Shown piece after piece: positions 1 to 64,000 of a stretch of 64,000 nt of DNA. The stretch comes from Verrucomicrobiota bacterium. GTDB lineage: Bacteria > Verrucomicrobiota > Verrucomicrobiia > Chthoniobacterales > Chthoniobacteraceae. Below the pieces are notes generated by a model. It was not told where the DNA came from. It made no database searches and worked only from the letters and a program-made list of their open reading frames with translations. Position 1 is the first letter of the stretch. Each line of letters opens with the position of its first letter. The DNA lies in NCBI GenBank assembly GCA_009885995.1, contig VFJQ01000052.1, positions 1 to 64,000 of the forward strand. The letters are read 5' to 3'. Made by a program: the position numbers and the translations under genes.

Positions 1-290
1 CGCTTGGCGGACATGCGGCGGACCGAGCGCAGGAGTTCGGCGACCACGGTGGGGCGTTCGCGGATGATGGCGAGCAGATCGCCCGAGACCTTCCCGGCCA
101 GCGCGAGCAGCGTGTCGGGGTCTTCGCCAAGTTCCACCGCCAGGCGCCGGATCATTTCCTCCCCCGGAGGCGGCTGCTCGTCCCGCTCGATCTTGCTGAG
201 GTAGGACGGTTCGAGGCCGACGCGATCCGCGACTTGGCGCAGCGAGAACGACGCATCGCCCGCTGCTTTCTCCAGCCGGCGCTCCCGCAC
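1..290 (-). CDS. XRE-family HTH transcriptional regulator (3' end cut by window edge)
   Basis: Reading leftwards, the translation contains a clear lambda-repressor-type helix-turn-helix: SLRQVADRVGLEPSYLSKIE, followed by a segment typical of this family (LAVELGEDPDTLLALAGKVS). It should be a DNA-binding cytoplasmic regulator; the C-terminus lies outside the window. The only usable start in frame is GTG at 290. The family-like stretch SFGEFVRERR begins upstream of that GTG, where the in-frame ATG (318-320) is followed by a stop at its third codon (ATG AGC TGA). So the start is either the GTG, a non-ATG codon, or the gene carries an early nonsense change. Relatives are often paired with an ImmA/IrrE-type peptidase, which cannot be checked here. 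An imperfect palindrome lies just upstream. Confidence 0.75.
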   Translation of the reverse strand, partial: MRERRLEKAAGDASFSLRQVADRVGLEPSYLSKIERDEQPPPGEEMIRRLAVELGEDPDTLLALAGKVSGDLLAIIRERPTVVAELLRSVRRMSAK

Positions 291-320
291 GAATTCCCCG
301 AATGACTGATCTCAGCTCAT

Positions 321-340
321 GTGTGGAGTAGATACTACAC
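321..340. promoter_or_regulatory. Imperfect palindrome upstream of the XRE regulator
   Basis: The 20 bp reads GTGTGGAGTAGATACTACAC on the + strand. It has a GTAG/CTAC core and GTGT/ACAC ends. Its position just upstream of an XRE repressor-like gene fits an autoregulatory operator. No binding evidence exists beyond symmetry and position. Confidence 0.4.
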
Positions 341-398
341 GCTCGCGAGCCAATCAAAACACTTCCTCAGGCGCCATTCGCCCCAGCTGCCGCTATCG

Positions 399-1682
399 CT
401 AAATCCACGTCCCCGCCGGGAGCGTCCCGTTTTTCGGCACGATCACGATGCCGTCGCGGATGTAGAAATTGTCGCCGTCCATGTGGTCGGGCTTGCCCTC
501 GGGGGTGACGACGCAGCCGTCGCCGATGCGTGCGTTCTTGTCGATGATCGCATGCTCGATCACGCAGTTTTTCCCGATGCCCACATCGGGTGCGCCGCCG
601 CGCGCGGCATTGTCCACATCGTAAAAGTCAGCGCCCATGATGATCGAGTTTCGGATCGTGGTCCCTTCGCTGATGTAGCTGCGGACCCCGATGACGGCGC
701 GCTCGATATGCGCGTCGGTGATGATGCAGCCGTCGGAAATGATCGCCTGCTTGATCTGCGCGCCGTTGATTTTGCTGCCGGGGAGGAAGCGGGCGTGCGT
801 GTAGATCGGCGCGGTGGTGTCGAAGAAATTGAACGGCGGCACCGGGCTGGTGCAGAGCAGGTTCGCCTCGAAGAAGCTGCGGATGGTGCCGATGTCTTCC
901 CAGTAGCTGTCGTAGATGAAGGCCTGCACGCGGGCTTTCTTGATCATCTCGGGGATGACGTGTTTTCCGAAATCGACGTGCGTGTTGTCGAGCGCGTCGA
1001 TGAGTGTCTGGCGGTTGAAGACGTAGATACCCATGCTGGCCTGGAAGAGCTCGGCGTCTTCGGGTTTGTCGAGTTCGCGCAGGAGCTCGGCGGGGATGCG
1101 CAGGGAGTCGAGCAGCGCGGCGTCCGTGGGCTTTTCGTCGAAGCGGGTGATGTTCCGCGCCGCATCGGTGTGAAGAATGCCGAGGTCGCTCGCGAGTTCG
1201 CGCGTGACGGGGAGCGTGGCGATCGTGAGCTCAGCCTTGTTATCGATGTGTTGCTTGAGCACTTCGCCGAAGTCCATGCGGTAGAGCTGATCGCCGCTGA
1301 GGATGACGAAGTATTCGTAGGGATGCTGGAGGAAGTCGCGGAGGTTTTGCCGCACGGCGTCGGCGGTGCCTTGATACCAGTTCGAGTCCGAGGGCGTCTG
1401 CTGCGCGGCGAGGATCTCGACGAAGCTGCGCGAGAAGGTGTCGAACTTGTAGCTAGAGTTGATGTGCTTGTGCAGCGACGTGCTGTTGAACTGCGTGAGC
1501 ACGTAGATGCGGCGCAGGCCGGAGTTGATGCAGTTGCTGATCGGGATATCGACGATGCGATATTTCCCGGCGAGCGGCACGGCGGGCTTCGAGCGCTCCT
1601 TGGTGAGCGGGAAGAGCCGCGTGCCGGCGCCGCCGCCCATGATGACGGCGAGGGTTTTCTCGGAGATGGAGGCGGGAGTCAT
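399..1682 (-). CDS. glgC: Glucose-1-phosphate adenylyltransferase (ADP-glucose pyrophosphorylase)
   Basis: Makes ADP-glucose from glucose 1-phosphate and ATP, the committed step of bacterial glycogen synthesis, in the cytoplasm. The 427-aa length is normal. Residues 16-33 hold the nucleotide-binding loop GGGAGTRLFPLTKERSKP, followed by YRIVDIPISNCINSG, WYQGTADAVRQ and ILSGDQLYRMDF, all hallmarks of the enzyme. The C-terminal third is the left-handed beta-helix type, with isoleucine-rich hexapeptide repeats. It starts with ATG at 1682, 84 bp downstream of the M23 peptidase gene on the same strand, so read-through from that gene is possible. No other glycogen gene is in the window. Confidence 0.97.
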   Translation of the reverse strand: MTPASISEKTLAVIMGGGAGTRLFPLTKERSKPAVPLAGKYRIVDIPISNCINSGLRRIYVLTQFNSTSLHKHINSSYKFDTFSRSFVEILAAQQTPSDSNWYQGTADAVRQNLRDFLQHPYEYFVILSGDQLYRMDFGEVLKQHIDNKAELTIATLPVTRELASDLGILHTDAARNITRFDEKPTDAALLDSLRIPAELLRELDKPEDAELFQASMGIYVFNRQTLIDALDNTHVDFGKHVIPEMIKKARVQAFIYDSYWEDIGTIRSFFEANLLCTSPVPPFNFFDTTAPIYTHARFLPGSKINGAQIKQAIISDGCIITDAHIERAVIGVRSYISEGTTIRNSIIMGADFYDVDNAARGGAPDVGIGKNCVIEHAIIDKNARIGDGCVVTPEGKPDHMDGDNFYIRDGIVIVPKNGTLPAGTWI

Positions 1683-1766
1683 GTGGATACGGGATGAAGG
1701 CCGGCACCATCTTGCGCTGTGCGAGCGGGTGCTGTCAGCATGGTTTTCGTGAAGAGTCTGTGCCGG

Positions 1767-2588
1767 CTACTTGCCGCGCAGGTCGCCGAAACGATCCACG
1801 CGAAATTCGCCCTTCGATTTCGAAGTCGGCGCCTTCGACTCGCTGGTCACCGCCCCGGTGTCGGAGTTCCACCGCACGCCACCGCCGAAGACGATCCGCT
1901 TGCCGCTGCTGGTCGTCGGCGTGGGCTGATCCTTCGTAGTCGTCTTGCTCACCAGCTTGCCCGCTTCCGCGAAGCCGGATTGATTTGGGAAGGTATTGAT
2001 CGGCACGGACACCGTGCGCCCGCCGCCGTCCGAGCGCTGGTGGGTGATGATGAACTGCGTCGGGTCGAAGTAGCTCCGGTAGTCGCGCGGGAACATCGAG
2101 CGATACATCCCGACGCGCAGATCCTTGCGCATCTCGAAATGGAGGTGGGCCGGATATTGGCCGTGCGCCGTGCCGATGGTGCCCACCTTATCGCCCCGGC
2201 CCACGCGCTGGCCTTCCTTCACGAGGATCCTGTGAAGGTGCCCGTAGAGGCTGTCCACGTAGCGTGTGGTGCCGCGCTCCACGTAGGCGTGGCGGACGAT
2301 CACCACATTTCCCCAGCCGGCGCGGAAGTCGCGCGCATAGACCACGAGCCCATTGGCCGTGGAGTAAACGGGATCGCCGAGGTCGGTATCGCCGCCGCCG
2401 ACGCCGTTCCAATCCTCGCCGAGATGCCCATTCGGCCGCATCCCACGCGCCTTGTAATATTTCTTCCCCTCGCCGAGCCCCACGGGCAGGCCGAACCCAT
2501 CGGCGAGCCGGACCGACGCGGTGTCCGCGGCGGAAAGGAACCCGGTGAGGGCGAGCCATGCGGTGAGGCTGAGGATCGTCCGATGCAT
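1767..2588 (-). CDS. Exported M23-family (LytM-type) peptidase
   Basis: A 273-aa protein with an N-terminal hydrophobic signal peptide (cleavage predicted near LSA-AD, residue 20). The M23 zinc-peptidase domain follows: NGHLGEDWNG (H55, D59) and PAHLHFEM (H148, H150) supply metal-binding and catalytic positions, with YGHLH near 115-119. M23 enzymes usually cut peptidoglycan cross-bridges; some lack activity and act as activators, but here the key histidines and the aspartate are present. ATG at 2588 was chosen because it opens directly into the signal peptide; the longer frame upstream is unlike a protein N-terminus. It lies between pcm and glgC, all leftward. Confidence 0.88.
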   Translation of the reverse strand: MHRTILSLTAWLALTGFLSAADTASVRLADGFGLPVGLGEGKKYYKARGMRPNGHLGEDWNGVGGGDTDLGDPVYSTANGLVVYARDFRAGWGNVVIVRHAYVERGTTRYVDSLYGHLHRILVKEGQRVGRGDKVGTIGTAHGQYPAHLHFEMRKDLRVGMYRSMFPRDYRSYFDPTQFIITHQRSDGGGRTVSVPINTFPNQSGFAEAGKLVSKTTTKDQPTPTTSSGKRIVFGGGVRWNSDTGAVTSESKAPTSKSKGEFRVDRFGDLRGK

Positions 2589-2671
2589 TGCGAGGGGAAG
2601 GCTAGGCCGCAAATCCGGGCGCTGGCAACCCCCGGAATTCAGGGATTTCGGGTAAGCGCCCCGTGGCGTGC

Positions 2672-3385
2672 TCAGCGGCTCGGCGCCTTCTGCGCCCGTC
2701 CCGTCATCGGCACGAAGCGCACCGGCAACACCGCGCGGCGTTCCACCTTGCCCCCGCGCTTCACCAGCAGATGCAGCTCCTGCGCGCCCGCCTCGCCCAC
2801 CGGGATGATCATCCGCCCGCCGTCCTTGAGCTGATCGATCAGCGGCTGCGGCACGTGATCCGGCGCGCACGTCACGATCACCGCATCGAACGGCGCCTGC
2901 TCCGGCCAGCCCTGGTAACCATCGCCCGTCTTCACGTGGACATTGCCAAACCCCAGCCGCCGAAGATCCGCCGTGGCGCGCGTCGCCAGCGGCTCCACGA
3001 TCTCGATCGTGAAGACTTCCGCCACGAGCCTCCCCAGCACCGCCGCCTGATACCCCGACCCCGTGCCGATCTCCAGCACGCGGTCGCCCGGTTTCGGCGC
3101 GAGCTGCTCGGTCATGAAAGCTACGATGTAGGGCTGGGAAATCGTCTGCCCGTGCCCGATCGGCAGAGGCCCATCCGAGTAGGCAAAGCGGCGAACTTCC
3201 TCCGGGATGAATTCATGCCGTGGCACCTCGCGCATCGCCTTCAGCACCCGCGCATCGCTCACGTCGCGCGCCGCGATCTGCTCCTTCACCATCGCCTCGC
3301 GGTCCGCGGCGAAGTCCCCACTCGGTGGCTCCGCCCGGCACGACGCGAAGGCGAGGACGGTCAGCAGGAGCAGGTGACGTTTCAT
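2672..3385 (-). CDS. pcm: Exported protein-L-isoaspartate O-methyltransferase
   Basis: Transfers a methyl group from S-adenosylmethionine to isoaspartyl residues of damaged proteins so that they can be repaired. The SAM-binding motif I is VLEIGTGSGYQAAVLGRL (about 103-120), preceded by the conserved IGHGQTISQPYIVAFM. Unlike the common cytoplasmic form, this 237-aa protein begins MKRHLLLLTVLAFASC, a short signal peptide ending in a lipobox-like cysteine (C16), so it is probably a periplasmic lipoprotein. How SAM would be supplied there is unclear; exported pcm homologues are nevertheless known in several phyla. ATG at 3385 opens the signal peptide and is preferred to the upstream in-frame start at 3505. 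Confidence 0.9.
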   Translation of the reverse strand: MKRHLLLLTVLAFASCRAEPPSGDFAADREAMVKEQIAARDVSDARVLKAMREVPRHEFIPEEVRRFAYSDGPLPIGHGQTISQPYIVAFMTEQLAPKPGDRVLEIGTGSGYQAAVLGRLVAEVFTIEIVEPLATRATADLRRLGFGNVHVKTGDGYQGWPEQAPFDAVIVTCAPDHVPQPLIDQLKDGGRMIIPVGEAGAQELHLLVKRGGKVERRAVLPVRFVPMTGRAQKAPSR

Positions 3386-3477
3386 CGCAGCTACGACGAG
3401 CCGCACTCTCCGCCCTCCACCGCGCCCCCGCCAGTCGTGATTACCGCCCCGCTGGCTGGAACAGCCCCAAGCGCTCC

Positions 3478-3675
3478 GCCGCAGCGCCGAAGGCGCGGCA
3501 GACATTAGCCCCGGGCGTCAGCCCGGGGTAAACCGCCCCCCAGGAAATCAGCCCCGGAGGGGCGGCAGAACCCTTCGCCTCGCTCTGTCGCCCCTCCGGG
3601 GCTGGGTCGTTTGAGGATGGGAATCCCCGGGCTGACGCCCGGGGCTAATCTCTGCCGTCCCTGCGGGACTCAACG
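3478..3675. repeat. Nested inverted-repeat unit, copy A
   Basis: A 198-bp unit that recurs at 3793-3993 with high identity. It is a double hairpin. The outer arms run from GGCAGACATTAGCCCCGGGC on the left to a near reverse complement ending CCCGGGGCTAATCTCTGCC. The inner arms are CAGCCCCGGAGGGGCG and CGCCCCTCCGGGGCTG. It ends in CTGCGGGACTCAACG. It contains no open reading frame with protein-like composition. It resembles the palindromic intergenic repeats spread through some bacterial genomes; whether it is mobile, a structured RNA or a terminator cannot be told from two copies. Confidence 0.85.
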
Positions 3676-3683
3676 TCGGCCCC

Positions 3684-3734
3684 GCGAAGCAAAGCTTCGC
3701 CCGCACTTGCGTTCCCAAACGGAGTTTGGAAACG
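3684..3734. repeat. Two short palindromes between the repeat copies
   Basis: GCGAAGC-AAA-GCTTCGC (3684-3700) is a perfect 7-bp stem. It is followed by CGTTCCCAAAC-GGA-GTTTGGAAACG (3710-3734), an 11-bp stem with one mismatch. They sit in the spacer between the two ~200-bp repeat copies and may belong to the same or a second repeat family. The rest of the spacer to 3792 shows no gene. Confidence 0.7.
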
Positions 3735-3792
3735 AGGAGAATCACCGCGACCGAGGGTCATTCGCCCCGAAGCCGGGGTGCGCGACCCCGGT

Positions 3793-3993
3793 GCCGCAGC
3801 GCCGAAAGGCGCGCCAGACATTAGCCCCGGGCTTCAGCCCGGGGAAAACCGACCCCTGACGGGAATCAGCCCCGGAAGGGCGGCAGAACCGTGCGCCTCG
3901 CTCTGTCGCCCCTCCGGGGCTGGGTCGTTTGCGGATGGGAATCCCCGGGCTGACGCCCGGGGCTAATCTCTGCCGTCCCTGCGGGACTCAACG
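3793..3993. repeat. Nested inverted-repeat unit, copy B
   Basis: A 201-bp direct copy of the unit at 3478-3675 with scattered substitutions (for example GGGCTTCAGCCC for GGGCGTCAGCCC). It keeps both the outer and inner inverted arms. Its right end overlaps the last codons of the YdcF-like gene and supplies that gene's TGA stop at 3988-3990. The element therefore abuts or was inserted at the gene's 3' end, or serves as its transcription end. Confidence 0.85.
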
Positions 3994-4662
3994 CGTTTCG
4001 CCGATTCGTATCTGCACCTTCGGGCCGTAAAACTTCGGTTTCGTGCGCAGGATCTGCACATCGATCCAGGCGAGGAGTCGCGAGCCGATTTCGCGCAGGC
4101 GCGTTTTCTTCGACCACTTCCACGAAACCGAAGCGCTGACGAAACCGCACGCGTCCAAGTGATGCGCGGTCGCGAGGTAAATCGCGCGGGGAAGATGAAA
4201 ATCATCGCTGATGATCGTGCAGCGAGTGAGCCCAAACACCGACGTTGCCCGCGCCATCGTGTCGAGCGTGCGAAAGCCCGCGTAATCGAGTGTGATTGCA
4301 TCAGACGGGACACCGCGCTCGATCAACGCGTCGCGCATAGCCGTCGGTTCGTCGTAAGTGCGCCGACTGTTGTCGCCGCTGAGCAGGAGATGTTTGACTT
4401 TGCCTGCCTTGAAAAGGGATGCGGCTGCGTTGATGCGGCCGGCAAAGAATGGATTGCTCCATCGTCCTCCAACCGTCGGCGATGTGCCGAGCACCAGTCC
4501 GATTTCATTTTCGTGCACGTTTTCGACTCGCGTGAAAACTCGGCCGCGCGCTTCGCGAACGATCCACCAATTCACGCCAGCGACGAACGCGATGGCGCAA
4601 ATGGCAAGCGCCAGCAGAACGAACAGGATCTTGCGCACGTCGCTCGGCCGAGACGAGCGCAC
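3988..4662 (-). CDS. YdcF/SanA-like (DUF218) membrane-anchored protein
   Basis: A 224-aa protein with one N-terminal membrane segment (about residues 10-30, ILFVLLALAICAIAFVAGV) and a DUF218-like domain. Visible signatures are the early LVLGTSPTVGGRWSNPFFAGR, then LLLSGDNSRRTYDEPTAMRDALIERGVP and TIISDDFHLPRAIYLA. SanA/YdcF-like proteins are linked to envelope integrity and vancomycin exclusion, but their biochemical role is not settled. It starts with GTG at 4662, 4 bp after the ahcY stop, so it is probably translated with ahcY. A second in-frame GTG 24 bp on is possible. The stop lies inside repeat copy B. Confidence 0.8.
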   Translation of the reverse strand: MRSSRPSDVRKILFVLLALAICAIAFVAGVNWWIVREARGRVFTRVENVHENEIGLVLGTSPTVGGRWSNPFFAGRINAAASLFKAGKVKHLLLSGDNSRRTYDEPTAMRDALIERGVPSDAITLDYAGFRTLDTMARATSVFGLTRCTIISDDFHLPRAIYLATAHHLDACGFVSASVSWKWSKKTRLREIGSRLLAWIDVQILRTKPKFYGPKVQIRIGETR

Positions 4663-4666
4663 CCGC

Positions 4667-6100
<1,434 letters not shown>

Positions 6101-6124
6101 GTGTTTTGGAATGGGTGCTCACAA

Positions 6125-6146
6125 CGCATCTACGCATCGTGATGGG
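6125..6146 (-). promoter_or_regulatory. Motif shared with the metK upstream region
   Basis: On the minus strand the site reads CCCATCACGATGCGT followed by AGATGCG. It matches 17 of 22 positions of the site at 16752-16773 upstream of metK. It has CATC/GATG symmetry and lies 25 bp upstream of the ahcY start. A common regulator of SAM-cycle genes is the likeliest explanation. Confidence 0.55.
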
Positions 6147-6205
6147 ATGATGGATGCAATGGACACCCCGGATCGTCAAAGAGTTTTTCCGGCCCCGAAG
6201 ATCGG

Positions 6206-6236
6206 CGATTGCGCGAGGCTGCCTCACCCGCAATCG
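6206..6236. other. Hairpin between ahcY and the 706-aa gene
   Basis: CGATTGCG (6206-6213) pairs perfectly with CGCAATCG (6229-6236), and GAGG/CCTC pair inside around a CTG loop. It sits a few bases before the likely GTG start of the rightward gene, in the divergent ahcY spacer. It could be a leader structure or an operator. Confidence 0.5.
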
Positions 6237-6244
6237 ATTCGCCC

Positions 6245-8365
6245 GTGAGCAAACACGCCAGGAACCGCCGCGAATGTCCCGCCGCCAGCCGCACGATCAC
6301 CGCCGCCCAGTGCGGCACCACCCGCGGCAGTTCGCGCGCCTGCCCGGCGGACTGCCCGTTCTTCCCATTCACGCCGGCGAACTACGACCAGCACGGCGAG
6401 ATCGAGAGCCGGCTCATTCAAAAGACCTACGAGCGTGCCGCGCGGCTGATGACCGACGCCCAGCGCGAGCGGATGCTGCGGGTGCTCGACGAAACCGGAG
6501 GCGACGACGTGCTCGAAAACCACGCCCGCTTTGCCTGGCTCTACCACGGCGAGCGCGACGCGGGCGGGCACAGCTTTGGCGACCGCTGGCTCGCGGATAA
6601 CTCGGGCAGCCTCACCAACGACGAGCGCGTGCTGCTCGCCGGGATGAACCGGATGCGCCCGGTCGTGTTCGAGCCGTGGCGCATCCTCGACGAGCAGACC
6701 GTGGAAGGCATCGACCTGCTCGATGGCAGCGCGCTGCGCATCGTCGATCGCAGCACCGCTGGCGTGGTCTCGCGCTTCGCGGTGCTGCTCATGCGGGCCT
6801 ACCCGATGCCGCATTACGAGCGCTCCAGCGGCGGCGCGATGCTCGTGCCGGAAGTGCAGGGGTTCGAGCCGGCGGAGATCGTGCGCGAAGTCGTCCGCCA
6901 CCTCGGCGGGCCGTCCGATCCCGCCGGCGAACGCACGTGGCTGGCGGAGCAGTTCGCGCGGGTGTGCGAGGCGCTCGGCGCGGTGAAAATCGCGCGCTGG
7001 CAGCAGACGCTCGCGGCGATCGACGCGCGCCACACGAAGACCGACTACCGCCCGGCGAAAGCCCCGCGTCTTTCCGAGCTGCTCGCGAAACGCAAGGACT
7101 TGACCCCGGAGCCGCCGACGGACGAGGAAATCGCGCTCGGTTTCGACGTCACATTTGCGTGGCTTGATGGCGGGCAGAAAACCGAGCCGGGCCAAATCCC
7201 GCTGCCGCTGCCCGATGCGTCGCCGCGGGCGGTGCTCGGCGAGACGGTGCTCGGCCGCGTGCTCATCGGGCGCGAGCGCGTGCGGATCGAGGCGATGAGC
7301 GGCGAGCGGCACCGCGACTTGCGTGCGCGGTTCGAGCGGCTGGCGGGCGGGATGGTCGAATTCATCGGCGAACGCGTGGACGATCTCGGCCAGCAGCACT
7401 CGCTCCACGAGACGCCTGCCTTCGATCCCGCGCTCGTCCCGCCGCGGCTGATGGAAAATCCCGGGCAACTCACGATCGCCACGCAGCGTGTGCGGATCGA
7501 GGACGATGATTCGAGCGGCGTGCTGCTCGATGTCGTCCGCCGGCAATACGCGCTGTTCCCCGATGCGCCGAACGGCTGGCTCGATGGCCACACTCCGCGC
7601 GCCGCCGCCGCCGATCCCGCGCTGCGCCCGAAGCTCGTCGCGCTGATGAAGCATCACATCTGCGGCACTGACCGCCAGCGGCGCGCGGAGGGGCTCGACA
7701 TCGACCTGAACCCGCTCCTCGCCGACCTCGGCCTGCACGAACTCATCTCCACTCCGCCGCCGCTCGGCGGTGCCGCGGATGAATTCGCCGACCTCGAACT
7801 CGACGACGAAGAGAGAGCGGTCATGGACGAACTCGCCAGCCTCGGCGCCGGCACCGGCCCGCACGCGACGATGCCGCCGCTGAGCGAGAAGACGATCGAC
7901 CTTCGCCTGAGCCAAATGCTCGCCCGGTGGCCGGTCTTCGTCGATGCGATCGACGACGCCGACGCGGCCTTCCCCGGCCTGTTCGACTTCGCGTGGTCGA
8001 TCACCGAGAACTTGCTCGACGACGCCGAATACGACTTCCTGGAAATGCTCCTGACCCGCGCCTGCCATGTGCTGAAGCCGCCCGGCGCGCGTATCGTCCC
8101 GCTGGAGATCGAGCGGATCGCAGCGGGTCTGGCCGCGGCCTTCGCGCAGAGCGCGGAGATCACGCTCAAGGGCAAGGGCGTTCAAACGCTCGAACGCTGG
8201 CTCGCCGATGGCCCGCAGCCCGCGGTGATGATCGACCTCGTCGGCACGCTTTTCGCCGGCTGCGAAAAACTGCGCCGCAAGGAGCGACCGCGCGACGAAG
8301 CGATCCTGACGATCCTCGCCTTCCTCAAGGCCGCGACGGCTGAGATCTCGCGCGCCGCGGCGTGA
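6245..8365 (+). CDS. Conserved-looking hypothetical protein with N-terminal cysteine cluster
   Basis: A 706-aa protein whose function I do not recognise. Near the start it has four cysteines in a compact arrangement (C11, C23, C33, C37, the last two in ACPADCPFFPF), suggesting a small zinc-binding module. The region is followed by NYDQHGEIESRLIQKTYERA. The rest is soluble, acidic and alpha-helical in character, with no membrane segment or signal peptide. GTG at 6245 is preferred because the cysteine module begins right after it; a TTG at 6209 would give a longer start lying over the hairpin. It is transcribed divergently from ahcY and appears monocistronic. Confidence 0.7.
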   Translation: MSKHARNRRECPAASRTITAAQCGTTRGSSRACPADCPFFPFTPANYDQHGEIESRLIQKTYERAARLMTDAQRERMLRVLDETGGDDVLENHARFAWLYHGERDAGGHSFGDRWLADNSGSLTNDERVLLAGMNRMRPVVFEPWRILDEQTVEGIDLLDGSALRIVDRSTAGVVSRFAVLLMRAYPMPHYERSSGGAMLVPEVQGFEPAEIVREVVRHLGGPSDPAGERTWLAEQFARVCEALGAVKIARWQQTLAAIDARHTKTDYRPAKAPRLSELLAKRKDLTPEPPTDEEIALGFDVTFAWLDGGQKTEPGQIPLPLPDASPRAVLGETVLGRVLIGRERVRIEAMSGERHRDLRARFERLAGGMVEFIGERVDDLGQQHSLHETPAFDPALVPPRLMENPGQLTIATQRVRIEDDDSSGVLLDVVRRQYALFPDAPNGWLDGHTPRAAAADPALRPKLVALMKHHICGTDRQRRAEGLDIDLNPLLADLGLHELISTPPPLGGAADEFADLELDDEERAVMDELASLGAGTGPHATMPPLSEKTIDLRLSQMLARWPVFVDAIDDADAAFPGLFDFAWSITENLLDDAEYDFLEMLLTRACHVLKPPGARIVPLEIERIAAGLAAAFAQSAEITLKGKGVQTLERWLADGPQPAVMIDLVGTLFAGCEKLRRKERPRDEAILTILAFLKAATAEISRAAA

Positions 8366-8501
8366 CTTGGAACTCGGCGTTGGCGTGACCGGCATGACGA
8401 ACAACGGGCCTGCCCGAGCGGGTGGGGATTTACCGTCCCCTTACAAAACTCCGGCTTGCTCGTGATGAGGGCTTTACGAGGCGGATGTCAGATGTGGACG
8501 A

Positions 8502-9929
8502 ATGAAAACGAACACCCTCCTCAAATTCATCTCCGCCACCGTCGTCGTGTGCTTCGGCACCCTCACTGCCTTCGCGCAACAACCGCCACCCGGCTCGCAG
8601 CCCCCGCCTCCCGGCACGCAGCCGCCCCGGCCCGGGACGCAACTTCCGCCTCCCACAGCCACGCCCCCGCCGCGCAGCACTCCGCCCCTTGCGACGCCCC
8701 CACCGGCCACCCCGCCGCCGCTGCGTCCGCCGCTGCTTTCGACCCCGCCGCCGACCCGGCTCCAGCCTCCGCCGCTGCCGGGCACCCAACCTCCTCGTCC
8801 TCCCGGCACTCAGCCTCCGCCGCCGACCGCTCCGGCCCGCTTTGGCGCGCCGCTGCCGGGCCTCACGCCGGAGCAACTCGCCGCCTTTAACGCCGGAAGC
8901 GCGGCTTTCCGCGAACGCGAGAACGTCGCGAGCGGGCTCGGCCCGATCTTCAATGATCGCTCGTGCGTCGCCTGCCACAACGCCGGCGGGCCGGGCGGGG
9001 CGAGCCGCATTTTCGTGACGCGCTTCGGCCACACGGAAGCGGGCGTCTTCGACCCGCTCGCGGACCTCGGCGGCTCGCTGCTCCAGCGCCGCGCGATCAA
9101 TCGCGCCGCCCTCGAAGTCGTCCCGCCGGAGGCGAACACCGTCGCGCGTCGGCAGACCACGGCGCTCTTCGGGCTCGGGCTCATCGAGGCGATCCCGGAT
9201 GCTGCGATCATCGCGCTCGCGGCACGGCCGGAAGTCGATGGCGTGAGCGGGCGGCCTTCGCTCATCACCGACGTGGTGAGCGGTGAGCAGCGCGTCGGGC
9301 GCTTCGGCTGGAAGGCGCAGCAAGCGACCATCCTCGCCTTTTCCGGCGACGCGTATCTGAACGAGATGGGCATCACGAACCGGCTCTTCCCCGACGAGAA
9401 CGCGCCGAACGGAAAGGCCGACGTGCTCGCGCAGTTCGACAAGGTGAGCGACATCGAAGACGAGGTCGATCCGGTGACGGGCCGCAGCGACATCGACGAC
9501 CTCACCGACTTCCAGCGCCTGCTCGGCGCGCCGCCCGTGCGCCCGCTTAGCGTCGCTGCCAAGGCGGGCCGGGCGCTCTTCGGCGCGGTCGGCTGTGCGG
9601 TGTGCCACACGCCCGAGCTGCGGACCGGCCCGAGCCCCGTCGCCGCGCTGAGCGAGAAGCCGGTCGTGCTTTTCTCCGATCTGCTGCTCCACGACATGGG
9701 CGCGCTCGGCGATGGCATCGCCCAAGCCGACGCCGGCCCGCGCGAGATGCGCACCGCGCCGCTCTGGGGCATCCGCGGCAGCGCGCCGTATCTGCACGAT
9801 GGCCGCGCGCCGAACCTCGACCGCGCGATCCGCGCGCACGAGGGCGAAGGCGCCGTCGCCCGCGACCGCTACCAGGCGCTCACGCCCACGGAGCGCGCGC
9901 AGCTCGTGCAGTTCGTGAACTCGCTCTGA
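8502..9929 (+). CDS. Exported di-heme oxidoreductase (thiol oxidoreductase/DUF1111 type)
   Basis: A 475-aa exported cytochrome: a signal peptide (MKTNTLLKFISATVVVCFGTL, cleaved after FAQ), then about 85 residues of Pro-rich spacer with PPPGSQPPPPGTQPP-like repeats. The catalytic part has two heme-c sites, SCVACH near residue 153 and CAVCH near 365. Family signatures include GLGPIFNDRSC, FGLGLIEAIPD, RFGWKAQQATI and GIRGSAPYLHDGRAPNLDRAI. It probably transfers electrons in the periplasm; the substrate is unknown. Its hemes would be attached by the ResB/CcsA system encoded at 49-52 kb. It is followed by a strong terminator. Confidence 0.88.
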   Translation: MKTNTLLKFISATVVVCFGTLTAFAQQPPPGSQPPPPGTQPPRPGTQLPPPTATPPPRSTPPLATPPPATPPPLRPPLLSTPPPTRLQPPPLPGTQPPRPPGTQPPPPTAPARFGAPLPGLTPEQLAAFNAGSAAFRERENVASGLGPIFNDRSCVACHNAGGPGGASRIFVTRFGHTEAGVFDPLADLGGSLLQRRAINRAALEVVPPEANTVARRQTTALFGLGLIEAIPDAAIIALAARPEVDGVSGRPSLITDVVSGEQRVGRFGWKAQQATILAFSGDAYLNEMGITNRLFPDENAPNGKADVLAQFDKVSDIEDEVDPVTGRSDIDDLTDFQRLLGAPPVRPLSVAAKAGRALFGAVGCAVCHTPELRTGPSPVAALSEKPVVLFSDLLLHDMGALGDGIAQADAGPREMRTAPLWGIRGSAPYLHDGRAPNLDRAIRAHEGEGAVARDRYQALTPTERAQLVQFVNSL

Positions 9930-9949
9930 GCCCTTCCCCCGCAAGCGCC

Positions 9950-9981
9950 AGGCCCGCGTCACCCCCGTGGCGCGGGCCTTT
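9950..9981 (+). terminator. Rho-independent terminator after the di-heme oxidoreductase
   Basis: Perfect 9-bp GC-rich stem AGGCCCGCG/CGCGGGCCT with a 12-nt loop, followed by a short T-rich tail (TTTGCGTT). It begins 21 bp after the stop codon and should end the oxidoreductase transcript before the downstream kinase gene. Confidence 0.75.
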
Positions 9982-10061
9982 GCGTTCCGTCCTCCCGCGC
10001 CGCGAATCGCGGGTGAATTCTGCGTGTTGCCCGGACGCCGCCGCCGGGCCACCATCCGCGC

Positions 10062-12416
10062 ATGACCCCCGCGCCCCGGGACACCCCGCAACCTCTCGAC
10101 GACCGCCACAACATCGCGCTGCGCGGGAGCGGACTGGGCACGTGGGATTGGGATATCTGCTCGGGCGCACTCGTCTTCGATGAAGGGACCGCGGGCATGT
10201 TCGGGTTCGAGCTGACCGAGTTCGATTCGCACGTGCGCTCGTGGCAGCAGCTCGTCCATCCCGACGAACTCGATGCCGTGCTCACCACGCTGCGCGCGCA
10301 CGTGGAAGGCCGCACGCCGCACTACGAGGCGGAGTATCGGATCCGCCACAAGTCTGGCGAGTGGCTCTGGGTGCTGGACAAAGGGCAGGTCGTGCAGCGC
10401 GACGAAGCCGGCCGGCCCGTGCGCGTGGCGGGCATCCACAAGGACATCACCGAGCGCAAGCGGGCCGAGGCGGCGCTGCGGCAGAGCGAGGAGAAGTTCG
10501 GTCGCATCTTCCAGAGCCACCCGGACGCCATCGTGCTCACCTCGATGGAAGGCCACATCCTCGAGGCCAACGCCGGGTTCACGCGGCTGACCGGCTACTC
10601 TTTTGAGGAAGTGCGCGGGCGGACGACGATCGAGATCAATTTCTGGGCGGACCTCACGGATCGCGAACGCTTCATCCGCGTGCTGCGCTCGGAGGGGAGT
10701 GCGGCAGAGTGCGAGGCGCGAATTCGCCACCGCTCGGGCGAGCTGCGCACCTGCCTCATCTCGGGCGATGTGATGGAGATCGACGGCGCATCCGTCATCG
10801 TGGGCCTCATGCGCGACATCACCCGGCGGCGGGAGGCGGAGGAGACGCTGCGGCGCACCGAGGCCGAGCGCGTGCGGCACGTGGCGCTGCTCGAGGCCAG
10901 CCTCGATACGATGACGGAGGGCGTCATCATCTCCGATCTCGAGGGCGGCATCTTCTACTGGAACTGCCCCGCGCTGGAGATGCACGGCTACGCGAGCATC
11001 GATGAATGCCGGCGGCAGGTTCACGAGTTTGTGGCCATCTTCGAACTCACCGACCCGCAGGGCCAGACCGTGCCCTACGAACAGTGGCCGCTCGTGCGTG
11101 TGTTGCGCGGCGAAGAGGTGCAGGCGCTGGAGCTGCGCGTGCGGCGAAAGAGCGACGGCTGGGATCGCATCCTGTCCTACTCCGGGGCGCTCGCTCGCGA
11201 TCCCGCGGGTAAACCGCTGCTGGCCGTGCTCACGCTGACCGACGTGACCGAACAGCGGCGGCTCGAGACGCAGTTCCGCCAGTCGCAGAAGATGGACGCC
11301 GTCGGCCAGCTCGCCGGCGGGGTCGCGCACGATTTCAACAACCTGCTCACCGTCATCCTCGGCAATGCCGGGCTGCTCGAGACAGCGCCCGGGCTCACCG
11401 CCGAGGAGCGCGGCGCGGTGCAGGAGATCAGCGTCGCCGCCGATCGCGCGGCGAACCTCACCCGCCAGCTCCTCGCCTTCAGCCGCCGGCAAGTCATTCA
11501 GCTCCGCACGCACGACCTCGACGCCATCGTGGCCGAGACCACGAAGATGCTGCGGCGTGTGCTCGGCGAAAACATCGCGCTGCACTACGAATCCTCCGCT
11601 GCACTGCCCGCCGTCGAGGCGGACCGCGGCATGATCGAGCAGGTGCTGATGAACCTCGCGATCAACGCCCGTGACGCGATGCCCGAAGGCGGCCGGCTCA
11701 CCATTCGCACCCGCCTCGAAATCGTCGGCGCTGAAGACGAGCGCTATGGGGAAGGCTCGACGGCGGGGAACTTCGTGTGCCTCGCGGTGAGCGACACCGG
11801 CTGCGGCATCCCCGTGGAATATCTGCCACACATTTTCGAGCCTTTCTTCAGCACGAAGGACATCGGCAAGGGCACGGGACTCGGTCTCGCGACGGTCTAT
11901 GGCATCGTGCGCCAGCACGGAGGCTGGCTCAGCGTCGAGAGCACCGAGGGCGAAGGCACGACCTTCGAGGTCTTCCTGCCCGCACTGCCGGCGGCGGTCG
12001 AGCAGATCGAGGCGGAGCGTCGCCTGGAGATCCCGCCGGGCGGCAGCGAGACGATCCTGCTCGTCGAAGACGAGGACTCCGTCCGGCAGGTCGCCCGCGC
12101 CGTGCTCGAGCGGCTCGGCTATGCGGTGATCGAGGCGGTCTCCGGAGCCGCCGCGCTCGCGACCTGGCCCGCAGTCCGGGCGAAAGTGGACCTGCTCTTC
12201 ACCGACCTCGTGATGCCCGGCGGCGTGAACGGCCGCGACCTCGCCGCGCGACTGCGGGACGACAAGCCGGCGCTCAAAGTCATCTACTGCAGCGGCTACA
12301 CCGCCGAGATCACGGGCCGCGATTTCGCGTTGGAGGAGGGCGTGAACTTCCTCCAGAAACCCTACGAATTTAACCACCTCGCCCGCACCGTCCGCGCGTG
12401 CCTGGATGCAGGGTGA
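10062..12416 (+). CDS. PAS-domain hybrid histidine kinase with C-terminal receiver
   Basis: A 784-aa soluble kinase with three PAS/PAC modules (roughly 15-135, 145-265, 280-400), the PAC ends visible as [15 protein letters not shown] and [15 protein letters not shown]. The H-box is [20 protein letters not shown] with the phospho-accepting His near 422. The ATPase domain has an [15 protein letters not shown]-box, SDTGCGIP and [16 protein letters not shown] receiver closes the protein, with phospho-acceptor Asp in [11 protein letters not shown] (about 710). There is no membrane segment and no DNA-binding output, so the receiver must hand on to another protein. The HK-REC half is clearly paralogous to the next gene. 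Confidence 0.93.
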
Positions 12417-12524
12417 GCCGGCGGCGGGTAGCGGCGGGGCACGCGGAGCGGCGAGAAACCTCGCTTCGCCCCAAACGGCGGTTCATTCTCGCGCCATGAC
12501 TTTGCCCCCGCTCACACTCGCTGC

Positions 12525-15500
12525 ATGAACGCGGAACCGCTGCCGCTGCATCCACCGCTCGAGCGGATGCGCGCTGCGCTGCGGACATGGCCACCGTCGC
12601 TCGGGCAGATCGGCGTCATGATCGCCATCGCTGCGGCGTATTTCGCCGCGGGGCGCGCGGGGCAGATCTTCGCGATGGCCGGCGGACAGGTGACGCCGGT
12701 GTGGCCGTCCACGGGCATCGCGCTCGCGGCGCTGCTGATTTTCGGACGCAGCGTGTGGCCGGGCGTGTGGCTGGGCTCATTCGCCGTGAACGTGTGGGGT
12801 CTGCTCGGCGCCATGCCGCCGCTGCCGCTCACCTCGGCGCTCGGCGTCGCGGCGGGCATCGCAAGCGGCGCCGCGCTGACGGCGTGGCTCGGCGCGTGGC
12901 TGGTGCGCCGGGTCGCCGGGCCGGGCCAACCGCTCGATCACATCCGCGGCGTGCTTGCGCTGGTGGGGTTGGGCGGCATGGTGATGTGTGTTTTGAGCGC
13001 GACCAACGGCACGACCTGGCTCGCGCTGGGCGGCAATGTGGCGTGGACTCAATTCATGCGCGTCTGGGTGACGTGGTGGGTCGGAGACTCGGCGGGCGTC
13101 TTCCTCTTCGCACCGCTGCTGCTCGCGTGGAGCGCGCGACCTCCGCTCCCCCAGCCGCGGCGCTGGATCGAGACGACCGTGTGTCTCGCGCTGCTCGCAT
13201 GGATGAGCGCGAACGTCTTCATCGGCGAGACGGCGCTGACGTTTTCGGCAAAGGCGTTCAGCTACATCCTGATCCCGCTGCTCGTGTGGCCGGCGCTGCG
13301 GCTCGGCCAGCGCGGCGCGACGACGGCGGTGGTGCTGATCGGCGCGGTCGCCGTGTGGGGCACGATCCATCGGTGGGGGCCGTTTTATCGCGCCTTGCCG
13401 CGTCACTCATTGGTGATGCTCGAGTGGTTCCTGAGCGTGATGGCGCTGACTGCGCTGTGCGTGGGCGCCCTGGTCGCGCAGGCGCGCAAAGCGGAGTCCG
13501 AGCGCAGGCGCGTGCTCGATGAGTTGGAGGCGCGCGTGCGGGAGCGCACGGCGGATCTGACGCAGGCGAACGCGGCGCTCGAGCGGGAGATCGCCCGCCA
13601 CGATGAGGTGCGGCGCGCTCTCCAGCAGAGCGAGGCTTTCCATGCGTCGATCCTCGATAGCGCGCTGGATTGCATCATCACGATCGATCACGAGGGGCGG
13701 ATCGTGGATTTCAATCCCGCCGCCGAGCGGACCTTCGGCCACACGCGCGACGCGGTGCTGGGGCAGTCGCTCGCGGAGACGATCATCCCGCCGGCGCTGC
13801 GTGAGGCGCATCGCGACGGCCTGACGCGCGTGGCGGTCACGGGCGAATCGCGGATGCTCGGTCGCCGGATCGAACTCACCGCCCTGCGCGCGGATGGGAC
13901 GGAGTTTCCGGTCGAGTTGGCGATCACACGGCTGCCGGGCGAGCCGCCGCGGTTCACGGGCTTCCTGCGCGACATCACGAAGCGAAAGCGCGCCGAGGAC
14001 GAGCGCCGGCACAGCGACGAGCGCTTTCGCGATCTTTTCGAGCACTCGCCCGACGCGATCTTCGTCGAGAGCGTCGAGGGCGTGGTGCTCGACGTGAACC
14101 CGGCTGGGTGCCGGCTGCACAAGATGACGCGCGAGGAGTTGGTGGGCCGCCGGGTGGAGGAACTCGTGCCCCCGGCGGAGCGCGAGACGGTCGCGCGTGA
14201 ATTTCCCGCCGTGGCTGCGGGAGAGTGCGTCCACTTGGAAGGGTTCAGTTGGACTTCCGATGGCCGCGCGGTGCCGGTCGAGATCACAAGCCGGCGGATC
14301 GTCTTCTCCGGCCAGCCCGCGCTGCTGCTGCACGTGCGCGACATCACCGAGCGGCGGCAACTCGAGGAGCAATTCCGCCAGTCGCAGAAGATGGAAGCGA
14401 TCGGCCAGCTCGCCGGCGGGCTCGCGCACGATTTCAACAACCTGCTGACTGTCATCCTCGGCAACGTGGCGCTCGTCGAGCTGACCAAGGGACGTTCGCA
14501 CCACGAACAGGAACTCATCCAGGAGATCGGCCTCGCCGCCGAACGCGCGGCCAACCTTACGCGGCAGATGCTCACCTTCAGCCGCCGGCAGGTGATGCAG
14601 GCGCGGCCGCTCGACCTCAATACGACCGTCGCCGAGATGGCGCGGATGCTTCGGCGCATCCTCGGCGAAGCGATCACGTTGCAGTTCGAGTCGTCCGCGG
14701 GTCTGCCCGCCGTGCAGGCCGATGCCGGGATGATGGAGCAGGTGCTGATGAATCTCGCGATCAACGCCCGCGACGCGATGCCCACCGGCGGCCGGCTCAC
14801 CATCCGCACCGGCGTGAAAACGCTGAGCGACGACGAGGCGCGGCAGACGCCGGACGCGGCCCCGGGGCGCTTTGCGTGCGTGGCGGTGAGCGACACGGGC
14901 AGTGGCATCGCGCCGGACTCCGTGCCGCATATCTTCGAGCCGTTCTTCACGACGAAGGAAGCGGGCAAAGGCACGGGCCTCGGACTGGCCACGGTCTATG
15001 GCATCGTGCGACAACATCGCGGCTGGGTGCGCGTCGCGAGCGTGGTCGGCAAGGGAACGACGTTCGAGGTTTTCCTCCCCGCGCTGGTTACGACGGCGGA
15101 AACGGCGGACGTGCGGCAGCAGTTCGAAAGTGCGCCGGGCGGGACGGAAACGATCCTGCTCGTGGAAGACGAATACTCGGTGCGGCAGATCGGGCGCGCC
15201 GTGCTGGAGCGCCTCGGCTACCGCGTGCTCGAAGCGCTCTCCGGCGTCGCTGCGCTCCAGCTTTGGGCCGAGGTGGCGGGCGAGGTGGATCTGCTGCTCA
15301 CCGACCTCATCATGCCCGGCGGCGTGAGCGGCCGCGACCTGGCGGAGCAACTTCGTGCGAAGAAGCCGGGGCTGAAGTTCATCTATTGCAGCGGCTACAG
15401 CGCGGACCTTCTGGGCAAGGACTTCGTCCTGGAGGAAGGCGTCAACTTCCTCCAAAAGCCTTACGAATTTCACCACCTCGCGCGCACGGTGCGCGCGTGT

Positions 15501-15531
15501 CTGGACGCCCGTGCGGCGAGTGCGGAACAGG

Positions 15532-15551
<20 letters not shown>
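12525..15551 (+). CDS. MASE1-type membrane hybrid histidine kinase with receiver
   Basis: A 1008-aa sensor. The first ~300 residues form a multi-span membrane module of MASE1 type ([41 protein letters not shown]). A coiled coil follows ([20 protein letters not shown]), then two PAS modules (about 360-480, 490-610). The kinase core has H-box [20 protein letters not shown] (His near 633), and a C-terminal receiver has Asp in [11 protein letters not shown]. The core and receiver align almost block for block with the preceding gene, down to the last residues ([21 protein letters not shown]), indicating duplication. Its stop overlaps the metK 3' end by 20 bp in convergent orientation. Confidence 0.93.
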
Positions 15552-16704
<1,153 letters not shown>

Positions 16705-16751
16705 GATTGGAGAGGGTGGATGGACGAGTGGAGCGATGCACTAGGAAGGAA

Positions 16752-16773
16752 CCCATAGACGCATCAGGATGGG
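16752..16773 (-). promoter_or_regulatory. Inverted repeat upstream of metK, shared with ahcY
   Basis: On the minus strand it reads CCCATCCTGATGCGT then CTATGGG. With flanking bases the ends form perfect 7-nt arms AACCCAT/ATGGGTT around 12 bp. It matches 17 of 22 positions of the ahcY site at 6125-6146. It lies 47 bp before the metK start. Confidence 0.6.
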
Positions 16774-16787
16774 TTGATACGTGTATC
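16774..16787. promoter_or_regulatory. Palindrome TTGATACGTGTATC upstream of metK
   Basis: GATAC-GT-GTATC has perfect 5-bp arms and lies directly beside the shared metK/ahcY motif. The 12-mer TTGATACGTGTA recurs in the opposite orientation at 19423-19434 upstream of the PQQ-propeller gene. It is a candidate second operator. Confidence 0.45.
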
Positions 16788-16883
16788 GGCCAGCGCCGGG
16801 CGTCAACCCGCTATTTCCGAGCGCCGATGCAAGCGAATCGCTGCCGCGAGATCGGACAGCAAATCGGCTCCAGCGGCCGCCGG

Positions 16884-19361
16884 TCAGCGGGGCGTGACGG
16901 CGATATTATCGATCCACGCGCGCTGTTCCTGCGGCGTGAGCGAGAAGAAGCCGGGGGCGCCGTTCTGGTGCGCGTGCTGGTGCGGCACTTCGATCGTCCA
17001 CTCGGCGGGTTCGGCTTCGGCTTTCTTCCAAGCCTTGGCTTTCACCACGCCGCTGCCGTCGGCCGCGACATCGACCTGCACCTTGAGCCGATACCATTCG
17101 TTCGGCGTGACCGTGAAGGGCTTGGTCACTTTGATGCGTTCGAGATTGGAGCTGACTTCGATTTCGCGAGCATTGCCGCGCAGCGCGACGAGGTAGCGCT
17201 GGTTGATGACGCCGATGTCGGAGAGCTTGCGTTTGTTGCCCTCGCTCATCACGTCGGCCTCCATCGTGTAGTTCTTCATGTCGGGGTGGCCGATGAAGGC
17301 CTGGCCGCGCTGGAATAGTTTGTTGTCGATCGATTTGCAGAGCGCCTTGTTGCCACCACCCGGAGCCTCGCGCACCTCGAAGCGGAAGCGCGCGCCGGTC
17401 CACGGGAGCGGCGGATAGGCAAAGGCGGTCGGCGGTTCGATGGAGTTCCAGTTGGTCGGGTTTGGCTGAACGTCGGGAGGGAGGACGGGCGGTGGGTTGC
17501 CCACGCCGGGGCCGGTCATCGCATTCAGTTCGGTGGACTCGAAGTCGAGTTTGATCGGCAGGTCGAGTTGCACGCGGCCGCGCATGGTGCCGTTGATCTC
17601 TTTGTCGCCCACCTTGAGCACGCCCATGAAGGCACCGGCGCTTGGGACCGTGGCGGGTTCGGCGACGAGATGACCGTCACTCACGCCGCCCTTCATCGTG
17701 GCTTTCACGAGCGCGGTCGGCGGGATGTAGGTGTCGAACTTCACGGAGTTCACATCGACGTTTTCCTCGACGGTGAAGCCGGCGGCATCGAGCGAGCGCA
17801 CGCGCACGGGCACTTTGTCGCCGGGGCGCAGGAGCGATTCGTTCGGGATGAGTTGCAGCCGCGCGGCCGGGCCGGGCTTGGGCGCATTGGCCCAGTCGTC
17901 GGTGAAAATCACGCTCTTCGCGCCGGGGTTCGCGCCCTTCTTGCCGAAGGCGTAGAGCTTCTTGTCGGTCTGGACGTAGAGCTTGCCGTTGTAACCGATC
18001 GGCGAGCCGTAGCAGCGGCCTTCGAGCACCGTGCGGCTGAGGATTTGCGGGCCTTTGTCGGTCGGCTTGATGACGAACAGCTCGCCATTGCCGCCGCCTT
18101 CCGTCTCGCTCGCCGCGCCGCCGCCCTGCGCCGCGATGTAAAAGGCAACGTAGAGTTTTCCGTCCGCGTAGAAGGGCGACGATTGCCGCTGCTCGACGCC
18201 GAGCTTCTCGCGCCAGAGCACCTTGCCGGTGTCGGCGTCGATGCAGCCGAGCTCGCCGATGCCGGTGACCTCATAAAGGCGATTGCCCACGAGGCACGGC
18301 GATGACGCGAGGTTGCCGAGCGGGTTGCGCCAGAGTTCTTGCTCCTTCGCGGCGTAAAGCTGGGGCTGTCCCGGCGCCGGCGGTTTCGAGCCCATCGGGA
18401 TCTTGAACGCCGCGCTGCGCCCCACTTCGCTCGTGTCGATGTTCTCCGACTCGTGGATCACGAGCAGAGAATCTTTGTAGCGAATGACGCCCGCATTGAT
18501 GCCGCCTTTCGCGCCCGCCTTCGCCACCGGGATGCGGAAGATCGGGTCCCCCGTGCGCGCATTCACCGCCACGACCGAGGAGTCGCCGCACGGCGTGAAG
18601 AACACGCGCTTTCCATCGAGCCACGAGAAATACATCGGCGCGAAGGTCGCGTCCTGCGGCCGGTCCGCGGGAGAGGATAGCCAGACGAGTTCGCCGGTCT
18701 TTTTGTCGAACGCGAGGATGCGATCGCCCGCCGGGCCCGCCGCACCCCAGCCGCTGGTGATGTGACGCGTCATGACCAGGTCGCGGTCGATCTGCGGTGA
18801 GGCGGTGCGCCCATTCGGGAAAGTCAGCCGCCCGTATTCCTCCATGAGCGAATGCTGCCAGAGCAGCTTCCCATCGGCGCTGAAGCACGAGAGCAACCCC
18901 TGCGAGCCTTGCACATAGACATTGCCCGTCTCCGCATCCACCGCCGGCGCGCCGGTCGAGTAGCGGTCGTAGATGATGTCGCTCAGGAAGTCGTTTTCGA
19001 GATGCTGCCAGAGCTGCTTGCCCGTCTCCGCATCGAAGCACGTCACCCCTTCGCGCTTGTCCGCTCCGTCGCCGAGGTAGCCATTGATGTAGAGCTTGCC
19101 GTTGAAGATCACCGGCGCGCTTTGGCCCGGGAAATCGGCGGTCCAGAGCGGCTTCTTCGCGTCCAATTTCTCCGGCAGTCCAATCTCGGGCGAGGTGCCG
19201 TCCTGCGACGGGCCGCGCCAGTTGATCCATCCGGCGACGCCTGCCGCTGGCTTGGCTTTCTCGGGCGCGGCGGACTTGGTGGTTTTCTTTTTCGTGGCTG
19301 CGAAAGCCGGGAGCGCCAGGGCGAGCGAGGCGGCGAGGAGGAGGTGGGAGCGGTTCAGCAT
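16884..19361 (-). CDS. Exported PQQ-like beta-propeller protein with C-terminal jelly-roll-like domain
   Basis: An 825-aa protein with a signal peptide (LLLAASLALALPAFA). Residues ~45-500 hold repeated PQQ-enzyme/BamB-like blades: WRGPSQDGTSPE, VTCFDAETGKQLWQH, VYVQGSQGLLSCFSADGKLLW, LGCIDADTGKVLWREKLG and LYVQTDKKLYAFG. A middle Ig-like part and a C-terminal concanavalin-like domain follow (YTMEADVMSEGNKRKLSDIG ... NEWYRLKVQVDV). No quinone-dehydrogenase catalytic set was recognised, so a binding or scaffold role in the periplasm is likelier than alcohol oxidation. Such proteins are abundant in PVC bacteria. It lies between metK and the ArsR-methyltransferase gene on the same strand. Confidence 0.85.
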   Translation of the reverse strand: MLNRSHLLLAASLALALPAFAATKKKTTKSAAPEKAKPAAGVAGWINWRGPSQDGTSPEIGLPEKLDAKKPLWTADFPGQSAPVIFNGKLYINGYLGDGADKREGVTCFDAETGKQLWQHLENDFLSDIIYDRYSTGAPAVDAETGNVYVQGSQGLLSCFSADGKLLWQHSLMEEYGRLTFPNGRTASPQIDRDLVMTRHITSGWGAAGPAGDRILAFDKKTGELVWLSSPADRPQDATFAPMYFSWLDGKRVFFTPCGDSSVVAVNARTGDPIFRIPVAKAGAKGGINAGVIRYKDSLLVIHESENIDTSEVGRSAAFKIPMGSKPPAPGQPQLYAAKEQELWRNPLGNLASSPCLVGNRLYEVTGIGELGCIDADTGKVLWREKLGVEQRQSSPFYADGKLYVAFYIAAQGGGAASETEGGGNGELFVIKPTDKGPQILSRTVLEGRCYGSPIGYNGKLYVQTDKKLYAFGKKGANPGAKSVIFTDDWANAPKPGPAARLQLIPNESLLRPGDKVPVRVRSLDAAGFTVEENVDVNSVKFDTYIPPTALVKATMKGGVSDGHLVAEPATVPSAGAFMGVLKVGDKEINGTMRGRVQLDLPIKLDFESTELNAMTGPGVGNPPPVLPPDVQPNPTNWNSIEPPTAFAYPPLPWTGARFRFEVREAPGGGNKALCKSIDNKLFQRGQAFIGHPDMKNYTMEADVMSEGNKRKLSDIGVINQRYLVALRGNAREIEVSSNLERIKVTKPFTVTPNEWYRLKVQVDVAADGSGVVKAKAWKKAEAEPAEWTIEVPHQHAHQNGAPGFFSLTPQEQRAWIDNIAVTPR

Positions 19362-19422
19362 AGGACGAGGAGAGTGGAGGGTTGCGAGAGTGAGGAAGCG
19401 GACGTCGGAGTCAAATAATACT

Positions 19423-19434
19423 TACACGTATCAA
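19423..19434 (-). promoter_or_regulatory. TTGATACGTGTA site upstream of the PQQ-propeller gene
   Basis: A 12-bp match to the metK upstream palindrome, read on the minus strand, 61 bp before the PQQ-propeller start and immediately after the ArsR-methyltransferase stop. ATAC/GTAT arms with 6 bp between extend it into an imperfect palindrome. It is suggestive of a shared regulator but short. Confidence 0.35.
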
Positions 19435-19437
19435 TTC

Positions 19438-20367
19438 TTAGTGAGCCTTCACGCCCGTCGCGAGCACGGTCTGGAACTGCGGGTTCTGGTCGTCGCGCGC
19501 CACGACGGCCACGTCGATGTCACGGAAGCCCGCGTTTTCCAGGAACTCGTGGAGCTGCGCCTCGGTGAAGCCGAGCCACGTGTCCGCGTAGAGATCGCGC
19601 GCTTTGTCGAACTGGTGCGCGAGCAGGTCGAGAACGGCGATGCGGCCGCCGGGCTTGAGGATGCGGTGCGCGGCGGCGACGGCGCGGGCCGGGCTCTGCG
19701 CGTGGTGGAGCGCCTGGCTGAGGATCGCGACATCGACCGACTCGGGTTTGATCGGTGGTTCATCGAGGTCGCCGAGCCGGTATTCGAGATTTTTGATGCC
19801 GTTGTCCTTTGCGAGCTGCACGCCGAACTCGACCATCTTCTCCGAGTTATCGACGCAGATGACCTTCTTCGCCCGGCGTGCGAGGAACTGCGAGAGTGTG
19901 CCTTCGCCCGCGCCGAGGTCGGCGATGGTGAGTTCGGGCACGAAGGTGAGCAGCAGGTGCGCGAGGCCTTGCCACGTGCGGCCGGGGCAATACGTGCGTC
20001 CAAATTTGCCGGCGAGCTGGTTGAAATACTCGCGCGCTTTGTCCTGCCGCTTGTGCAGCGCGAGCTTGAGAGCGCGGGCATCGGCGGCGGAATCGGGAAG
20101 TTCCTTCGCGCTCGCGTCGAGGATGGTTTGCAACTCGGCGTCGTTCGCCGCGGGGGTGAGGGCGTAGTAGATGTTTTTACCCGCGCGCCGGTCGCGCACG
20201 AGCCGCGCCTGGCGGAGCTGGGCGAGGTGGGTGGAAATGCGCGACTGGCCCATGCCGAGGATCTCCTGGAGTTCGACGACTGAGAGCTCCTCGCGACGGA
20301 GGAGGAGCAGCAGGCGCAGACGCGTTTCATCGGCGAGCAGGCGCAGGATTTTGACGATGGAGGGCAT
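19438..20367 (-). CDS. ArsR-family regulator fused to a SAM-dependent methyltransferase domain (SahR-like)
   Basis: A 309-aa fusion. Residues 1-90 form an ArsR winged helix (LLADETRLRLLLLLRREELS, EILGMGQSRISTHLAQLRQA, GKNIYYAL). Residues ~140-300 form a class I methyltransferase fold (LTIADLGAGEGTLSQFLA, VICVDNSEKMVEFG, ILSQALHHAQSPARAVAAAH). No ArsR-type metal cysteines are visible. The same two-domain layout occurs in SahR, the ArsR-family regulator of SAM-cycle genes described in Proteobacteria, where S-adenosylhomocysteine is the effector. Proximity to metK and the motif shared with ahcY support that reading, which remains inference. It starts 4 bp after the FHA-kinase stop. Confidence 0.85.
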   Translation of the reverse strand: MPSIVKILRLLADETRLRLLLLLRREELSVVELQEILGMGQSRISTHLAQLRQARLVRDRRAGKNIYYALTPAANDAELQTILDASAKELPDSAADARALKLALHKRQDKAREYFNQLAGKFGRTYCPGRTWQGLAHLLLTFVPELTIADLGAGEGTLSQFLARRAKKVICVDNSEKMVEFGVQLAKDNGIKNLEYRLGDLDEPPIKPESVDVAILSQALHHAQSPARAVAAAHRILKPGGRIAVLDLLAHQFDKARDLYADTWLGFTEAQLHEFLENAGFRDIDVAVVARDDQNPQFQTVLATGVKAH

Positions 20368-20371
20368 GCCG

Positions 20372-21730
20372 CTACGGGTTCGCCCGGAACCACCCGCCGA
20401 AAAGCCCAGCCCGCTGCTTCTCCTCGAACTGGCTGCGCTGCACGTCGACCGCCAGCTCGCGCACGGTGCGGTGGCGGTCGGCGGGGTTGAGCGAGAGCGC
20501 TTTCATCGCGACGGCGGAGAGCGATTCGGGGAGCTTGCCGTCCGGCAGATGCGGCAGGGGGCGCGTGCCGAGGAGTTCCATGGGCGAGGGGAAGCTGCCG
20601 GCGATGACCTGGTCGAAAATCTCACCCGCGTCCGCGCCGCTCACGGGCGGGACGAGCGTGAGGATGTGGTAAAGCATAGCGCCGAGTGCATAGACGTCGG
20701 CCTTCGCATCGACCTGGTGCGAGCGGCCGCTGGCCTGCTCGGGGGACATGAATTGCGGCGTGCCGATCGCGCGACCGGCCATGGTGAGAAACTCGCCACC
20801 TTCGTCGTCGTGGCGCACGGAGCGGACCATGGTGCGGGCGTTGTCGCGCTCGGTGGCGGTGTTTGCGTCGCGACCGAGCGCCTTGGCGAGGCCCCAGTCC
20901 ATCACGAGCACGTCGCCATAATCGCCGAGCATGATGTTCTCCGGCTTGAGGTCGCGATGCACGACGCCCTTCGAGTGGGCGTAGGCGATCGCGTCGCAGA
21001 CCCGGAGCAGGACCTCGAGCAACTCACCGAGCGGCCAGCGTTTCGCCGCTTCGCCCCGACCGGCGTTAAGCGCGAAGAGCACATCGCCGAGCGATTCGCC
21101 GCGCACGAGTTTCATCGTGTAAAAGGGTTTGTCCTGCTCGTTCACGTTGAGCTCGTAGATCGGGACAATGTTCGGGTGCTCGAGCTGGGCGGTGATCTGT
21201 GCCTCCTCGACGAAGCGCGCGATGTCCTCTGGCGTCTGCACGTTGAGCAGCACCTTCATCGCGACCGGCCGGCGCGTGGCGAGATCCTCCGCGGCGAGCA
21301 CCGCGCCCATGCCGCCGATCGCGATCAGCTCGTTGACCTTGTATTTGCGATCGCTGCGCAGTTCCGCGGGCAGGAAGCGCACGACTGCCGCGGTCTGGGG
21401 AGCGAGCCTTACGTCGGAGTGGTCGATCGGCAGGCGGCGCAGATGCAGATGCACGTTGCCCGCGCGGAGATCCTGGCCGGGGAAGATCATCGTCGGTTCC
21501 TCGATGCGCCCGCCGGCGACCCACGTGCCGTTTGAGCTGCCGAAGTCCTCGATCGACCAGTCGAAGTAGTTCAGCGAGAGCTGGCCGTGGCGGCGCGAGA
21601 CCTTGGCGGAATCAAGCTGGATGTCGCAGGCGGCTTCGCGCCCGATCACGTAATCTCCGGGCGGGAGGAGTTGTTTGAAAACCTCCCGACCTTCGAGTGT
21701 GGCTGTGATCTCGGTGAGCGGAACAATCAT
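20372..21730 (-). CDS. FHA-domain serine/threonine protein kinase
   Basis: A 452-aa cytoplasmic kinase. The N-terminus is a forkhead-associated domain that would bind phosphothreonine: YVIGREAACDIQLDSAKVSR RHGQLS, then DFGSSNGTWV. The Hanks-type kinase follows (about 145-430): glycine loop IAIGGMGAVLAAED, Lys in VAMKVLL, catalytic VVHRDLKPENIMLGD, metal-binding DWG (the usual DFG) in VLVMDWGLAK, GTPQFMSPEQASGR and DVYALGAMLYHIL. There is no membrane segment or extracellular sensor, unlike PASTA-type kinases. It lies 4 bp upstream of the ArsR-methyltransferase gene and is probably co-transcribed, which raises the possibility that it phosphorylates that regulator. Confidence 0.93.
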   Translation of the reverse strand: MIVPLTEITATLEGREVFKQLLPPGDYVIGREAACDIQLDSAKVSRRHGQLSLNYFDWSIEDFGSSNGTWVAGGRIEEPTMIFPGQDLRAGNVHLHLRRLPIDHSDVRLAPQTAAVVRFLPAELRSDRKYKVNELIAIGGMGAVLAAEDLATRRPVAMKVLLNVQTPEDIARFVEEAQITAQLEHPNIVPIYELNVNEQDKPFYTMKLVRGESLGDVLFALNAGRGEAAKRWPLGELLEVLLRVCDAIAYAHSKGVVHRDLKPENIMLGDYGDVLVMDWGLAKALGRDANTATERDNARTMVRSVRHDDEGGEFLTMAGRAIGTPQFMSPEQASGRSHQVDAKADVYALGAMLYHILTLVPPVSGADAGEIFDQVIAGSFPSPMELLGTRPLPHLPDGKLPESLSAVAMKALSLNPADRHRTVRELAVDVQRSQFEEKQRAGLFGGWFRANP

Positions 21731-21783
21731 TGGCGGACCGCAGCGGCACTAGCCCTCCGCCCCACGACCTGCAAGCCGTGATC

Positions 21784-22203
21784 TTACTGCGCGGAAAACG
21801 AACTGCGCATGAACCAAAGCAGCGCCGTAAGCAGGAGCATGACGAGCAGCCAGAACACGCGTGAGCTCGTAAGCCGCCGCCCGCCGGTCTGCGTGGCAGG
21901 CGAGCTGTCCACCTCCACCGGTGCCTCGACCGCGGGACTCGCGGCGGCTTCGACGGGAGCCTCCGTCACTGTTGGCTCCTCGGCGAGCAGGCCGGCCTTG
22001 CGCATTTGCTCGAGCTGGATCTTCGCCGCGAGGAAGGCGCGCTGCGCATTGGCAAACTGCATCAGGAGCGCGGCATCCGCTTTGCCGCCGCCGGCTTGGG
22101 CAGCCGCCACGCGGCTTCGGAGCTGTTCGAGTTCCGCGGCTTGCGCGGCGACAAATTGATCGCTGATCTGATTGTTCATTTCGAGGGAGCGCGGGAGCGA
22201 CAT
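21784..22203 (-). CDS. Small tail-anchored coiled-coil protein, unknown function
   Basis: A 139-aa protein with no recognised family. The first half is helical and Ala/Gln/Glu-rich (FVAAQAAELEQLRSRVAAAQ, AQRAFLAAKIQLEQMRKAG), a likely coiled coil. A flexible acidic Pro/Val/Ala linker follows, then a single C-terminal membrane segment (VFWLLVMLLLTALLWFM) near residues 117-133. This suggests a tail-anchored cytoplasmic-facing protein. The start may instead be the methionine eight codons on (MNNQISDQF). It sits upstream of the FHA-kinase with a 53-bp gap and may share its transcript. Confidence 0.6.
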   Translation of the reverse strand: MSLPRSLEMNNQISDQFVAAQAAELEQLRSRVAAAQAGGGKADAALLMQFANAQRAFLAAKIQLEQMRKAGLLAEEPTVTEAPVEAAASPAVEAPVEVDSSPATQTGGRRLTSSRVFWLLVMLLLTALLWFMRSSFSAQ

Positions 22204-22331
22204 GGGCCGTCCGTGAAGCGGGCCTCGTGCCCGATTCCGAGGTTGGTTTTCGGATCCGTAAATTTACTGAATGATGCATGAGTGGACCCGCCGAAGTGGG
22301 TGGGTTTCGCGTGAGGAGGGGCATCCTTTCT

Positions 22332-22355
22332 CTCACCGGATTTCGCATCGGTGAG
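22332..22355. other. Short hairpin in the 287-bp gap upstream of the coiled-coil gene
   Basis: CTCACCG (22332-22338) and CGGTGAG (22349-22355) form a perfect 7-bp stem with a 10-nt loop. The surrounding gap, 22204-22490, shows no convincing gene: weak frames there lack a protein-like pattern. The hairpin could end the Gfo/Idh/MocA transcript or lie in a leader. No T-run follows. Confidence 0.4.
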
Positions 22356-22490
22356 TGAATGAACATGCCAATGCCGCGCTTTGACTCCATCGGCCCCGTC
22401 GGGATCCAGGACAAAACCGCCGCGCGCGAGATCGCGACGGTTTCGTCGGGCAGGCCGCAACGATACTGGCCGTGGTCGCCTTCGAGCGGC

Positions 22491-23873
22491 TTAGATTTTC
22501 GCCGCTGAGTATTCCCAGCCTTTCCGATACGCGGCGCGCTTGATGAACTTCGCGGCGTCCGGCTTGCCCACGACGGCGAACTTCTTCGCGTCCCACTGGA
22601 TCTTTTCGCCGACGCGCATCGCGAGGCCGCCGAGCAGGCACAGCTCGGTCAGCGGCACCGAGTAGTCGAACTGCGACATGAACGGGAACGGCTTCCCGTT
22701 CTTGATCGCGAGCGTCCACTCCTCCTGCGGTTTTCCGGCCTTCGGACTGCGCTCGTATTTCTCCGCGGGCGGAGTCGCGAGGAACTCGGCGAGGCGCTTC
22801 TCGGGGAAAATCTGCGGGTCCTTGCACTGGTCGGCTTTGTTGAAGACGACGCCTTCGCTCCCGATGATGAGGAAGCCGACGTTGCCGAACTTCGTATCGC
22901 CGAGCTCCGGCGGGACCGGCGGGAGATTCTGCGAGCCGTCGGCGTTCTTGCCCTCATACCACGTCACCGTCACGTCGCCGATCTTCGGATGGTCCTTGTA
23001 GTGATACTTGATCGTCGCGCCCGCCGGCCACGCGACATCGGTGAGGTCGCGCGTGCTGGCTTCGACCGAGTGCGGCAGGCCGAGGTCGAGCGCGTAGAAG
23101 AGCGGGTCGATGTTGTGGCAGCCCATGTCGCCGATCGCCCCCGCGCCCCACTCGAGAAAGCCACGCCACTTGAACGGATGGATGCCGTCCGAATACGGAT
23201 GATCGGGCGTCGCGGCGAGCCAGAGCTGCCAGTCGAGCGTCTCCGGCGCGGTGCCCGGCGTGAGGATCACGTCTTTGCCCTGCGGCCAGATCGGGCGGTT
23301 CGTCCAGACGTGGATCTCTTTGATTTTCCCGACCACGCCCGCGTCGAGCCACTCCTTGAGCTTGCGGTTGTCGTCGAAGGTGTGCCCCTGGTTGCCCATC
23401 TGCGTGATGACGCCCTTCTTCGTCGCCGCGCGGTGCAGCTCGCGCGCTTCCCAAAGCGTGTTCACGAGCGGCTTCTGCACCATCACGTGCTTGCCCAGCG
23501 CGATCGCGTGCATGGCCGCGGGATAGTGCGCATGGTCGGGTGTCGAGACCGTCACCGCGTCGATCGATTTCACCTCGTCGAGCATCTTGCGGAAGTCGCG
23601 ATACTGCTTCGCGTTCGGGTATTTCTCCGCGGCCTTCGCGAGGTTCTTCGCGTCCACGTCGCAGAGTGCGACGACTTCATTGTCGATCGCCGCCGCCGCG
23701 AGATCCGACCCGCCTTTTCCGGCGCAGCCGATCGCCGCGATGCCGAGTTTTTTCCCCGCCGGCGTCTCGCTGGCGCGGAGGAGGATGTTCGGAAGAATGA
23801 TGCCGCCAGCGGTGGTGACGGTGAGGCCCTTGAGGAAGGAACGACGGGAGGGACGGAATGCGTAGGGAGACAT
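22491..23873 (-). CDS. Tat-exported Gfo/Idh/MocA-family oxidoreductase
   Basis: A 460-aa NAD(P)-dependent oxidoreductase of the family that acts on sugars and inositols. It begins with a twin-arginine signal (SRRSFLKGL, R10-R11) and hydrophobic stretch, so it should be exported folded with its cofactor. The Rossmann part shows LGIAAIGCAGKGGSDLAAAA, VVALCDVDAKNL, DAVTVSTPDHAHYPAAMHA, the conserved VMVQKPL and GVITQMGNQGHTF. The C-terminal substrate domain includes WGAGAIGDMGCHNIDPLFYAL. Many such paralogues occur in PVC genomes; the substrate cannot be named. ATG at 23873 opens the Tat signal; the longer frame upstream is not coding. Confidence 0.9.
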   Translation of the reverse strand: MSPYAFRPSRRSFLKGLTVTTAGGIILPNILLRASETPAGKKLGIAAIGCAGKGGSDLAAAAIDNEVVALCDVDAKNLAKAAEKYPNAKQYRDFRKMLDEVKSIDAVTVSTPDHAHYPAAMHAIALGKHVMVQKPLVNTLWEARELHRAATKKGVITQMGNQGHTFDDNRKLKEWLDAGVVGKIKEIHVWTNRPIWPQGKDVILTPGTAPETLDWQLWLAATPDHPYSDGIHPFKWRGFLEWGAGAIGDMGCHNIDPLFYALDLGLPHSVEASTRDLTDVAWPAGATIKYHYKDHPKIGDVTVTWYEGKNADGSQNLPPVPPELGDTKFGNVGFLIIGSEGVVFNKADQCKDPQIFPEKRLAEFLATPPAEKYERSPKAGKPQEEWTLAIKNGKPFPFMSQFDYSVPLTELCLLGGLAMRVGEKIQWDAKKFAVVGKPDAAKFIKRAAYRKGWEYSAAKI

Positions 23874-23937
23874 GGTGTGAGTGGGTAAGATCGCCGCGAG
23901 TGCGGTGTCACTCACAATCACCGGTGCGTGGGGAAAC

Positions 23938-24594
23938 TTAGCGCGACCGCCACGCGCCAATCGGCGCCAGCAGCGCACAGACCTCGGGATCGGTGAGTTG
24001 GCTGAAGTCGTCATACCACTCTCCGATCGCGTGCAAATTCCCCGGCGCGAGCACGGTGACCACGTCGTCGGCTTCCGCCGCGAGTTCATCCAGCGTCGAA
24101 GCCGCGCCGACTGGCACCGCGACGATCACCCGCGCCGCGCCGTGCGCCCGCACCGCACGGAGCGCCACGCGGATGGATGCGCCCGTCGCCACGCCGTCAT
24201 CGACGAGCAGCACCGTCCGGCCCGCGATCTCGCGCGGCGGGCGGCCGGCGCGGTAGGCGTGCTCGCGGCGTTCGAGTTCACGATGCTCGCGCGCGGCCAC
24301 CGTCTCGATCACCTCGCGCGAGATCCCGGCCATGGTGACCACATCGGTATTCAGCACGCGGAAGCCGCCGCTCGCGATCGCGCCGAAAGCGAGTTCCTCG
24401 CTGCCCGGCACGCCCAGCTTCCGCACGAGCACGATGTCCAACGGCGCCTCGAGCGAGCGCGCCACCTCCGCAGCCACCGGCACGCCGCCCCGCGGCAGCG
24501 CGAGCACGAGCACATCGTCGCGGTTCGCATAGTCCGCCAGCTTCGCGGCGAGCGCGCGGCCGGCGTCTTGTCGATCTCGGAAACGGGTGGGCAT
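23938..24594 (-). CDS. Phosphoribosyltransferase-domain protein
   Basis: A 218-aa protein of the stand-alone type I phosphoribosyltransferase group. It starts MPTRFRDRQDAGRALAAKL, a characteristic opening of this group, then VLVLALPRGGVPVAAEVARSL, LDIVLVRKLGVPGSEELAFGAI and the PRPP-binding loop VLLVDDGVATGASIRVALRAV near residue 130. The enzyme's acceptor base is not known; relatives are often annotated only as putative phosphoribosyltransferases. ATG at 24594 was chosen by homology of the opening; an in-frame start at 24642 would add an unlikely leader. It is divergent from the zinc-ribbon gene, with 75 bp between starts. Confidence 0.87.
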   Translation of the reverse strand: MPTRFRDRQDAGRALAAKLADYANRDDVLVLALPRGGVPVAAEVARSLEAPLDIVLVRKLGVPGSEELAFGAIASGGFRVLNTDVVTMAGISREVIETVAAREHRELERREHAYRAGRPPREIAGRTVLLVDDGVATGASIRVALRAVRAHGAARVIVAVPVGAASTLDELAAEADDVVTVLAPGNLHAIGEWYDDFSQLTDPEVCALLAPIGAWRSR

Positions 24595-24669
24595 GGAGCG
24601 AAGGTTTGTGCTGACAGTTCTACGGAGAAAGCTAAGCTCCAATCACAACCTCAGCCCCGAAAAATTCCT

Positions 24670-25137
24670 ATGGCTCAACTCATGTCCATCGCAGCGTTCG
24701 ACCACCTGGAGCCCGCCGAGCATTTGGCCGCGCGGCTCCGTGAAGCGGGATTCCACGCGGAAGTGCAGGACGAGTCCGCCGCGCAGAAATGGCAGCTCTA
24801 CAACATGCACCCGCGCGCACACCTCCGCGTCGTCGTGCTCGAGGAAGACGCCGTCGCCTCGACCAAGCAGATCACCGCATGGGACGCTGCCGACGGCGCT
24901 CTCACCGGTGCCGCCCGCTGCCCGGAGTGCGGCTCGCTGCGGGTCGAGTATCCGCAATTCTCGCGGCGCACGCTCATGGGCGCCCTCCCCGCCGCGCTCG
25001 CCGCCGCGGGCGTGATCGAACGCGACTTTTACTGCGAAGCCTGCCAGTTCACCTGGCCCGAGCACGAAGCCCCGAAACCGGACCTCGACTCGCTCTACTG
25101 GTCGAAGGGCAAGCCGGTGATCAAGGGGCTGGGGTAG
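24670..25137 (+). CDS. Zinc-ribbon protein of unknown function
   Basis: A 155-aa protein. The N-terminal ~70 residues look like the small fold used by DUF2007-type 'putative signal transducing' proteins (HLEPAEHLAARLREAGFHAEV, RVVVLEEDA). The C-terminal half has two Cys pairs that could bind one zinc: RCPECGSLRVEYPQF and DFYCEACQFTW. No catalytic motif is seen. ATG at 24670 is preferred because the preceding 260 residues of open frame are the antisense of the phosphoribosyltransferase. It is convergent with the DUF4173-type gene, 17 bp apart. Confidence 0.65.
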   Translation: MAQLMSIAAFDHLEPAEHLAARLREAGFHAEVQDESAAQKWQLYNMHPRAHLRVVVLEEDAVASTKQITAWDAADGALTGAARCPECGSLRVEYPQFSRRTLMGALPAALAAAGVIERDFYCEACQFTWPEHEAPKPDLDSLYWSKGKPVIKGLG

Positions 25138-25154
25138 CCGGTTCGAGCGGTGAT

Positions 25155-26660
25155 TCAGAGTTCGGGCCGGTAGGTGCGAATCAACTGTTCTGCCCGTCGA
25201 TCGCGTCGCATTTGGTAAGCTCGCCAGTCGCGCGTCGTGGAGAGCGTGTTCTCCCACATGGCAAGTTCACGCAAGGCGAGGACCGCCCGCTCGCGAGTGG
25301 GTGAGTTCTGTTCGCTGCGTGCAATTTCTGCCAGCGCAGGCCAGCCGCGAGATCCGAGGCTGCTTAGGTATTCCACATCGAGTGCTCGGCCCGGTTGAGC
25401 TTTCCAACGGGTGACATTCCAATTTGCGACCCACGTGCCGACATCGCAAAACTGGAGAGTGAAGAAGAGGGCGAAGGTTGCAATCGCGTTGCTGAAGATC
25501 AGCCGCTCCAGCCTCACCCCGAGCCATACGTGACGGGCGAGTAGGGCGAAGCCAACGCTGACCAGAAGCAGGAAGCAGCCGACATATACGCGCAACTCGG
25601 AGAGTTGGTAGGCCTCCACGTAGAGCGCGAGACGCCGGCACACTCCCGTGATCAGGACGATGTTTTGAGCGATCCACGCGAGCGCGAGCACGCGCAGCCA
25701 CTTGGATCGCGCGACGGATGGCTGCTGCTGAAAGATCAACGTGAGCAGACCGCCGGCGAGAATCGTCGCCGCGATGAGTGCGTAAACGCCCGTATGCACA
25801 AATCGGCTCGCCGTCACACCCGCCGGTAGTCGTGCGTCGGCCCAGAGGTAGATCGCGTCAGCGGTGTTCGCGGCGAAGAAGAGCACGTTCACGGCTGCGA
25901 GGATTAGACCGCTCTGCCATTGGGCGATGAGCGCTTCGCTTCTTTGCCACAACGGGATTGGTCGCGTCCACCAGCGGGGAGAATCCGATTTCGATACCGG
26001 CCAGTAGAACGCGAGCCCGACGGTGAGCCACAACAGCCAGAGGGCGGTTCGGGCAAATGAGATGTCTAGCGCCCAATCGCGCAGCCGTGTCCCGATTCGA
26101 GCGAACGCCTCAGCGAGAACGGCATTCCCCGCGCTGAGCAGGGCTGCGAAGACCAGTGCCACGACAGCCGCGGGCACGATGGCGACGAGGAAACGACCGA
26201 TCGTCGGGGCACGAAGGTTTTCATGGCTGCTGACCAGCAAGCGAGCCTCACTCCATGCGCTCATAAATCCAATCCAGCGCAATGGGGCCGACACAATCGC
26301 AAAGAAAGACTCCGACCAGCGTGCCCACCCCCCGGACAAGTGCGCGACATGCACTTCGGCGGAGAGCGCCACGGTGAGCGTCACGAGGCATGCGATGTTC
26401 GTGAAACAAAGCTCGACGCCGGTTTGCGCCGCAGCCGCCAGCAGCAGGACCATCACGACAGAAACCCGTAACGTGCGCTTCCCAACCATCCACAAGCCGG
26501 CGGCGAGGGTGGCCACGAAGAGGCCGACTGAGACACCCGGTTGGCTGTGCCAGAAAAGGAAGTCCCCCAACCATCCGATCACGACGATGGCGCTCGTCGC
26601 CACCAGCAGGCTTCGCTGCTCGCGAAGTGCGAAAAGGAACGTGCTCGAGATCGGATTCAT
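25155..26660 (-). CDS. DUF4173/DUF4153-type multi-span membrane protein
   Basis: A 501-aa integral membrane protein with about ten hydrophobic segments (for example LLVATSAIVVIGWLGDFLFW, IVPAAVVALVFAALLSAGN, ALWLLWLTVGLAFYWPVS), then a soluble C-terminal tail with helical repeats (WPALAEIARSEQNSPTRERA). The arrangement and the NAVLAEAF...RTALWLLW region resemble the DUF4173 group, whose function is unknown. Its ATG overlaps the ispH stop (ATGA), so translation is coupled to ispH. That is an unusual partner for an isoprenoid enzyme. Confidence 0.72.
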   Translation of the reverse strand: MNPISSTFLFALREQRSLLVATSAIVVIGWLGDFLFWHSQPGVSVGLFVATLAAGLWMVGKRTLRVSVVMVLLLAAAAQTGVELCFTNIACLVTLTVALSAEVHVAHLSGGWARWSESFFAIVSAPLRWIGFMSAWSEARLLVSSHENLRAPTIGRFLVAIVPAAVVALVFAALLSAGNAVLAEAFARIGTRLRDWALDISFARTALWLLWLTVGLAFYWPVSKSDSPRWWTRPIPLWQRSEALIAQWQSGLILAAVNVLFFAANTADAIYLWADARLPAGVTASRFVHTGVYALIAATILAGGLLTLIFQQQPSVARSKWLRVLALAWIAQNIVLITGVCRRLALYVEAYQLSELRVYVGCFLLLVSVGFALLARHVWLGVRLERLIFSNAIATFALFFTLQFCDVGTWVANWNVTRWKAQPGRALDVEYLSSLGSRGWPALAEIARSEQNSPTRERAVLALRELAMWENTLSTTRDWRAYQMRRDRRAEQLIRTYRPEL

Positions 26661-27541
26661 TGTGCTCCCTTGGGTTCGCAGGTCGATGGGACCGCATGTT
26701 GAAAGCGGCGGGCGATCTCGCCGAGGCGCGCGTGGACCTCGGCGACGGTTTCCTTCAGCGTCGAAGTGCCGGCGGTGAGGCCCACGACATTTGCGCCCGC
26801 AAACCAATCGGGTCGCAGTTCATCGGCGCGTTCGATGTGGAAGACGGTGAGGCCGGCGACTTCGGCGGCGGCGACGAGTTGGAGTGTGTTGTTCGAGTTG
26901 TGCCCGCCGACCACGACCATCGTGTCGCACTCGGCGATGAGCGTTCGCAGAGCGAGTTGGCGGTTCTTCGTAGGCTGGCAGACGGTGTCCACGAAGCGCA
27001 CGTCGCTTTGCGGTCGCGCGGCGCGGATGGCGGTGAGGAGCGCGAGGACGCGGTCGATGGGCTGCGTCGTCTGGGAAATGATGCCGATCTTCAGTTCGGC
27101 GGGCAGCGTTGCGATGTCGGCTTCCTCATGGACCACGAGCGCGCCGGGGAAATCGCCGACGAGGCCCTTTACCTCGACGTGGCCCGGCTGGCCGATCACG
27201 ACGGGGAAGTAGCCGATCTGCACGAACTGGCGGAGCTGATCGTGCGCGTGGCGGACGAGAGGACACGTGCCGTCCGCGACTCCGCGCCCGCTTTGCCGCC
27301 ACGCCGCGCGCATGGCGTCGCTCGCGCCATGGGCGGTGATCATTACTTGTGTCGTGTCCGCCGTTCGGTCGAGCGCACCTTCGCGCACGCCGGCGCGGGT
27401 GAGGCGGTCACGGACGACGGGATTGTGGACGAGTTCCCCGAGGATGGTCAGGGGACCGTGCTGGGCGAGGCGTTCCGCCTCGGCGATGGCGTCGCGGACG
27501 CCAAAGCAGAGGCCGTAGTGTTCGGCGAGTTTGAGGGTCAT
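26657..27541 (-). CDS. ispH: 4-hydroxy-3-methylbut-2-enyl diphosphate reductase
   Basis: The last enzyme of the MEP pathway, giving IPP and DMAPP with a [4Fe-4S] cluster. The 294-aa protein has the three cluster cysteines in GLCFGVRDA (C12), GTCPLVRHA and DTVCQPTKNRQ. Other family motifs are GELVHNPVV, ITAHGAS, IGQPGHVEVKGLVG, ISQTTQPID and VVVGGHNSNNTLQL. ATG at 27541 matches the usual N-terminus; an upstream extension to 27799 is not protein-like. A CTTTG/CAAAG inverted repeat lies 13 bp before the start. It is coupled to the downstream DUF4173-type gene. Confidence 0.96.
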   Translation of the reverse strand: MTLKLAEHYGLCFGVRDAIAEAERLAQHGPLTILGELVHNPVVRDRLTRAGVREGALDRTADTTQVMITAHGASDAMRAAWRQSGRGVADGTCPLVRHAHDQLRQFVQIGYFPVVIGQPGHVEVKGLVGDFPGALVVHEEADIATLPAELKIGIISQTTQPIDRVLALLTAIRAARPQSDVRFVDTVCQPTKNRQLALRTLIAECDTMVVVGGHNSNNTLQLVAAAEVAGLTVFHIERADELRPDWFAGANVVGLTAGTSTLKETVAEVHARLGEIARRFQHAVPSTCEPKGAQ

Positions 27542-27553
27542 GTTTGAGTTGTG

Positions 27554-27570
27554 GCTTTGTGCGGCAAAGT
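27554..27570. promoter_or_regulatory. CTTTG-N5-CAAAG inverted repeat upstream of ispH
   Basis: GCTTTGTGCGGCAAAGT matches 14 of 17 bp of the left half of the operator-like palindrome at 28489-28524. It lies 13 bp before the ispH start and 15 bp after the winged-helix gene's stop. The same regulator may bind both. Confidence 0.5.
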
Positions 27571-27585
27571 ATCCGGGCAAAAAAC

Positions 27586-27882
27586 TCAGCGCTGCGTGGC
27601 GCGGACGATCTGCTCCAGCACGGCGAGGTATTCGTCGAAGGCCGTCCTCCCGCGCGCCGTGAGCGAGTAGCTGGTCTGCGGTCGGTCGAGCATCTCCTTC
27701 GTCACCGCGACCAAGCCCGCCTCGTGCAGCACGCGCAGGTGCGTGATGAGGTTCCCATCGCTCATGCTCAGCTCCGCCTTGAGGTCTTGGAACGTCCACG
27801 CCGGACGCGTGGCGAGGAGCGTCATGATGCTGAGCCGGGCTTTCTCATGGATGGTCTTGTCGAGCTTGCTGAAGTCGATCAT
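27586..27882 (-). CDS. Winged-helix transcriptional regulator (MarR/PadR-like, single domain)
   Basis: A 98-aa DNA-binding protein: [48 protein letters not shown] (the helix-turn-helix), then the wing [20 protein letters not shown]. Short winged-helix proteins of this type usually form dimers and repress their own operon. Its ATG overlaps the stop of the upstream membrane-protein gene (4 bp), so the two are co-translated. Palindromes of one pattern lie both upstream of the pair and downstream of this gene. The effector is unknown. Confidence 0.87.
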
Positions 27883-28481
27883 CGCGCGCGGCGAGGCCAG
27901 GTGCAGGCGGCGTAGATGAGGTGGAAGAGGCCGAAGGTGCAGCCCATGATCGCGTGCGCGGCGAGCACCTGATCGGACCCGCACCAGTGGTCGAAAACGA
28001 AGGTGCCCGCTGCGAGCAAGCCTGCGCCAGCACCGAAGAACGCCCGCCCCAGCCAACAGATCGACTTCGGAGCGAAGTGCGCCGCCGCGAGCAGGCTCAC
28101 GCCGTAAAGCAGCGTCCAGAGCGACGTGATTGCCGCCCAGCCGCCTTCGATTTCCAGCAGCACGACCAAGCCGCCCGCGAGCAGTGCCGGGAGCATCCCG
28201 CGCAGAGCCAGCGCCATGCGCTGCGTGAGGAAGCCGGTCTCGCCTTCGTGCCGGTCGCGTCGCAGGAGCACGAGATTTGCGAGAGTGGTGAAGATGAGCA
28301 CGGCCCCCCACACGAGAGGAACCTCCGGCCGCGCCAGCCTCACGCCGACTGCCGCCGCAGCGAGCGAGAGCCCGCCGCCGATCAATGCACCCGGTGCCGA
28401 GATCGCCCGATAGATCGTCGCCTTCTCCATCAACGAGCGGATGACGCGGAGATGTTCTTCGGCTTCGGATCGTTCGATCAT
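27879..28481 (-). CDS. Multi-span membrane protein paired with the winged-helix regulator
   Basis: A 200-aa protein with a short soluble N-terminus ([20 protein letters not shown]) and about six membrane segments (for example [47 protein letters not shown]). The pairing of such a membrane protein with a one-domain winged-helix regulator recurs in many bacteria, but I know of no assigned function. ATG at 28481 lies only 7 bp from a 36-bp palindrome, so repression of this pair by its own regulator is plausible. Confidence 0.72.
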
Positions 28482-28488
28482 GGCACTA

Positions 28489-28524
28489 ACTTTGCGTGGC
28501 AAAGTAATCTTTGCAACACAAAGT
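28489..28524. promoter_or_regulatory. 36-bp nested palindrome upstream of the membrane/winged-helix pair
   Basis: It is built as ACTTTG-cgtg-GCAAAG-taat-CTTTGC-aaca-CAAAGT, a near-perfect inverted repeat with two mismatches in each 16-nt arm and an internal palindrome. It lies between the divergent membrane-protein and ABC-ATPase genes. This is the form expected for an operator bound by two winged-helix dimers. Confidence 0.65.
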
Positions 28525-28601
28525 TTCACGCTGCTCCGCGACGGAGCGCGTGCCTCCAAGCCTTGACACCTCGCACGTCACACCGGACACCTGCCGCCGC
28601 T

Positions 28602-29390
28602 GTGCCGCTCCTCGAAGTCCAAAATCTACGCGTCTGGTTTCCCGTTCGCACCGGCGTCCTTCGCCGGCACACGGACGATGTGAAGGCGGTCGATGACGTG
28701 AGCTTCACCGTCGAGGCGGGCACGACCGTCGGGCTCGTGGGCGAGAGCGGCAGCGGCAAGACGACGATCGGCCGCGCGATCCTCAAGCTCACGCCGGCCA
28801 CCAGCGGGCAGGCACTGCTCAATGGGCGCGATATTTTGCCGCTCAGCGAAGACGAGTTTCGCCCGCTGCGGCGCGAGGTGCAGATGATCTTTCAGGATCC
28901 CTTCGGCTCGCTGAACCCGCGGCACACCATCTTCCAAATCATCAGCGAAGCGCTGGAGATTCATTTCCCCGCGCTGTCGCGCAGCCAGCGCGAGCAGCGT
29001 GTGGCGGACTTGCTGAAGCAGGTCGGGCTCAAGCCGGAGATGATGCACCGCTACCCGCACGAGTTCAGCGGCGGCCAGCGGCAGCGCATTGGTATCGCGC
29101 GGGCGCTGGCGGTGGAGCCGAAATTCATCGTGTGCGACGAGCCGGTGAGCGCGCTCGACGTGAGCGTGCAGGCGCAGATCGTGAACCTGCTGCAAGACCT
29201 CCAGGACCAGCTCGGGCTTACCTATCTCTTCATCGCGCACGACCTCGCGGTGGTGGAGCACATCAGCGATCACGTGCTCGTGATGCACCACGGCAAGATC
29301 GTCGAGTCCGCGCCCGCCGAGCAGATCTACGCGGCGCCGCAGCACGACTACACGCGCAAGCTGCTCGCGGCGGTGCCGCAGTTCGCCTGA
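28602..29390 (+). CDS. Oligopeptide/dipeptide-type ABC transporter ATP-binding protein (OppF/DppF-like), orphan
   Basis: A 262-aa ATPase with Walker [20 protein letters not shown]-loop [17 protein letters not shown], signature [16 protein letters not shown], Walker [20 protein letters not shown] and switch [11 protein letters not shown]. The sequence is typical of the OppF side of Opp/Dpp importers, though it lacks the full C-terminal oligopeptide-transporter extension. No permease or binding protein is in the window. GTG at 28602 is the best start because the upstream open frame is antisense to the membrane protein; no good ribosome-binding site is seen. rodA follows after 3 bp. Confidence 0.88.
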
Positions 29391-29393
29391 CCG

Positions 29394-30497
29394 ATGACGC
29401 CGCTGATCCGGAAGCTCCTCGGGATGAATTGGGTGCTGATCGCGGCCACGATCGCGCTCTCGATCTTCGGCGTCATCGCGGTGTATAGCGCCACGTTTTT
29501 CCGCACGGACGAATACTGGCACAAGCAGGCAGTCTGGATGGGCATGGGGCTCGTGGTCTTCCTCGTCACGAGTCTCACTCCCTATCGTTTTGTGAAGTGG
29601 GCGGCGCTGCCGTTGTATCTCATCGGCATCGCGGCGGTGGTGCTCACCTATGTGATCGGAAAGGAGATCGGCGGCGCGAAGTGCTGGATCGTGTTGCCGG
29701 GCGGGCTGCTCTTTCAGCCGTCGCAGCTCGCGGTGATCGCGGGCATCCTCGTCGTCTCGCTCTTCCTCAGCCAGTTCCGGCGGCTGCACCCGATGCTGAA
29801 GCTATGCTTCGTCGGCGCGATCGTGATCGGGCCCATGGTGCTGATCCTCAAGCAACCCGACTTCGGCATGACGCTCGTGTGGGTGCCGACTGTCATGTTC
29901 ATCCTCCTCGCGGCGGGGCTGCCGAAACGCTACCTCATCACCATCGTGCTGCTCGGGCTGTGCATCGTCCCTCTGGCTTACAACTTCGGCATGAAGCCGT
30001 ATCAGCGCGCGCGCATCACCGCCTTCCTCGATCCGGAGATCGATCCAAAGGGCTCGGCGTGGGCGATCAATCAATCGCTAATCGCGATCGGCTCGGGCGG
30101 GATGAAGGGCAAGGGATTCAAGGCGCCGAATACGCAGGTCGAACAAGGCTTCCTCCCGGGCACGACCGTGCATACCGACTACATTTTTTCCGCCATCGCC
30201 GAGCAGTTCGGTTTCCTCGGCGCCGTCGCGCTCATCGGCACTTTTGCGCTGCTCATCCTCTCGATGCTATTCACGGCGTATCACGCGGCGGATGAATTTG
30301 GCCTACTGCTGACGGCGGGCCTCTCGGGGCAGATGTTTTTCCACGTCTATCAAAACATCGGCATGACCATTTCGCTCATGCCCATCACCGGCCTGCCGCT
30401 GCCGCTGGTCAGCTACGGCGGCACGTTTGTGGTGATGATGATGTTCGGCCTCGGTCTCGTGAACTCCGTGTGGATCCATCGCAAGGAGCTCGCGTAG
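29394..30497 (+). CDS. rodA: Rod shape-determining protein RodA (SEDS-family glycosyltransferase)
   Basis: A 367-aa membrane protein of the SEDS family, which polymerises glycan strands during lateral wall growth, normally with a class B PBP. Signatures are IALSIFGVIAVYSAT near the start, KQPDFGMTLVWVPTVMFIL, AWAINQSLIAIGSGGMKGKG, GFLPGTTVHTDYIFSAIAEQ and the C-terminal GMTISLMPITGLPLPLVSYG. Several membrane segments are evident. HTDYIF, rather than TDFIF of many FtsW proteins, and length favour RodA. It sits between the ABC-ATPase and tgt with gaps of 3 bp, indicating one transcript. mrdA/mre genes are not in the window. Confidence 0.94.
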   Translation: MTPLIRKLLGMNWVLIAATIALSIFGVIAVYSATFFRTDEYWHKQAVWMGMGLVVFLVTSLTPYRFVKWAALPLYLIGIAAVVLTYVIGKEIGGAKCWIVLPGGLLFQPSQLAVIAGILVVSLFLSQFRRLHPMLKLCFVGAIVIGPMVLILKQPDFGMTLVWVPTVMFILLAAGLPKRYLITIVLLGLCIVPLAYNFGMKPYQRARITAFLDPEIDPKGSAWAINQSLIAIGSGGMKGKGFKAPNTQVEQGFLPGTTVHTDYIFSAIAEQFGFLGAVALIGTFALLILSMLFTAYHAADEFGLLLTAGLSGQMFFHVYQNIGMTISLMPITGLPLPLVSYGGTFVVMMMFGLGLVNSVWIHRKELA

Positions 30498-30500
30498 CCC

Positions 30501-31628
30501 GTGTCTGACGCCGGGACTTTCACACTCCTCGCCACCGACCCGCGCTCGAAGGCGCGTCGCGGCCGGCTGGTCACGGCGCACGGGATTCTCGAAACGCCGG
30601 TCTTCATGCCGGTCGGCACGCAGGCGACGGTGAAGTGCTGCTCGCCCGACGAACTCCACGCGCTCGGCGCGCAGATCGTCCTCGGGAATACCTATCATCT
30701 CTTTGTGCGGCCCGGCATGGACGTGATGCGGCACTTCGGCGGGCTGCACCGGTTCATGGCGTGGGATGGGCCGATCCTCACGGACTCGGGTGGCTTCCAG
30801 GTCTTCTCGCTCGCGAAGCTGCGCAAGGTCACGGAGGAGGGCGTGCAGTTTCAAAACCATGTCGATGGCACGCCGATGTTTCTCGGGCCGCGCGAGTCGA
30901 TGGAGATCCAGGCGGCGCTCGGGAGCGACATCGTGATGCTCTTCGACGAGTGCCCGCCGCATCCGTGCAGCTACGACGATGCGGCGAAGTCGCTCGACCT
31001 CACGCTGCGCTGGGCGGCGCGGTGCAAGGAGGTGGAGACGCCGGGGATGAAGTTCGGCATCGTGCAGGGTAGCAGCCACGCGGACCTGCGGCGGCGTAGC
31101 GCGGAGGCGATGGCGGCGATGGATTTCCCCGGCTATGCGATCGGCGGCGTGAGCGTGGGCGAGCCGGAGTCGGAGATGATGGCCGCGGTGGAAAACGCGG
31201 AACCCTACCTTCCGACGACCAAGCCGCGCTACGCGATGGGCCTCGGCACGCCGCCGCAGATGCTCGAGATGGTGGCGCGCGGCATCGATATGTTCGATTG
31301 CGTGCTGCCCACACGCATCGCGCGCAACGGCACCGCCTTCACCCGCACCGGCACGATCCATTTGAAGAACGCCGGCTTCGCCATGGACACCGGCCCAATC
31401 GAGGAAGGCTGCACCTGCCCGGCCTGCCGCACCTTCGCGCGCGGCTATCTGCGGCATCTGGTGAAGGCGGAGGAGATCCTCGCGCTGCGGATGATCTCGC
31501 TGCACAACCTGCACTTCTACATCGACCTCATGCGCCAGGCCCGGGAGCGGATCGAGGCGGGGACGTTCGATGAGTGGCGGCGGGAGTTCGTCGCGGGATA
31601 TCGGGTTCACAACGCTACTGCCGAATGA
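30501..31628 (+). CDS. tgt: Queuine tRNA-ribosyltransferase (tRNA-guanine transglycosylase)
   Basis: Exchanges guanine-34 in tRNAs with GUN anticodons for the queuosine precursor. The 375-aa length is normal. Motifs are ARRGRLVTAHGILETPVFMP, the catalytic region LTDSGGFQVFSLAKLRK, GIVQGSSHADLRRRSA, YAIGGVSVGEP, DCVLPTRIARNGTAF and the zinc site CTCPACRTFARGYLRHL...SLHNLHFY. It starts with GTG at 30501, 3 bp after rodA. The stop overlaps the next ATG (ATGA). Confidence 0.97.
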   Translation: MSDAGTFTLLATDPRSKARRGRLVTAHGILETPVFMPVGTQATVKCCSPDELHALGAQIVLGNTYHLFVRPGMDVMRHFGGLHRFMAWDGPILTDSGGFQVFSLAKLRKVTEEGVQFQNHVDGTPMFLGPRESMEIQAALGSDIVMLFDECPPHPCSYDDAAKSLDLTLRWAARCKEVETPGMKFGIVQGSSHADLRRRSAEAMAAMDFPGYAIGGVSVGEPESEMMAAVENAEPYLPTTKPRYAMGLGTPPQMLEMVARGIDMFDCVLPTRIARNGTAFTRTGTIHLKNAGFAMDTGPIEEGCTCPACRTFARGYLRHLVKAEEILALRMISLHNLHFYIDLMRQARERIEAGTFDEWRREFVAGYRVHNATAE

Positions 31629-32212
31629 ACGAACATCCCCAACGCTCAGGCCGCTCGCTGCTTCTCCTCTGGTGCGCCGGGTTGATCGCGCAGGCCATGC
31701 TGATGCGTATCATCGCGGTGGCAGCGGTGCCCGGGAGTGGAGCGATGAATCGGCACGGGACACTCGTTTTCGTGGCAGTGGCGGTGGCGGGGCACGCGTG
31801 GCAGGCGTGGCTGTTGTTCCGGCCGGGGTGGCGCTTTGCGTTGTGGGCCGCGCTGCCGTTGATGAATTTGGTGATGCCGGGATATGAACGCTGGATCGAG
31901 ATGCAAGGCATCATCGCGCCGTGCTTGGAAATGGTCGCGCTTGCGAGCGTCCGCCTGCGACCTTGGGCGTGGCTGCTCGCCGGGATGGGACAGGTAATTC
32001 TCGGGCAGATCGGCGGCACGCTGATCAATAATCTCGGCCACAGCGCTGCGAGCCGTGGGGAGATCCCCTCGGGCCTTCTAATCAACGGAGTCACCGGCCT
32101 TTGGCTGCTCGGTGAATTCGCCGCCGCATACGTGCTCGCGTTCTGGATGTCGCCGCTCACTCTCGAAAGCCGCACCGCTCCGCCACCTCCACCCGGCTCG
32201 ACGGGCGCGTGA
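31625..32212 (+). CDS. Small integral membrane protein, unknown function
   Basis: A 195-aa protein with about five hydrophobic segments (LLLLWCAGLIAQAMLMRIIA, LVFVAVAVAGHAWQAWLLF, FALWAALPLMNLVMPGY, WAWLLAGMGQVILGQIGG, LLGEFAAAYVLAFWM) and a Pro-rich tail. No family was recognised. Its start overlaps the tgt stop, so it is translationally coupled to tgt. The 3' end overlaps the convergent exported-protein gene by 56 bp. Confidence 0.65.
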   Translation: MNEHPQRSGRSLLLLWCAGLIAQAMLMRIIAVAAVPGSGAMNRHGTLVFVAVAVAGHAWQAWLLFRPGWRFALWAALPLMNLVMPGYERWIEMQGIIAPCLEMVALASVRLRPWAWLLAGMGQVILGQIGGTLINNLGHSAASRGEIPSGLLINGVTGLWLLGEFAAAYVLAFWMSPLTLESRTAPPPPPGSTGA

Positions 32213-32930
32213 GCATCGACGCGAGATAGGCATCGCTCTTCGGCAACTGCGCGAGGCGATCGAGTGACTCGGGGTGCTCGAAGCGCGAGAAGACGGCCCA
32301 CTTCACCTGGCTGCGTGGGACGCTGCGGCGGCCATAGCCATCGGGCTGGTTGCTCGACCAGAAAAGCACCTGATCGTCCTCGATCCCGAGGAAGATGACC
32401 GAGTGCCCGCGCTCGCGCTGGCCGATTTCGTCGTTCCACCAGACCTTCAGGAAGTCGCCCGCGCGCGCCTCGCTCCAGTCGGTGAAATTTCGCCCGAGCC
32501 CGGCCTCGGAGAAGAGGCGCGCGGTGCCGGGGCCGTTCGCATTCCAGCGGCCCCACACGCCTTCTCCATCCCGCTGGCCGCGGACGAGCAGCGCCTGGAG
32601 CGTGGGCGTGTCGAGGGCGACCGAACCACGGCGGATGAGTGCATCGACGACGGTGACGAAAACCTGATACGTCGCGCCCGAGCAATAGCTGGGTCGCGCG
32701 AGATCGGGCGCGAGCATGAGATTGCCCGCGTCGAGCCGGACGGAGGCGGCGAGGCGCTGGTTGGCTTGCGCGCTGGTCGAGTAGCGCCCTCCCGTGGGCA
32801 TGCGGCCGACGGCGTTGAGCACGAGGCGGTTGAACTCAGCGTCGCTGCGGGTGTGGACGCGTGGTTCCTGCGCGAAGGCGCAGGTGCTCACGAACAGAAG
32901 CGGGATGAGGAACAGGGGCAACATAGGCAT
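32157..32930 (-). CDS. Exported protein with NlpC/P60-like features, function unassigned
   Basis: A 257-aa protein with a clear signal peptide (LPLFLIPLLFVSTCAFAQ). Two spaced motifs resemble a papain-like amidase: a cysteine in RPSYCSGATYQVFVTVVDAL near residue 84 and a histidine in RERGHSVIFLGIEDDQVLFW about 90 residues later, followed by SSNQPDGYG. This would fit a peptidoglycan amidase or peptidase, but I see no third catalytic residue with certainty. Its start abuts the menG stop with no gap, and its 3' end overlaps the convergent membrane gene. Confidence 0.6.
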   Translation of the reverse strand: MPMLPLFLIPLLFVSTCAFAQEPRVHTRSDAEFNRLVLNAVGRMPTGGRYSTSAQANQRLAASVRLDAGNLMLAPDLARPSYCSGATYQVFVTVVDALIRRGSVALDTPTLQALLVRGQRDGEGVWGRWNANGPGTARLFSEAGLGRNFTDWSEARAGDFLKVWWNDEIGQRERGHSVIFLGIEDDQVLFWSSNQPDGYGRRSVPRSQVKWAVFSRFEHPESLDRLAQLPKSDAYLASMLTRPSSRVEVAERCGFRE

Positions 32931-33650
32931 TTACAGTCCTGCGGTCTCTCGCGGTTTCATCGCGGTGTAAAGGCTCACGATTCCGCCGCTCAGCGGTTGC
33001 GCGTGTGGGTCGCGGAAGCCCGCAGCCTCAACCAACCGGCACAGCGCCTCGCCGCTCGGGAAGGCTTCGATCGATGCGCCGAGATAGCGGTAGGCTTCGC
33101 GCTCGCTAGTCAGCCAACCGGCGAGGCGCGGCAGGACGTGATGCAGGTAGGGCCGGTAGAGCGCTCGTAGCGGACCGGATGGCAGCGAGAAATCGAGCAC
33201 GAGCAGTTTGCCGCCGGGGCGCAAGACGCGGCGCATCTCGCGGAGCGCGCCGTCCCACGAGGCCATGTTGCGGAGGCCGAAAGCGACGGTGACGACATCG
33301 AACTCCGCATCGCCAAACGGCATCGCCAGTGCGTCTGCCTGCACGAGCTGGCGCGAGCCGAGTTCGCGCGCTACTTCGAGCATCTGCGGGCTGAAATCGG
33401 CGCCGACGACTTCGGCACCCGGACACGCTCGCTCGATGGCCCGCGCGAGATCACCGGTCCCGGTCGCGACATCGAGAACCCGCCCCGGGTTCCACCCGCG
33501 CACGATCGCCGCGGAGCGCCGGCGCCAAAGCGTGTCGAGACCTGCGCTCAGGATTGCATTCGCGAGCCGGTAGCGGCGCGCGACGCGTCCGAACATCGCC
33601 CTCACTTTCTCGGGGTCGCGGTCAGGACTTTCCATCGAGTGTGCTGGCAT
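32931..33650 (-). CDS. menG: Demethylmenaquinone/ubiquinone C-methyltransferase
   Basis: Methylates demethylmenaquinone in the last step of menaquinone synthesis (UbiE in ubiquinone makers). The 239-aa protein shows KVRAMFGRVARRYRLANAIL, the SAM-binding VLDVATGTGDLARAIE, VVGADFSPQMLEVA, DVVTVAFGLRNM and ALREMRRVLRPGGKLLVLDF, all UbiE/MenG family marks. Which quinone is used cannot be told from the gene. The ATG at 33650 is followed by another methionine at codon 6, which could be the true start. It is divergent from the hybrid kinase gene. Confidence 0.92.
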   Translation of the reverse strand: MPAHSMESPDRDPEKVRAMFGRVARRYRLANAILSAGLDTLWRRRSAAIVRGWNPGRVLDVATGTGDLARAIERACPGAEVVGADFSPQMLEVARELGSRQLVQADALAMPFGDAEFDVVTVAFGLRNMASWDGALREMRRVLRPGGKLLVLDFSLPSGPLRALYRPYLHHVLPRLAGWLTSEREAYRYLGASIEAFPSGEALCRLVEAAGFRDPHAQPLSGGIVSLYTAMKPRETAGL

Positions 33651-33757
33651 CTGGAGTTTGCAGAGAAATCACTGGAGTAGGGGCATACACGGTGCTTTGT
33701 CCGAACCGTCAACGTAACTGTTGGCACAGCCCCGATTCCTCGAACCCCCCCGTCTGA

Positions 33758-35383
33758 ATGTCTCACGACGTCATCCGCAAAGCCCGCGTGCTCATCGTTG
33801 ATGATGAGCCGTCGAACGTGCGTCTGCTCGAGCGGATCCTCGAACTCAATGGTCGCCCCGTCGTGCGTAGCACCACCGACTCGCGCGAGACGCTCTCGCT
33901 CGTCGTCGAGTTCGAGCCCGATATCATCCTCCTCGACCTGCACATGCCGCATCTCGACGGTTTTGGCGTCATGGAGCTGCTCAAAACGGCGATCTCTCCT
34001 GACGCCTATCTTCCCATCCTCGTGTTGACCGCGGACATCACCGCCGAGACGAAACGCCGCGCCTTCCTCGCCGGCGCGAAAGACTTCGTGACGAAGCCGC
34101 TCGATCACTCCGAGGTCGTGCTGCGCATGAAGAATTTGCTCGAGAACCGCTTCTTGCACCTCGAACTCCAGGATCAAAACAAACTGCTCGAGCAACAGGT
34201 CCGCGTCCGCACCAGTCAGCTCGAGCAGACGCTCCACCAGCTGCGCAACACGCAGGACGCGGTGATCAAGCAGGAGCGCCTGCGCGCGCTCGGCATGATG
34301 GCTGGCGGCATCGCGCACGACTTCAACAACGCGCTGACGATGATGCTCGGCTATGGCGAGCTGCTGCTGCCCTATTTCCAACTGAATGGGCCCGAAAAGG
34401 AGCGCAGCTACCTCGCGCACATGATCGCTGCGGCCGACGACGCGCGGCACATCGTCGCGCGGCTGCGCGAGTTCTATCGACCTGCCGGGAGCGAAGACGT
34501 GCGCGCGCCCGTGGACTTGAACGCCGTCGTGGAGCAGGCCATCGCTCTCACCACGCCGCGCTGGAAAGGCTCCAGCCAGGCCGCGGGTGTGCAGATCAAG
34601 GTCGTCTCGGATCTTCGAGAGGTCCCCGTGATCGCCGGCAGCGCGGCTGAGCTGCGCGAGATGCTCACCAATTTCATCTTCAACTCCGTCGATGCCATGC
34701 CGAGCGGCGGCACGATCAGCGTCGCCACACGGATGGTCGGCGAACTCGTGTGCATCTCGATCACCGACACCGGAGCGGGGATGACGGCCGAGGAGCGCGC
34801 GCGCTGCCTCGAGCCGTTCTTCACCACCAAAGGCGAGCGCGGCACGGGCCTCGGTCTCGCGGTCGTGTATGGCATCGTGCAGCGCCACAGCGGGAGCATC
34901 GATGTCATCAGCGAGAAGGATCGCGGGACGACCTTTTCCGTCACCTTCCCGGTGACCGCCACCACCGCGGTGCCCGCACCGGAACAGCCCGAGCAGGTGG
35001 GCGAAGCGCTGCGCGTGCTCGTGGCGGACGACCAGGAGATCATCTGTGAACTCATCGCCGAATACCTGCGCACCGACGGCCACGAGGTGACGCTCGCTTT
35101 CGATGGCAACATCGCGATCGAGAAGTTTCGCGCGGGGGCGTTCGACCTCGTCGTCACCGATCAATCCATGCCCGGCATCAATGGCACTCAGCTCGCCGTG
35201 CTCGTGAAAGCCGAGCGGCAGGACATGCCGGTGATTCTGCTGACCGGTTTCGGCGACGAGATGCAGGCGAACGGACGCTCGCCGGAGGGCGTCGATCTCG
35301 TGGTCAGCAAGCCCGTCTCCCACGCCGATCTGCGCCGCGCTGTGGCCCGAGCGATCGCGGCCAGACCCTCGCAAGCGGCTTGA
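33758..35383 (+). CDS. Hybrid sensor: receiver-histidine kinase-receiver
   Basis: A 541-aa soluble signalling protein. Receiver 1 (about 8-130) carries VLIVDDEPSNVRLLERIL and the phospho-acceptor in IILLDLHMPHLDGFG. A coiled coil leads to the kinase core: H-box MMAGGIAHDFNNALTMMLGY (His near 187), SVDAMPSGGTI, ITDTGAGM and RGTGLGLAVVYGIVQRHSG. Receiver 2 (about 415-535) has VLVADDQEIICELIAEYL and LVVTDQSMPGINGTQ. No sensor domain or DNA-binding domain is present, so receiver 1 probably takes input from another kinase. It resembles the 10-15 kb kinases in its HDFNN core. The VTT gene follows after 7 bp. Confidence 0.92.
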   Translation: MSHDVIRKARVLIVDDEPSNVRLLERILELNGRPVVRSTTDSRETLSLVVEFEPDIILLDLHMPHLDGFGVMELLKTAISPDAYLPILVLTADITAETKRRAFLAGAKDFVTKPLDHSEVVLRMKNLLENRFLHLELQDQNKLLEQQVRVRTSQLEQTLHQLRNTQDAVIKQERLRALGMMAGGIAHDFNNALTMMLGYGELLLPYFQLNGPEKERSYLAHMIAAADDARHIVARLREFYRPAGSEDVRAPVDLNAVVEQAIALTTPRWKGSSQAAGVQIKVVSDLREVPVIAGSAAELREMLTNFIFNSVDAMPSGGTISVATRMVGELVCISITDTGAGMTAEERARCLEPFFTTKGERGTGLGLAVVYGIVQRHSGSIDVISEKDRGTTFSVTFPVTATTAVPAPEQPEQVGEALRVLVADDQEIICELIAEYLRTDGHEVTLAFDGNIAIEKFRAGAFDLVVTDQSMPGINGTQLAVLVKAERQDMPVILLTGFGDEMQANGRSPEGVDLVVSKPVSHADLRRAVARAIAARPSQAA

Positions 35384-35390
35384 TCGGCGA

Positions 35391-36023
35391 ATGAAGCTGC
35401 TGACCGCGTGGCTGGCATCGTCGCAGGAATTCTTTCACCAACTCGGCTGGCTCGGCGTCGTCGCCTTCGCCGTGACGATGGCGGTCGCCGGCCTGGCCGC
35501 CGTGCCGCTGAGCCCGTTTGCGATCACCGCCGGGCTTGTCTTCGGATTCGGGCGCGGCCTGCTGGCGGTGCAGCTCGGCACGATGCTTTCCTCCGCGCTG
35601 AATTTTCTCATCTCGCGGCATTTCGCCCGCCGCTTCGTCCAGCAGCGACTCGCCACGCATCCGAAGTTTCGCTCGATCGATGGCGCAGTCGGGCGCGAAG
35701 GCTGGAAGATCGTCGCGATGATGCGCTTCGTGCCTGTGCCGTTCGGCCTGCTCAACTACCTCCTCGGCCTGACGGCCATCGGTTTCTGGCCCTACCTCAT
35801 CGCCACGGCGCTGCCGATCATCCTCGGGAACAGCTTCTTCGTCTGGATCGGCACGACTGCGAACGCCGGGCTCGAAGCGGCGACCGGCGCCGGCCGCCCA
35901 CGGCATCCGATCGAGGTGGCGATGATGGTGCTCGGCATGCTCGCCGCCTTCGCCGCGCTGACCTACGTCACGAAGATCGCGCGCCAGGCCATCTCCCAGC
36001 GCGACGAGACGCTCAGTGGTTGA
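35391..36023 (+). CDS. TVP38/TMEM64-family (VTT-domain) membrane protein
   Basis: A 210-aa inner-membrane protein of the DedA/VTT superfamily, whose members are implicated in lipid scrambling. It has the VTT core VPLSPFAITAGLVFGFGRGL, LGTMLSSALNFLISRHFARR, IVAMMRFVPVPFGLLNYLLG and LPIILGNSFFVWIG, with a C-terminal membrane helix (MMVLGMLAAFAALTYV). It lies 7 bp after the hybrid kinase on the same strand, so the two are likely co-transcribed. The stop overlaps the convergent DUF1549 gene by 11 bp. Confidence 0.88.
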   Translation: MKLLTAWLASSQEFFHQLGWLGVVAFAVTMAVAGLAAVPLSPFAITAGLVFGFGRGLLAVQLGTMLSSALNFLISRHFARRFVQQRLATHPKFRSIDGAVGREGWKIVAMMRFVPVPFGLLNYLLGLTAIGFWPYLIATALPIILGNSFFVWIGTTANAGLEAATGAGRPRHPIEVAMMVLGMLAAFAALTYVTKIARQAISQRDETLSG

Positions 36024-38205
36024 ACAAAAACTCGCGGCTGCTTAGCAGCGCCCAATAGGCGTCCTCGATCGCGAGCCGCTGGTCCTTCTCGTCTTTTGCG
36101 TTCCCCAGCATTGCAGCGAACCGCACCCGTTCCGGCTCGGTCGGCAGCCGCGCGAGCGTCGCGAGGAAGGCGTCGCCGATCATCTCATCGGGCGATTTTT
36201 TCGCCGCGAGCGCCTTGGCCACGCAGCTCTGCATGCTCGCGAGTTTCTTGTTGATCGTGTCGCCATTCGCCAAGTGTAGCGCCTGCGTGACGCTCGGCTC
36301 CGCGGTGCGCTCGCACTCGCAGGTCTGGTCGCGGTCCGGGCGGCCGAAGGCGCGTGTGAAATAGCTGTCGGTGCCGGCGTCCGGGAGCTGCATCGCGCGC
36401 CAGCCAGCGGGGAAGGGGATGCCGGCGGTCTGGTTGCTTACGTCCTCGGTCTTGAACGTCGTCGGCACCATCGTCACCTGCGCAATCGCGTCGTGCAGCG
36501 TCTCGGCCATGAGCCGGCGCGGGTAATAGCGGCTGTAGTGGCGCGCGTCGGTTTGATTGCCGGGCAAGGGCTCGCTGGATCGCTGGTAGCTCTCACTTTG
36601 CAGGATCGCGCGCATCAGCGCCTGGAGGTCGAACTTGCTCTGCACCAGGAAGTCCGCCGCCGCAGCGAAAAGCGGCTCGTTGCTCGGCGGGTTGGTCGCG
36701 CGGATGTCGTCCACGTTTTCCACCAGCCCGACGCCGAAGAAATTCGCCCACACGCGGTTCACGATGGTGCGCTTGAAGTGGGAATTGTCCGCACTGGCGA
36801 CCCACGCGGCGAGCGCCTCGCGCCGGTCGCCGGCGAAATCCGCCGGCAGCGCCTTGCTATCCAGCGGTCGCGGTAGTTGAGGCACGCCCGTGAGCGGCTG
36901 CACCAGTTCGCCGTCCGCTGCTGCGAAGACGACGTTGTCGCCCGCTTGCGCGCCCGCCTTGAACCGCACGCGGGAGAAGAGATTCGCGAAGCCGTAGTAG
37001 TCGTTGTTGGTCCACTTTTCGAGCGGGTGGTTGTGGCACTTCGCGCAGTTCATCGAGAAGCCGAGAAACGTGAGAGAGGTCGTCTCCGCCGCGTCGCGCG
37101 GGTCCTGATGGATCACGAAGTAGTTCGCCGCGCCGTTCTCGAGCGTGCTGCCCTGCGAGGTGAGCAGACGTTTGGCGAACACGTCCCACGGCGTGTTCGA
37201 TGCGACCTGATTGCGGATCCACTGGTAGTAAGCCCACATCGCCGCGGGCTGGAGCTTGCGCTTGGTGACGAGCAGCAGGTCGCTCCACTTGTAGCTCCAG
37301 TAATCGACGAACTCCGGCCGGCGGAAGAGCGAGTCGATCAGCCGGTCGCGCTTATCGGGCCGCGTATCGGCCAGGAATGCGCGCGTCTCCTCGATCGTCG
37401 GCAGCACCCCGATCGTGTCGAGGTGCGCGCGGCGCACGAATTCCGAATCGGAGCACCGCGGGCTCGGCGGAAGGTTAAGCTCGCGCAGCTTGTCGAGCAC
37501 GCGCTCGTCGATCCAATTGCGCTGCGGAGCCTGCGCGAATACCGCCGCGTCGAGTTGGTTGTCGTAAGGCACCGTCACCGTCGCGACGGCAAGCCGGCTG
37601 AGATACCACGCGCTCAGCGCGCTCTCGCCGCGGCCGACGACCTTCACGCTGTCCTGGTCGTCCACGGTGACGACGGATTGGTTCACCGCGGTCCATTTTA
37701 CGTGGCGGGTCACATCCTCGGCGTGCCCATCCGAGAAATGCGCGCGCACGGAGAACTTCGGCGAGTCGCCCGGCTTCACCCGCACCTGCGCCGGCTCGAT
37801 TTCCAGTTTCACGATTCGTGCGTCATCCGCCTTCGGCCCCGGCGCGCCATTCGCGATCCACTCCACGAGCGTCTGCCACTCCGGGGAGTTGGTCTTGAAC
37901 CGCTCGCTGCCCTTGTGCGGCACGGTCGCTGTCGCCTTCAGGAGCAGCAGCGAGCGCGCGGGATCGGCGGGCGAGATGCGGCGGCCAAATGCGCCGCGGG
38001 TCAGTGCGAGCCAGTCGCCATCGTCGTCGTAGCCACGCAGCGAGAGCTTGAACCCACCCTGTCCGGCCGCTGCGCCGTGGCACGCGCCCATCGAGCAGCC
38101 GGCCTTGGCGAGGATCGGCTGGATGTGATTGCGGAAATTTGGCGCGGCGTTATCGGCGCGGACAGCGAGCGTGAGGATGAGAAGAGCGAGCGCGAGACGC
38201 GTCAT
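36013..38205 (-). CDS. Exported DUF1549/DUF1553-domain protein
   Basis: A 730-aa protein with a signal peptide (LALALLILTLAVRADN), then a PVC-type N-terminal cytochrome-like module (HIQPILAKAGCSMGACHGAA) and a bacterial Ig-like domain (about 150-215, SVRAHFSDGHAEDVTRHVKW). DUF1549 (WIDERVLDKLRELNLPPSP to CAKCHNHPLEKWTNNDYYGF) and DUF1553 (VNRVWANFFGVGLVENVDDI, YYPRRLMAETLHDAI) follow. The function is unknown; such proteins are very numerous in Planctomycetes and Verrucomicrobia and are usually paired with a DUF1501 protein. No DUF1501 gene is adjacent here. It overlaps the convergent VTT gene by 11 bp. Confidence 0.9.
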   Translation of the reverse strand: MTRLALALLILTLAVRADNAAPNFRNHIQPILAKAGCSMGACHGAAAGQGGFKLSLRGYDDDGDWLALTRGAFGRRISPADPARSLLLLKATATVPHKGSERFKTNSPEWQTLVEWIANGAPGPKADDARIVKLEIEPAQVRVKPGDSPKFSVRAHFSDGHAEDVTRHVKWTAVNQSVVTVDDQDSVKVVGRGESALSAWYLSRLAVATVTVPYDNQLDAAVFAQAPQRNWIDERVLDKLRELNLPPSPRCSDSEFVRRAHLDTIGVLPTIEETRAFLADTRPDKRDRLIDSLFRRPEFVDYWSYKWSDLLLVTKRKLQPAAMWAYYQWIRNQVASNTPWDVFAKRLLTSQGSTLENGAANYFVIHQDPRDAAETTSLTFLGFSMNCAKCHNHPLEKWTNNDYYGFANLFSRVRFKAGAQAGDNVVFAAADGELVQPLTGVPQLPRPLDSKALPADFAGDRREALAAWVASADNSHFKRTIVNRVWANFFGVGLVENVDDIRATNPPSNEPLFAAAADFLVQSKFDLQALMRAILQSESYQRSSEPLPGNQTDARHYSRYYPRRLMAETLHDAIAQVTMVPTTFKTEDVSNQTAGIPFPAGWRAMQLPDAGTDSYFTRAFGRPDRDQTCECERTAEPSVTQALHLANGDTINKKLASMQSCVAKALAAKKSPDEMIGDAFLATLARLPTEPERVRFAAMLGNAKDEKDQRLAIEDAYWALLSSREFLFNH

Positions 38206-38283
38206 GGCAGAGAGTTGAATCGCCAGACTAGGCGTTGCTTTGCCTCCGACAATCCCCGGGCGTTTGTAGGATGCTGCGCTGCC

Positions 38284-38331
38284 AAAAGAAGAAACCCGCG
38301 CTGCACGAGTGTGGGGGTCGTGCAGCGCGGG
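38284..38331 (-). terminator. Rho-independent terminator of the rplM-rpsI operon
   Basis: Perfect 14-bp stem CCCGCGCTGCACGA/TCGTGCAGCGCGGG with a 9-nt loop. On the minus strand it is followed by TTTCTTCTTTT. It lies 38 bp downstream of the rpsI stop and is among the clearest terminators in the window. Confidence 0.92.
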
Positions 38332-38368
38332 CTCTAGTGGGAAGCCGCTTCCGACTTCGGAAAAATGT

Positions 38369-38758
38369 TTAGCGCTTGCTGAACTGGAAGCGCTTGCGGG
38401 CGCCGGGCTGGCCGGGCTTCTTGCGTTCCTTCATGCGCGGGTCGCGCGTGAGCAACTTCTCGGCTTTGAGCGCCGGACGCAGCTCCGGATTGAACTCCAG
38501 CAGTGCGCGAGCAATCGCCAGTCGCAACGCCCCGGCCTGACCGCTGCAGCCGCCGCCGGTGGTCTTCACCTTGATGTCGAACGCCTTCATCACATTCGCC
38601 ACTTCCAGCGGGCGGATGGCGTGGCTCTGGAGGACGGTCGTGCGGAAGTATTCCTCGAACGAACGTCCGTTGACGACGATCTCGCCGGTGCCCGGCGACA
38701 TGCGCACGGATGCGACTGAAGTCTTGCGGCGGCCAGTGGCTTGAAATTCCTGAGACAT
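38369..38758 (-). CDS. rpsI: 30S ribosomal protein S9
   Basis: A 129-aa ribosomal protein whose C-terminal tail reaches the P-site tRNA. Recognisable parts are the opening FQATGRRKTSVASVRMSPGT, VNGRSFEEYF, TTGGGCSGQAGALRLAIARAL and the basic end DPRMKERKKPGQPGARKRFQ finishing QFSKR, the usual S9 ending. It lies 21 bp after rplM, the standard L13-S9 order, and is followed by a strong terminator. Confidence 0.98.
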   Translation of the reverse strand: MSQEFQATGRRKTSVASVRMSPGTGEIVVNGRSFEEYFRTTVLQSHAIRPLEVANVMKAFDIKVKTTGGGCSGQAGALRLAIARALLEFNPELRPALKAEKLLTRDPRMKERKKPGQPGARKRFQFSKR

Positions 38759-38779
38759 GAGAAAACCGGGTGAGTTTGT

Positions 38780-39247
38780 TTAGACGATCGCTTCGGCGGG
38801 GACGGCAATCGGATTCTCGGCCGAGTGCGGGTGGTCTCCACCGGCATAGACCTTAAGTTTCACGATGATGCGGCGGCCGAGGCGGTTGTGTGGGATCATG
38901 CCCTTGATCGCATGCTCGACGAGCAGCGTGGGGCGGCGCTTGCGGCGGTCGCGCACCGTCTCGCTCTTGTGGCCACCGACGTAGCCCGAAAAACTCGTGT
39001 AGGTCTTCTGCAGCTCTTTCTTGCCGGTCAAGACGACCTTGTCCGCGTTGACCACGATCACGAAGTCACCCGTGTCGCAGTGCGGCGTGAAAATGGCCTT
39101 CTCCTTGCCGCGAAGCAGTTTGGCGGCTTTCACGGCGACCTTGCCGAGCACGTGGTTGGCCGCATCGATCACATACCAGCGGCGTTGCGCTGGCATTTCG
39201 TGGGCTTTCGCGGAGAAAGTGGGTTTGATTGCAGGATACCTAGGCAT
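38780..39247 (-). CDS. rplM: 50S ribosomal protein L13
   Basis: A 155-aa large-subunit protein, slightly longer than the ~142-aa norm because of an N-terminal extension containing TFSAKAHE, a feature I associate with Verrucomicrobia. Core motifs are WYVIDAANHVLGKVAVKAAK, DFVIVVNADKVVLTGKK, YTSFSGYVGGHKSETV, AIKGMIPHNRLGR and LKVYAGGDHPHSAENP. ATG at 39247 is chosen because it includes the conserved extension; an ATG 17 codons on or the upstream in-frame start at 39295 are less likely. It is co-transcribed with rpsI. Confidence 0.96.
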   Translation of the reverse strand: MPRYPAIKPTFSAKAHEMPAQRRWYVIDAANHVLGKVAVKAAKLLRGKEKAIFTPHCDTGDFVIVVNADKVVLTGKKELQKTYTSFSGYVGGHKSETVRDRRKRRPTLLVEHAIKGMIPHNRLGRRIIVKLKVYAGGDHPHSAENPIAVPAEAIV

Positions 39248-39313
39248 GGCTCGGAAAAAGGGTCGCGAAACTAGGAGCGCGCGTCGGAGTGTCAACCGGC
39301 ATTTCGGCGAAAG

Positions 39314-40081
39314 TTACGGCGCGTGGAGTTCGTGGGAGAGCACGCTCATGCAATAAATCGCGGCGGTCTCGGTGCGCAGGATGATCGGCCCGAGTGTGAT
39401 CGGGCGGCAGCCAGCGCCGATCGCAAGCGAGATTTCCGCGGGCGTGAAATCGCCCTCCGGACCCACGAGCACGAGCACGCGGCGTGGACGTTTCATCCGC
39501 GCGAGAGCGCCTTCCCCGGCGATCTCGTGGAGCACCTCCTTGAGATGCTTTGCACCGGGCTGGAGCGACGCGATCAGCAGAAGGTCGAATTTCGGACGCG
39601 AGTCGAAGAACGCCTTCGGCGCCACGGGAAGCGTCACGTCCGGCAGCCAGTTCTGCCCGCACTGCTTGCATGCTTCGATCGCCACGCGCTGCCACTTCTC
39701 GCGCTTCTCCTTCGCCTCGTCCGCACCGAGCCGCACGACGGTGCGATCACTCAGCAGCGGCACGATCTCAGCGGCACCGAGCTCGGTGGCCTTCTCGATG
39801 ATCAAATCCATGTTCTTCCCCTTCGGCATCGCCTGCCCGAGCGCGATATGCGAGCCGAGCGGCGCCGTCTTCGCGTGCTGGAGGACTTTCAACGTGATGC
39901 GATCTTTCGCGCTGGGCGTGATCTCGACCGTCGCCTCGTGACCGCGCCCGTCGAAGACCGTCGCACGATCCCCCGCCTTCATTCGCAACACGTCCGTGCA
40001 GTGGTGCGCCTCGTCGGCGTCGAGCGCGAGGTGGTCGAGATTCCAGTTCGCTGGCTGGATGTAGAAACGCGGAGCGGCCAC
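39314..40081 (-). CDS. rsmE: 16S rRNA (uracil-1498-N3)-methyltransferase
   Basis: Methylates U1498 of 16S rRNA using SAM. The 255-aa protein has the SPOUT-fold C-terminal marks LVGPEGDFTPAEISLAIGAG and ITLGPIILRTETAAIY, with LGQAMPKGKNMDLIIEKATE and PLLSDRTVVRL in between, and an N-terminal PUA-like part (HHCTDVLRMKAGD). It begins with GTG at 40081, sharing one base with the dnaJ stop (TAGTG), so translation is coupled to dnaJ. The dnaJ-rsmE order is common in bacteria. Confidence 0.95.
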   Translation of the reverse strand: MAAPRFYIQPANWNLDHLALDADEAHHCTDVLRMKAGDRATVFDGRGHEATVEITPSAKDRITLKVLQHAKTAPLGSHIALGQAMPKGKNMDLIIEKATELGAAEIVPLLSDRTVVRLGADEAKEKREKWQRVAIEACKQCGQNWLPDVTLPVAPKAFFDSRPKFDLLLIASLQPGAKHLKEVLHEIAGEGALARMKRPRRVLVLVGPEGDFTPAEISLAIGAGCRPITLGPIILRTETAAIYCMSVLSHELHAP

Positions 40082-41271
40082 TAGCTGAAGAACCCTTTCG
40101 CCTTCTCGAAGAAGGTGTGGTGCAGCGGGCGGTTCTCCTCACCCATGAGCGCGGCGAGTTCCTCGAGTTTCTTGCGCTGCTCGGAGTTGAGCTTGGTCGG
40201 CACCTCGACGACCACGCGCACCATCAGGTCGCCCAAGTGACTGGAGTTGAGCACCGGCATTCCCTTGCCGCGCAGCTTGAAGACCGTGCCGCTCTGTGTG
40301 CCGGCGGGGATCTTGACGTTGGCCTTGCCGCCGAGCGTCGGCACTGCGAGTTCGCCGCCGAGCGCGGCGGTGACGAATGAGAGCGGCACCTCGCAGAAGA
40401 GCGCCTCCGCATCGCGCTCGAAAAGCGGGTGTTCCTTGATGTGGATGACGACGTAGAGGTCGCCCGGCGAACCGCCGCGAATGCCCGCCTCGCCATTGCG
40501 CACGCTGCGCAGCCGCGAGCCGTCCTCGATGCCCGGCGGGATGCGCAGCTTGATCCGCGAAGCCTGCTCCGTGCGCCCCTCGCCGCCGCATTTCCGGCAC
40601 GGACGCTCGACCACCTGCCCCGTGCCGCGGCAGCGCGGGCACGTCTGCGAGACCTGGAAAAATCCGCGCGAACTGACGACCTGGCCGCGCCCGCTGCACT
40701 GCGGACACGTCACCGCTTTCGAGCCCGACTCGGCGCCGGAGCCGCTGCACGTCCCGCACGGGTCGAGCTTGGAAACTTCGATTTCCTTCTCCACGCCGCG
40801 GGCCGCTTCCTCGAGTGTGACTTGCAAGTCGTAGCGCAGATCCGAGCCACGCTGCTTGCCTTCGCGATCCGCGCGGCCACCACCACCCGCTGCGCCGCCG
40901 AAAAACTGCTCGAACACCCCGCCCGCGCCAGCCCCGCCTCCGCCGGAGCTGCCGAAGACTTCGCGGAAAATATCGAACGGATCGTGGAAGCCGCCCGCGC
41001 CGGCACCTCCACCTCCGCCGCGCGGCCCTGCACCGCCCGGCCCGGCAAACGCCTGATGCCCGTAGCGATCGTAAGCCGCGCGCTTCTCGGCATCGCCCAG
41101 GACATCGTAAGCTTCGCCAAGCTCCTTGAACTTATCCTCCGCAGCCTTATCGCCAGGGTTCTTGTCCGGGTGATATTTCACCGCCAGTTTGCGGTAGGCC
41201 TTCTTCATCTCCTCCGCGCTCGCCCCCTTCTCCACGCCGAGGATTTCGTAGTAGTCGCGCTTGGTCGCCAT
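40081..41271 (-). CDS. dnaJ: Chaperone protein DnaJ
   Basis: The J-domain co-chaperone of DnaK, which stimulates its ATPase and delivers substrates. The 396-aa protein shows the J domain with HPD ([20 protein letters not shown]), a long Gly-rich segment (about 76-150), and four CxxCxGxG zinc repeats ([44 protein letters not shown]). The C-terminal peptide-binding part includes [20 protein letters not shown]. Its ATG overlaps the grpE stop (TGATG). dnaK is not in the window. Confidence 0.98.
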
Positions 41272-41777
41272 CAGCTCGCCTTGCCTTTCGAGATCAGCAC
41301 CGTCGCGGGACGCAGCAGCCGGTCGCGTAGCTTGAAGCCCTTTCGCATTTGCTGAATGACCGCGCCGTCCGCGATCTCCGCGTGTGCATGCTGGCCGATC
41401 GCCTCATGCACATTCGGGTCGAAGAGCGTGCCCGGCTCGGCATTCACCGCTTCGACACCGCACGCGGTCAGAAAGTCCTGGATCTGCCTCGCGACCATCT
41501 CCAGCCCCGCGACGATCGCTGCCGCGCCGCTTTCGCTCTTCGCTGCGGCCATGCCGAGCTCGAAGTTATCCAGGATCGGCACGAGCCGCTCGAGGAAAGC
41601 CGCGTTCGCGTATTTCACCGCGTCCTCCTTTTCGCGCGACGCGCGCTTGCGATAATTTTCCAGGTCCGCGGCGCTGCGCATCGCGAGATCCTTGAAGCGA
41701 TCGAGATCGCCACGCAGTTCGTCCAGTAGCGCTTGCTCGCTGGGTTGTTCATTCTCGGGCGCGGGGTCGGTGGTCAT
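41271..41777 (-). CDS. grpE: Nucleotide exchange factor GrpE
   Basis: The ADP-ATP exchange factor of DnaK. A 168-aa protein with an acidic N-terminus, a long helix ([40 protein letters not shown]), then [13 protein letters not shown] and the C-terminal beta domain [20 protein letters not shown] and [19 protein letters not shown], all typical. It is sandwiched by overlapping starts: its ATG overlaps the phosphatase stop (ATGA) and its stop overlaps the dnaJ ATG. Confidence 0.96.
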
Positions 41778-43183
41778 TTCTTTCGGATGGCGATGATGGT
41801 GATGTCGTCGGGTTGCGGGTGGGGACCGATGAACGCGCGCACGTCATCGGTCAACCTCGCGATCATTTCCGCGGCGCCTTCGGTGGCGCTGGCGACGAGC
41901 GATTCGATGACTTTTTGCAGCCCGAACTCTTCGCCCTGCGCATCGAACGCCTCGGTGACGCCATCGGTATAAAGCAGCAGGCAATCACCCAGTTCGAGCG
42001 TGATCGTGAAGTCGCCCGTCACGCGGTTGAAGACGCCGCCGCTGTCGATGCCGAGCGCCATCCCGGGCGGGTTGATGCGTGAGACGCTCTTGTCCTTCGC
42101 CCGGTAGAGCAGCGGCGCGTCGTGCCCCGCGCGGCAGAGCGTCACCGCCGAGCTCTCGTGGTCGAGGATCGCGTAGGCCATGCTGATGAACATGTCCTCC
42201 TTGATGTCGGGATCGAGCAGCGCGTTGACCTCGTGGAGCACCTTCGCCGGCGAGAGCTGCCCCGGTGCCTTCGAGCGCAGCACGCTGCGGCACATCGCCA
42301 TGATGAGTGAAGCCGGCACGCCCTTCCCGGACACATCCGCGATCGCCACGCCGCAGTGCGTTTCATCCACGGCGAGGTAGTCGAAATAATCGCCGCTGAC
42401 CTGGCGCGCGGGGACATTGATCCCGGCGATCTCGTAGCCGGGGACATTCGGCGAGCCCGCGGGCAGGAGGATGCGCTGGATCTCGAATGCGATCGCGAGG
42501 TCTTCATCGAGCCGGCGCTTCTCGGCGGCTTCGTGGAAGACCGAAGACGAGTAGAGCGCAAACGCCGCCTGCTCCGCGAGCGAACGGAAAACCGTGAACC
42601 CGCTCGCGAGGAACGGCTCCGCTCCCACGCGCCGCGTGACGAAGAGCACACCGAGAATCTGCCCGGCGAAGACCATCGGCGCGATCATCAGCGAGCTGCA
42701 CGCGCCAGCCGGGAGACGCGGGTCATCACCGGCCGCGAGTTGCGCTTCGCGATCGCGCCACGCCACCCCGATCAGGCCCTCGCCGAGCGGCACCGTGTGC
42801 CAGCGCAGGAAGGTCTGCTTGAGGTCGTTCAGCTTTGCCGTCTCGGGCGGCAGCGGGAAGACGATCGACCATTCCGGCGTGCCAAAACCGCGCCGCAGCG
42901 TAGTGCCTTTCTTGTCCAGCACGTAGGCCGCACCACCATGCGCCTCGGCGATGCGGATGGCGTTATCGACGATCATCCGATGGAGATCCTCGGCCCGCAT
43001 ATCCGCCGAGAGCGCCTCGCCGATCCCGTGCAGGAAGTCGAACACGCGCCGCTCCTCGGCCTCGACGCGAGCCCGCTGCCTTTCGATCAGCTCAATGCGA
43101 TCCTGCTGCCGACGAAAGGTTCGGATAAAGACGCCCGCGAGGGCGACAAAAGCGATGGCGAGGACTGCGACGATCCACCACAC
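41774..43183 (-). CDS. GAF-domain SpoIIE/RsbU-type serine phosphatase
   Basis: A 469-aa protein with one N-terminal membrane segment (VAVLAIAFVALAGVFIRTF), a short coiled coil, a GAF domain (about 50-215, LHRMIVDNAIRIAEAHGGAA) and a C-terminal PP2C-type phosphatase of the SpoIIE/RsbU group: QVSGDYFDYLAVDETHCGVA, IADVSGKGVPASLIMAM, LYTDGVTEAFD and GPHPQPDDITIIAI. Such enzymes dephosphorylate anti-anti-sigma factors or act on c-di-nucleotide-linked pathways; no STAS or RsbW gene is visible here. The start is GTG at 43183. Its stop overlaps grpE's ATG, coupling a stress-type phosphatase to the chaperone genes. Confidence 0.9.
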   Translation of the reverse strand: MWWIVAVLAIAFVALAGVFIRTFRRQQDRIELIERQRARVEAEERRVFDFLHGIGEALSADMRAEDLHRMIVDNAIRIAEAHGGAAYVLDKKGTTLRRGFGTPEWSIVFPLPPETAKLNDLKQTFLRWHTVPLGEGLIGVAWRDREAQLAAGDDPRLPAGACSSLMIAPMVFAGQILGVLFVTRRVGAEPFLASGFTVFRSLAEQAAFALYSSSVFHEAAEKRRLDEDLAIAFEIQRILLPAGSPNVPGYEIAGINVPARQVSGDYFDYLAVDETHCGVAIADVSGKGVPASLIMAMCRSVLRSKAPGQLSPAKVLHEVNALLDPDIKEDMFISMAYAILDHESSAVTLCRAGHDAPLLYRAKDKSVSRINPPGMALGIDSGGVFNRVTGDFTITLELGDCLLLYTDGVTEAFDAQGEEFGLQKVIESLVASATEGAAEMIARLTDDVRAFIGPHPQPDDITIIAIRKK

Positions 43184-43240
43184 GGTTCGGATAAAAAGGA
43201 CGCGGAGATTCGCAGCCGCAAGCGGCGATGCAAGCGCCCG

Positions 43241-44941
43241 TTACTTCCCCTTCCGCCCGGTCACGACTTGCGTCCGCGCGTGCGAAGCCTCCGGCAGATC
43301 GCGGCTCCGCTTGCCCGGCACGATGGTGACGCCCGTGTATTCCTGGATCGTGCCGGTGGCTTGCCAGAGCGTCACGATCGCCTTGTTCAAGTCGGCCTGC
43401 GCGGCGAGCTCGCGGCTCTTCGCGTCGTAGAGTTTCCGCTGCGTCTCGATGAGGTCGAAGCTGGAGATCTGCCCCTCCTCCATCCGGCGATAACCGATCC
43501 GCACGGCCTCCTCGTTGAGTTCGCGTGTCTGACGCGCAGTGGCCACGCGCTGGCCGCTCAGCTCGATCCGGCTGAGCGCGGTATCGACATCGGTCGTCAC
43601 GTCCCGCTCGCTCTGCTTGATCTTGAGGATGGCCTGCTCCTTGAAGCCCTTGATCGCGTCGAGCTGCGCGCGCGACTGCACGCGACCGAGCGGCACCGAG
43701 AACTGGATGCCGATGCTCCACTGCGGCGACTGGGTGTGCCACGCCAGGTCGCGCGCCTGCTCGTAATCGTCGCCGAGCCCGTTGTAGCCGTAGGTGCCGA
43801 CGAGATCGAGATTCGGCCAGAGCTGGTTCTTCGCGAAGGCGAGCCGGATGTCCTGCTTCCCCGCATCCGTCACCGCGGCGGTGTAATCCGGACGCCGTTG
43901 AAACGCGGTCTGGAGATGTGCGCTGCGATCGCCGCCGGGAGCCGTGAGGCTCGGCGTCTGCACGGGCACAAAAATGCGCGAAGCGCTGTCGCTCCCCTTG
44001 CCACCGATCAGCCGGCGCAGCGCGAACTGGCGCTCCATGAAAAGGTTCTTCGAGAGGATGAGCTGCTCCTGGTCGAGCGAGACCTGCGCGCGCGCCTGCT
44101 GCACATCGATCGGCGACATGAAGCCGAGATCGAGGCGCCGCTGGTTTTGCTGCACGAGCTTCGTGTCGGCGGAAATGGCGTCCTGCTTCACGCGCAGGTC
44201 GGCCTGCGCGAAGACCATGTCGAAGTAGTTCGCAAGCACGCTGGCGAGGCCGTCGTTGAGCGTCTTCTGCCAGCTCAGCTCGGCGACTTTCTGCGCGATC
44301 CGAGAGGTGCGCACGTCGGCGAGATTCGCGGCGGTGCCGAAGTCCTTGAGCAGCGGCTGGCGCACCTCGAAGCCGCCAAACGCGGTGTAATACGGAGAGA
44401 TCGTGCGCGTATCGCCGTCGAACGTGCTGCGAATCTTCGCCTGCCGCGCCGACAGCGCGAGTTGCGTGCCGATCGGGGTGCGGAAGGCCAGGCTCGCATC
44501 CTGACGATCCACATCCTGGTCGAAGACGACCGTGCGGCCGACGCTCAAGTTGGTCGGCGGTGTGATCGGCTGCCCGGTGGCGATCTGGATGGTCCGCGTG
44601 TTCTCCTCGATCGCCTGGATCTGCGCGAGCTGGAGCAGCGATTCGGCGTTGTTGATGTTCGTCGTGATGTCCGGCCGCATCACGGAGTCGCGGCTGATTT
44701 CCAGCCGGAAGACCGGGTCGAACGCGCCGGTCGCGAACCGTGTGCGCGCCTGCTCGATCTTGATGTCCACGCGGTTGAACTGCACCTCGAGATTGTTGCG
44801 CAGCATCATCGCGATCGCGTCGGGGAGCGTGAGCGGTTGCACCTCCGCCTCTCCGAAATCGAAACCGCGCGGGAGCTCAGCCGCGCGCGCGGCGAGCGAG
44901 AAACTCAGGGAAATGGCAGCAATCCTGGCAAGGCGAAGCAT
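43241..44941 (-). CDS. TolC-family outer-membrane channel protein
   Basis: A 566-aa exported protein with signal peptide (IAAISLSFSLAARAAE). It shows the TolC/OEP pattern of two internally related halves with long helical hairpins: PDAIAMMLRNNLEVQFNRVD, WQKTLNDGLASVLANYFDMV, LWPNLDLVGTYGYNGLGDDY and DTALSRIELSGQRVATARQT. Outer-membrane channels of this family connect to inner-membrane pumps through adaptor proteins. The gene begins directly after the M50-HlyD gene (0-bp gap), so it belongs to the export cluster at 43.2-47.9 kb. Confidence 0.9.
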   Translation of the reverse strand: MLRLARIAAISLSFSLAARAAELPRGFDFGEAEVQPLTLPDAIAMMLRNNLEVQFNRVDIKIEQARTRFATGAFDPVFRLEISRDSVMRPDITTNINNAESLLQLAQIQAIEENTRTIQIATGQPITPPTNLSVGRTVVFDQDVDRQDASLAFRTPIGTQLALSARQAKIRSTFDGDTRTISPYYTAFGGFEVRQPLLKDFGTAANLADVRTSRIAQKVAELSWQKTLNDGLASVLANYFDMVFAQADLRVKQDAISADTKLVQQNQRRLDLGFMSPIDVQQARAQVSLDQEQLILSKNLFMERQFALRRLIGGKGSDSASRIFVPVQTPSLTAPGGDRSAHLQTAFQRRPDYTAAVTDAGKQDIRLAFAKNQLWPNLDLVGTYGYNGLGDDYEQARDLAWHTQSPQWSIGIQFSVPLGRVQSRAQLDAIKGFKEQAILKIKQSERDVTTDVDTALSRIELSGQRVATARQTRELNEEAVRIGYRRMEEGQISSFDLIETQRKLYDAKSRELAAQADLNKAIVTLWQATGTIQEYTGVTIVPGKRSRDLPEASHARTQVVTGRKGK

Positions 44942-47167
44942 CTAGAGAAAACGGTAATCGAGGCTGACGAGATCAAACAAGCTCTGCAAGAACAGTCGCC
45001 CCCACGGGTGCCAGCCGGCGTGGATTTTCCCGCGCACGGACATGCCGGGGCGCAGCAGGCCGTCCTTGTTCTCGACCTCGACGACCGCCTCGAACGTGCG
45101 CTCGACGGGGATCTCGCGGCCCTGGTGATCGGTGTAGGTGAGCACGTCGCCGCCGTATCGCTTCGAGAAGCCGCGCGGGATTTCCTGGCCGAAGAACATC
45201 ACCGGCTTCTCGGTGATCACGCCGTGGAATTCGCGATTCGGGAACGCGTGCGCCTTGAGCACGACGCGCTGGCCTTTCTCGACGTAGCGCACCTGCTTCT
45301 CGCCGAGGGCGAGCTTGATCCGCAGCGGGTCGAGCGGCGCGATTTCGCAAAGCAGCTCGCCGCTTTTGATGAGCCGGCCTTTGACCTTGTCGAGGTTCGG
45401 CGTGAGCACGGTGCCGTCCGCGGTCGCGGTCAGCGTGAGGTTGCGCACGTCGCGGTCGGCTTCCTTGAACTTCGTCTCCGCCGCGGCGCGCATGCTCTCG
45501 GCTTGCTTGAATTCCGCCGGCTTCCCTTCGCCGAGCGCGCGCTGGACGGTGGCCGTGGCGACTTTCATCCGCATGTCCGCCTCGGTGCGAATCTGCAGCG
45601 CCTCGCGGTTCGCGAGCTGCGCCAGCGGCATCCCGGCTTTCACGCGTTCGCCTTCCCGCACGAGCACCTGCTGCACAAAGCCGCTCACCTCCGGCCGCAC
45701 CTGCTGTGGGTCGGCGAGTTCGACGGTGCCGGCGCGTTTGATTGTGAGCGACCACGGCACGAAGCACAGCGCGATGAATCCGCCGAGCAGCCAAGCGCCG
45801 ACCGAGCCGAGTCGGCGCAGGCGGCCGCCGGGGTTCCAGTCCTCGCGCTTGAAGTCGAGGCTCTTGAAAAAGCCGATGAAGGGCAGGAGCACCCACGAGG
45901 TGAGGGCGAGGGCGGAGAACCAGTTCGCGAGGCCGGCGAGGCCGAGGGGTTCGAGGTGCGGTTTCATGAAAACGATGAGGCTGTAGATGACCCAGTAGCC
46001 ATAGACCCACGAGAGGATGGCGTAGGTGTAGAAGAGCCAGAGTCGCTTTTTCGGCAGCGGCATGCGCTGGAGCACGGGGTCGGCGGTCTTCGCGCCGAAG
46101 AGCACGCGCTTCATGTGATGCGTGATCAGCGCGCGACTCTTGGCTTGCAGGTTCGGGACCTCGAGCAGGTCCATCATGATGTAATACCCGTCGAACCGCA
46201 TGAGCGGGTTGGCGTTGAAGATGATGGTCGAGACGCTGGCGAGGAAGATGAAGTTGAACAGGAAGTCGCGCAGCGCGCCGGGCTGCACGATGGCCCACAG
46301 GAACGTCGCGAACGCCGCGAAGATCAGCTCGACGTAGATGCCCGCGAAGCTCACCAGCACGCGGTGCATCCGGTTCGGCATCGTCCACGAGTCGGAGACG
46401 TTCACGAAGAAGTAGGGCTGAAAGACGAGCATCATCGCGCCGATCTCATGCACCTCGCCGCCGAAGTGCTTGCACGTGAGCCCGTGGCCGAGCTCGTGGA
46501 TGCTCTTGATGACGAACATCGTGATCCACATCAGGGCGATGTTTTGGATCGAGAAGAGGTTCGCGATCGCCTCGCCGATCCGGTCGGCCTTCGAGATGAA
46601 GACGATCGCCCCCAGCGCGATGATCACGATCGAGATCCACAGCGTCGGGCGCGTCCAGATCCACCAGAGCGGCTTCGCCATGCGGCCGAAAATCCTGTCG
46701 GGATCGAGGAGCGACTTGCGGAAGAAGAAGACCTGGTTGGCGAGGTTGTAGAGACGGCCTTTCTTTTTCTTCGCCGTCTTCGCCTGGTCCCAGCGCGCCT
46801 TGAGCCGCTGGCCTTGCACGCTGAGGAATTGCAGCAGCGCGAGGTCGTTCGCGAAGCGCAGCACACGCTCGTTCAGCTCCTCGGGCGTGTAGTCGAGTCG
46901 CACGTGCGGGTAGCGCTCGACGTAGAGCTCGCGGATCGCGCCGAACGTCCGCTTCCCGTCGAAGAGCGTGGCGAGGAAGTAGTCCTCGGACGTCATCCGG
47001 AAGTATTGCAGCGAGATGGGATCCTTGACGACGTAGTAGCTGCGCCCCTCGAACATCTGCTGACTCACGAGCAGGTCCGAGCGCAGCGCAGGCAGGATGA
47101 CGTTTTCCTGCGGCGGAGGCTTCGGTGCCTCGACCGGCTCGGGATGGGCGACGGCAGCCGCTGACAT
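44942..47167 (-). CDS. Membrane-embedded M50 peptidase-HlyD adaptor chimera with PqqD-like N-terminus
   Basis: A 741-aa chimera. Residues ~30-130 look like a small PqqD-type peptide-recognition domain (YVVKDPISLQYFRMTSEDYF, RTFGAIRELY). Next is a multi-span site-2 protease-type M50 domain with zinc motif HELGHGLTCKHFGG (HExxH) and the matching NPLMRFDGYY, both intact. After further membrane helices, the last ~240 residues are a HlyD-like barrel-sandwich adaptor (VRPEVSGFVQQVLVREGERV, LDPLRIKLALGEKQVRYVEK, GLLRPGMSVRGKIHAGW). Chimeras of this sort are known in PVC and other bacteria and are thought to serve export; the substrate is unknown. It is flanked by an adaptor gene (5-bp gap) and a TolC gene. 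Confidence 0.87.
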   Translation of the reverse strand: MSAAAVAHPEPVEAPKPPPQENVILPALRSDLLVSQQMFEGRSYYVVKDPISLQYFRMTSEDYFLATLFDGKRTFGAIRELYVERYPHVRLDYTPEELNERVLRFANDLALLQFLSVQGQRLKARWDQAKTAKKKKGRLYNLANQVFFFRKSLLDPDRIFGRMAKPLWWIWTRPTLWISIVIIALGAIVFISKADRIGEAIANLFSIQNIALMWITMFVIKSIHELGHGLTCKHFGGEVHEIGAMMLVFQPYFFVNVSDSWTMPNRMHRVLVSFAGIYVELIFAAFATFLWAIVQPGALRDFLFNFIFLASVSTIIFNANPLMRFDGYYIMMDLLEVPNLQAKSRALITHHMKRVLFGAKTADPVLQRMPLPKKRLWLFYTYAILSWVYGYWVIYSLIVFMKPHLEPLGLAGLANWFSALALTSWVLLPFIGFFKSLDFKREDWNPGGRLRRLGSVGAWLLGGFIALCFVPWSLTIKRAGTVELADPQQVRPEVSGFVQQVLVREGERVKAGMPLAQLANREALQIRTEADMRMKVATATVQRALGEGKPAEFKQAESMRAAAETKFKEADRDVRNLTLTATADGTVLTPNLDKVKGRLIKSGELLCEIAPLDPLRIKLALGEKQVRYVEKGQRVVLKAHAFPNREFHGVITEKPVMFFGQEIPRGFSKRYGGDVLTYTDHQGREIPVERTFEAVVEVENKDGLLRPGMSVRGKIHAGWHPWGRLFLQSLFDLVSLDYRFL

Positions 47168-47172
47168 CGGAA

Positions 47173-47901
47173 TCAGCGCGCGACCGTGAGGTGCGAGAAG
47201 TCCGCGCTCCCGCGCATCCCCGGCTTGATCACATGCCCGGGGTTTTCAACGAGCAGCTTCACGCGGAAGAGCCCCGAGCCCGCGTCGATGCGCGGATCGA
47301 CGAAGCTTACTTTGCCGTCAAATTTCTGCTCGCCGATCACCGGGAAGCGCACCGGGATCGCCTGATCCACCTTCACTGCCGTCATCAGCTTCGGGTCGAG
47401 GTAAAACTGCACATAGACCTGATCCATGCTCACGATATCGACGAGCTTTTCGACGCGGTCCACGCTCTCGCCGGCTTCCTTGTATTTCTTCACCACGATC
47501 CCCGCGAGCGGGCTGCGGATGGTCTTCTCCTTCAGCGCGACCTCGGAGGCGCGCAGCTTGATCTTCGTCATCTCCAGCTCGGTCTGCTTCTCGAGCGCGG
47601 CTTCCTTGCTCATCATCTTTTCCTTCGAGAGCGCCTCGGCGCCGCGGGCGGTGAATTCCTTTTGCTCGACGAGCTTCTTGTCCATCTCGACCTGCATCGC
47701 CTCCCGCTCGGCGCGCAGTTGCACGATGATCTGCCCTTCCTTCACCGTGTCGCCTTCCTCCACGAGCACGCTATCGACGACCTCCTGAAGCACCGGCGAG
47801 GCGACGCTGACTAGCTTGAAGGGGATGACGAGGCCCTGGATGTCCTCGGCATGGGCAGCCACCGCGAGGCACACGGAGAGGAGTAAAAAGTGGCGAGACA
47901 T
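47173..47901 (-). CDS. HlyD/RND-type periplasmic adaptor (membrane fusion) protein
   Basis: A 242-aa adaptor with a signal peptide (HFLLLSVCLAVAAHA). The lipoyl-like half-motifs flank a helical hairpin: LVEEGDTVKEGQIIVQL, then a charged helix (KLVEQKEFTARGAEALSKEK), then KTIRSPLAGIVVKKYKEAGE. The short beta-barrel ends VIKPGMRGSADFSHL. ATG at 47901 opens the signal peptide and is preferred to 47928. It heads a run of three leftward genes (adaptor, M50-HlyD chimera, TolC), which together look like a tripartite exporter lacking an obvious ATPase or RND pump. Confidence 0.88.
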   Translation of the reverse strand: MSRHFLLLSVCLAVAAHAEDIQGLVIPFKLVSVASPVLQEVVDSVLVEEGDTVKEGQIIVQLRAEREAMQVEMDKKLVEQKEFTARGAEALSKEKMMSKEAALEKQTELEMTKIKLRASEVALKEKTIRSPLAGIVVKKYKEAGESVDRVEKLVDIVSMDQVYVQFYLDPKLMTAVKVDQAIPVRFPVIGEQKFDGKVSFVDPRIDAGSGLFRVKLLVENPGHVIKPGMRGSADFSHLTVAR

Positions 47902-48091
47902 GGGCTGGGACGTTTCGCGTGGGAGCATTGTTTATCAAAGGGAATCTCGCGGGGCTGCCTCCGTGTGTGCGGCATCAGCCCCGCGAGGCGGCTGCATCGC
48001 ACTGGCACTAAGCGTCGCGCCGCTGCGCGGTTGTCCCCGCACGCGAAACCCGTTGGCGCTTCTGCCGCCGTGCGCTATCGCCACCGCCTTC

Positions 48092-49075
48092 ATGCCTCGC
48101 CCACTCCTTCTCCTCCTCCTCGCCGCACTGCTCTCCGGCTGTCGGAAGCCGGAAATTCATTCTTACGTGGCGCCAAAGGACGGCACACTCGATGCCGCCG
48201 CACCGGCGCCGGGCGCGGAGGCGCTGCCGCAGATCTCATGGAAATTGCCCGCGGGCTGGACGCAGACCCAGGCCGGGCAGATGAGCGTCGCGTCCTTCGC
48301 GATCGATGACGCGGCGGGCGGCGCGACGGTGAATATCACGCCGCTGCCGAATCTCACCGGACGCGAGGAGGCGATCGTGAATATGTGGCGCGAGCAAGTG
48401 CAGCTCGGGCCGCTGACGCCGGAGCAAATGGCGGAGGCGCTCCAGCCCGCCGAGGTCGCGGGCGGGGAGGGCAAGGTCTTCGAGATCAACGGCACGCGCG
48501 AGGGGAAGCCTTCGCGCACCGTCGCGGCGATGCTCCACCGCGGCGACGGGAGCTGGTTCTTCAAGCTCACCGGCGACGACGGCGCGGTCGGCGCGCGCAA
48601 GGCGGAGTTCCTCGAGTTTGTGAAAGGCGTGCGCTTCAGCGAACCGGCGGGCGCGCAGCCGGCGGTGGCGGAGGAGTCGGGATTCAAGTGGACCGTGCCC
48701 GAGTCGTGGACGGCGGCGCCCATCGGCGCAATGCAGGTGGCGAAGTTCACCGTGCCGGCCAAGGACGGCGCGAAGGCGGACGTGATGGTGAGCGTCTTCC
48801 CGAGCGAGAGCGGCGGTGCGCTCGCGAACGTGAACCGCTGGCGCAAGCAGGTCGGTCTCGACGAGATCGACGAAAAGGCGCTCGACTCCTGCACCAAGCC
48901 GCTCGACGCCACGCCCGGCGCGCTGCTGGTGGACCTCAAGAACCCGCCGCGCGCGATGCTCGGCGCGATCGTGCCGCGCGAAGGGCAGTGGTTTTTCTAC
49001 AAGATGCTCGGCGACACGCCGGCGGTGGACGCGGCGCGGGAGGACTTTCTCCGCTTTGTGAAGTCCACGCCGTGA
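48092..49075 (+). CDS. Exported lipoprotein with two related domains, unknown function
   Basis: A 327-aa protein with a lipoprotein signal (LLLLLLAALLSGC, cysteine near residue 17). Two similar ~130-residue domains follow: ISWKLPAGWTQTQAGQMSVA...SWFFKLTGDDGAV and FKWTVPESWTAAPIGAMQVA...WFFYKMLGDTPAV. They share 'KxPxxW', 'FKLxGDxxxV' and 'FLxFVKxxxF' patterns, so they arose by duplication. The fold may be PsbP/DUF1795-like; no function can be given. It lies 70 bp upstream of resB on the same strand. ATG at 48092 opens the signal; the upstream frame is not coding. Confidence 0.8.
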   Translation: MPRPLLLLLLAALLSGCRKPEIHSYVAPKDGTLDAAAPAPGAEALPQISWKLPAGWTQTQAGQMSVASFAIDDAAGGATVNITPLPNLTGREEAIVNMWREQVQLGPLTPEQMAEALQPAEVAGGEGKVFEINGTREGKPSRTVAAMLHRGDGSWFFKLTGDDGAVGARKAEFLEFVKGVRFSEPAGAQPAVAEESGFKWTVPESWTAAPIGAMQVAKFTVPAKDGAKADVMVSVFPSESGGALANVNRWRKQVGLDEIDEKALDSCTKPLDATPGALLVDLKNPPRAMLGAIVPREGQWFFYKMLGDTPAVDAAREDFLRFVKSTP

Positions 49076-49106
49076 TTTCAGTGCTCAGATATCCCAACGC
49101 CGTCGG

Positions 49107-49130
49107 ATTACTGATTACTGATTACTGATT
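49107..49130. repeat. Heptanucleotide tandem repeat upstream of resB
   Basis: ATTACTG occurs three times in a row plus ATT, an AT-rich patch in a GC-rich region, 15 bp before the resB start. Slippage here could change promoter or leader spacing. Confidence 0.7.
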
Positions 49131-49145
49131 TCTCTGCTTCCCCAA

Positions 49146-50408
49146 ATGACCAACGCCATCTGGAAATTCTTCACCTCGCTGCGCCTCACCGTGACCCTGC
49201 TCGGGTTCGGCGTGGTGCTCGTCTTTCTCGGCACGATCGCCCAAGTCCACGAGGGGCTGTGGGATGCGCAGACGCGCTGGTTCCGGCACGTGCTCGTGGT
49301 GCGCGAAGCGGGCGATCCGTGGTGGGTGCCGCCGATCTTTCCGGGCGGCTACCTGCTCGGCATCCTGCTCCTGCTCAATCTCTTCGCGGCGCACATCAAG
49401 CGCTTCAAATTCACGTGGCGGCAGGCGGGGATCAATCTCACCCACTCCGGCGTCATCCTTCTCCTCGTCGGCCAGCTCGTCACCGACATGCTCTCTCGCG
49501 AGAGCGTGATGAGCTTCCGCGAAGGCGAGACGCGCACCTTCTCCGAGGCGAGCCGCGAGTGGGAGCTCTCCTTCATTCGCTCGATCGACGACAAGCAGGA
49601 CGAAGTCGTCGCCGTCCCCGCGCCGCTGCTGCGCGATGGCGTCGAGCTGGGAGATGCGAAGCTGCCCTTCCGCGTGCGCGTGAAGAGCTACTGGCCGAAT
49701 TCCGAGCCCGCCTTCCGCGCACCGATGCAGAAGAACGATCCGCCGATCTCCGACAAGGGCATCGCGAAGGACTGGGATTTCCACGCGATCCCGGAGACGA
49801 AGAAGATGGACGAGCGCAACAACCCGACCTCGATCCTCGAGGTCGTCGGCGCGAAGGGCGAGTCGCTCGGCACGTGGGTCGCGTCGGCGTGGGCGAGTGA
49901 CCCGATGATGATCGAAGGCGTGAAGAACGCCTACACCCGCACCGTCGGGAAGGAAGTGGCGCAGAGCATCGCGGACAAACTCGCGACGCCACAGGAGATC
50001 GAGGCCGGCGGGCTGAAGTGGCGCGTCGCGCTGCGACCGGAGCGTTATTACAAGGACTTCAGCGTCACCCTGCTCAAGACCACGCACGACAAGTATCCCG
50101 GCACCGAGATCCCGAAGGATTTCCGCAGCCGCGTGCGGCTGGAAAACAAGTCCGCCGGCGAGAGCCGCGAGGTGGAGATCTGGATGAACAACCCGCTGCG
50201 TTACCAGGGCCTCACCTTCTACCAAAGCACGATGGGCAAGGACGAGATGCGGGACGTGGGCCGCAGCGGGCTGCAAGTGGTGCGCAACCCCGGCTGGCTC
50301 ACGCCTTACGCCGGCTGCCTCATCGTCGGACTCGGCATGTGCTGGCAGTTTCTCTATCACCTCACAGGCTTCATCTCCAAACGCCGCACGACCGCGGCCA
50401 CCGCGTAA
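49146..50408 (+). CDS. resB: ResB-family cytochrome c biogenesis protein (system II, Ccs1-like)
   Basis: A 420-aa membrane protein of the ResB/Ccs1 family, half of the system II heme-attachment complex. It has membrane segments near the start (LRLTVTLLGFGVVLVFLGTI, then GGYLLGILLLLNLFAAHI and GVILLLVGQLVTDML), a large periplasmic domain (about 115-375) with RYQGLTFYQSTMGKDEM, and a final helix ending near GFISKRR. It is followed by ccsA after 6 bp. Together they would attach heme to exported apocytochromes such as the di-heme oxidoreductase at 8.5 kb. Confidence 0.88.
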   Translation: MTNAIWKFFTSLRLTVTLLGFGVVLVFLGTIAQVHEGLWDAQTRWFRHVLVVREAGDPWWVPPIFPGGYLLGILLLLNLFAAHIKRFKFTWRQAGINLTHSGVILLLVGQLVTDMLSRESVMSFREGETRTFSEASREWELSFIRSIDDKQDEVVAVPAPLLRDGVELGDAKLPFRVRVKSYWPNSEPAFRAPMQKNDPPISDKGIAKDWDFHAIPETKKMDERNNPTSILEVVGAKGESLGTWVASAWASDPMMIEGVKNAYTRTVGKEVAQSIADKLATPQEIEAGGLKWRVALRPERYYKDFSVTLLKTTHDKYPGTEIPKDFRSRVRLENKSAGESREVEIWMNNPLRYQGLTFYQSTMGKDEMRDVGRSGLQVVRNPGWLTPYAGCLIVGLGMCWQFLYHLTGFISKRRTTAATA

Positions 50409-50414
50409 TCTGCC

Positions 50415-52343
50415 ATGATCCGTCGCCTTCCGCTCCTCCTCGCCGCCGTCCTCGCCCTCTGGGCCGCGGGCAGCATCCGCGTCCCGGCCGATAAGCCGGA
50501 CACCTTCGCCGTGAACGAGTGGGCGCGGCTGCCCGTCGTCTCGAATGGACGCTTCCAGCCGCTCGACTCGCTCGCGCGCAACTCGCTGCTCCAGCTCCGC
50601 GACAAGCAGACACTCAACGCCGAGCCGTGGGCCGACAAAGCGAAGATGCTCACCGCCGCCGAGTGGCTCATGGAGATGACCATGAACCCGCAGCTCGCCG
50701 ATACGCGGCCGGTTTTCCGCATCGATCACCCGGACCTGAAAGGCCTGCTCGCGCTGCCGCTGGAAAAGGACGCCGCCGCGAAATCCGACGGCAAGCACTA
50801 CTCGTGGCAGCAGCTCCAGCCGAAGCTCGAAGCACTCCAGACCGAAGCCAAGCGCGCCGCCGCGAAGGACGACGCGGTCCGCAATCCCTTCGAGAAAGCC
50901 GTGATGAAACTGTGGGGCACCGTGGGCCTCTACATGAAGCTGCAGAACACGCTCCAGCCGCAGAACGCGCAGGACTGGAACGCGGAACTCGGCCGCTACT
51001 TCACCTCCATCGAGCCCGGCCGCGCCGCGGCGATCGCGCAGAATTCCGGCAAGGACTACGACAAGGCCGCGCTCGAAGCGCTGATGAAGGATCTCCAGCG
51101 CTTCGATGCGATGGGCCAGCTCGAAGGAGCGCTCGTGGTGCCGGTCGGAAAGCACGAGGGGCACGATCACGACGAACAGTGGCTGCGCATGGGCGAGGCG
51201 CTGATGCAGATCGCCCGCGGCGAGCCGCCTGCACCCGCGGTGACGGGCTACGCGAAAATGGCGAGCGCCTACAAGGCCGGCAACGCCCCCGCCTTCAATG
51301 AAGCCGTGCGCGACTACCGCGCCTCGCTCGCCAGCGAGTTCGGCCGCCAACTCAACAAGACCAAGAGCGAGCAGCTCTTCAACTTCTTCGAGCCGTTCTA
51401 CAAAGGCATGATCATCTTCACGCTCGCCGGCCTGCTCGCGCTCGCGTTCTGGGCGCGGCCTGCGCAGTGGGAAGTGCTGCGCCGCGCCGCCGTGTGGGTG
51501 TGCATCGTCGGCCTCGCCGTGCATACCTCCGGCCTCGTCTGGCGCATGGTCCTCGAAGGCCGCCCGCCGGTCACGAATCTCTACTCGAGCGCGATCTTCA
51601 TCGGCTGGGGCGCGGTCATCCTCGGGCTCGTGCTCGAGGCGTTTTGGAAGAACGGCATCGGCGTCGTGATCTCGAGCGTCACCGCCTTCATCACGCTCAT
51701 CATCGCGCACCATCTTTCACTCAGCGGCGACACGATGGAGATGATGCGTGCGGTGCTCGATACGAACTTCTGGCTCGCGACGCACGTCGTCATCATCACG
51801 CTCGGCTACTCGGCCACGTTCGTCGCCGGCTTCCTCGCGATCGTCTTCATCGTGCGCGGATTCTTCACCTCCAGCCTCGACCAGCCGACCGCGAAGAGCC
51901 TCACCAAGATGGTCTATGGCATCCTTTGCTTCGCGACGCTGTTCAGCTTCGTGGGCACCGTGCTCGGCGGCATCTGGGCGGATCAATCGTGGGGCCGGTT
52001 CTGGGGCTGGGACGCGAAGGAAAACGGCGCACTGCTCATCGTGCTGTGGAATGCGCTCATCCTCCACGCCCGCTGGGGCGGCCTCGTCCGCGAGCGCGGG
52101 TTGATGGGCCTCGCTATCTTCGGCAACGTGGTGACCGCATGGAGCTGGTTCGGCGTGAACATGCTCGGCATCGGCCTCCACAGCTATGGCTTCATGGACC
52201 AGGCGTTCATGTGGCTGATGGGTTTCAACGCCAGCCAGGTGCTGCTCATCCTCCTCGCCTGCCTGCCGCTGCGACTGTGGAGAAGCTTCCGCGGTCTCCC
52301 CGTGCCCGCCACGCTGCCGAAGGGTGCCGCCGCGGCCGCCTAA
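50415..52343 (+). CDS. ccsA: CcsA-type cytochrome c assembly protein with large N-terminal extracytoplasmic extension
   Basis: A 642-aa protein. The C-terminal ~290 residues are the CcsA heme-handling module: several helices, conserved His in FITLIIAHHLSL, and the tryptophan-rich motif WGRFWGWDAKENGALLIVLW with a following His (ALILHARWGG). The first ~330 residues are an exported region after a signal-like helix: FARLPVV-type NEWARLPVVSNGRFQPLDSLA, then helical stretches including a His-rich HEGHDHDEQW. Comparable N-terminal extensions are known in CcsA of Bacteroidetes and other phyla, but this part's role is unclear. The core catalyses heme attachment with ResB. Confidence 0.9.
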   Translation: MIRRLPLLLAAVLALWAAGSIRVPADKPDTFAVNEWARLPVVSNGRFQPLDSLARNSLLQLRDKQTLNAEPWADKAKMLTAAEWLMEMTMNPQLADTRPVFRIDHPDLKGLLALPLEKDAAAKSDGKHYSWQQLQPKLEALQTEAKRAAAKDDAVRNPFEKAVMKLWGTVGLYMKLQNTLQPQNAQDWNAELGRYFTSIEPGRAAAIAQNSGKDYDKAALEALMKDLQRFDAMGQLEGALVVPVGKHEGHDHDEQWLRMGEALMQIARGEPPAPAVTGYAKMASAYKAGNAPAFNEAVRDYRASLASEFGRQLNKTKSEQLFNFFEPFYKGMIIFTLAGLLALAFWARPAQWEVLRRAAVWVCIVGLAVHTSGLVWRMVLEGRPPVTNLYSSAIFIGWGAVILGLVLEAFWKNGIGVVISSVTAFITLIIAHHLSLSGDTMEMMRAVLDTNFWLATHVVIITLGYSATFVAGFLAIVFIVRGFFTSSLDQPTAKSLTKMVYGILCFATLFSFVGTVLGGIWADQSWGRFWGWDAKENGALLIVLWNALILHARWGGLVRERGLMGLAIFGNVVTAWSWFGVNMLGIGLHSYGFMDQAFMWLMGFNASQVLLILLACLPLRLWRSFRGLPVPATLPKGAAAAA

Positions 52344-52353
52344 GCACAGTCCG

Positions 52354-53345
52354 CTACGGCTTAAGTCCGGACAGGCTGAACGCTCGGCGCGCTCGGCCCA
52401 GATGCCGTGTTCGCAGGAAAGCGGAAACGGGGATGCCCTCCCGGTCGAGCGCGTAAACGTCGCCGTTTTGGAGGCGATGGAACGGAGCGGCGTTTTCGCC
52501 GTGTGATAGCGCGCGAGCAAATGCGCGAGGCGCTCAAAGTAGAAGGCGTCCTCGGGGGGGCGTGCCTCGCAGGCTTGCGCGAGGAAGGCGCGGGGTCGGC
52601 GCCGATGATCGCGAGTGCGTGATGATCGTCTCGTGCCACGGCGAATACCACGGGTGCATGAGAAATTCATCGGCCTGCGCGCAGTCGAGACCGAGGCGAA
52701 GAGCTTCTTCCGATTGAGGATGCGCAGATCTTCGGGCGTGGAGTTGATGAGCGTGCCTTACAGCGATTGATTCACGCCCACACGGCCAGCGCCGACGCCG
52801 GCGCCTCCGATGGCGAGCTGCGCCTTCGCTTTGCTCACGCTGGTGATGCCTGCCAGGGGGCTGCCGACTTTCAATCCTACGCCGATACGGCCGAAGAATC
52901 GCGAGGCGCCCTTTGGCACATTCTTGATCGTGCCCACTGGGTCGCGCACGATGCCGCAAATGTTTTGACTTTCGACTCCACCGATTTTCCAAGTGCCCTG
53001 CTGAACTCCTCTGTCTTGTTTAGTCCGCGCAGTTGATCGAGCGCGTAAATCATCGCGGATGCGCACGATGAGTGTGGGCGTGCCGGTGATTTCCTGCACG
53101 CCCGACGGCGCGTCCATGAAGCAGGTGCTGTTCAGGCCGTCGTTGTCCGCCAGCGGACGACCGGTGTGCAGCGCACCGCGTATCTGTGCCTCGGGCACGA
53201 AGTCCTTGGCCGCGCCGCCGCCCTGCTCGAAGGTTTTTTCAAACTGACCGAGGAATGCTTTGTCGTCGATCTGCGCGAACGCGGCTGTGGTGGAAAATGC
53301 GAACGCGGCGAGAGGGTGGAGTGCGGGCCACGTCGTGAATGTCAG
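52354..53345 (-). pseudogene. Multiply frameshifted remnant of an exported protein gene
   Basis: Protein-like stretches follow one another across all three minus-strand frames: a signal-like HPLAAFAFSTTAAFAQIDD, then TGTPTLIVRIRDD, then IYALDQLRGLNKTEEFSRAL in a second frame, back to RDPVGTIKNVPKGASRFFGR, an in-frame stop at 52758-52760, TLINSTPEDLRILN after it, ALRLGLDCAQADEFLMHPWY in another frame, PPEDAFYFERLAHLLARYHT, and finally LQNGDVYALDREGIPVSAFL ending at a TAG. At least four frame changes plus one stop are needed, and no ATG is present. I do not know a named family. It follows the L,D-transpeptidase with a CTGA overlap, so it was once the last gene of that operon. Confidence 0.85.
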
Positions 53346-54343
53346 TTGGCGAGGATCGTGAAATCGCGGCTGGCGTTTCGCACCGCGGGCTGGTCGGTGA
53401 CGATGACGGTCGTGCCGGGCGCGATGGTGTCGTAGAGCTTGGTCGCGAACTCCGGATTGACGTGCAGGCGTGGCGCGAGGTCTTCGGCATCGACGCGGCG
53501 GCCGGCGTCGTCGCTCGTCACGCGCATCCACTTGCGCGCGGGGCGGCCCGGCGCCCAAAAGCTCGGCTTTTCGGTCACGCCGTCGAGCATGGTGAAGACG
53601 TGTCCGCCGAGAGCACCGCGTCCGCTGATCTCGATCGGCGCGCGGCCGATGGGATTGCCGTTGCGATAGACGTAGAGCGCCCGGTCGGCGGCGCTGATGA
53701 GGACGGTGATCGGTCCGTTCGGACTGCGCTCGGGGTTCCAATCGTAGTCGTTCTTCACAAGCGGGCGCAGCATTTCGGGCGTGAAGTCTTTCGGCGCGAG
53801 CATCACGCCAGGATTCGCCGCGAGGTGCGGTTGAGGCGTCTTGCCATCGCCGATCACGACCGTGCCGCCTTTCGCCGTCGCAGCGAAAAACGCCTGCGAG
53901 AAATCATACGGCATGCGGATGCAACCGTGGCTTGCGGGGTAGCCGGGCAGATTGCCGGAGTGCATGCAGATGCCGCTCCACGTCAACCGCTGCATGTTCG
54001 GCATCGGCGCGTTGTTGTATTTCTTCGAGTGATGCGTCTGCTTTTTCTCGAGGATCGTGAAGACGCCGCTCGGTGTGGCGTGCCCCGGCGTGCCGGTGCT
54101 CACGGTCGTGCGGCCGATGAGGATGCCGTTGCGATAAACGTGCATCGTCTGCTGCGGGATGCTCACGAGCGCGAGCACCGGCCCGCTCGGGGAAATCTGC
54201 GGCATCCACCAATACTCGCCGGGCTTGAGCGTGCCGGTCGGTTTACCGGTCGGCGTGCCTTGGGTGTGGGCGGATGGTTTGTCCATCGCCTGCACGGAAG
54301 CCAGCAGTGCGAGGGAGAGGGCGAGGATGCGGAGGTGGGTCAT
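53342..54343 (-). CDS. Exported L,D-transpeptidase (YkuD family) with duplicated domain
   Basis: A 333-aa protein with a signal peptide (HLRILALSLALLASVQA). The first YkuD domain carries the catalytic motif in GICMHSGNLPGYPASHGCIR, with Cys near residue 142. Such enzymes form 3-3 peptidoglycan cross-links or attach lipoproteins. A second half (about 220-330: VLISAADRALYVYRNGNPIG, FTMLDGVTEK) repeats the start of the fold (compare LVSIPQQTMHVYRNGILIGR) but lacks the SHGC motif, so it is probably inactive or regulatory. It is 21 bp downstream of the outer-membrane factor gene, the last intact gene of the efflux operon. Confidence 0.9.
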   Translation of the reverse strand: MTHLRILALSLALLASVQAMDKPSAHTQGTPTGKPTGTLKPGEYWWMPQISPSGPVLALVSIPQQTMHVYRNGILIGRTTVSTGTPGHATPSGVFTILEKKQTHHSKKYNNAPMPNMQRLTWSGICMHSGNLPGYPASHGCIRMPYDFSQAFFAATAKGGTVVIGDGKTPQPHLAANPGVMLAPKDFTPEMLRPLVKNDYDWNPERSPNGPITVLISAADRALYVYRNGNPIGRAPIEISGRGALGGHVFTMLDGVTEKPSFWAPGRPARKWMRVTSDDAGRRVDAEDLAPRLHVNPEFATKLYDTIAPGTTVIVTDQPAVRNASRDFTILAN

Positions 54344-54364
54344 GCGGCTTGCAGGTGTGCGTCG

Positions 54365-55855
54365 TTACTTCGCCGGCACGCCGGTGCCCTTGAAATCGCC
54401 GCCGAGGGCGAGGTGCAGGTTCACGCGTTCGCGCAGGCGGGAGGCGCGGATTTGGGTCTGCTGAATTTTCGCGGCGAGGTTTTCGCCGGCAAGGCGGAGG
54501 ATGGTGAACATGTCGGTCTGGCCCTGATCGAGTTGCAGCCGGCCGAGCTTCACGGAGTCGGCGCTGGCGGAGACCATTTCGCCGAGCGCGCCTTCGCGTT
54601 TGCGCAGGTAGGTGTCGTTGGCAAGCGCGTCCTCCACGTCCTCGAAGGCGCGCAGGGCGACGCCGACGTAGCTCGCGGCGGCGGCTCTCTGCTCGGCGCT
54701 GCGGATGTCCTGCCGCGCCTTGAGTTCGCCGCCGAAGAAGATCGGCTGAATGACGCCCGCGGCGAGACTCCAGTTCACGGCTTCGATCACGCCCACAGTG
54801 TCGAGTTGCGCGGTGCCCATGCCGCCGGTCGCGCTGAGTGAGAAGCGCGGCAGCCGCGCGGCGCGCGCTTCATTCGTGCGATGGAACGATGCGGCAAAGC
54901 GACGCTCGGCCGCGACGACGTCGGGCCGGCGCTCGAGGATCTGCGATGGCAGGCCGGCGGGCACGGCACCGGGCTGCTTCGGGAAGGAGCGGCGCACGCC
55001 GAGTTTGCCGGCGGGATAGTGGCTGGTGACGACTTCGATCGCGCGGATCGACTGCGCGCGCGCCTGCTGCGCGGCGAAGAGCGTATCGCGGGCGCCGGCG
55101 GTGCGACTCTTGATTTGGGCCAGTTCGAAATCGCTCGCGTGGCCTTGCTGTTTACGCTGATCGGTCAGCTTCAAATACTCCTCGTAAAGGCCGAGCGTCT
55201 CCTCGGCGTTGGCTTCCTGCTGCGAGGCTTCGACGACGGAGAAGTAGGCGCGCGCCACCGCGGCGGCGAGCGATTGGCGGGCGTATTCGTAGTCGGCTTC
55301 GAGCGAGGCGCTCTCGGCTTTCGCCGCCGCCTTGCCGGAGCGCACGCGGCCCCACAGATCCAGTTCCCACGAAGCGCCGATGCCGACGCCCATCACCCAG
55401 CGCTGCGAGGAGCTATCAAGGCTGCTCGTGTCGGAGGAGCCGCTGCTCAAGTCCACGCCGAGTCCGCCGAGGTCCGGCGGATCGATGCCGAAGCCTTTGT
55501 TGCCCCCGATCTCGCGTCCCGAGCGCTCGCCGAGGCCCTTCATCGCGATGCGCGGATACAACGAAGAAGCGGCGACTTTAACCGCATAACGCGATGCCTC
55601 GACGCGCGCCGCAGCGGCTTTTAGATCGGGATTCCTTTCGACGGCATCCGCGACGAGCGCGGTGAGTGCCGAGTCGCCGAAGCTACGGATCCAATTCGGC
55701 ACCACGTCGCCACTGCGATGCGGGCCGGCCCATTGGCGGGGGATTTTCGCCCGCGCCGAGTCGGGCATGATGTCGCCGCCCACGGGCGGATCTTTGATGG
55801 CGCAGCTGGCGAGCGCGAGGCACGCGACGGTGCCGAGAAGAGTGCGGGTGGTCAT
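54365..55855 (-). CDS. NodT/OprM-type outer-membrane efflux lipoprotein
   Basis: A 496-aa outer-membrane factor. It starts with a lipoprotein signal (LLGTVACLALASC, Cys near 18), then the RND outer-membrane-lipoprotein pattern: WIRSFGDSALTALVADAVER, NPDLKAAAARVEASRYAVKV, ASWELDLWGRVRSGKAAAKA and PSQILERRPDVVAAERRFAA, with FSLSATGGMGTAQL. It would form the outer-membrane channel for the adaptor encoded immediately upstream (12-bp gap). No RND pump gene is present, so the inner-membrane partner is likely the adaptor itself (EmrA/YibH-like) or an unlinked pump. Confidence 0.92.
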   Translation of the reverse strand: MTTRTLLGTVACLALASCAIKDPPVGGDIMPDSARAKIPRQWAGPHRSGDVVPNWIRSFGDSALTALVADAVERNPDLKAAAARVEASRYAVKVAASSLYPRIAMKGLGERSGREIGGNKGFGIDPPDLGGLGVDLSSGSSDTSSLDSSSQRWVMGVGIGASWELDLWGRVRSGKAAAKAESASLEADYEYARQSLAAAVARAYFSVVEASQQEANAEETLGLYEEYLKLTDQRKQQGHASDFELAQIKSRTAGARDTLFAAQQARAQSIRAIEVVTSHYPAGKLGVRRSFPKQPGAVPAGLPSQILERRPDVVAAERRFAASFHRTNEARAARLPRFSLSATGGMGTAQLDTVGVIEAVNWSLAAGVIQPIFFGGELKARQDIRSAEQRAAAASYVGVALRAFEDVEDALANDTYLRKREGALGEMVSASADSVKLGRLQLDQGQTDMFTILRLAGENLAAKIQQTQIRASRLRERVNLHLALGGDFKGTGVPAK

Positions 55856-55867
55856 GCGAGTCGGGGC

Positions 55868-57052
55868 TTAGTGGAGCTTGAAGACAAACCAGTCGATCTT
55901 CGTCGAGACGCGCACGAAGACTTTGCGGATGATGTGGATGATCTTCCCTTTCTCGGTGTAGATCGCCCCTGCGCCACGCGCGCCGGCGGCGAGGAAAATC
56001 TCGCGGTCCTTCGGTTCGACGAGCAGGCGAACGGCGATGCGCTGCTCGGGTGCCGAGATCGGCTGTGTGTTCGGCAGGTTGCCGCTGATCGGCATCTGGC
56101 CTTGCGCCGTGGCCCACAGGATGGAGTCCACCTTGCACTTGATGACGTGCCCGGGATGTGTCTTCACGAAGATTTCCGCCTCATTCCCCGCCTCGACGTA
56201 GCGCAGTTCGTTTTGGTGAAAGAAGGCGATGATCCACTGGTCGTCTTCCTCGATGAAGCTCATCACCGGCGCGAGCGGCAACTGCACCGCGCGCACGCCG
56301 GGGCGCAGCGCGAGGTTCGCCACGCGGCCATTGGCCGGGGCGAGATGCACACAGCCGTCGAGGTCGTATTTCGCATTGCCCAGGTCGGCCTCGGATTTCG
56401 CGATCTGCGCCTTGGCGGTGGCGACTTCGTCGATCTCGCCCGTCGCGGTGCGCGCGGCGAGCTTCTGCTTCACCTGCGATTCCGTGGCGTCGGCGGCGAC
56501 GATTTCGCTTTCGAGATTCGCCGCGTCGGACTGCGCCTGTTCGAGGTCCGAACGCTTCCCCGCGCCCGTGGCGGCGAGCTGCGTGAATTGCTCGACGCGC
56601 TTTTTCGCGAGGTCGAGCCGGGCACCGAGCGCCGCCTTTTTCGCTGCGGCATTCTTGAGCTGATCCTCCAGTCCGCGCTGCGCGGCCTCGGCTGTGATGA
56701 GCGCGACCTTCAGCTCCGCGAGCTTCGCGTCAGCCGCCTTCACGTTCAGCTCGAACGGCACCGGGTCGATCTTGAAAAGCACGTCGCCTTTCTTGATCGG
56801 CCGGTTCGGTTCGATGGGCACCTCCGTCACCTGCCCGCTCACGCGCGGCACGATCGGGATGACGTAGTTGATCGCGCGCACATCCGACGACGACGGCGTG
56901 AAGATGTTCAGCAGCAGAATGATCATCGTCAGCGCGATGATCGGGATGGTCACGACGATGACCTGGCTGACGATATTCCAGGGCAACCACTTGAACTTGA
57001 AGAAGATCAGCCAGACGAATGTCGCGTAAATGCCGAGCAGGATGATGTCCAT
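55868..57052 (-). CDS. YibH/EmrA-like membrane fusion protein
   Basis: A 394-aa inner-membrane-anchored adaptor. Two hydrophobic segments lie near the start (ILLGIYATFVWLIFFKF, IVVTIPIIALTMIILLLNIF). The HlyD core follows: IPIVPRVSGQVTEVPIEPNR, PIKKGDVLFKIDPVPFEL, a long coiled coil rich in Ala, Lys and Glu (about 115-225), DGCVHLAPANGRVANLALRP and a beta-barrel section (PGHVIKCKVDSILWATAQG). Pairing with a DUF3302 gene matches the yibH-yibI pair of enteric bacteria, whose substrates are not well defined. It begins directly after the DUF3302 stop. Confidence 0.9.
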   Translation of the reverse strand: MDIILLGIYATFVWLIFFKFKWLPWNIVSQVIVVTIPIIALTMIILLLNIFTPSSSDVRAINYVIPIVPRVSGQVTEVPIEPNRPIKKGDVLFKIDPVPFELNVKAADAKLAELKVALITAEAAQRGLEDQLKNAAAKKAALGARLDLAKKRVEQFTQLAATGAGKRSDLEQAQSDAANLESEIVAADATESQVKQKLAARTATGEIDEVATAKAQIAKSEADLGNAKYDLDGCVHLAPANGRVANLALRPGVRAVQLPLAPVMSFIEEDDQWIIAFFHQNELRYVEAGNEAEIFVKTHPGHVIKCKVDSILWATAQGQMPISGNLPNTQPISAPEQRIAVRLLVEPKDREIFLAAGARGAGAIYTEKGKIIHIIRKVFVRVSTKIDWFVFKLH

Positions 57053-57526
57053 TTACGCCTTCCCTTCCTTGGCTTGCGCTTCGAGTTCCGCGACGCGGGC
57101 GCGGAGTTTTTCGACTTCGCTGGCCTCCTTCTCCGCAGCCTCGTGCGCGAGCGATTCATCCACATCCGTGCCGTAAGCCATCTTGTGCAGCACCGGCTTG
57201 GTGTAGGCCCACAGCCAGGCGATGGGCCAGAGCAGTCCGCCGAAGAAAAGCGAGAGCAGGCACAGGCACTGGATCGCACCCGTCTGCGGGTGCTTTCTCT
57301 TATGCGCGATCTTTTCCGGCAGGATGTGGACGAGCCAGAAGACGGTGATGCCGACGATGGGCACGAGGACGATCACGATCCAGGAGAGGACGTTGGCCAT
57401 CGTGTCGAGCGCCTCGCCGTGGAGGAAGGAGGCGTGCGCGTGAGTCGGCGCGGCGAGCAGCAGCGCGAGCAAGACCGGTGCGGCCGCGCGGGCGGATCGT
57501 CGGATGGGTGGTCGGAGTAGGTTCAT
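57053..57526 (-). CDS. DUF3302 (YibI-like) inner-membrane protein
   Basis: A 157-aa membrane protein: signal-like N-terminus (APVLLALLLAAPTHAHASFL), two membrane segments (WIVIVLVPIVGITVFWLVHI and LCLLSLFFGGLLWPIAWLWA) separated by LPEKIAHKRKHPQTGAIQ, and a C-terminal coiled coil (ESLAHEAAEKEASEVEKLRA). The LPEKIAHKRxHPQ segment is typical of DUF3302. Members are adjacent to YibH-like adaptors, as here. Its ATG overlaps the DUF1269 stop (ATGA). The function is unknown but is presumably tied to the adaptor. Confidence 0.85.
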   Translation of the reverse strand: MNLLRPPIRRSARAAAPVLLALLLAAPTHAHASFLHGEALDTMANVLSWIVIVLVPIVGITVFWLVHILPEKIAHKRKHPQTGAIQCLCLLSLFFGGLLWPIAWLWAYTKPVLHKMAYGTDVDESLAHEAAEKEASEVEKLRARVAELEAQAKEGKA

Positions 57527-58104
57527 GGTTTGGATTCGGTGGTTGTCGTAGCGGCGGAATGAAGACTGGATACCTCGCCTTCCAGAAGATTGCGGAGCAA
57601 GACCTCGTTCTCGGCGGGCATCGTGCACTGGAGAATCTTGCAGCGTCCAGCAAAGGGTTTGAGCCATTCGAGCACTTGCTCCGGCTTGCTGTTCCTCACG
57701 ACCACAAACAGTGCGGAACTGCCGGGCGTCAGCGTTTCAGCGAGGCTTTTCATAAACGCGTCGTCGATCCCGGCATCGCGGAAAGTCGCCGCCGCTGCGC
57801 CCACGGCTGCGCCGGCGATGGAACCGAAGAGCGGGTTGAGCAGGAGCATGCCGAGGAGCATCCCGCTGAAGCTGCCGAGCGCGCTGCCGACGGCGACGAG
57901 CGGCAGCGACTGGTGCAGGTGAACCTTGCCCTTTGCATTGCGCGTGGCGACGACCGCGTCACCGACTTCGATCACGCCCTCCTCCTCCATTTGGCAAAGT
58001 AACTCGCGGAGTGAGAAGGCGGAGAGTTCGTCGGCAAAGGCCAGCACGAAAAGACGGCCGGGCTCCTGCGGCTTCGCGGGCGTGAGAGAGTAGGGAGTGG
58101 GCAT
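57523..58104 (-). CDS. DUF1269-family membrane-associated protein
   Basis: A 193-aa protein: a ferredoxin-like first part (RLFVLAFADELSAFSLRELL, EVGDAVVATRNAKGKVHLHQ), then a Gly/Ala-rich hydrophobic hairpin (ALGSFSGMLLGMLLLNPLFG, SIAGAAVGAAAATFRDAGID), then DAFMKSLAETLTPGSSALFV. These are the DUF1269 pattern. The family's role is unknown, with some links to stress and membrane permeability. It starts 20 bp after the single-domain response regulator and overlaps the DUF3302 start. It thus ties the signalling genes to the efflux operon. Confidence 0.85.
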   Translation of the reverse strand: MPTPYSLTPAKPQEPGRLFVLAFADELSAFSLRELLCQMEEEGVIEVGDAVVATRNAKGKVHLHQSLPLVAVGSALGSFSGMLLGMLLLNPLFGSIAGAAVGAAAATFRDAGIDDAFMKSLAETLTPGSSALFVVVRNSKPEQVLEWLKPFAGRCKILQCTMPAENEVLLRNLLEGEVSSLHSAATTTTESKP

Positions 58105-58124
58105 CGGGGTAGGCGCGGGTCTTG

Positions 58125-58508
58125 TCACGCTGCGCGCTGGCCGCTGATCGCCCACACGATCGCGTCGAGCAGCGCCTGGTCGTCCACGGGCTTTCGGAAA
58201 TAACCCGCCGCGCCGAACCGCTGCGCGAGGTCGCGCGTCTCCGGCGTATCGTGCGCGGTCACGAAAATCACCGGCACACGGTGTCCGGCGCGTCCGAGCA
58301 GCACCGGCAACTCGAGCCCGCTCTTGCCGGGAAATTGCACGTCGGAAACCACGCACGCATTTTCATCGGAGAAATCGGAACGCATGAACTCCTCCACCGA
58401 CGCGAACGTCCGCGGCTGCATCTTCGCCGAGCGCACGAGGCGCGCGTAGGCGGTGCAGACCGACGGTTCGTCGTCCACGATATAGACTTGGATCGAAGGG
58501 TTCGGCAT
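58125..58508 (-). CDS. Single-domain response regulator (FixJ-type receiver only)
   Basis: A 127-aa receiver with no output domain: QVYIVDDEPSVCTAYARLVR, the phospho-acceptor Asp in ACVVSDVQFPGKSGLELP (near 56), T in VIFVTAHDTPETRDLA and K in YFRKPVDDQALLDAI. Receivers of this type can bind target proteins directly or act as phosphate relays. It lies 54 bp after the FixL-like kinase gene and 20 bp before DUF1269, all leftward. A palindrome nearly identical to the one before the FixJ-type regulator lies 41 bp upstream of its ATG. Confidence 0.93.
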   Translation of the reverse strand: MPNPSIQVYIVDDEPSVCTAYARLVRSAKMQPRTFASVEEFMRSDFSDENACVVSDVQFPGKSGLELPVLLGRAGHRVPVIFVTAHDTPETRDLAQRFGAAGYFRKPVDDQALLDAIVWAISGQRAA

Positions 58509-58548
58509 CGAGTGGCGATATCTTTCCGTAACATCGCGCCTCTCGACT

Positions 58549-58565
58549 ATCGGACCTTGGTCCTA
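58549..58565. promoter_or_regulatory. Palindrome ATCGGACCTTGGTCCTA upstream of the response regulator/efflux run
   Basis: Perfect GGACC-TT-GGTCC core. All 17 bp but one match the site at 61966-61982. It lies 41 bp upstream of the receiver gene and overlaps the stop codon of the histidine kinase. This is the expected position of an activator or repressor site for the response-regulator/efflux run. Confidence 0.7.
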
Positions 58566-60269
58566 CTTCGCGGGCAGCGTGAAGCTGAACGTCGCGCCGC
58601 CGTCGTCGTGGTTGCGCGCTTCGATGCGGCCAGCGTGACTCTCCATGATTCGCCGGCAGATTGAGAGGCCCATGCCGAGGCCGTTCGGTTTGGTGGAAAA
58701 GAAGGGAGCGAAGACCGACGGCAGCCGCTCCGGCGGGATGCCGTGCCCGCGATCCCGGACGGCGAGCACGACGCCATCCCGCTCGGCGCGTGTTTCAATT
58801 TCGATGATCCGCAGTTCGGGCGGCGTGGCCTCCATCGCATGCACGGCGTTGACGAGGAGATTCACCAGCACCTGCTGCAACTCGATGCGCGCCGCCTGCA
58901 CCGACGGCAGTTCCGGTGCGAGCGTGGCCCGCACTTCGATCTTCGCTTCGATCGCCTCGCTGCGCATCAACTCAACGACTTCGCGCACGAGTTCGTTGAG
59001 GTCGCAGGACTCGTGGACGGCGGGGCGTTTGCTCACCATCGCGCGCAGGTTGTGGATGACGCCGCCGGCGCGTTTGTCGTCGCGCACGATGTCGTCGAGG
59101 ATCGCGCGGAGTTCGTCCGGCTCGATCCCGCCATCCGCGATGAAGCGGCGCGCCGCCTGCGCGTTGCTGAGGATGGCGGCGAGCGGCTGGTTCAGCTCGT
59201 GCGCGAGCGTCGAGGCCAGTTCGCCAAGGCTCGCGACGCGCATGGCGTGGGCGAGTTCGTTGCGTAGTTCCTCCTCGCGCATCTCCGCCCGCTGCCGCCC
59301 GACCACGTTGCCGATGATCTGTGCGATCAACTTCAGCTCGGTGATTTCATCCAGCCGCCACCGCCGCTCCGCGCCGAGCGTGGCAAAGGCCAGCGCGCCG
59401 AAGACCTGCCCGTTGGCGATCAGCGGGAAGGTCACGTTCGACTTCGGGCCGTGCAGGCGAAACATCTCCGCATCGCGCGCGGCCTCCCGCGGTAGGTCGT
59501 CCACGCTGGAGAAGCACATGATTTCCCCGCGCACCATCGTCGCCTCCGCCCACGGGAGTTTGTCCTCGGTGGAAAGGCGCGGCGGCAACGGCGGCCAGCC
59601 GGGCCGTTGCCAGCAGTGCGTGCAGACCATGCCCGGCCCGTGCTCCGTGAGCTGCCAGAGCGTGCTGCGATCCAGCCCGAGCGTCTCGACGATGAGCCGC
59701 TGAGTCTCCTCGATAGCCGCATCGACGTGCTCGGATGTCAGCGCGACGAAGCGCGTGGAAAGCTCGGCGAGCAACCGCTGCAGGCGCAGTTTTTCCGCCA
59801 GCTCGGCCTCGACCCGCTTCTGCTCCGTGATGTCGGCGCGGATGGCCACGAACTGCCGCGGCTTCCCGTCCCTATCGAGAAACGGCATGATGGTCGTCGC
59901 CACCCAATAGAACGTGCCGTCCTTCGCGCGGTTCTTGATCTCGCCGTGCCAGACCGTGCCGCATGCGATGGTGAGCCAGAGCTCGCGGAAGAACTCCTTC
60001 GGATGATGCCCGGAATTGATGATGCGGTGATCCTGCCCGAGCAGTTCCTCGCGCTCGTATTTCGAGACCGCGCAGAACTTTTCGTTCACGAAGGTGATGC
60101 GCCCCTGCGGATCGGTGATCGCGACGATGGCGTGCTCGTCGAGAGCGGCCTTCAAGTTTGCGGCCTCCCTCATCCACGCCTGCAACTCATCGTCGGTCTC
60201 CAGCGGATGGGTGCTCGGCGTATTCGGGTTCATCGGAAACGTCCCGGCTCCTCTACCGCGCTTGTCCAT
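58563..60269 (-). CDS. PAS-GAF histidine kinase (FixL-like)
   Basis: A 568-aa soluble kinase with a PAS/PAC module (about 35-155: AIVAITDPQGRITFVNEKFC, HRIINSGHHPKEFFRELW, FVAIRADITEQKRVE), a GAF domain (about 175-330) and a FixL-type kinase core: H-box LGELASTLAHELNQPLAAIL (His near 354), NLLVNAVHAME, VRDRGHGIPPE and LGMGLSICRRIMESHAGRI. The PAS resembles energy or redox sensors, but a heme-binding histidine cannot be assigned. It has no receiver, so it should phosphorylate the FixJ-type regulator at 61.3-61.9 kb or the single receiver. A later in-frame methionine (codon 13) is an alternative start. Confidence 0.93.
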   Translation of the reverse strand: MDKRGRGAGTFPMNPNTPSTHPLETDDELQAWMREAANLKAALDEHAIVAITDPQGRITFVNEKFCAVSKYEREELLGQDHRIINSGHHPKEFFRELWLTIACGTVWHGEIKNRAKDGTFYWVATTIMPFLDRDGKPRQFVAIRADITEQKRVEAELAEKLRLQRLLAELSTRFVALTSEHVDAAIEETQRLIVETLGLDRSTLWQLTEHGPGMVCTHCWQRPGWPPLPPRLSTEDKLPWAEATMVRGEIMCFSSVDDLPREAARDAEMFRLHGPKSNVTFPLIANGQVFGALAFATLGAERRWRLDEITELKLIAQIIGNVVGRQRAEMREEELRNELAHAMRVASLGELASTLAHELNQPLAAILSNAQAARRFIADGGIEPDELRAILDDIVRDDKRAGGVIHNLRAMVSKRPAVHESCDLNELVREVVELMRSEAIEAKIEVRATLAPELPSVQAARIELQQVLVNLLVNAVHAMEATPPELRIIEIETRAERDGVVLAVRDRGHGIPPERLPSVFAPFFSTKPNGLGMGLSICRRIMESHAGRIEARNHDDGGATFSFTLPAK

Positions 60270-60286
60270 GTGCAGCCAGAGCCAAA

Positions 60287-61204
60287 CTACCGCGCCGTCT
60301 TCGCCGCGAGCGCGGCCTCGGTGGCGTGGAGCGTGGAGAGTTCGTTGAGGAACGTGTTGTAGCGCTCGAAGAGCGTCGTGAAGTCGCGGCGCAGGTCGGC
60401 GATCGCCGTCTGCATCGCCTTGTCCATGTCCAGCGCTTCCTTCAGCGCGACGGTGTGCGTCGCGGTCCCGGAGGGCTTGAGCGTTTCGATCCGCTGCTGG
60501 CGGCGCTCCGCGATAAGCACGTCGGTCTTCGCGAGTTCGTCGGCGAGTGTCTTGCGCTGGAGTGGGTCGGTCGCTGCGGCGAGTTTCAACTTCAGCGAGC
60601 GGCTCTGCTGGTCGAGGCGGGTGATGCTGGCGTCGAGTTGCTTCACGATCGCGTCACGCTGCGTGTTGTTCTTCGAGGTCATCCGGCGGTTTTGCTCGAA
60701 CTCCTCGTTGCGCTCGTAGTCGGTGCCATACCAGCCGCCGGTGGTCTTGTAGCGCTCGTGGTCTTCGTGCGCGGGCATGGACTTGTTCAGCGCCATGATC
60801 TGCTGCGTCCGCTTTTCGATCCGCGCGTCGAAGGCGGCGATCATCTTGCGCTTCTCCTCGTCGGTGAGCCGTAGCCGAGGGTTGCGCAGCTCTTCCTTCA
60901 AGGCCGCGCGCTTTTGGTCGTAGTAGCCGATCGTCTTCATCAGCCGCTTGCCGGTGTCCTCCTTCATCCGCGCGACCTTCGTGCGCGAGTCCTTCGAGTC
61001 GCTGATCGACTTGAGCGTGTCGATGATCGTGTCGAGCCGCGACTCGATGCGCGCGTCCGTCAGCTTCACCTCGTCGCGCAGCAGATCCACGCGCTGCTCG
61101 CGGATGGCGATCAACGAGTTGAGTTGCTCGGCGGTCGGCGCGGGCGTCTGCGCGAGAACGGGTGATGCGAGCGCGAGGAGGGCGAATACGGCGGGAGATT
61201 TCAT
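60287..61204 (-). CDS. Exported coiled-coil protein, unknown function
   Basis: A 305-aa protein with a signal peptide (AVFALLALASPVLAQTPAP). The remainder is almost entirely charged alpha helix with long coiled-coil stretches: LNSLIAIREQRVDLLRDEVK, IESRLDTIIDTLKSISDSKD, ALKEELRNPRLRLTDEEKRK and SITRLDQQSRSLKLKLAAA. The conserved-looking YKTTGGWYGTDYERNEEFEQ sits in the middle. I know of no domain. ATG at 61204 is chosen over TTG at 61219 because it opens the signal peptide. It lies between the FixJ-type and FixL-type genes, all leftward, so a periplasmic role in the same response is possible. Confidence 0.72.
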   Translation of the reverse strand: MKSPAVFALLALASPVLAQTPAPTAEQLNSLIAIREQRVDLLRDEVKLTDARIESRLDTIIDTLKSISDSKDSRTKVARMKEDTGKRLMKTIGYYDQKRAALKEELRNPRLRLTDEEKRKMIAAFDARIEKRTQQIMALNKSMPAHEDHERYKTTGGWYGTDYERNEEFEQNRRMTSKNNTQRDAIVKQLDASITRLDQQSRSLKLKLAAATDPLQRKTLADELAKTDVLIAERRQQRIETLKPSGTATHTVALKEALDMDKAMQTAIADLRRDFTTLFERYNTFLNELSTLHATEAALAAKTAR

Positions 61205-61261
61205 AAAGGAGCGGCGCAACGTAGCGAGCGGGCGAGCCGGCGTGGAAATCGAACTTTTGTT

Positions 61262-61921
61262 CTATGTGGCAGCCGCCACGGGCGCGACGCCCGCGGCTTG
61301 CGCCACGCGCACGAGTTCCGCCACGGATGTGACACTCATCTTCTCCATCACCCGGCCGCGATGAATCTTGATCGTCTTCTCCGCCGCGCCGAGTTCGTCG
61401 GCGATCTGCTTGTTGAGCAGGCCGGCGATGACGCGCTGCATGACCTCGAATTCGCGCGGCGTCAGAGTGTCGAGCCGCGCCCGCGCCGCCGCACGTTCCG
61501 CAGCGGTCTTGCGCGCCTCGACGGAACGCGCGAGCGCGCGGCCGACGGCGGCGAGCAGCTCTTCGTCATCGACCGGCTTGGTGAGGAAATCGACCGCGCC
61601 CGCTTTCATCGCCTCGGCGCACGTGGACACGTCGGCACGGCCGCTCAGGAAAACGATCTGCGCCTCACGCTCGGCGAGTGCCTGCTGGAGTTCGAGGCCG
61701 TCGAGACCGGGCATTCGCAGGTCGAGCACGAGGCAGGACGGGCCGTCGTGCGCCGTGCGCTCGAGGAGCGCCTTGCCCGAGGCAAACGTCTCCGCCGCGA
61801 TCCGCGCGGAGCGAAACAACCGTGATAAGCTGCGCCGGATCGATTCGTCGTCGTCTACGATGCACACGAGTGCATTCGGCGGCGGTTTCGGCAGTGATGG
61901 GCGTGAAGATTTCGACGGCAC
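61262..61921 (-). CDS. FixJ-type response regulator with LuxR-family DNA-binding domain
   Basis: A 219-aa regulator. The receiver (about 18-135) has VCIVDDDESIRRSLSRLFRS, the phospho-acceptor in SCLVLDLRMPGLDGLELQ, and KPVDDEELLAAVGRAL. The LuxR/GerE helix-turn-helix follows: LTPREFEVMQRVIAGLLNKQ, IADELGAAEKTIKIHRGRVM. Start GTG at 61921; an Arg/Lys/Pro-rich leader precedes the receiver. It is the only DNA-binding output of the local two-component genes and is the prime candidate to bind the GGACC/GGTCC palindromes 45 bp before its own start and 41 bp before the single receiver gene. Confidence 0.94.
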   Translation of the reverse strand: MPSKSSRPSLPKPPPNALVCIVDDDESIRRSLSRLFRSARIAAETFASGKALLERTAHDGPSCLVLDLRMPGLDGLELQQALAEREAQIVFLSGRADVSTCAEAMKAGAVDFLTKPVDDEELLAAVGRALARSVEARKTAAERAAARARLDTLTPREFEVMQRVIAGLLNKQIADELGAAEKTIKIHRGRVMEKMSVTSVAELVRVAQAAGVAPVAAAT

Positions 61922-61965
61922 GGCCCCGAGCGTGGCCCGTGCGGCGGCAGGCGGTCAAGCGGAGC

Positions 61966-61982
61966 ATCGGACTTTGGTCCTA
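61966..61982. promoter_or_regulatory. Palindrome ATCGGACTTTGGTCCTA upstream of the FixJ-type regulator
   Basis: It differs from the site at 58549-58565 at one base. It lies 45 bp upstream of the regulator's GTG and 57 bp upstream of the divergent SgcJ-like gene, so one site could serve both directions. Confidence 0.7.
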
Positions 61983-62039
61983 TGGACGTTGGGGCGCGCG
62001 AGGCGCACGCTCGCAGTCTCAACTCACCAAAACCGTCGC

Positions 62040-62939
62040 ATGAAAAACACCGCCCTCGTCGCAACCCTTACCGCCGCGCTCGCGAGCGCGGCTTTCGCCC
62101 AGGCCCCCTCGGACACGCCGCCGGAAAAGGCCGCCGTGATCGCCAATGACCGCGCCTACGAAGCCGCCTACGCCAAGGCCGACGTGAAGGCGCTCGCTAA
62201 CTTTTTCGCTGAAGACGCGGAATACACCGCCGACGATGGACGCGCGTTCAGCGGACGCGCGGCGATCGAGGAGGCTCTCCACGCCGGCTTGCTCGCGAAC
62301 AAAGGCTCGAAGCTCGCCATCGCGGTCGATTCGGTGAAGGTGCTCGCGCCGGAGGTGGTGCTGGAAAAAGGCGCGACGACGATGACGGCGAAGGACGGCA
62401 CGACGAGCGGCGCGCTTTTCACCGCCATCCACGTGAAGAAAGACGGCAAATGGAAGATCGGCCAACTCGTGGAGACGCCGCTGCCGACGGTGACGCCGGG
62501 TGAGCAACTCGCGGAACTCGCGTGGCTGATCGGTGAATGGCAGGAGACTGACAAGACCAATGACCTGGACGTGCGCAGCCAGTTCGTATGGGCGCGCGGC
62601 GGCAATTTCATCACACGTAATGTGGCGGTGAAGCGCGCGGGCGAGACGACGCTCGAAGGCTGGCAGGTCATCGGCTGGGATCCGGTCGCGGAAGGCATCC
62701 GCTCGTGGACGTTCGATAGCGAGGGCGGGTTCGCCGAGGGCACGTGGACGCGCGAAGGCAATCGCTGGCTACAGCGCGAAATCGGCGTCGCGCCCGACGG
62801 CAGCCGCAGCGGCGCCGACAATACTTTCACGAAGCTCAGCGCGGATCGCTTCGCGTGGGATTCGCAAAACCGCACGCTCGACGGCGTGCCGCAGCCGAGC
62901 ATCGGCCGCATCGAAATCAACCGCGTGAAAGGAAACTAA
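62040..62939 (+). CDS. Exported SgcJ/EcaC-like (SnoaL/NTF2-fold) protein
   Basis: A 299-aa protein with a signal peptide (ALVATLTAALASAAFAQAPS). Residues ~25-150 match the SgcJ/EcaC-type NTF2-like fold: IANDRAYEAAYAKADVKALA, NFFAEDAEYTADDGRAFSGR, AIEEALHAGL and HVKKDGKWKIGQLVE. A second ~140-residue lipocalin-like domain follows (LAELAWLIGEWQETDKTNDL, WQVIGWDPVAEGIRSWTFDS). No catalytic set can be assigned; the family name 'oxidoreductase' comes from antibiotic-cluster relatives. It diverges from the FixJ-type regulator and shares its palindrome, so it may be a target gene. The Gly-rich gene follows after 4 bp. Confidence 0.85.
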   Translation: MKNTALVATLTAALASAAFAQAPSDTPPEKAAVIANDRAYEAAYAKADVKALANFFAEDAEYTADDGRAFSGRAAIEEALHAGLLANKGSKLAIAVDSVKVLAPEVVLEKGATTMTAKDGTTSGALFTAIHVKKDGKWKIGQLVETPLPTVTPGEQLAELAWLIGEWQETDKTNDLDVRSQFVWARGGNFITRNVAVKRAGETTLEGWQVIGWDPVAEGIRSWTFDSEGGFAEGTWTREGNRWLQREIGVAPDGSRSGADNTFTKLSADRFAWDSQNRTLDGVPQPSIGRIEINRVKGN

Positions 62940-62943
62940 AGCC

Positions 62944-64000
62944 ATGCGCTCACGACTTCCCTCGATCTTTGCGGCAGCAATGACGCTCGCCGTGTTCTTT
63001 GAAGCTGCGACGGCATATGCCGGTCGTGGTGGTGGTGGTGGTGGCGGACGTGGTGGAGGAGGTGGCGGAGGTTCGCGAGGTGGAGGCGGCGGCGGTGGAG
63101 GCGGAAGCTTTTCGCGTCCGTCCGGTGGTGGCGGCGGTGGTGGCTCCCGGCCGTCTGGTGGCGGGAGCGTTTCACGGCCCTCGGGCGGTGGCGGCGGTTC
63201 GCGCCCTTCGGGTGGAAGCTTCGACCGACCATCGGGAGGAGGAGGTGGTGCTTCACGCCCATCGCAACTCCCCTCCAGTGGCGCGTCGCGCCCGAGCGGT
63301 GGGAGCGGTGGCCGGGTGCCATCAGCGCCTGCGCAGCGTCCTTCGGGTGGCGGAGATCGTCCGTCCCTTGGCGGAAGCGCGACTCAACTGCCCTCGCTCG
63401 GTGGTGGAGCGTCGCAGTTGCCCTCGGGAAATCGTCCCAGCGCCGGCGCGGGAAACCGTCCCTCGCAAACGCCGGCGCGTCCCGGCGGTGCGGATCGTCC
63501 CGGAGCCGGCACAGCAGGCCGGCCCTCGCAGCTTCCCAGCAAACCCGGCGCAGGCGTCGCAGATCGTCCCGGCGCCAAACCCGGCCAGCGCCCGAGCACG
63601 GGCGACGTCGGCAACTTCCTCGGCGTCGCCGGTGGTGCAGCAGCGGGTGGTGCGCTCGGCGGCTCGCTGGCCAATCGCCCATCGACACTCCCAGCGGAAC
63701 GTCCCGGCATAGGTGACCGCCCCGGCGCAGGCGAACGTCCCGTGCGGCCCGAGCAGCGCCCGAATTGGGACGAGCGTTCGCAAGGCCGCAACGAGCAATG
63801 GAATCAGCGCGTGGACAACCGGAGCGATGCATGGAACCAGCGCGGCGAACAGCGGCAGCAGGCGCGCAACGATTTCCAACAGAATAGCGACCAGCGGTGG
63901 AACAATCTCGAGAACGCGCAACAGGACCGCCAGAACTGGCGCGATCAAAACCGCGAAGACTGGCAGGGGCATCGCGAAGAGATGTGGGACTACCGCGGCG
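62944..64000 (+). CDS. Exported Gly/Arg/Pro/Ser-rich protein (3' end beyond window)
   Basis: An open frame from ATG at 62944 to the window end, at least 352 codons, with no stop. A signal peptide (LPSIFAAAMTLAVFFEAATA) precedes a long low-complexity region: poly-Gly tracts, then many RPSGG and (N/D)RPxxG repeats to about residue 270, with an embedded hydrophobic FLGVAGGAAAGGALGGSLA. The C-terminal part seen is Asn/Gln/Arg/Trp-rich (EQRPNWDERSQGRNEQWNQR, WNNLENAQQDRQNWRDQNRE). Comparable proteins occur in PVC and other bacteria; a surface or periplasmic structural role is a guess. It starts 4 bp after the SgcJ-like stop and is probably co-transcribed. Confidence 0.85.
   Translation, partial: MRSRLPSIFAAAMTLAVFFEAATAYAGRGGGGGGGRGGGGGGGSRGGGGGGGGGSFSRPSGGGGGGGSRPSGGGSVSRPSGGGGGSRPSGGSFDRPSGGGGGASRPSQLPSSGASRPSGGSGGRVPSAPAQRPSGGGDRPSLGGSATQLPSLGGGASQLPSGNRPSAGAGNRPSQTPARPGGADRPGAGTAGRPSQLPSKPGAGVADRPGAKPGQRPSTGDVGNFLGVAGGAAAGGALGGSLANRPSTLPAERPGIGDRPGAGERPVRPEQRPNWDERSQGRNEQWNQRVDNRSDAWNQRGEQRQQARNDFQQNSDQRWNNLENAQQDRQNWRDQNREDWQGHREEMWDYRG

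Follow-up and report, generated by a model that had tools for sequence, protein, structure and literature searches.

A palindromic operator common to metK and ahcY points to a SahR-type SAM-cycle regulon in Verrucomicrobiota

The 64-kb stretch of DNA analysed here (the window) encodes two enzymes of the SAM cycle and a putative regulator, all on the minus strand. The S-adenosylmethionine synthetase gene metK (15532–16704, 390 aa) was identified by TIGR01034 (563 bits, cut-off 309) and Pfam, and the S-adenosylhomocysteine hydrolase gene ahcY (4667–6100, 477 aa) by TIGR00936 (619 bits, cut-off 498) and Pfam. The gene at 19438–20367 encodes a SahR-like protein of 309 aa, in which an N-terminal ArsR helix-turn-helix is fused to a SAM-dependent methyltransferase domain, the architecture of the SahR family (PF01022, 51.8 bits; PF08241, 82.5 bits, both above cut-off; NF033788). 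Its SAM-binding motif ADLGAGEGT and the VDNS-KM loop are invariant across eight regulator orthologues, which suggests that the SAM/SAH pocket is likely intact. The regulator gene starts 4 bp past the end of a gene for an FHA-domain Ser/Thr kinase on the same strand (20372–21730). Within 506 bp (3483–3988), the window also holds four copies of the Acido-Lenti-1 RNA (RF01687) that alternate in orientation; this family has 13 places above its cut-off in the genome, several of them clustered.

The preliminary description of this DNA noted a 22-bp motif upstream of both metK and ahcY. The metK copy, CCCATCCTGATGCGTCTATGGG, lies at 16773–16752 on the minus strand and ends 47 bp upstream of the start codon at 16704; the ahcY copy, CCCATCACGATGCGTAGATGCG, lies at 6146–6125 on the same strand and ends 24 bp upstream of the start codon at 6100. 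The two are identical at 17 of 22 positions, as had been described. Both copies were correctly placed, but the borders of the 22-bp motif slice through a longer palindrome, with the ideal core ATTGACGCATCATGATGCGTCAAT, which in relatives lies in the intergenic region of the regulator gene and metK. In the window, the 24-bp cores of the putative operators are ATCAACCCATCCTGATGCGTCTAT at 16755–16778 (metK) and ATCATCCCATCACGATGCGTAGAT at 6128–6151 (ahcY), both on the minus strand, with informative flanks that extend the matrix windows to 16752–16781 and 6125–6154. The sequence GATACACGTATC adjoining the metK site was considered as the operator proper and rejected, as its overlap with the conserved palindrome is confined to the left flank.

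Taken as a pair alone, the likeness of the two sites is mildly surprising and only suggestive: agreement at 17 of 22 positions was reached in 10 of 2000 shuffles of both 150-bp upstream regions. Evidence from relatives was therefore needed. For this, a symmetrised 30-bp matrix was built from 35 metK sites of relatives, the own genome being left out of the training. The ahcY site scored 28.8 bits and the metK site 27.3 bits, the first and second ranks in the window, and the third-ranked position scored 3.3. The maximum over 100 simulated 64-kb windows was 14.3, and none of 148 reversed upstream regions scored above 1.4. With the relatives included, both window sites are far beyond chance.

Targets elsewhere in the own genome were searched for with pattern scans, and the matrix was used for scoring the window, upstream regions and fetched loci. 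When up to three mismatches to the operator pattern were allowed, three places in the own genome had 0 or 1 mismatch: the sites of ahcY and metK (the latter with 0 mismatches) and C33:31505–31528, the core of which lies 47 bp upstream of the ATG of metH (identified by TIGR02082). The other four matches had three mismatches each, and their loci scored at most 2.2 by the matrix. The short pattern CCCATCNNGATGCGT with one mismatch was found at 18 places in the own genome vs 4 in reversed controls; with the full operator, only metK, ahcY and metH remain, so that scatter over the genome, which would have spoken against a regulon, was not seen at the level of the full operator with at most one mismatch. 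A third exact copy of CCCATCNNGATGCGT (C132:44604), at an unrelated MBL-hydrolase/recN start, has a full-matrix score of 0.0. The matrix found no site upstream of the own metF, and none upstream of the own regulator gene, which speaks against autoregulation through this operator in the own genome. Given its place 4 bp after the kinase gene, the regulator gene may be co-transcribed with the FHA kinase and no longer autoregulated.

A stricter pattern with one mismatch allowed was then run over 57 related genomes. It returned 64 rows, three of which repeat a palindrome already counted on the other strand, leaving 61 distinct sites; the reversed-control pattern gave zero matches over the same 57 genomes. 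All 61 sites could be assigned to metK/sahR junctions, unlinked sahR, unlinked ahcY, metH or, in one case, metF (L192). The site at the end of contig G032:C16, identical in sequence to the metH site on G032:C138, was taken to duplicate it. By the matrix, an upstream site was present in 23 of 30 for metH and in 1 of 30 for metF, and metF was rejected as a general member of the regulon. The expectation that the motif would concentrate at methionine-cycle genes was thus borne out, and the target set first proposed is amended: metH joins metK and ahcY, while metF generally stands outside. Across the whole bacterial group, the palindrome is almost confined to the upstream regions of SAM-cycle genes. 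In one genome (G051, L198 1994–2017), the operator is flanked by rplS and a cobalamin-adenosyltransferase-like gene, past which metH follows on the same strand; this arrangement gives a hint that the regulon can take in B12 supply.

To follow the regulator itself, 80 loci from named genomes were fetched by the regulator alone; one scan found relatives of it encoded at no fewer than 550 loci. The closest named records with the regulator belong to Chthoniobacteraceae and other Spartobacteria of the phylum Verrucomicrobiota. The usual order in relatives is an ArsR-methyltransferase gene divergent from metK, with ahcY following metK and the palindrome between the regulator gene and metK. A divergent metK was present in 71 of the 80 regulator loci, and 70 of these 71 junctions, all from named Verrucomicrobiota records, carry the operator, so the motif is conserved before orthologues as had been anticipated. 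A metK site is present in 43 of the 49 regulator-bearing genomes vs 0 of the 5 that lack the regulator (p = 1.5e-4), and a separate site accompanies ahcY in 9 of 9 cases outside the metK operon vs 0 of 10 inside it (p = 1e-5); both p-values are guides only, because related genomes are not independent. The weakest site among the unlinked ahcY genes, in G021, scored 15.5, and the six remaining genomes with the regulator had no metK site above 10 bits. The own genome belongs to the split type: here ahcY lies apart from metK behind an operator of its own, and the relocated regulator gene lacks one. A quick ahcY tree, made without bootstrap, requires four or more switches in linkage to explain its starred branches; split ahcY genes have thus gained, or retained, an operator of their own on more than one occasion.

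These observations support and extend the original reading of metK and ahcY as a SAM-cycle regulon, with conserved sites at SAM-cycle genes in relatives and metH added; the sequence comparisons support the view that the common motif is a real DNA operator. The ArsR-methyltransferase is most likely its reader, being the best candidate because most relatives encode it divergently from metK and because metK sites are missing where the regulator is missing. A real SAM-cycle operator read by some regulator other than this linked protein is improbable. It would accommodate the own genome, where the regulator gene adjoins no site, and G031 (86% complete), where an ahcY site is present and the regulator was not found. 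Against it, in most genomes the regulator gene and metK point away from each other on either side of the site, in one genus the regulator genes that are unlinked bear a site of their own, and the metK sites are absent in all five genomes without the regulator.

Promoters predicted by a consensus scan bear on how the operators would work. The predicted -35 boxes of metK (TTGACG, 16801–16806, minus strand) and ahcY (TTGACG, 6174–6179, minus strand) both lie 28 bp before the operator core, and the geometry is the same in relatives, where the -35 is mostly at -20 to -31 and the -10 near the operator edge. The predicted -10 has the operator at its downstream edge, a position from which a bound dimer would be expected to prevent initiation. 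At sahR, 67 of 74 loci have the predicted -35 at core position +1, and the -10 is usually at +23 or +25; the operator thereby fills the predicted promoter. The geometry at sahR, metK and ahcY fits repression. Meanwhile, the predicted -35 of metH lies downstream of the operator, +30 to +33 from the core start, at 15 of 23 sites including that of the own genome. A conserved TTTGTNNCTTGA-like stretch that resembles a -35 follows metH operators (L011 near 3006–3029; L206–L229); such a stretch downstream of the operator is seen at metH, unlike at metK, ahcY and sahR. At metH, the bound protein could hinder the polymerase or activate. Since the metH operator stands just upstream of the predicted -35 at a near-fixed distance, the same regulator may activate this gene, and we tentatively raise the possibility, for which we would give about one chance in four, that the position of the operator decides which of two roles it plays: that of a repressor at metK, ahcY and sahR or that of a SAM/SAH-gated activator of metH.

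The same geometry speaks against the motif being an RNA element of the 5' untranslated region, such as a small SAM/SAH riboswitch or a leader hairpin. The sites do lie 24–50 bp upstream of the starts, and the metK copy, being palindromic, could fold into a short stem (AACCCAT...ATGGGTT). However, the site would lie outside the transcripts of sahR, where it overlaps the predicted promoter, and of metH, where the promoter is predicted downstream of it; in addition, one palindrome serves two divergent genes simultaneously. A SAM or SAH riboswitch before metK, ahcY or metH was searched for with curated covariance models in the window and in 11 further sequences (the own metH, and metK from ten relatives in which the site is weak, diverged or missing), and there was no Rfam match, in agreement with the earlier statement that no known riboswitch core of this kind was seen. 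We regard an RNA element as very unlikely. In the regulator-less genomes G005, G016 and G021 (L108, L109, L113), metK is preceded by neither an operator nor an Rfam riboswitch. A chance resemblance between two upstream regions can be practically dismissed: the shuffles that matched the pair and the third exact CCCATCNNGATGCGT are answered by the 0.0 full-matrix score of that copy, by the 27–29 scored by the two sites vs the simulated maximum of 14.3, and by the sites and junctions of the relatives.

The system resembles those known from Proteobacteria. SahR is an SAH-responsive ArsR regulator that recognises a 20-bp palindrome and has sahR, ahcY, metH, metF and metK as core targets (Leyn et al. 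2014, PMC4239095). SamR of Xanthomonadales is a distant SahR relative with a 24-bp palindrome and metK, without ahcY, in its regulon (PMC4239095). SahR motifs are reported as varying between taxa. Like SahR, the protein described here is of the ArsR family, has putative SAM-cycle targets (sahR, ahcY, metK, metH) and a palindromic operator, and is often linked to these targets. The system appears to work like SahR, and the protein fits the SahR family by architecture and targets. From the sequences compared, it differs in operator, gene order and the general lack of metF: judged by the published description of the 20-bp SahR site, the operator here is set apart as a palindrome of 24 to 30 bp built around ATCNNGAT, neither a proteobacterial-type 20-bp operator nor metF as a core target was found (1 of 30, a taxon-specific rather than a defining trait), and the regulator gene is typically divergent from metK-ahcY. 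With SamR it shares a SahR-like protein, a 24-bp palindrome and metK among the targets; unlike SamR, whose gene stands with metH1/metH2, it has ahcY as a target, and the common SamR/SahR consensus is ATC-10 nt-GAT whereas the centre here is ATC-2 nt-GAT.

Homologues in more distant bacteria have the same two domains, nearly full-length homology and the same target enzymes nearby. The ArsR-methyltransferase gene of Leptospira interrogans adjoins ahcY and metH; among alphaproteobacterial homologues (Shinella and two Methylobacterium), metF adjoins all three and metH both Methylobacterium genes. Two homologues compared at full length share 31–33% identity with the window protein and 29% with one another, so that the alphaproteobacterial and Leptospira proteins appear about equally distant (29–33%). 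The palindromes upstream of the Leptospira and alphaproteobacterial genes, GATATCAAGATATCTTGATATC and ACATAAAGATATCTTTATGT, differ from the operator here and score -3.0 to 10.0 by the matrix vs 17 to 44 for the training metK sites. As the operator is unlike those before related regulators elsewhere, the family is a good case for shifts in the DNA specificity of ArsR proteins.

Taken together, both window sites are very probably operators of the SahR-type factor encoded at 19438–20367, which would sense SAH or the SAM/SAH state and control the SAM cycle. The ArsR-HTH/methyltransferase protein would bind the metK and ahcY operators, and its methyltransferase-like domain would read the SAH (or SAM/SAH) state, with SAH as the presumed effector. 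The bound dimer would block initiation at metK and ahcY and so repress them. On accumulation of SAH, the protein would leave the DNA, and metK, ahcY and metH would be made, closing the SAM cycle. Most relatives have a single operator, situated between metK-ahcY and the regulator gene that faces away from them, which would serve both sides.

In the literature searched, with most subscription papers outside the search, we found no earlier account of SAM-cycle control in Verrucomicrobiota. Our analysis would carry a SahR-type circuit described in Proteobacteria over to another phylum, where the DNA code differs, and names a likely regulator, an operator code and targets for lineages known mostly from metagenomes. 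The relatives also offer a natural experiment, in which an unlinked ahcY always has its own operator (9 of 9 sampled) and a genome without the regulator has no metK operator.
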